From: Nitrospira sp.
GTDB lineage: Bacteria > Nitrospirota > Nitrospiria > Nitrospirales > Nitrospiraceae
NCBI GenBank assembly: GCA_025361385.1
Contig: JANYAJ010000329.1
Coordinates: forward strand, 1 to 15,993
Length of the DNA: 15,993 nucleotides
Direction of reading: 5' to 3'
A program made the translations under genes and the position numbers. The notes under the pieces were generated by a model, which was not told the origin of the DNA, made no database searches, and was given only the letters and a program-made list of their open reading frames with translations. This document shows, in pieces, positions 1 to 15,993 of the stretch (position 1 is its first letter; every line of letters begins with the position of its first letter).

Positions 1-11
1 TTTCTGACGAA

Positions 12-42
12 GCTCAGCACTCAGGACCCATGGCTCAGCACT
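12..42. repeat. 10-bp direct repeat beside tRNA-Ser
   Basis: The ten bases GCTCAGCACT occur at 12-21 and again at 33-42, 21 bp apart, just beyond the 3' end of the minus-strand tRNA-Ser. I see no third copy in the window. This may be a short dispersed repeat of the genome or chance. No gene is visible between the window edge and the tRNA. Confidence 0.5.
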
Positions 43-49
43 ATTTTTT

Positions 50-139
50 TGGCGGAGAGGGTGGGATTTGAACCCACGGTCCCATTGCTGGGACGCATGC
101 TTTCCAAGCATGTCGATTCGACCACTCTCGCACCTCTCC
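50..139 (-). tRNA. tRNA-Ser (anticodon GGA)
   Basis: This is a type II (long variable arm) serine tRNA read from the minus strand, 90 nt including an encoded CCA. The acceptor stem pairs GGAGAGG (complement of 133-139) with CCTCTCC (complement of 54-60), followed by discriminator G and CCA (complement of 50-53). The anticodon stem CATGC/GCATG (96-100 with 108-112) encloses a seven-base loop TTGGAAA, giving anticodon GGA at 103-105, which reads UCC and UCU. The T-arm has a five-base GTGGG/CCCAC stem around TTCAAAT. The extra arm between the anticodon stem and T stem is of the length expected for serine. Identity is firm from the anticodon and the class II shape. Confidence 0.97.
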
Positions 140-162
140 GCATCGATATTCGCGAGGCGCGC

Positions 163-191
163 ATCTTAACATGCGGTCTAGTGGCCAGCAA
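163..191 (-). promoter_or_regulatory. Predicted sigma-70 promoter of tRNA-Ser
   Basis: On the minus strand, TTGCTG (complement of 186-191) is followed after 17 bp by TAAGAT (complement of 163-168), with a TG one base ahead of the -10 hexamer (extended -10). Predicted transcription start is near 156, about 17 nt ahead of the tRNA 5' end. The bases between the -10 and the tRNA are very GC-rich, as is typical of stringently controlled stable-RNA promoters. The -35 is weak. Confidence 0.5.
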
Positions 192-219
192 GGTAAGAAC
201 AGGGTCCATCTGCATGGCA

Positions 220-248
220 TTGACCCTCCCGAATCCTCTTTCTATACT
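220..248 (+). promoter_or_regulatory. Predicted sigma-70 promoter of the asmA-mscS pair
   Basis: TTGACC at 220-225 and TATACT at 243-248 are separated by exactly 17 bp, a close match to the housekeeping consensus (5/6 in each hexamer). The start site would be near 255, leaving a leader of about 20 nt that contains the AGGGGAGG ribosome-binding site. It also argues for the ATG at 276 as the true start, since an upstream in-frame ATG at 171 would lie before the promoter. Confidence 0.7.
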
Positions 249-275
249 GAAAAGAATTTAAGGGGAGGGCTGGCT

Positions 276-1925
276 ATGAAAATTCTTATCGGTTTGGGCG
301 TCCTGGTCATCATCGTGACGGCCGCCATCTTCTCTCTGCCCTTTCTCGTCGACCTCAACAAATACCAAGATCAGTACAAGCCGCTGCTCGAAGAGGCGCT
401 TAACCGTAAGGTTCAGATGCAAGACATTCGCCTGACGATCTGGCCAAGGATCGGTGCGCGCGTGGCCGGATTTGTCGTATTGGACGACCCGGCGTTCGGC
501 GCAACCCCATTTACGTCTCTTACGTCGCTTGAGATCGGGGTCAAGCTCGGACCGTTGCTCAGCGGCAAGGTCGAGGTTGAAGAGATCACGCTTCGCGATC
601 CAGTTATTACGGTTATCAAGAACAAGAGCGGTGTCCTGAACGTCTCGACCATCGGAAGGACCGGCGTCCAGACTCCTGAAGTTCCGTCTCGGGCGCCGAT
701 TCCATCGACAGACGGTCCGCTCAAGATCCTGGCCCTCCTGGCCGTCGATCGCGTCTCCATTGCGGGAGGAAAACTCACCTATCGAGATTTGTCGGCGGCC
801 AAACCAACCGAGTATGTCTTGCAGGACATGGAGCTCCTCCTGCAGTCCGTTCGTCTCGGCCAAACCCCGAGCCTCCATGTTGCCACGCTCGTTCAGCCGT
901 TCAACATGCCCGTGACCGTCGACGGTACGTTTGGTCCGTTGAAGGAAACCGCGGACATCGACGCGATCAACCTCCGGCTCGGGCTGGGAAAGACTGCGTT
1001 CACCATCACGGGAAAGACCGCCGGCCAAAATGCGACGGTGAATATGAGTTCGCCGCTGATCAATACCGCGAATCTACCGATGGCGCTCCCGCTCAATAAA
1101 CCGGTCGACATCACGGATTTGAAGATTACGGCCGAAGTGAAGGGGCAAGAAGCCAAGCTGAATAGTCTCTCCTTCCAGTTGTTCGATGGACAGGTGAAGG
1201 GACAGGGCAAATTGATCGCAGGTTCCGATGCTCCGCCATTCACCGGCACCGTGATCATCCAAGGGCTCCAGCTCGGCCCTGCCCTTGATGCAGTCGCAGC
1301 CACACCAGTATCGATCAGCGGGACAGCGGGAGCCGACCTTGCCCTGCAAGGCCGCGGCTTTTCCATGCCGGACCTCACCAAAGCTCTGGAAGGGACCGGC
1401 CACGTCGCCGTCAAAGATGGGAAGATCGAGGGCGTGAACCTTCTCCAGGAAGCGGTCTCGATACTCAATGTTGCCGGCATCTCGCTCGACAATGCCAAAG
1501 CGACAGCTTTTTCGACGATTGAGGCGGACCTGGCCATCAAGCAAGGCAATATCAACGTACAGCGCCTCTTGATGGACAGCCACGACTTCCAAGCTACGGG
1601 GGGAGGCATCATCGGGTTCGATCAGACCCTCAACTTGACCATGAACCTCAATCTCTCGCAGGACTTGAGTCAGAAGATTGCGAGCGCGTCCCCTGTTGCC
1701 AAACTCGCGATGAAAGAAGGCCGCTTGAGTCTTCCGCTGATTATTGCCGGGACCGTCCAAGCACCGTCGTATGGACTCGACATGAAGGGCATGACCGGGA
1801 AAGTACAGGAGCAGGTGCAAAAGAGAGTGGAAGAGGCGGTCAGTGGATTGCTTAAAGGCACGACAAGGCCCCAAGACTTGAAGCAGCAGGGCCAAGATCT
1901 TCTCAAAGGACTGTTAGGCCGCTAA
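276..1925 (+). CDS. AsmA family protein
   Basis: The product (549 aa) is an AsmA-like inner-membrane protein. An N-terminal hydrophobic segment (about residues 3-24) anchors it, and a long beta-rich body faces the periplasm. The opening after the anchor (NKYQDQYKPLLEEALNRKV, then a 'LTIWPRIGARVAGFVV' segment) is typical of AsmA N-domains, and the C-terminal third (about 400-510) resembles the AsmA C-terminal domain. E. coli AsmA (617 aa) and its relatives TamB and YhdP are thought to influence outer-membrane assembly and lipid transport between membranes; the precise role here is not shown. The ATG at 276 is chosen because it follows AGGGGAGGG at 261-269 and starts the membrane anchor; the open frame runs upstream to 171 but that part overlaps the predicted promoter. 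The next gene starts 13 bp downstream, so the two are probably one transcript. Confidence 0.88.
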   Translation: MKILIGLGVLVIIVTAAIFSLPFLVDLNKYQDQYKPLLEEALNRKVQMQDIRLTIWPRIGARVAGFVVLDDPAFGATPFTSLTSLEIGVKLGPLLSGKVEVEEITLRDPVITVIKNKSGVLNVSTIGRTGVQTPEVPSRAPIPSTDGPLKILALLAVDRVSIAGGKLTYRDLSAAKPTEYVLQDMELLLQSVRLGQTPSLHVATLVQPFNMPVTVDGTFGPLKETADIDAINLRLGLGKTAFTITGKTAGQNATVNMSSPLINTANLPMALPLNKPVDITDLKITAEVKGQEAKLNSLSFQLFDGQVKGQGKLIAGSDAPPFTGTVIIQGLQLGPALDAVAATPVSISGTAGADLALQGRGFSMPDLTKALEGTGHVAVKDGKIEGVNLLQEAVSILNVAGISLDNAKATAFSTIEADLAIKQGNINVQRLLMDSHDFQATGGGIIGFDQTLNLTMNLNLSQDLSQKIASASPVAKLAMKEGRLSLPLIIAGTVQAPSYGLDMKGMTGKVQEQVQKRVEEAVSGLLKGTTRPQDLKQQGQDLLKGLLGR

Positions 1926-1938
1926 GGAGACCTCGTCT

Positions 1939-2739
1939 ATGGTCGCGATGGATACCGTCACTCAATATGCGGTGCAATACGGCATGAAGGCCGTGGTCGC
2001 GCTCGGCATTTTTTCCGCAGGCATGATGGCCTCACGCTGGGTAGGCAATCTCACTCAGCAGTCACTCGAACGCCAGACCCTCGAACCGCCGGTGCGGATG
2101 TTATTGGTTCGCATCGTCAAAATTGTGATCGTGCTCTTTACCGGTGTGATTGCCCTGGAGGCGCTTGGCGTGCCGATCGCTCCCTTGATTGCGGGCATTG
2201 GAGTCGCCGGCGTCGGCATCGGATTGGCGCTGCAGGGCGTGTTGAGTAATGTCATGGCCGGTCTTTCAATCATTTTCACGAAGCCGTACAAAGTCGGGGA
2301 ACATATCTCCTTACTCGGCGTGCATGGCGATGTCGTCTTGATCGACATCTTCTCGACGACATTGATGCACTCGGACCATTCGCGTGTGATCATTCCAAAT
2401 CGGAAAATTGTAGGCGAGATCCTGCATAATTTTGGCACAATCCGTCAGCTGCACCTGACTGTCCCCCTGTCGCACCGCGCCAATATCGATCACGCGCTTG
2501 CTCAGGTACGCGAGGTCCTGGCACAACATCCGCGGGTGTTAAAAGACCCTCCTGCCACGATGGGAGTGATCTCTCTGGGTGAATCGTCGGTATCTGTTGC
2601 CGTGGAGCCTTGGACTGCCATTGTTGACTATGGCACAGTCACAGGAGAGCTGAACAAGGAAATTCTTGAACGATTTCATGCGCATGGGATCGAGTTTCCG
2701 ATTCCACGCCAAGAAGTAACCTTGATAAACAACACCTAA
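1939..2739 (+). CDS. Small-conductance mechanosensitive channel, MscS family
   Basis: A 266-aa MscS-type channel that would open under membrane tension and release solutes on hypo-osmotic shock. Three hydrophobic segments are visible: about 17-33, 53-77 and 79-113. The last is rich in glycine and alanine (GIGVAGVGIGLALQG, 86-100), the packing pattern of the pore-lining TM3. It is followed by the beta-domain region (KPYKVGEHI, then IIPNRKIVG at 151-159, equivalent to the conserved PN motif) and a C-terminal alpha/beta domain. Length is close to E. coli MscS (286 aa). AAGGAGA at 1924-1930 sits 8 bases before the ATG and overlaps the stop of the asmA-like gene, so translation of the two is closely linked. 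A second ATG three codons later is possible. No convincing terminator follows it. Confidence 0.93.
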   Translation: MVAMDTVTQYAVQYGMKAVVALGIFSAGMMASRWVGNLTQQSLERQTLEPPVRMLLVRIVKIVIVLFTGVIALEALGVPIAPLIAGIGVAGVGIGLALQGVLSNVMAGLSIIFTKPYKVGEHISLLGVHGDVVLIDIFSTTLMHSDHSRVIIPNRKIVGEILHNFGTIRQLHLTVPLSHRANIDHALAQVREVLAQHPRVLKDPPATMGVISLGESSVSVAVEPWTAIVDYGTVTGELNKEILERFHAHGIEFPIPRQEVTLINNT

Positions 2740-3059
2740 TGTTAAACATGTGATCTCGCAATTTCTCTGAGCTGACTCTTTCACCAATCCCCCACGGTAA
2801 GTTCGTCAAAACGCCAGTCGCAAGGCTTGTTGCGCGCATTTTCAGGATATTATGATACGGCCTCTTTCGGCGCTTACAGCATGGGACTATGAGCTTCGGA
2901 CCTGCGCGTGAAGTGATGGGGCTCCAGAATCCAAGTCGAAGAGACACAATGGCCCTACGCAGGAGAGGCGACGAAGGAGTGTGGCGCTGTTCATCGCTCT
3001 GCAGGGAGCCACATGAGATCGCGCCGCAAGAGAGTTGGATCACCGTGAAGGAGCCTGTC
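2740..3059. other. Non-coding stretch, possible promoter only
   Basis: No recognisable gene lies here. An open frame at 2889-3254 (plus) reads through but its first half has no family resemblance and no ribosome-binding site. TTGTTG followed after 18 bp by TATGAT (roughly 2828-2857) could be a weak sigma-70 promoter reading towards the decayed gene at 3060. No strong hairpin was seen after mscS. Confidence 0.4.
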
Positions 3060-3364
3060 ATGCGTACATCGGCCCACGCAGAACAATCCCCTGTTACGCA
3101 CGAAATCCCGACCGTGCGCACCGATGCAGAACATCCGAGCTTTGCAATGGCGATCCCATGGCCAGCGGCAATCTCGATAAGATTCGCGACAGCCTGTTCG
3201 GCACGCAAGCCTGCGCCCGCGAGCGTCGATTCGCACAACTCGAGCAGCACTTGATCCGCGAAGCGACCGATCTTCGCACCGATTTGAAGTGCCGATTCGA
3301 TCCCCTAGAGGCCGATATCAAGAAAGAAGTCGACGCCCTCAGGGCAAGTCTCTTGAAAGAATAG
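3060..3364 (+). pseudogene. Decayed coiled-coil ('LDKIRD' family) gene, frameshifted and 3' truncated
   Basis: An ATG at 3060 with AAGGAG six bases ahead (3048-3053) opens a frame beginning MRTSAHAEQSPVTHEIPT, a polar leader. At about 3146-3162 the bases ATGGC occur twice, 11 bp apart. After the second copy, in another frame (3158-3364, 68 codons), the peptide begins MASGNLDKIRDSLFG and continues as a charged heptad-like helix ending KKEVDALRASLLKE. From memory, intact Nitrospira and cyanobacterial proteins carry a very similar 'NLDKIRDILFG...ERRFARLEERL...KKRFDSLE..IKKEVE' start and extend for well over 100 further residues of coiled coil. Here that continuation is absent after the TAG at 3362-3364. 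An 11-bp duplication would explain the frameshift. The alternative is a real 68-aa small protein starting at 3158, but it has no ribosome-binding site of its own. Confidence 0.5.
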
Positions 3365-3802
3365 GGAATGCGGGGCGGGTCTGTACAAAGCCTGGTGCAA
3401 GAACTCGCCAAATTTGCTGGAACCCTGGAGCGCAAGGCCCGAATTCTTATTCACTACTGGGCCTTCGTCCTTGCAGGATAGCCACGAATTGGTTGTGACC
3501 CAGAAGGTGCGTAACCAGTGGGTCTTGGTCGAAGGGACACAGGCGCCGAAGATACGTGAACAGCTGATGGGCGCGCTGTTAGAATTTTTCGCGGGACTGT
3601 GCCGAGCCCTCAACGATTCGAACCGTGCGAAGATACGCACCCATTCGGGATTTCGGAATGGACCAAAAGCTCGACAGCATCTACTGCACGAATCCACCAG
3701 CAGTCCTTTGAGGCGCGCTGGTGATTGAAGCGACAGTTCGCTGCACATATAATAAGTGAACCGAGCAGCTCACGATGTCTGAGTGCTTAAGTATTCATAA
3801 GG
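3365..3802. other. Non-coding stretch after the decayed gene
   Basis: Only short open frames occur. One, 3368-3481 (37 codons), and one, 3414-3728 (104 codons, with a segment VVTQKVRNQWVLVEGTQ), have no ribosome-binding site and no family I recognise. They may be further debris of the gene that ended at 3364. No insertion-sequence ends, transposase motif or CRISPR-like repetition was seen. Confidence 0.35.
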
Positions 3803-3845
3803 TGCTTCAGTCTAGTGGTAAGGCAGCAGGCTTGCTATCAAGATT
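3803..3845 (+). pseudogene. tRNA-Gln-like 5'-half fragment
   Basis: Positions 3810-3833 read like the D-arm and 5' anticodon-stem strand of a bacterial glutamine tRNA (AGTGGTAAGGCAGCAGG lies within it). GCTT at 3804-3807 can pair with AGGC at 3821-3824 as a D stem around a GGTA-containing loop. The match then stops: after GCAGG the loop is not followed by the required CCTGC strand, and no T-arm or acceptor 3' strand is present. It cannot be a functional tRNA. It could be a relic left by integration or deletion at a tRNA gene, or by partial duplication. The identification rests on recall of tRNA-Gln sequences. Confidence 0.35.
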
Positions 3846-4024
3846 ACTAATTGTTATGGGAGGATAGGCGTTCCATTTTTGGCCTTGTGAAGCTGTCACT
3901 GTCTGGGATATGTACTCGGGATCGAAGGAGAGCGTCGGGGGGCGGTCGACTCTAGTCGTAATCTTATCTATCGTATTCGGTTATCAGGCGTTGAGCGAAT
4001 GAACAACACTTTCAGGAGGATTCG
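3846..4024. promoter_or_regulatory. Leader region of the DUF481 gene, weak promoter candidate
   Basis: TTGTGA (3885-3890) and TATGTA (3909-3914) are 18 bp apart and could form a weak promoter, with a leader of roughly 100 nt. A short inverted repeat CGACT-CT-AGTCG lies near 3947-3958. The consensus AGGAGG at 4016-4021 sets the start codon at 4025. No riboswitch-like fold was recognised by eye. Confidence 0.3.
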
Positions 4025-5128
4025 ATGAAGAAGGGTTTCTGGCTATTCTTGCTTGTAACCTGTCTGATGGCATCTGGGCCGGTTGCGGCCGCTGATGTTC
4101 CCGCAGTGACAGAGGTTCCACCCCTCGCTCCACGCGACGTGGTGACGTTGAAGGATGGGGGCCTGCTCTATGGAGAAGTAATCGAAATGTCCGGCGGGGT
4201 GTTGGTGCTGAAGACTGACGCGGCTGCAGGTAATATCGTCAAGATCAATTGGGCCAATGTGTCGAAGTTGGCCATCAATCACCCGATCCCCTTTCATCTG
4301 AAGGAAGGGACGGTACTGGTCGGCACGGCCACTGAGGGCCCCAACGGAACCATCAATGTGAAGGCTGAACCGATGAAGGGAACGATGGAGATTCCCATCG
4401 ATTCGATCACTGCGCTGAATCCACTCATCCAACCCCCGGTCATCTATACGGGCAGCCTGACCGGCGGCTACTCGCAAACAACTGGAAACAGCCATCTGAG
4501 AAATGCCAGCCTCCTCGGAGACTTCGTGGCTCGGAGCGAGCAGCTCCGCCTTTCGATCAACGGCCGCTACGTCTACGGCGATAACGCGAACACCCTCATC
4601 GCTCGAAACGCACGGGGTACGATCAAGCTCGACTTCTTCATCACGAAGCGTTTTTTCTGGTTCGCCTCCGCCTATTTTGAAAGTGATACGTTCCAGGATC
4701 TGAAAATGCGAACCGCCCTCGCGAGCGGCCCCGGTTACCAATTTGTCGACCGGGGCGATTTTACCGGCATTCTGAAGGACATGACGCTCTATGCGGAGGC
4801 CGGCCTTGCGTACTTCAACGAAGATTTTCGGGTGAGCGGCGACGCTTCCTCGACTCGTGGCCGAGGCTCCATAAAACTAAACTGGCCTCTGCTTGACGAG
4901 CGAGTCACGCTGTACCATTTCAGTGAATATTATCCCTCGTTGGAAAATACCAAGAACTACTACTTGACCATGGACAATGGTGTGCGGTTCAAGCTCTTCG
5001 AGGGATTTGTGAGCGGCTTCCAAGTGACGACGCGTTATAACAGCAGTCCGGCAAGGGGGACCGGGGATACGGACAACATGTACCTGATGACTCTCGGATA
5101 CAACTTCGATACGACCAGGAAACGGTAG
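4025..5128 (+). CDS. DUF481 (YdiY-like) outer-membrane beta-barrel protein
   Basis: The 367-aa product has a clear Sec signal peptide (KK, hydrophobic core to about residue 20, cleavage near VAA-AD at 22-23). Residues about 38-135 form a beta-rich soluble part with two repeated 'DG..Y/V G.. ' strands (VVTLKDGGLLYGEVIEMSGG and LKEGTVLVGTATE). From about 138 to the end it alternates polar and aromatic residues in amphipathic strands (for example GSLTGGYSQTTGNS), as in the DUF481 family that includes E. coli YdiY, described as salt-induced. This suggests an outer-membrane barrel with a periplasmic N-terminal domain. A consensus AGGAGG five bases upstream fixes the start. mscL follows 49 bp downstream in the same direction. 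The transported substrate, if any, cannot be told from sequence. Confidence 0.85.
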   Translation: MKKGFWLFLLVTCLMASGPVAAADVPAVTEVPPLAPRDVVTLKDGGLLYGEVIEMSGGVLVLKTDAAAGNIVKINWANVSKLAINHPIPFHLKEGTVLVGTATEGPNGTINVKAEPMKGTMEIPIDSITALNPLIQPPVIYTGSLTGGYSQTTGNSHLRNASLLGDFVARSEQLRLSINGRYVYGDNANTLIARNARGTIKLDFFITKRFFWFASAYFESDTFQDLKMRTALASGPGYQFVDRGDFTGILKDMTLYAEAGLAYFNEDFRVSGDASSTRGRGSIKLNWPLLDERVTLYHFSEYYPSLENTKNYYLTMDNGVRFKLFEGFVSGFQVTTRYNSSPARGTGDTDNMYLMTLGYNFDTTRKR

Positions 5129-5177
5129 TCTCGATGGCAGCAAATGCAGTACACCTTACATCCTCTAGGGAGGAACT

Positions 5178-5606
5178 ATGCTGAAAGAATTTAAAGAGTT
5201 TGCCATGAAGGGCAACGTGGTCGATATGGCCATCGGTGTGATCATCGGCGGCGCATTCGGTAAAATCGTTTCTTCTCTGGTCAGCGATGTGCTGATGCCG
5301 CCTATCGGCAAGCTCTTGGGCGGCGTGGATTTCACGGGCCTATTCCTCAACCTCTCGGGGGTCCCTCAGCCATCGCTCATAGCTGCGAAAGCCGCCGGAG
5401 TTCCGACCTTGAACTACGGGGTGTTTTTGCAAAGCGTGTTCGACTTCATCATCGTCGCGTTCGTCATCTTCTTACTGGTCAAGCAGATGAACCGGATGAA
5501 GAAGCCCGAGCCATTGGCCGCGCCGACGACCAAAGACTGTCCACAGTGTTTGTCGACGATTCCTATCAAGGCATCAAAGTGTGCACATTGTACGTCCAAC
5601 GTGTAA
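5178..5606 (+). CDS. mscL: Large-conductance mechanosensitive channel MscL with C-terminal zinc ribbon
   Basis: A 142-aa MscL, the emergency pressure-release channel of the inner membrane. The N-terminal amphipathic helix and TM1 are classic ([20 protein letters not shown], then [21 protein letters not shown], residues 2-42), followed by a periplasmic loop (43-80) and TM2 (about 81-102, ending in the KQMNR basic cluster). The usual cytoplasmic helix is replaced by a Cys4 ribbon: CPQC at 121-124 and CAHC at 135-138, a rubredoxin-like knuckle that probably binds zinc. Such tails occur in a subset of MscL proteins. AGGGAGGA at 5168-5174 precedes the ATG by a few bases. It sits between the DUF481 gene and the OmpA-like gene with gaps of 49 and 47 bp, probably one operon. 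MscL otherwise has family-typical length. Confidence 0.96.
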
Positions 5607-5653
5607 GAGAGAGATCCCTTTGTCAACTGAGTCAATCACAGGAGAAATTCACG

Positions 5654-6769
5654 ATGAGATTATTCACAGCAACAATCCTCGCAACCGGCCTTCTGGCCAG
5701 CGCTAGCTATGCATCGGCTCTTGATTTAGGGGCGATCTGCTGCGACGGCGGCTATGAATATCGCAACCGGAACCGGTTCGAAGCTGGAAAAGCAACAGAC
5801 GATATGGCGGCACGTCTGGCGGCTCTGGAAAAAGAACGTCAACGGCTTGCCGACGAACTTGCTGCGGCGCAGAAGCAGAATGCCACGTTGACGAGTCGGG
5901 TCAGTGACCTCGAACGCCAACTGGCCGATCGCGATCGTGAACTTGCGGCGCTCCGGTCAGGGGCCGGCGATTCATCCAAGCTGGCCAGCCAACTTTCAGC
6001 GGCAACTAGCGACAAGGACAAACTAGCAGCAGATCTCGCATCATCCAGACAACGGAATGCCGAGCTCGAGTCACAGCTCGCCTCGATGGGTGGCGCAGCC
6101 GGGGACAAAGATAAAGTGGCCGCCGATCTGGCCGCAGCCAAACAACGGAATGCCGCGCTCGAAGGCCAACTGGCAGCCATGAGCACTGCCGCCGGGGACA
6201 AAGACAAGCTGGCCACCGACCTGGCCGCGTGCAAACAACGTGTGGCCGAGCTGGAACGCCAACTGGCCGATCGGGACAAGGAACTCGTCGGATTGCGCGG
6301 GGATCTCTCTTCCGAGATGGCCAAGCTCAAGGAAGCGCAACGGGGCCTTATCAAAGCACTCCGCCCTCAGATCGATAAGGGCACTATCATGGTGGACTTG
6401 AACAACGAACGCCTCCTGATCAACCTAGCCTCCGGCTATCTCTTTGGATCAGGTGAAGATCAACTCAAGCCTGCCGGAGCCGACGCGCTCAAGCAGGTGG
6501 GTGCGATCTTAAAAGATTTCCCGGAATATAAAGTTGCCGTGGATGGCCATACCGATAACCGGCCGATCCGCAGTTCCTTGAAGCAAAAGTTCCCCACGAA
6601 CAAGGAACTTTCTGAAGCCCGTGCGGCTAATGCGGCGAAGGCTCTCGGGGAAGGTGGACTCGCCTCCTCGACCACGGCCGGCTATGCAGACAGCAAGCCG
6701 GTCGCGCCGAACACGACCGATGCCGGCCGTGCAAAGAATCGTCGCGTCGAAGTGCGCGTTACGAAGTAG
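5654..6769 (+). CDS. OmpA-domain protein with long coiled coil
   Basis: The 371-aa product has a Sec signal peptide (cleavage probably after ASA at 20-22), a periplasmic coiled coil (about 46-235) and a C-terminal OmpA/MotB peptidoglycan-binding domain (about 243-371). In the last, VDGHTDNRPI (around 297-306), ELSEARA (around 319-325) and GRAKNRRVEV carry the residues that hold diaminopimelate in the family. There is no lipobox, so it is not an obvious Pal-type lipoprotein, and no N-terminal barrel, so it is not a classical OmpA. A CC pair (29-30) follows the signal sequence. It probably links periplasmic structures to the cell wall. The coiled coil contains 31-residue tandem repeats. AGGAGA at 5640-5645 supports the ATG at 5654; the frame extends upstream but overlaps mscL. 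A strong terminator follows 21 bp after the stop. Confidence 0.88.
   Translation: MRLFTATILATGLLASASYASALDLGAICCDGGYEYRNRNRFEAGKATDDMAARLAALEKERQRLADELAAAQKQNATLTSRVSDLERQLADRDRELAALRSGAGDSSKLASQLSAATSDKDKLAADLASSRQRNAELESQLASMGGAAGDKDKVAADLAAAKQRNAALEGQLAAMSTAAGDKDKLATDLAACKQRVAELERQLADRDKELVGLRGDLSSEMAKLKEAQRGLIKALRPQIDKGTIMVDLNNERLLINLASGYLFGSGEDQLKPAGADALKQVGAILKDFPEYKVAVDGHTDNRPIRSSLKQKFPTNKELSEARAANAAKALGEGGLASSTTAGYADSKPVAPNTTDAGRAKNRRVEVRVTK
6011..6283 (+). repeat. Tandem 93-bp in-frame repeats (three units, last partial)
   Basis: Units begin at 6011, 6104 and 6197, each starting with codons for DKDK(L/V)A. Each encodes 31 residues of the coiled coil of the OmpA-domain protein: DKDK-A-DLA-(S/A)--RQRNA-LE-QLA-M---AG. 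The third unit diverges after QLADRDKEL. A related LERQLADRDREL segment precedes them (residues 87-98). The regular length preserves the heptad register, so copy number could vary without disrupting the frame. Confidence 0.85.
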
Positions 6770-6790
6770 GCGTACGCGCAGCCACAAGAT

Positions 6791-6831
6791 AACGGGGGCT
6801 TCTCCATGGCGGAGAAGCCCCCGTTCCCTTT
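6791..6831 (+). terminator. Strong intrinsic terminator, end of the DUF481-mscL-ompA unit
   Basis: A perfect 15-bp stem (6791-6805 with 6811-6825, GC-rich in its core) closes a five-base loop ATGGC and is followed on the plus strand by CCCTTTT. It lies between two convergent genes, 21 bp after the OmpA-like stop and 18 bp beyond the stop of the minus-strand gene that ends at 6844, so it may stop transcription from both sides. The T-rich tail is only on the plus-strand side. Confidence 0.9.
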
Positions 6832-6843
6832 TCAGTCTCTCCT

Positions 6844-8088
6844 CTATAACTTGCAGGTATTCTGCTCAACCGTCCCCGCAACCAGATCGCTGGCAACCGT
6901 GGCCAGTATCTTGTAGTGGCCCAGTCCCAGCTCCTTCCCGTATGCCTCCCCCACGAGTACATCCTGCACATGTTGATGGTCCCACGTGCGGAAGGACGAT
7001 GGACCCACCTTCAATCCATCGAACTCATGTCCTTCCAGGGCCTTGATGAGGCCGACAGTCTCTGTCGTCCCGGCCCGTTGAATCGCTTCCAGAATCTGAG
7101 TCATTGCCGCATAGCCAAGATAACAACGCGACGTCGGTGTATGGTTGTATTTGTCGATCACGCCCTGGATGAACCGTCTCGAGCTATCCCTGTCGATCTT
7201 GGGATCCCAGATCAGACCCCAGATGCCGGCATTATTGGCATAGCCCAACGGGCGACCGATCTGTTCACCCGCGATCATGCCACCCACGCCGATCTTCTCT
7301 TTGGCCAACTCCAGCTTCGCGTAGGCCTTCAACGCATGCACGAGATCCCATCCATAGAGATTCAAAATGATTGCCGTGGGGTTCTTGGCCTTTGCCTCAG
7401 CAAAAGCCGCTACAAAGTCGGTTGAGCCGAATGGCGTGACGGTCTCTCCGACGAAATCGACCGCGAGGGACTTGCCTGCCTCCAGCATTGCCTGTGCCGC
7501 CGCCGTGCCATCGACGGTGGCAGCCGTGATCATGTACCAGCGCGTCCCGTAGGCTTTTGCAATGTGTGGTGCGACCGCCTGCGCCATCATCCTTGCATTG
7601 GGCATGAAGACGAAGGTCTGCCGGTTACAGGCTGCTCCCGTCAGCTCGGGAAGGTGTGCACCCGTCACCATGAACAGCGTATTTTCCTTCTGTGCCAGGG
7701 CACTGACGGCAAGCGCGCAGTCCCCGTTGAAGGTTCCCATCAGCACATCGACCCGGTCTTCTTTGATGAACTTCGTCGCCCCCTTCACGGCAGTCTCCGG
7801 ATTCGATGCATCATCCGCTTCGAGGATGACGACCGGTCGGCCCAAGACACCACCCCTCTTGTTGAACCAGTCCACCGCAACGTTGGCGCCATGGACATCA
7901 TGAATCGACGACGTTTTGTAGGGGCTCGACAATGGATCGAGTATGCCGATCTTGATCGGCTCACCCGTGGCGGAGAGACTTGCTCTCCCCGTAAGCCCCA
8001 TCACTGGTCCAATCAGGTCTCCGAACATCAAGGCACCACCGGTTACTGCGGAAAGTTGCAAAAACCGTCTGCGTGAAAACTCGGTCAT
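6844..8088 (-). CDS. ABC-type periplasmic substrate-binding protein (type I fold, Tat signal)
   Basis: The 414-aa product begins with a twin-arginine signal (SRRRFLQ at 5-11, then a hydrophobic stretch to about 32), so it is probably exported folded. From about residue 44 (EPIKIGILDPLSSPYKTSS) it matches the branched-chain amino acid/urea/amide-type receptors (LivJ, UrtA, AmiC superfamily): GANVAVDWFNKRGGVLGRPV, then a nucleotide-independent Rossmann-like lobe, VDVLMGTFNGDCALA, and the second lobe with MITAATVDGTAAAQ. No permease or ATPase genes (LivHMGF/UrtBCDE type) lie in this window, so the transporter must be elsewhere or the protein acts as a sensor or binding protein. Ligand is unknown; UrtA or AmiC identity is not supported enough to name. 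AGGAGGG lies just ahead of the ATG at 8088. It is the last gene of a probable three-gene unit with the PPOX protein 59 bp upstream. Confidence 0.85.
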   Translation of the reverse strand: MTEFSRRRFLQLSAVTGGALMFGDLIGPVMGLTGRASLSATGEPIKIGILDPLSSPYKTSSIHDVHGANVAVDWFNKRGGVLGRPVVILEADDASNPETAVKGATKFIKEDRVDVLMGTFNGDCALAVSALAQKENTLFMVTGAHLPELTGAACNRQTFVFMPNARMMAQAVAPHIAKAYGTRWYMITAATVDGTAAAQAMLEAGKSLAVDFVGETVTPFGSTDFVAAFAEAKAKNPTAIILNLYGWDLVHALKAYAKLELAKEKIGVGGMIAGEQIGRPLGYANNAGIWGLIWDPKIDRDSSRRFIQGVIDKYNHTPTSRCYLGYAAMTQILEAIQRAGTTETVGLIKALEGHEFDGLKVGPSSFRTWDHQHVQDVLVGEAYGKELGLGHYKILATVASDLVAGTVEQNTCKL

Positions 8089-8147
8089 CGGTCCCTCCTG
8101 TTACCGGACAACCTGCTCGTGCTGTTTCCGCTCGCGGCAGAATGCCA

Positions 8148-8747
8148 TCACGATTTCCTCGTACGAAGTTCGGCCTCCAGCTCGGCAATACGCCTCCTCA
8201 AGGAACCGGCAAGCTCCTCGACCTCTTCCGCCGAGTAGCGCGGCGTAATGTACTTCGGGCAGTTCCAGTCGAATGTGACCACATCGATGAAGACTAGCCG
8301 TTCCACGCTCGACCGCATGTTGAGGTCAGTCACCTGTTCGGTCAGTTCCGGATGAGCACGAGCATCCTCGATCCTGGCATGGCCCAGAATTTTCAGCCGT
8401 TCGCGATTCTTGTAGTCCATGAGAAATAGCGCCACCCGGTCGTTCACCGACAGGTTGCCCGTGCTTAGCAGTTGCCGATTGCCCTTGTAGTCGGCAAAGA
8501 CCAGAGTCGTTTCGTTGAGCAGCCGCAAAAATCCTGCAGGCCCCCCTCGATGCTGAATATATGGCCACCCGCTTTCACTGATCGATCCCAGGTAGAAGCT
8601 GTCCCGAGTGGCAATGAAGTCCGCCTCTGCCTGGCCCAATGGGTCTCGGTTGGGGGCGCCCGCAATCTTGCCGGCCTGTCCGTAATACTGGGTTTGCGCA
8701 CGGCATACGGCATCCGTGAACATCAGATCGAGGTATTTCGTTGCCAT
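8148..8747 (-). CDS. Pyridoxamine 5'-phosphate oxidase-like (PPOX, split-barrel flavin-binding fold) protein
   Basis: The 199-aa protein has the six-stranded split-barrel pattern of the PPOX/general stress protein 26 superfamily: ADFIATRDSFYLGSISESG (42-60), WPYIQHRGGPAGFLRLL (61-77), TLVFADYKGNRQLLSTGNL (81-99), RVALFLMDYKNRERLKILG (104-122) and a closing HARIED strand. The GNRQ and RERLKI segments correspond to positions that contact the FMN phosphate and ring in relatives. A charged helix (174-197) forms the C-terminus. It is unlikely to be the true PdxH; members bind FMN, F420 or haem and often act as reductases or detoxifying enzymes, so substrate is open. AGGGAGAGG just ahead of the ATG at 8747 sets the start. 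It lies 71 bp after the DsrE gene, across a perfect hairpin. Confidence 0.85.
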   Translation of the reverse strand: MATKYLDLMFTDAVCRAQTQYYGQAGKIAGAPNRDPLGQAEADFIATRDSFYLGSISESGWPYIQHRGGPAGFLRLLNETTLVFADYKGNRQLLSTGNLSVNDRVALFLMDYKNRERLKILGHARIEDARAHPELTEQVTDLNMRSSVERLVFIDVVTFDWNCPKYITPRYSAEEVEELAGSLRRRIAELEAELRTRKS

Positions 8748-8782
8748 CGCCTCTCCCTGTTCGTCTTCAGTTCCAGCCTGTT

Positions 8783-8810
8783 TAGGAGACGGCCGTGAGG
8801 CCGTCTCCTA
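8783..8810 (-). terminator. Perfect 12-bp hairpin between the DsrE and PPOX genes
   Basis: TAGGAGACGGCC (8783-8794) pairs with GGCCGTCTCCTA (8799-8810) around the loop GTGA. It starts 8 bp after the DsrE stop codon. No U-run follows it on either strand, so it may be a weak or factor-assisted terminator, a processing site, or an mRNA-stabilising hairpin that adjusts expression of the downstream PPOX and binding-protein genes relative to DsrE. Confidence 0.6.
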
Positions 8811-8818
8811 GAATTGAC

Positions 8819-9193
8819 TCAAAATACGACCGTCTGCCAGCCTTCCGCCAGGTAGCGCCGCAAACTTAAGAGGCCTGCTGTCCCAGCCAATGCATGGTCC
8901 TTCACCATCGGGACTCCGCAAGCCTTGACACTTTCCGTCGCTCCAAAGACTTCCGCACAACCGCATGAGGCGCCTTGCACGACATCGCGAACGGCGTTGT
9001 AGAGGCCATTAGCCGGATGCGAGAGTTTGGTCAATTCAGCCGGCCAGCGCGTGCCGGCGCCGTTGAACACTACGGCGACTTCGTCGCCCTTCTGTTTACA
9101 TTCGGACGCCAGGGCCAGTGCATTAAAGACTCGCCCAAGCGCTTCTTCGGAACCACTCTTCGGATCGGACAGAATGATGATGGCAGTTTTCAT
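8819..9193 (-). CDS. DsrE family protein
   Basis: A 124-aa DsrE/DsrF-like protein. The N-terminus MKTAIIILSDPKSGSEEALGR is the usual opening strand and helix of the fold, followed by NALALASECKQKGDEVAVVFNGAG and a C-terminal part with SCGCAEVFGATESVKACGVPM. Cysteines lie at 32, 77, 79 and 92; C77-G-C79 is near the position where sulfur-relay members carry their active cysteine, but DsrE-fold proteins have many roles and sulfur transfer is not proven here. The ATG at 9193 is preferred over an upstream in-frame ATG at 9244 because AAGGAGA lies four bases ahead of it, the family begins there, and the upstream start lies inside the 20-bp palindrome. It is the first gene after the sigma-54 promoter and ends 8 bp before a hairpin. 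Confidence 0.88.
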   Translation of the reverse strand: MKTAIIILSDPKSGSEEALGRVFNALALASECKQKGDEVAVVFNGAGTRWPAELTKLSHPANGLYNAVRDVVQGASCGCAEVFGATESVKACGVPMVKDHALAGTAGLLSLRRYLAEGWQTVVF

Positions 9194-9227
9194 GGAATCT
9201 CCTTGGATGGAATGAGCGCTGCGATAT

Positions 9228-9243
9228 TGCACTGCGATGGCCA
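9228..9243 (-). promoter_or_regulatory. Second, weaker -24/-12-like element
   Basis: On the minus strand TGGCCATCGCAGTGCA keeps the GG and GC pairs at the correct sigma-54 spacing, with TGGC and TGCA matching. It lies within and beyond the palindrome at 9231-9250, so half of the match is forced by that palindrome. It would start transcription near 9217, about 23 nt before the DsrE start codon. It may be a secondary promoter or chance. Confidence 0.3.
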
Positions 9244-9250
9244 TCGCAGT
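9231..9250. repeat. Perfect 20-bp palindrome at the predicted sigma-54 transcription start
   Basis: ACTGCGATGGCCATCGCAGT is its own reverse complement. It begins at the start site predicted for the promoter at 9261-9276, so it would be the very 5' end of the DsrE mRNA, or an operator for a dimeric repressor sitting just downstream of the polymerase. The ribosome-binding site is 27 or so bases further on and is not part of it. Confidence 0.75.
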
Positions 9251-9260
9251 TCTGCACTAG

Positions 9261-9276
9261 CGCAAGGCCGATGCCA
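9261..9276 (-). promoter_or_regulatory. Predicted sigma-54 (-24/-12) promoter of the DsrE gene
   Basis: The minus strand reads TGGCATCGGCCTTGCG. This matches the sigma-54 consensus TGGCAC-N5-TTGC in nine of ten fixed positions, with the invariant GG and GC correctly spaced. Predicted start of transcription is near 9250, 57 nt ahead of the DsrE ATG. The gene immediately upstream encodes a sigma-54 activator, which strengthens the call. Confidence 0.72.
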
Positions 9277-9381
9277 GAAAGAATAACAGGCATGAAATAA
9301 GAGGAGAAAAGAGCGGTATCAATGACTTGAGTGATGTGGAGACGAGAAGATAATCCGTACAGCGATGCGATCCTGCCACGG

Positions 9382-9403
9382 GATATCGTAGCGCCACGAT
9401 ATC
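9382..9403. promoter_or_regulatory. Inverted repeat, candidate activator-binding site (UAS)
   Basis: GATATCGT (9382-9389) and ACGATATC (9396-9403) form a perfect 8-bp inverted repeat with a 6-bp spacer. Its centre lies about 120 bp upstream of the -24 element and about 140 bp upstream of the predicted start, the usual range for enhancer sites of sigma-54 activators. It is 30 bp after the stop of the activator gene. The stem is AT-rich in part with no U-run, so it does not look like a terminator. Confidence 0.55.
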
Positions 9404-9432
9404 TCATGGGAGGTAGGCAGGGATCGATATGA

Positions 9433-11004
9433 TTAGGTGAGACGGGGTTTCTTAATACCGAGCTTCTTCATGCGAGAGCGGAGGGTGTTGGGATGGAGAT
9501 CCAGACGAGTGGCTGCACCCTGCTTCCCTTCAATGACCCAGTTGACCTCCTGTAGGACATGGAGGACATGCGCCCGTTCGACTTCTTCCATGGTTCCCTC
9601 GCGATGTGAGGGTACGGAGGCCGCATGGAGGAATGCGTTATCGATCTGCAGCATCGGCCCATTCGCGAGAATCGTCGCCCGTTCGATCACATTTTCCAGC
9701 TCACGAATGTTGCCGGGCCATAAATAGGTCATCAGACGGTCCATAGTCGCGTGAGACACACCGTCAAATCGCTTGCCAAGTTTGGCTGAAAACTTTGCGA
9801 TGAAGTGGCTGACCAAGGACGGAATATCAGCGGCACGGGCAGACAGGGGTGGCACCTCGATCGGAAACACATTTAGCCGGTAGAGGAGATCGGCCCGGAA
9901 GGAACCGGCCTTTACCGCCGCATGTAGATCGCGATTGGTCGCGGCGATCACCCGCACATCGACTTTCGTCGAATGACCGCTGCCGACCCGTTCGAATTCC
10001 CGCTCCTGCAACACCCGTAGAAGTTTCACCTGCGCGTCCAGCGGGAGTTCTCCCACTTCGTCCAGGAAGATCGTCCCTCCATCCGCCAATTCAAACCTGC
10101 CAATGCGGCGCTGTAATGCCCCGGTAAACGATCCCTTCTCATGCCCGAAAAGTTCACTCTCGAGAAGATTGGCGGGGATTGCGCCGCAGTTCACCTTCGC
10201 GAGGAAACGAGCCCTGCGCGGGCTCATATGGTGGATCGCCCTGGCGATCAGTTCCTTGCCCGTCCCGGTATCCCCGCGGATGAGGACCGTTGAGTCGGTG
10301 GGTGCGACCTGTTCGATCGATCGCAGTACGGCCTTGATACTCTGGCTCTCGCCGATGATCTCTTCAAAGTTATGTTCGAGTTTGATCTCTTCACGAAGGT
10401 AGAGGTTCTCGGCTTGCAGCCGATCTTTGAGCTGTTGAACTTCCGTAAACAACTGCGCGTTCTTGATCGCAATCGCAGCCTCATTGGCAAAGACCGCCAA
10501 TCGCTCGAACTCCTCTCCGCTCAGCGGCCGGCGTCCGAACATCGCGATGACGCCGAGCAGTTCCCAGCGGAACTTCAGCGGGTGGCCGGCAAAGGAGCGG
10601 AGACCATTGTCGGTCATCCATTGTTTATTCGGAAGTCGCTCGTCGCCGAGTACGTCGTTCGTAAAAATGGCGCCGGATCCTTGCGCGATTTTTCCGATCT
10701 TCAATGCACCAAGCGGAATGCGGCGATATTCTCCGTTGAGATTGGTATAGAGCCCGGCACTGGCTTCAAGATGGAGGCAACGGCTCCGGTTCGCACAGTC
10801 GGCTGCTTTGTAACAGTCGGCACAGAGATCGCCGGGACCTAAGAGCCAGATGCGGGCGAAGGCCGCATCCAACTCCTCCACCAAACCTTGCGTGATCGTA
10901 GCCAGTACGACTTGGAGGTCGAGACTCGACGCCATCTGGAGCGTGATTCGCTCCAATACGTTGGGAGATTGAGACGGAGGAACCGAGGGGGGAACGGTGC
11001 TCAT
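9433..11004 (-). CDS. Sigma-54-dependent transcriptional activator (GAF - AAA+ - Fis HTH)
   Basis: A 523-aa enhancer-binding protein. Residues about 15-185 form a GAF sensor, with an insertion holding four cysteines at 61, 64, 70 and 76 (C-x2-C-x5-C-x5-C) just before LHLEASAG. A linker helix (186-210) leads to the AAA+ domain: Walker A GDTGTGKE (244-251), the sigma-54 contact loop GSFTGA (291-296, usually GAFTGA), Walker B TIFLDE (311-316), ATNRDL (355-360), and arginine-finger region FRADLLYRLNVFP (369-381). The C-terminus holds a Fis-type helix-turn-helix (about 496-516, GAATRLDLHPNTLRSRMKKL). There is no receiver domain, so it probably senses a ligand, metal or redox change directly through the GAF domain. 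GGAGA eight bases before the ATG supports the start; that site lies in a hairpin. Its likely target is the DsrE promoter just downstream. Confidence 0.95.
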   Translation of the reverse strand: MSTVPPSVPPSQSPNVLERITLQMASSLDLQVVLATITQGLVEELDAAFARIWLLGPGDLCADCYKAADCANRSRCLHLEASAGLYTNLNGEYRRIPLGALKIGKIAQGSGAIFTNDVLGDERLPNKQWMTDNGLRSFAGHPLKFRWELLGVIAMFGRRPLSGEEFERLAVFANEAAIAIKNAQLFTEVQQLKDRLQAENLYLREEIKLEHNFEEIIGESQSIKAVLRSIEQVAPTDSTVLIRGDTGTGKELIARAIHHMSPRRARFLAKVNCGAIPANLLESELFGHEKGSFTGALQRRIGRFELADGGTIFLDEVGELPLDAQVKLLRVLQEREFERVGSGHSTKVDVRVIAATNRDLHAAVKAGSFRADLLYRLNVFPIEVPPLSARAADIPSLVSHFIAKFSAKLGKRFDGVSHATMDRLMTYLWPGNIRELENVIERATILANGPMLQIDNAFLHAASVPSHREGTMEEVERAHVLHVLQEVNWVIEGKQGAATRLDLHPNTLRSRMKKLGIKKPRLT

Positions 11005-11012
11005 CGTGTTAT

Positions 11013-11041
11013 CTCCGAGCCGACCATCGGCCGGCTCGGAG
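11013..11041 (-). terminator. Hairpin between the HEAT gene and the activator gene, overlapping the activator's ribosome-binding site
   Basis: CTCCGAGCCG (11013-11022) pairs with CGGCTCGGAG (11032-11041), a perfect 10-bp stem around a 9-base loop. It begins 12 bp after the HEAT-gene stop. No U-run follows on the minus strand. The downstream arm contains the GGAG that serves as ribosome-binding site of the activator gene, so the fold would also hide that site. It could be a weak terminator, a translational brake, or both. Confidence 0.55.
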
Positions 11042-11053
11042 GACGATAAGCAC

Positions 11054-12142
11054 CTACCCGAAGATTGTCAACGAACTGAATTGATCCCAGGTATCGCACT
11101 GCTTGATCGACCAAAATACCGCTTCCTTGAGTTTCTTCAGCGGCATATTGTCCGGGTCCCGCATGGCCTGGAGCTTCTTATCGAGATCGTACAGCGGTTG
11201 GATCGACCGTTTATCGGGAATCTTGCCCAACGACCAGGCTACTTCCGTGAGTACAGACCAGTCGGTTTTGGGGTCCTTCAATCTGGCCAACAACGGTGGC
11301 ACGACCGAAGCATCTCCGTGCAGACCGCCAAGCTGTCCCAGTCCCTTGGCTGCCGCAGCTTGCACCTCAAGGTCCGTTGACGTGTTCATGATCTCGATCA
11401 GCAGAGGAATCCCCTCCTTCCCGAGATTGCCCATGGCAGCCAAGGCTTGTTTCGCCAAGTCTCTATCTTGAAGTGCCTGCTTCAGTCTGGGCAAGGCCTC
11501 GTCAGCCTGCATTTCTCCTAGTAACGAGATAATCTTGACCTTGCGTGCCTGGTTGGTCTCCGCAGAATCCAAGAGCTTCAGTAGCCGGTCCGGTTGGCCC
11601 CATTCCGCCGTCAACAGAAGGGGAAACTCGTATTTTTCTAATCCGTCGGTGAGTTTCTTTATGGCGTAGGCGCCTGGTTCTCCGGCTTGCGCGGATTGGG
11701 CTGCGGTGACCGCATCGTCAAAATCGGTCCGTACCTCCCGTTGCCATTTGACCTTCATATCTCCCAACAGATAGGTCAGCTGGCAGGCAGGTCCCTTCCA
11801 GAGCCTCGACGGCGCATCGGGCAAATCTGCATCACCACCGGCAGCGGTGGTCCCTTCCCACGTTTTCCGCTGCTCGCACTTCACCTTAAACGCCGCGTCA
11901 TGGGGCTTCGTGCGATCTTGCACCATGGTATAGCCCAGTTCTCCAAGACGGCGCGAGGCAATCTCGACGATCGGTCCCGCATCGACCGTGCCCTTTTCGG
12001 TGAGGGCGATAGCATCGACCAGCACCGTCTGGACCTTGGCGAGTTGTGCCTTCTGATCTGCCGTAAAGTAATCTCGGTAGGCCCATGACGGATTTGGCAG
12101 GAGTATGAATGCACAGGTTAGAGAGAGGAGACATGTTCGCAT
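11054..12142 (-). CDS. Secreted HEAT-repeat protein
   Basis: The 362-aa product has a Sec signal peptide (cleavage near SWA-Y, residue 21). Residues 22-180 form a region I do not recognise, including two cysteines (89 and 120) that could form a disulfide. Residues about 182-350 hold roughly four HEAT/PBS-lyase-like repeats: RLLKLLDSAE, PRLKQALQDRDLAKQALAAMG, IPLLIEIMN..LEVQAAAAKGLGQLG and VPPLLARLKD..VLTEVAWSLGKI. Such repeats make a curved helical solenoid used for protein binding. The ATG at 12142 is chosen because AGGAGG lies six bases upstream and it begins the signal peptide; an in-frame ATG at 12223 would place the promoter -10 inside the gene. It is followed by the sigma-54 activator after 49 bp. 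No enzymatic motif was seen. Confidence 0.8.
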   Translation of the reverse strand: MRTCLLSLTCAFILLPNPSWAYRDYFTADQKAQLAKVQTVLVDAIALTEKGTVDAGPIVEIASRRLGELGYTMVQDRTKPHDAAFKVKCEQRKTWEGTTAAGGDADLPDAPSRLWKGPACQLTYLLGDMKVKWQREVRTDFDDAVTAAQSAQAGEPGAYAIKKLTDGLEKYEFPLLLTAEWGQPDRLLKLLDSAETNQARKVKIISLLGEMQADEALPRLKQALQDRDLAKQALAAMGNLGKEGIPLLIEIMNTSTDLEVQAAAAKGLGQLGGLHGDASVVPPLLARLKDPKTDWSVLTEVAWSLGKIPDKRSIQPLYDLDKKLQAMRDPDNMPLKKLKEAVFWSIKQCDTWDQFSSLTIFG

Positions 12143-12208
12143 CAGGCACCTCCTTACAGGAAGAGTAGCCTCACCGGAGGCTGGAGCTCCACAATATAAA
12201 TCCAGCAC

Positions 12209-12214
12209 ATTATA
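12209..12214 (-). promoter_or_regulatory. Candidate -10 box of the HEAT gene
   Basis: The minus strand has a perfect TATAAT here, preceded by a run of seven G. No matching -35 hexamer is present at 16-18 bp (AGCACC lies there), so an activator may be needed. The start would be near 12202, about 60 nt before the ATG. Confidence 0.4.
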
Positions 12215-12242
12215 CCCCCCCATGAGAGGAGGGTGCTACCAT

Positions 12243-12262
12243 GCGTTGTTTCGAAGCAACGC
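12243..12262. repeat. 20-bp dyad upstream of the HEAT gene promoter
   Basis: GCGTTGTTTCGAAGCAACGC is an inverted repeat centred on TTCGAA with a single mismatched pair (12249/12256). It lies about 30 bp upstream of the -10 box and could be a binding site for a dimeric regulator of the HEAT gene. Confidence 0.45.
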
Positions 12263-12377
12263 GCAGGTGTTGACACAGGGGAGAGGGCGATGAAGGGTTG
12301 CCGTCCAGCCTCTATTCCTATCCGTTCTTGCCGCAATCAAGGGCGCGGTCAGAAGCGGCCTCCCCCAGGAGTATGGG

Positions 12378-12407
12378 TTGACAGTAGGCCGTATCCAACG
12401 GTACAAA
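12378..12407 (+). promoter_or_regulatory. Predicted sigma-70 promoter of tRNA-Leu
   Basis: A perfect TTGACA (12378-12383) is followed after 18 bp by TACAAA (12402-12407; 4 of 6). The start would be near 12414, giving a 5' leader of about 65 nt to the tRNA. No terminator is visible between the tRNA and trigger factor, so this promoter could also feed tig. Confidence 0.45.
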
Positions 12408-12479
12408 AGACGGACGCTATTGAGTCATTTCGCTTGTGTGCTCATCATGCTGGAGCCGACCTCCCGCAGACCTCACTAT

Positions 12480-12562
12480 GCGAGCGTGGCGAAACTGGCA
12501 GACGCGCGAGACTTAGGATCTCGTGGGTAACCGTGGGGGTTCAAGTCCCTCCGCTCGCACCA
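12480..12562 (+). tRNA. tRNA-Leu (anticodon TAG)
   Basis: A class II leucine tRNA, 83 nt with encoded CCA. The acceptor stem pairs GCGAGCG (12480-12486) with CGCTCGC (12552-12558), then discriminator A and CCA. The anticodon stem CGAGA/TCTCG encloses the loop CTTAGGA with anticodon TAG at 12514-12516. The T loop is TTCAAGT. The A discriminator and the long variable arm agree with leucine. Confidence 0.97.
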
Positions 12563-12631
12563 AATCACGGACGGCTCGACGGTACAGTGACACCTGTAAG
12601 CCTTCTTACAAGATAAAGGGTAGTACCAGCT

Positions 12632-13942
12632 ATGAAAATGGAAGTGACCGAACTAGGACCGATGAAACGCGCCCTCAAGATCGAGGTGCCGGCCGATGAG
12701 GTCACGCAACGGTTTGCCCGCGCGTATGTCGAGTTGAACCGCCAGGTCAACATCCCGGGATTTCGTCCAGGCAAGGCTCCTCTGGCCTTGCTGGAGAAAC
12801 GCTATTCCAAATCCGTGGAAGAGGATGTGATACGAAGCCTCGTGCCGGACTTCTACGACAAGGCTGTTCGCCAAGCGGGTATTGTGCCAGTCCTCGTTGA
12901 AATCCCCCCGTTGGATCGGGTCAAGATTAAGAGAGACGAGCCGTTCACCTTTACCGCGACCGTCGAGATCAAGCCAACCATCGAGTTGCGAGACTATAAG
13001 GCGCCGAGCCCGATTTCGCTCAAGCCGGACAAGCGAACCGTCACCGAGGAACAGCTCGACCGAGGACTTGAGGTGTTGCTCGAGCAACAGGCACGTTTGG
13101 AAGCCGCGCCAGCCGGCCATGCCATCGTGGACGGAGACTATATTGTGCTGGACGTACAAGGCACGCTCGATGGAGCCCCGTTGGACGGAACGAAGAAGGA
13201 CGGGCAACTCCACAAGGTGGGCTCGAAGGCGTCAGTTTTGGGGCTGGAAATCGATTCGCATGTCATGGGGAAGAAAGAGACGGATGTGCTCGAAATATCC
13301 CAGCCCTATCCGGCCAGTCATCCAGACCCACGCGTCGCCGGCAAAACAGTCCTGTTCACGTTGACGGTCAAATCCGTCAAAGAAAAGAAGCTGCCGGTCT
13401 TGGACGATGAATTTGCCAAAGACTGCGGCCCCTATACCACGCTTCAGGAAATCAAAGATAAATTGCGAGGCGGAATGGAACAGGCACTGAAGCGAGAGAT
13501 CGAAGATACCTATAAAGATACGATCATTAAACGGCTCGCGGAGACCCACCACTTCGATCTTCCGGAGACCCTCGTTGAGCGTGAGCTGGAAGCCATCATC
13601 CGCCAGCATGTGCAGCAGCAAGAACGAAAGGGTGCCGCCCCGGAAGCGCCCAGTGCGGAAGATGTCACGGCTCTTCGCCAGGAGCATCGCGACGAAGCGG
13701 CGCGCCGCGTGAAGCTCGGACTCGTGCTGGAAGCGATCGCCGAAAAAGAAGGGCTGACGGTCACCCAGGACGATCTCAACGCCGAGATCATGCGGCTGGC
13801 GTCGGAGCTGAAAATGCCACCTGCCGATCTCGTCAAGATGGTCAAAGCCGGTGGACAAGAGTCGATCGACGAATTGCGCGCTAGGATTTTAGCGGATAAA
13901 GCTCTGGATTTTGTGTACCGCAATGCGGTGATTCAGGGATAG
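12632..13942 (+). CDS. tig: Trigger factor, ribosome-associated chaperone and peptidyl-prolyl isomerase
   Basis: The 436-aa product has the three domains of trigger factor. The N-terminal ribosome-binding domain (1 to about 115) carries the signature loop GFRPGKAP (43-50), which docks at ribosomal protein L23 beside the exit tunnel. The FKBP-like domain (about 150-240) contains [20 protein letters not shown] and the [17 protein letters not shown] segment. The C-terminal helical arms (about 245-430) form the chaperone cradle. Length equals E. coli Tig (432 aa). A modest AAGGG at 12616-12620 lies 11 bases before the ATG; a second ATG two codons later is less likely. It lies upstream of clpP, the standard order for this folding and degradation cluster. 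A small hairpin (12595-12610) precedes the ribosome-binding site. Confidence 0.97.
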
Positions 13943-14009
13943 CACCGAGGTTCAGGGCAGGCCTTGCATCTCGGGTTCAACAGGCTGTAAGCGGAAAGGA
14001 ACGACAGGC

Positions 14010-14645
14010 ATGCTGGTTCCCATTGTAATCGAAACGACGAACCGGGGCGAACGCGCCTACGATATTTATTCCCGGCTCTTAAAAGATCGGATTATTTTCC
14101 TCGGTGCTCCAATCGATGACGTCTTTGCCAACCTGATTATTGCCCAGCTCCTGTTCCTCGAGGCGGAGGATCCTGAAAAAGATATCAATCTCTACGTCAA
14201 TTCCCCCGGTGGAAGCGTCACGGCGGGATTGGGCATTTACGACACCATGCAGTATGTGAAACCCCCGATTAACACCATTTGCCTGGGCCAGGCCGCCAGC
14301 ATGGGGGCATTTTTGCTGACCGCGGGAACTAAGGGCAAGCGATTTGCGTTGCCAAATGCGCGGGTCATGATTCACCAGCCTATGGGCGGATTTTCCGGGC
14401 AAGCCACTGAAATCGACATTCATGCCAGGGAGATTTTGAAAATTCGCGAACGACTCAATGAGATTATGGCTAAACATACAGGCCAGCCTCTGGAGAAGAT
14501 CGCGCAGGACACCGAACGGGACTATTTCCTGTCCGCAGAAGAAGCCAAGCAGTACGGCCTCATCGATGAAGTCATTTCGCGGCCACCGAAGATTCTCAAG
14601 GTCGTCAGTGGCGATGCAGGAAAAGACGGGGCGAAGGACAAGTAA
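14010..14645 (+). CDS. clpP: ATP-dependent Clp protease proteolytic subunit
   Basis: A 211-aa serine peptidase of the ClpP family, which forms a double seven-membered barrel. The catalytic triad is complete: Ser97 in GQAASMGAF, His122 in VMIHQP and Asp171 in TERDYF, at the same numbers as mature E. coli Clp[12 protein letters not shown] (64-74) forms the substrate-binding glycine loop. The N-terminus ([23 protein letters not shown]) is the conserved axial region with little or no propeptide. AAAGGA nine bases upstream supports the start. clpX follows after 15 bp. Confidence 0.98.
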
Positions 14646-14660
14646 CAGGGGGGAGGACGC

Positions 14661-15917
14661 ATGGCTAAGCAGGATAAGATGGATCGACATCTCCGCTGCT
14701 CGTTTTGTGGGAAGAGCCGCGACGAAGTCCGCAAGTTGATTGCCGGGCCTACCGTCTATATTTGCGACGAATGCGTCAACCTCTGTAACGACATCATTGC
14801 CGAGGATTGGGAAGAAGCGAAAGAAGAGATTTCATCAAAAATTAAGAAGCCGGTGGAAATTAAACACCACTTGGATCAATACGTCGTGGGACAGGAGCGG
14901 GCCAAGAAAATTCTTTCGGTGGCCGTGCATAACCACTACAAGCGAATCTCGGCCAAAGACAAAGATACTGACGAGGTACAGCTCCAAAAGGGCAATATCC
15001 TCATGCTGGGCCCCACGGGCACAGGGAAAACATTATTGGCCCAAACCCTCGCGAAGTACTTGGACGTGCCCTTTACGTTGGCCGATGCCACAACGCTGAC
15101 CGAAGCAGGGTATGTCGGTGAAGATGTGGAAAACATCATCCTCAAGCTTTTGCAAGCATCGGACTACGATGTCGAGCGGGCTGAGCGAGGCATTGTCTAT
15201 ATCGATGAAATCGATAAGATCAGCCGTAAGAGCGACAGCCCCTCCATCACCCGCGATGTGTCAGGCGAGGGGGTGCAACAGGCGCTGCTCAAGCTCATCG
15301 AGGGAACTGTCGCCAATGTCCCGCCTCAAGGTGGTCGCAAACATCCGCACCAAGAGTTTATTCAGGTCAACACAAGCAATATCCTGTTCATCTGTGGCGG
15401 AGCGTTTGTCGGGCTCGAACAGATTATCGAGCAACGTCTAAATCGAAAGTCGATGGGATTCGGGGCCGAAGTTCGAGGGCGGAACGAGATTCGACTCGGT
15501 GAACTATTTGCGAAGGTTCAACCTGAGGATTTTCTCAAGTACGGGTTGATTCCCGAATTCGTCGGCCGGTTGCCGGTCGTGGCCACGCTGGATGAGCTGG
15601 ATGAACGAGCCCTCATTCGAATTTTGACCGAACCGAGAAATGCGCTCACGAAACAGTACGAGAAGCTGCTCTCGTTTGAAAAAGTGAAGCTCAAGTTCAC
15701 GGAAGGTGCGCTGGGTGCGATCGCGCGGAAGGCTTTTATCCAGAAAACCGGCGCTCGAGGATTACGGGCTATCCTCGAAGACGTGATGTTAGACGTGATG
15801 TACGATGCGCCTTCGCAGAAGCAGATCAAGGAAGTCCTTATCACGGAGGATGCGATCCTTGGAAAGCATGCCCCTATTAGGATTTTCGAGCAGGATAAGG
15901 ATGCGAAAACAGCATAA
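14661..15917 (+). CDS. clpX: ATP-dependent Clp protease ATPase subunit ClpX
   Basis: A 418-aa AAA+ unfoldase that delivers substrates to ClpP. The N-terminal Cys4 zinc finger has its ligands at 13, 16, 35 and 38. Walker A GPTGTGKT is at 117-124, pore-1 loop GYVG at 150-153, Walker B IVYIDE at 178-183, and the RKH pore loop at 226-228. The ClpP-docking loop reads MGF at 265-267 where E. coli has IGF, a conservative change. The sensor-2 region GARGLRAI is near the C-terminus. A strong AGGGGGGAGG ribosome-binding site precedes the ATG, 15 bp after clpP, so the two are co-translated in step. The remaining 76 bases of the window show no gene start; lon often follows in relatives but is not visible here. 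Confidence 0.98.
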
Positions 15918-15993
15918 GGTACTGTAAGTCAGTCTGTTTATCGCATAGTCGTTTACCCGTCGAAAGATAAAGCTCTCCGGGCCAGGATCATTC

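Follow-up and report, generated by a model that had tools for sequence, protein, structure and literature searches.

A putative single-component sigma-54 activator circuit at a DsrE-PPOX operon of Nitrospira

Introduction

Whether an enhancer-binding protein encoded next to a small operon switches that operon, through which DNA elements and in response to which kind of signal, is the question raised by a locus of Nitrospira sp., a genus of important nitrite oxidisers. The window, i.e. the whole stretch of DNA that was analysed (15,993 nucleotides), carries on its minus strand, in this order, genes for a HEAT-repeat protein and a sigma-54 activator, a 239-bp gap, and genes for DsrE-like, PPOX-type and periplasmic binding proteins; its genome of origin is 3.05 Mb in size and 82% complete. 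Little is known of regulation in Nitrospira, and the locus provides a well-defined set of regulator, operator and promoter that is open to testing and whose target is probably single.

Enhancer-binding proteins that combine GAF, AAA+ and HTH domains form group 3, as set out in the available part of PMC7175178. The kind is thus already known; a literature search, which left most subscription papers beyond reach, returned no description of the present member, no paper on a Nitrospira DsrE with sigma-54, and none on DsrE with isochorismatase, SnoaL or MOSC. Searches on Nitrospira with enhancer-binding protein, RpoN, sigma 54 or GAF led to PMC3162934, the accessible portion of which treats Nitrospira in its phylogeny only, and those on cysteine or Fe-S GAF activators gave NifA/AnfA papers and reviews, in whose available text the motif C-x2-C-x5-C-x5-C was not found.

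Organization of the locus

The genes and intergenic signals of the locus are as follows.

9433-11004, minus strand: sigma-54 enhancer-binding protein with GAF, AAA+ and HTH_8 domains (Pfam GAF, Sigma54_activat and HTH_8)
9199-9204, minus strand: ribosome-binding site AAGGAG of DsrE (read from the sequence and aligned across loci)
8819-9193, minus strand: DsrE-like protein, 124 aa (weak Pfam match)
8783-8810, minus strand: intercistronic hairpin with a 12-bp stem, without a U tract (folding of gaps)
8148-8747, minus strand: PPOX-type flavin-binding protein (PNPOx_N above the Pfam cut-off)
6844-8088, minus strand: periplasmic binding protein, a lineage-specific third gene (Peripla_BP_6 above the cut-off)

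The initial annotation had described a sigma-54 activator with a GAF domain and no receiver, and Pfam confirmed these domains. By its domains the protein is placed in group 3 of the enhancer-binding proteins: it combines a GAF domain, a sigma-54 AAA+ domain with a GAFTGA-type loop (GSFTGA in the window) and a Fis-type HTH, without a receiver, and a putative target promoter with -24/-12 and UAS elements accompanies it. The DsrE product scored 19.9 bits against PF02635, below the gathering cut-off of 22.7, and this domain is present in a few DsrE homologues among the matches listed; Cys79 and Cys92 are nearly invariant in 16 aligned copies, and no credible match was obtained among solved structures. 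The PPOX protein matched TIGR04025 weakly (50 bits, cut-off 170) and had no matching chain among solved structures. The periplasmic binding protein has a Tat-like signal (TAT_signal match below its cut-off), and the solved-structure chains matching the fourth gene's product are themselves binding proteins. Folding of DsrE-PPOX gaps (n=54) gave a median z of -3.1 against mononucleotide shuffles, with 29 below -3, compared with a median of 0.2 and none below -3 for PPOX-binding protein gaps treated in the same way (n=25).

Promoter and tandem upstream sites

The gap between the activator and DsrE genes contains the following elements.

9394-9409, minus strand: UAS site 1 (distal), CCATGAGATATCGTGG (alignment of relatives' gaps)
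9376-9391, minus strand: UAS site 2 (proximal), CTACGATATCCCGTGG, its centre 18 bp from that of site 1 (alignment)
9262-9276, minus strand: -24/-12 promoter, TGGCATCGGCCTTGC (exact to the pattern)
9250, minus strand: predicted transcription start (+1), placed 12 nt past the C of TTGC
9231-9250, minus strand: 20-bp perfect palindrome, +1 to +20 (inverted-repeat search)

The promoter, first annotated as near-consensus, matches TGGCAY-N5-TTGC exactly (9276-9262), in the single occurrence of this pattern in the whole window; simulated Markov windows averaged 0.088 occurrences, with one present in 84 of 1000, and the 239-bp gap contained the pattern in 21 of its 20000 Markov versions. The predicted start lies 57 nt before the DsrE ATG at 9193, in agreement with the annotated distance. 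The inverted repeat GATATCGT-N6-ACGATATC, annotated at 9382-9403, is present as such but forms only the inner half of a tandem pair of 16-bp palindromes of the form CYACGA-N4-TCGTRG (9376-9409), a pair that emerged when the gap was aligned in 25 loci with an activator of the window's type (class A below). The outer halves of both palindromes are conserved too, and two of the invariant positions are mismatched in the window. All features named in that annotation were found at their positions; the palindrome at +1 comes in addition to them, and its core, GATGGCCATC, is shared by close relatives and by a KSB1 locus. Two candidates near the start were rejected, namely an RNA hairpin at +1 (pairing in 48 of 120 pairs over 20 sequence clusters, a value reached by 553 of 5000 arm shuffles) and a leader peptide at +7 (30 of 43 rows have ATG or GTG there, with widely scattered frame ends).

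Conservation was followed in 34 activator copies, i.e. the window's and those of L061-L099 that reach 55% identity or more and whose match extends as far as residue 495 or further; the best UAS was taken within 700 bp behind each activator, and a -24/-12 element was sought anywhere 34-300 bp further on. Both UAS sites (21-24 of 24 positions) and the promoter were found in 31 of the 34, counts that are not independent since the rows are related by descent. L094 has one UAS site and the promoter, L098 has the UAS with just a weakened TGGTGCCCGTCTTGC at offset 133 instead of -24/-12, and L093, with a stop in its activator and the gap lost, has neither element. The offset from UAS start to promoter was 133 in 28 of 32 loci, 132 in three and 134 in one (a second, weaker match stands at 166 in the window, L063 and L087); a larger set of 43 distinct rows had 133 in 31, 132 in ten, and 134 and 131 in one each, but only offsets of 131-135 and UAS scores of 16 or more were admitted to it, which keeps other offsets from appearing. 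It had been proposed at the outset that the 9194-9432 gap be aligned in relatives, with a lack of conservation in those that keep the genes counting against a regulatory circuit; in the relatives the -24/-12 element and the repeat are conserved where activator and genes are kept, and both are missing where another regulator type replaces the activator.

The UAS begins 14-37 bp past the matched activator end in that set, and 13-61 bp past the stop in unbroken ones (61 in L064, with a gapped activator). Such proximity would suit palindromes that serve the activator gene itself, as its terminator or as an operator for autoregulation, DsrE being driven by other means. This explanation is highly improbable, as no U tract follows the palindromes in the window, they lie behind and not before the activator gene, and their distance to -24 is near-constant (132-134) whereas those to the activator end and to the DsrE ATG vary, the stretch from -24 to the ATG measuring 83-110 bp in loci with DsrE as first gene; cousin loci, moreover, have similar half-sites before the operon's -24/-12 in a divergent gap. 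That conservation reflects shared ancestry of the locus only, without regulatory meaning, is scarcely credible. Class A rows are indeed all orthologous, yet the 31 rows with offset 133 (effective number 18.4; UAS and promoter values are inflated, the rows having been chosen for these elements) carry 1.21 bits per column in the UAS and 1.37 in the promoter, against 0.51 in the spacer, 0.58 from +1 to +20 and 0.27 beyond; furthermore, loci with a different regulator lack the elements, and a related pair is seen again near cousin activators. Sequence comparison shows the tandem UAS and the -24/-12 element, the almost constant spacing between them, and the linkage of the UAS to the activator.

IHF-type site and proposed circuit

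A further candidate element, additional to those of the initial annotation, lies by its sequence between the UAS and -24, as in IHF-assisted sigma-54 promoters.

9317-9329, plus strand: IHF-consensus site TATCAATGACTTG, about -79 to -67 (9 of 9 consensus positions)

With WATCAR-N4-TTR as the consensus, no other column scores as high across the family as this one, which has a cluster-weighted mean of 6.35 of 9. That score was reached by permuted patterns in 4 of 3000 trials, or 9 of 3000 with the gap kept, and by cluster rotation, a weaker control that ignores shared descent, in 0 of 5000. In 24 of 43 rows the best site falls on this column or is displaced from it by one position, and individual rows score 6-9 of 9. 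The window's own genome has three HU/IHF-family matches, all below the himA cut-off, which just one of 14 control genomes exceeds.

It is very probable, judging from these elements, that the sigma-54 activator of this locus is a single-component one with a single target nearby, the DsrE-PPOX(-binding protein) operon, which it would switch. The tandem CYACGA-N4-TCGTRG palindromes that immediately follow its gene would be bound by dimers of the HTH domain, and an IHF/HU-type bend near -75 would bring the activator to RNA polymerase-sigma54 at -24/-12. On receipt of a signal by the GAF domain, the AAA+ ring would open the promoter, and the operon would be transcribed from about 9250. We infer here the binding of the activator, the role of IHF and the start site.

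Genome-wide occurrence

Screening of 147 family genomes with the tandem pattern at up to two mismatches gave 34 sites in 33 genomes, compared with three for a control pattern. Each of the 34 immediately follows an activator gene, which may be intact, broken or reduced to a remnant; among these are C-terminal activator remnants in G040 and G104 and an activator split over two frames in G008 (tblastn). There is one site per genome in 32 of the 33 matching genomes, the window's own included, and G037 has two, one for each of its two activator copies. Since all tandem sites follow the activator, one local target is likely from this distribution. When three mismatches were allowed, about 60 sites in 48 genomes fitted the pattern, which was then no commoner than the control; the three-mismatch sites of G028 and G091 both lie behind activators. 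A wider regulon in the window's own genome was considered and rejected, single sites at up to one mismatch showing no enrichment (21 versus 33 for the control). The rpoN gene was found in this genome and in 139 of the 147 family genomes.

Putative sensor domain of the activator

The GAF domain of the activator carries C-x2-C-x5-C-x5-C at residues 61-76, within the GAF match. The motif is present in 12 of 12 aligned activators, and the four cysteines are kept in 118 of the 120 homologues listed (the best 120 of 824 found); one homologue, P0189, is an activator from Nitrospira lenta according to its source record. Among the 51 loci L193-L243, eight have a similar four-cysteine motif; its carriers are activators from KSB1, Desulfobacterales and Nitrospira together with three possible histidine kinases (L193, L198 and L199, a call that rests on a crude motif); the more distant GAF domains of this set (36-47% identity, many of them cyanobacterial) lack it. 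Among solved structures no chain matched the GAF region, the best stretches starting at residue 181 or later, and the structure model of the domain (pLDDT 40) was too poor for use. The four cysteines suggest, more tentatively than the circuit itself, a metal, Fe-S or thiol redox sensor, a proposal that makes signal sensing a defined question open to biochemistry.

The NorR target norVW is adjacent to its regulator gene, as is the operon here. NorR and norVW further share with the present locus the GAF-AAA+-HTH order, tandem enhancer sites, an IHF-type site and a -24/-12 promoter, and NorR senses via mononuclear iron, according to the available text of PMC4601167. An NO switch of this type, with mononuclear iron in the GAF domain and an operon for NO defence, is nonetheless quite unlikely: the score against the NCBIfam NorR equivalog is 360.6 (cut-off 476), no NO-reductase family was detected among the ten cargo proteins scanned, and the conserved signature is four cysteines, the ligand set of NorR being Arg, Asp, Asp, Cys, Asp. 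The locus also differs in having two CYACGA-N4-TCGTRG sites in place of three NorR sites, and in its target enzymes. The activator is built into a NorR-norVW-style circuit, yet it is not NorR.

NifA, AnfA and VnfA likewise have GAF-AAA+-HTH architecture, and for the cysteine motifs of AnfA and VnfA, tied to the sensor region, binding of Fe-S clusters is known or presumed (PMC7294313, accessible part), so that an oxygen-sensitive activator of the nitrogen-fixation type with an N-terminal Fe-S cluster might be envisaged. We regard it as unlikely; the NifA equivalog score is 391.9 (cut-off 528.85), no nitrogenase gene occurs in the window or the scanned cargo, and the Azotobacter vinelandii AnfA motif lies at 21-26, before its GAF domain (33-193), in the part of PMC7294313 available, whereas the present one lies inside the GAF domain and is spaced differently. 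The best NCBIfam score was that of FhlA (417.9 over residues 135-522), which is far below its cut-off of 830, and the window has no formate hydrogenlyase genes.

Regulator classes at the DsrE-PPOX operon

DsrE matches occur in 72 of the 147 genomes; 60 stretches, picked by hand to cover part of the activator and DsrE matches, yielded 57 DsrE copies (window included) with at least 55% identity and a match beginning within the first 20 residues, partial copies being excluded. The figures for L101 are the same as those for L102. Class A, with an activator of the window's type upstream, comprises 30 of the 57, and 28 of these have the UAS and -24/-12 (27 with tandem sites, L094 with a single one; L093 and L098 are the exceptions). 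Class B (11 of 57) has instead a divergent ABATE/CGNR zinc-finger regulator (PF07336, PF11706), which resembles the activator in being placed at the same operon and is an unrelated protein; the UAS and promoter pair is found in none of the 11, nor is any strict -24/-12 element or ACGA-N4-TCGT site within 900 bp. L088 of this class has a loose -24/-12 score of 21 (class A range 20-23), but no strict match. Class C (16 of 57) has a divergent cousin activator of about 47% identity which, in nine aligned proteins, keeps just the first two cysteines. The class A element is absent from all 16 loci, and 15 have an ACGA-N4-TCGT site followed by -24/-12 79-81 bp on, the promoter standing before extra genes that precede DsrE-PPOX; in L114 the promoter is present and the second site decayed.

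On a DsrE-PPOX tree of 51 rows (L093, L094, L098, L102 and others omitted), the three regulator labels need nine changes, the least possible being two and the shuffled mean 21.9. Many branches are weak; the well-supported ones alone force three, four and two changes for A, B and C, and two class B rows fall inside the window's own eight-row clade (support 98/80). These placements suggest repeated regulator swaps at the operon, in which regulator and promoter appear to have been exchanged together, transfer of the whole operon being an alternative. An exchange of this kind around one gene pair would constitute a natural experiment in regulatory rewiring.

Probable target genes and distant relatives

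The target set consists of a DsrE-PPOX core with exchangeable extra genes for the binding protein, YHS, MOSC, isochorismatase-like, SnoaL-like, alpha/beta hydrolase and DUF1348 proteins; class C has besides these an AhpD-type CMD protein and, in L101, an SDR enzyme. The first gene after the promoter encodes YHS in L065, L081 and L097, MOSC in L095 and an alpha/beta hydrolase in L071. Control of the DsrE, PPOX and binding-protein genes by the activator, as first proposed, is thus supported by the conserved elements, except that the binding protein is lineage-specific and the core is DsrE-PPOX. ABATE proteins are proposed stress regulators, in the portion of PMC2954205 available; from this and the variable target genes we infer a stress or detoxification role, and the operon is tentatively viewed as such a cassette on the basis of presumed enzyme roles. 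In G078 it is an alpha/beta hydrolase gene that comes next after the promoter, so that transcription there would start ahead of the hydrolase, and DsrE has an internal TAG.

A broader reading, possible though rather less than an even bet, is that the C-x2-C-x5-C-x5-C GAF domain may be a new sensor module (metal, Fe-S or thiol) that, across several phyla, is common to sigma-54 activators and probable histidine kinases. Among Nitrospira-type bacteria, the domain would be one of three interchangeable inputs, the four-cysteine activator, the CxxC cousin activator and the ABATE/CGNR regulator, each swapped in with its own promoter and driving one DsrE-PPOX stress cassette. Outside the family, Desulfobacterales L195, whose activator is 57% identical, has no such UAS/promoter element, and Desulfobacterales L200 has a weak UAS pair (15 of 24) with -24/-12 at 132. 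In KSB1 L194, two palindromes of similar form, spaced by 19 bp, come after the activator (GAF 65% identical); a -24/-12 element of lesser strength, TGGTACACGGGTTGC, lies 115 bp on, and then comes an isochorismatase-like gene.

Intercistronic hairpin of the DsrE-PPOX operon

A strong hairpin occupies the gap between the first two genes of the operon.

8783-8810, strong hairpin without a U tract, between DsrE and PPOX

When 54 DsrE-PPOX gaps were folded, leaving out two shorter than 30 nt, the median z was -3.1, with 29 gaps below -3 and about 10 near zero, as compared with none of 25 below -3 for the gaps between PPOX and the binding-protein gene. The fold is retained despite unrelated sequence and is seen in all three regulator classes (loci with the present activator, with a divergent ABATE/CGNR regulator, or with a divergent cousin activator). 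The hairpin may serve to process or stabilise the mRNA.

Elements around the promoters

A palindrome begins at the predicted transcription start of the operon, and two further elements lie upstream of the activator gene.

9231-9250, palindrome of the form TGYGA-N6-TCRCA, its first base being the predicted +1
~11014-11041, inverted repeat spotted by eye, in the region 11014-11071 upstream of the activator gene
11071-11043, sigma-70-like promoter, TTGACA-N17-TATCGT, upstream of the activator gene

We take the form of the +1 palindrome to be CRP/FNR-like, and GATGGCCATCGC from it was found again, in identical register, in the KSB1 locus L194. Tests of this element gave no support to RNA pairing or to a leader peptide. 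Two sigma-70-like sites were found in the scanned stretch, against two expected by chance.

Locus variants and related domains

The activator is broken or reduced to a remnant in some relatives (L093, L094, L061, L064, L247, L248 and L249), and the UAS and promoter are mostly retained at these loci. Duplications were also observed: L078 carries two consecutive activator-UAS-promoter-DsrE units, and L061 has two copies of PPOX together with one incomplete copy each of the DsrE and binding-protein genes. The class C cassette (cousin activator) of locus L105 (G130:C2, a contig of 273451 bases) may reside on a Nitrospira plasmid: one source gives DsrE protein P0061 the label '(plasmid)', and the longest contig there is of equal length. 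Two long proteins of Nitrospirota (L198, L199), which by a crude motif look like hybrid histidine kinases, likewise carry a four-cysteine GAF domain.
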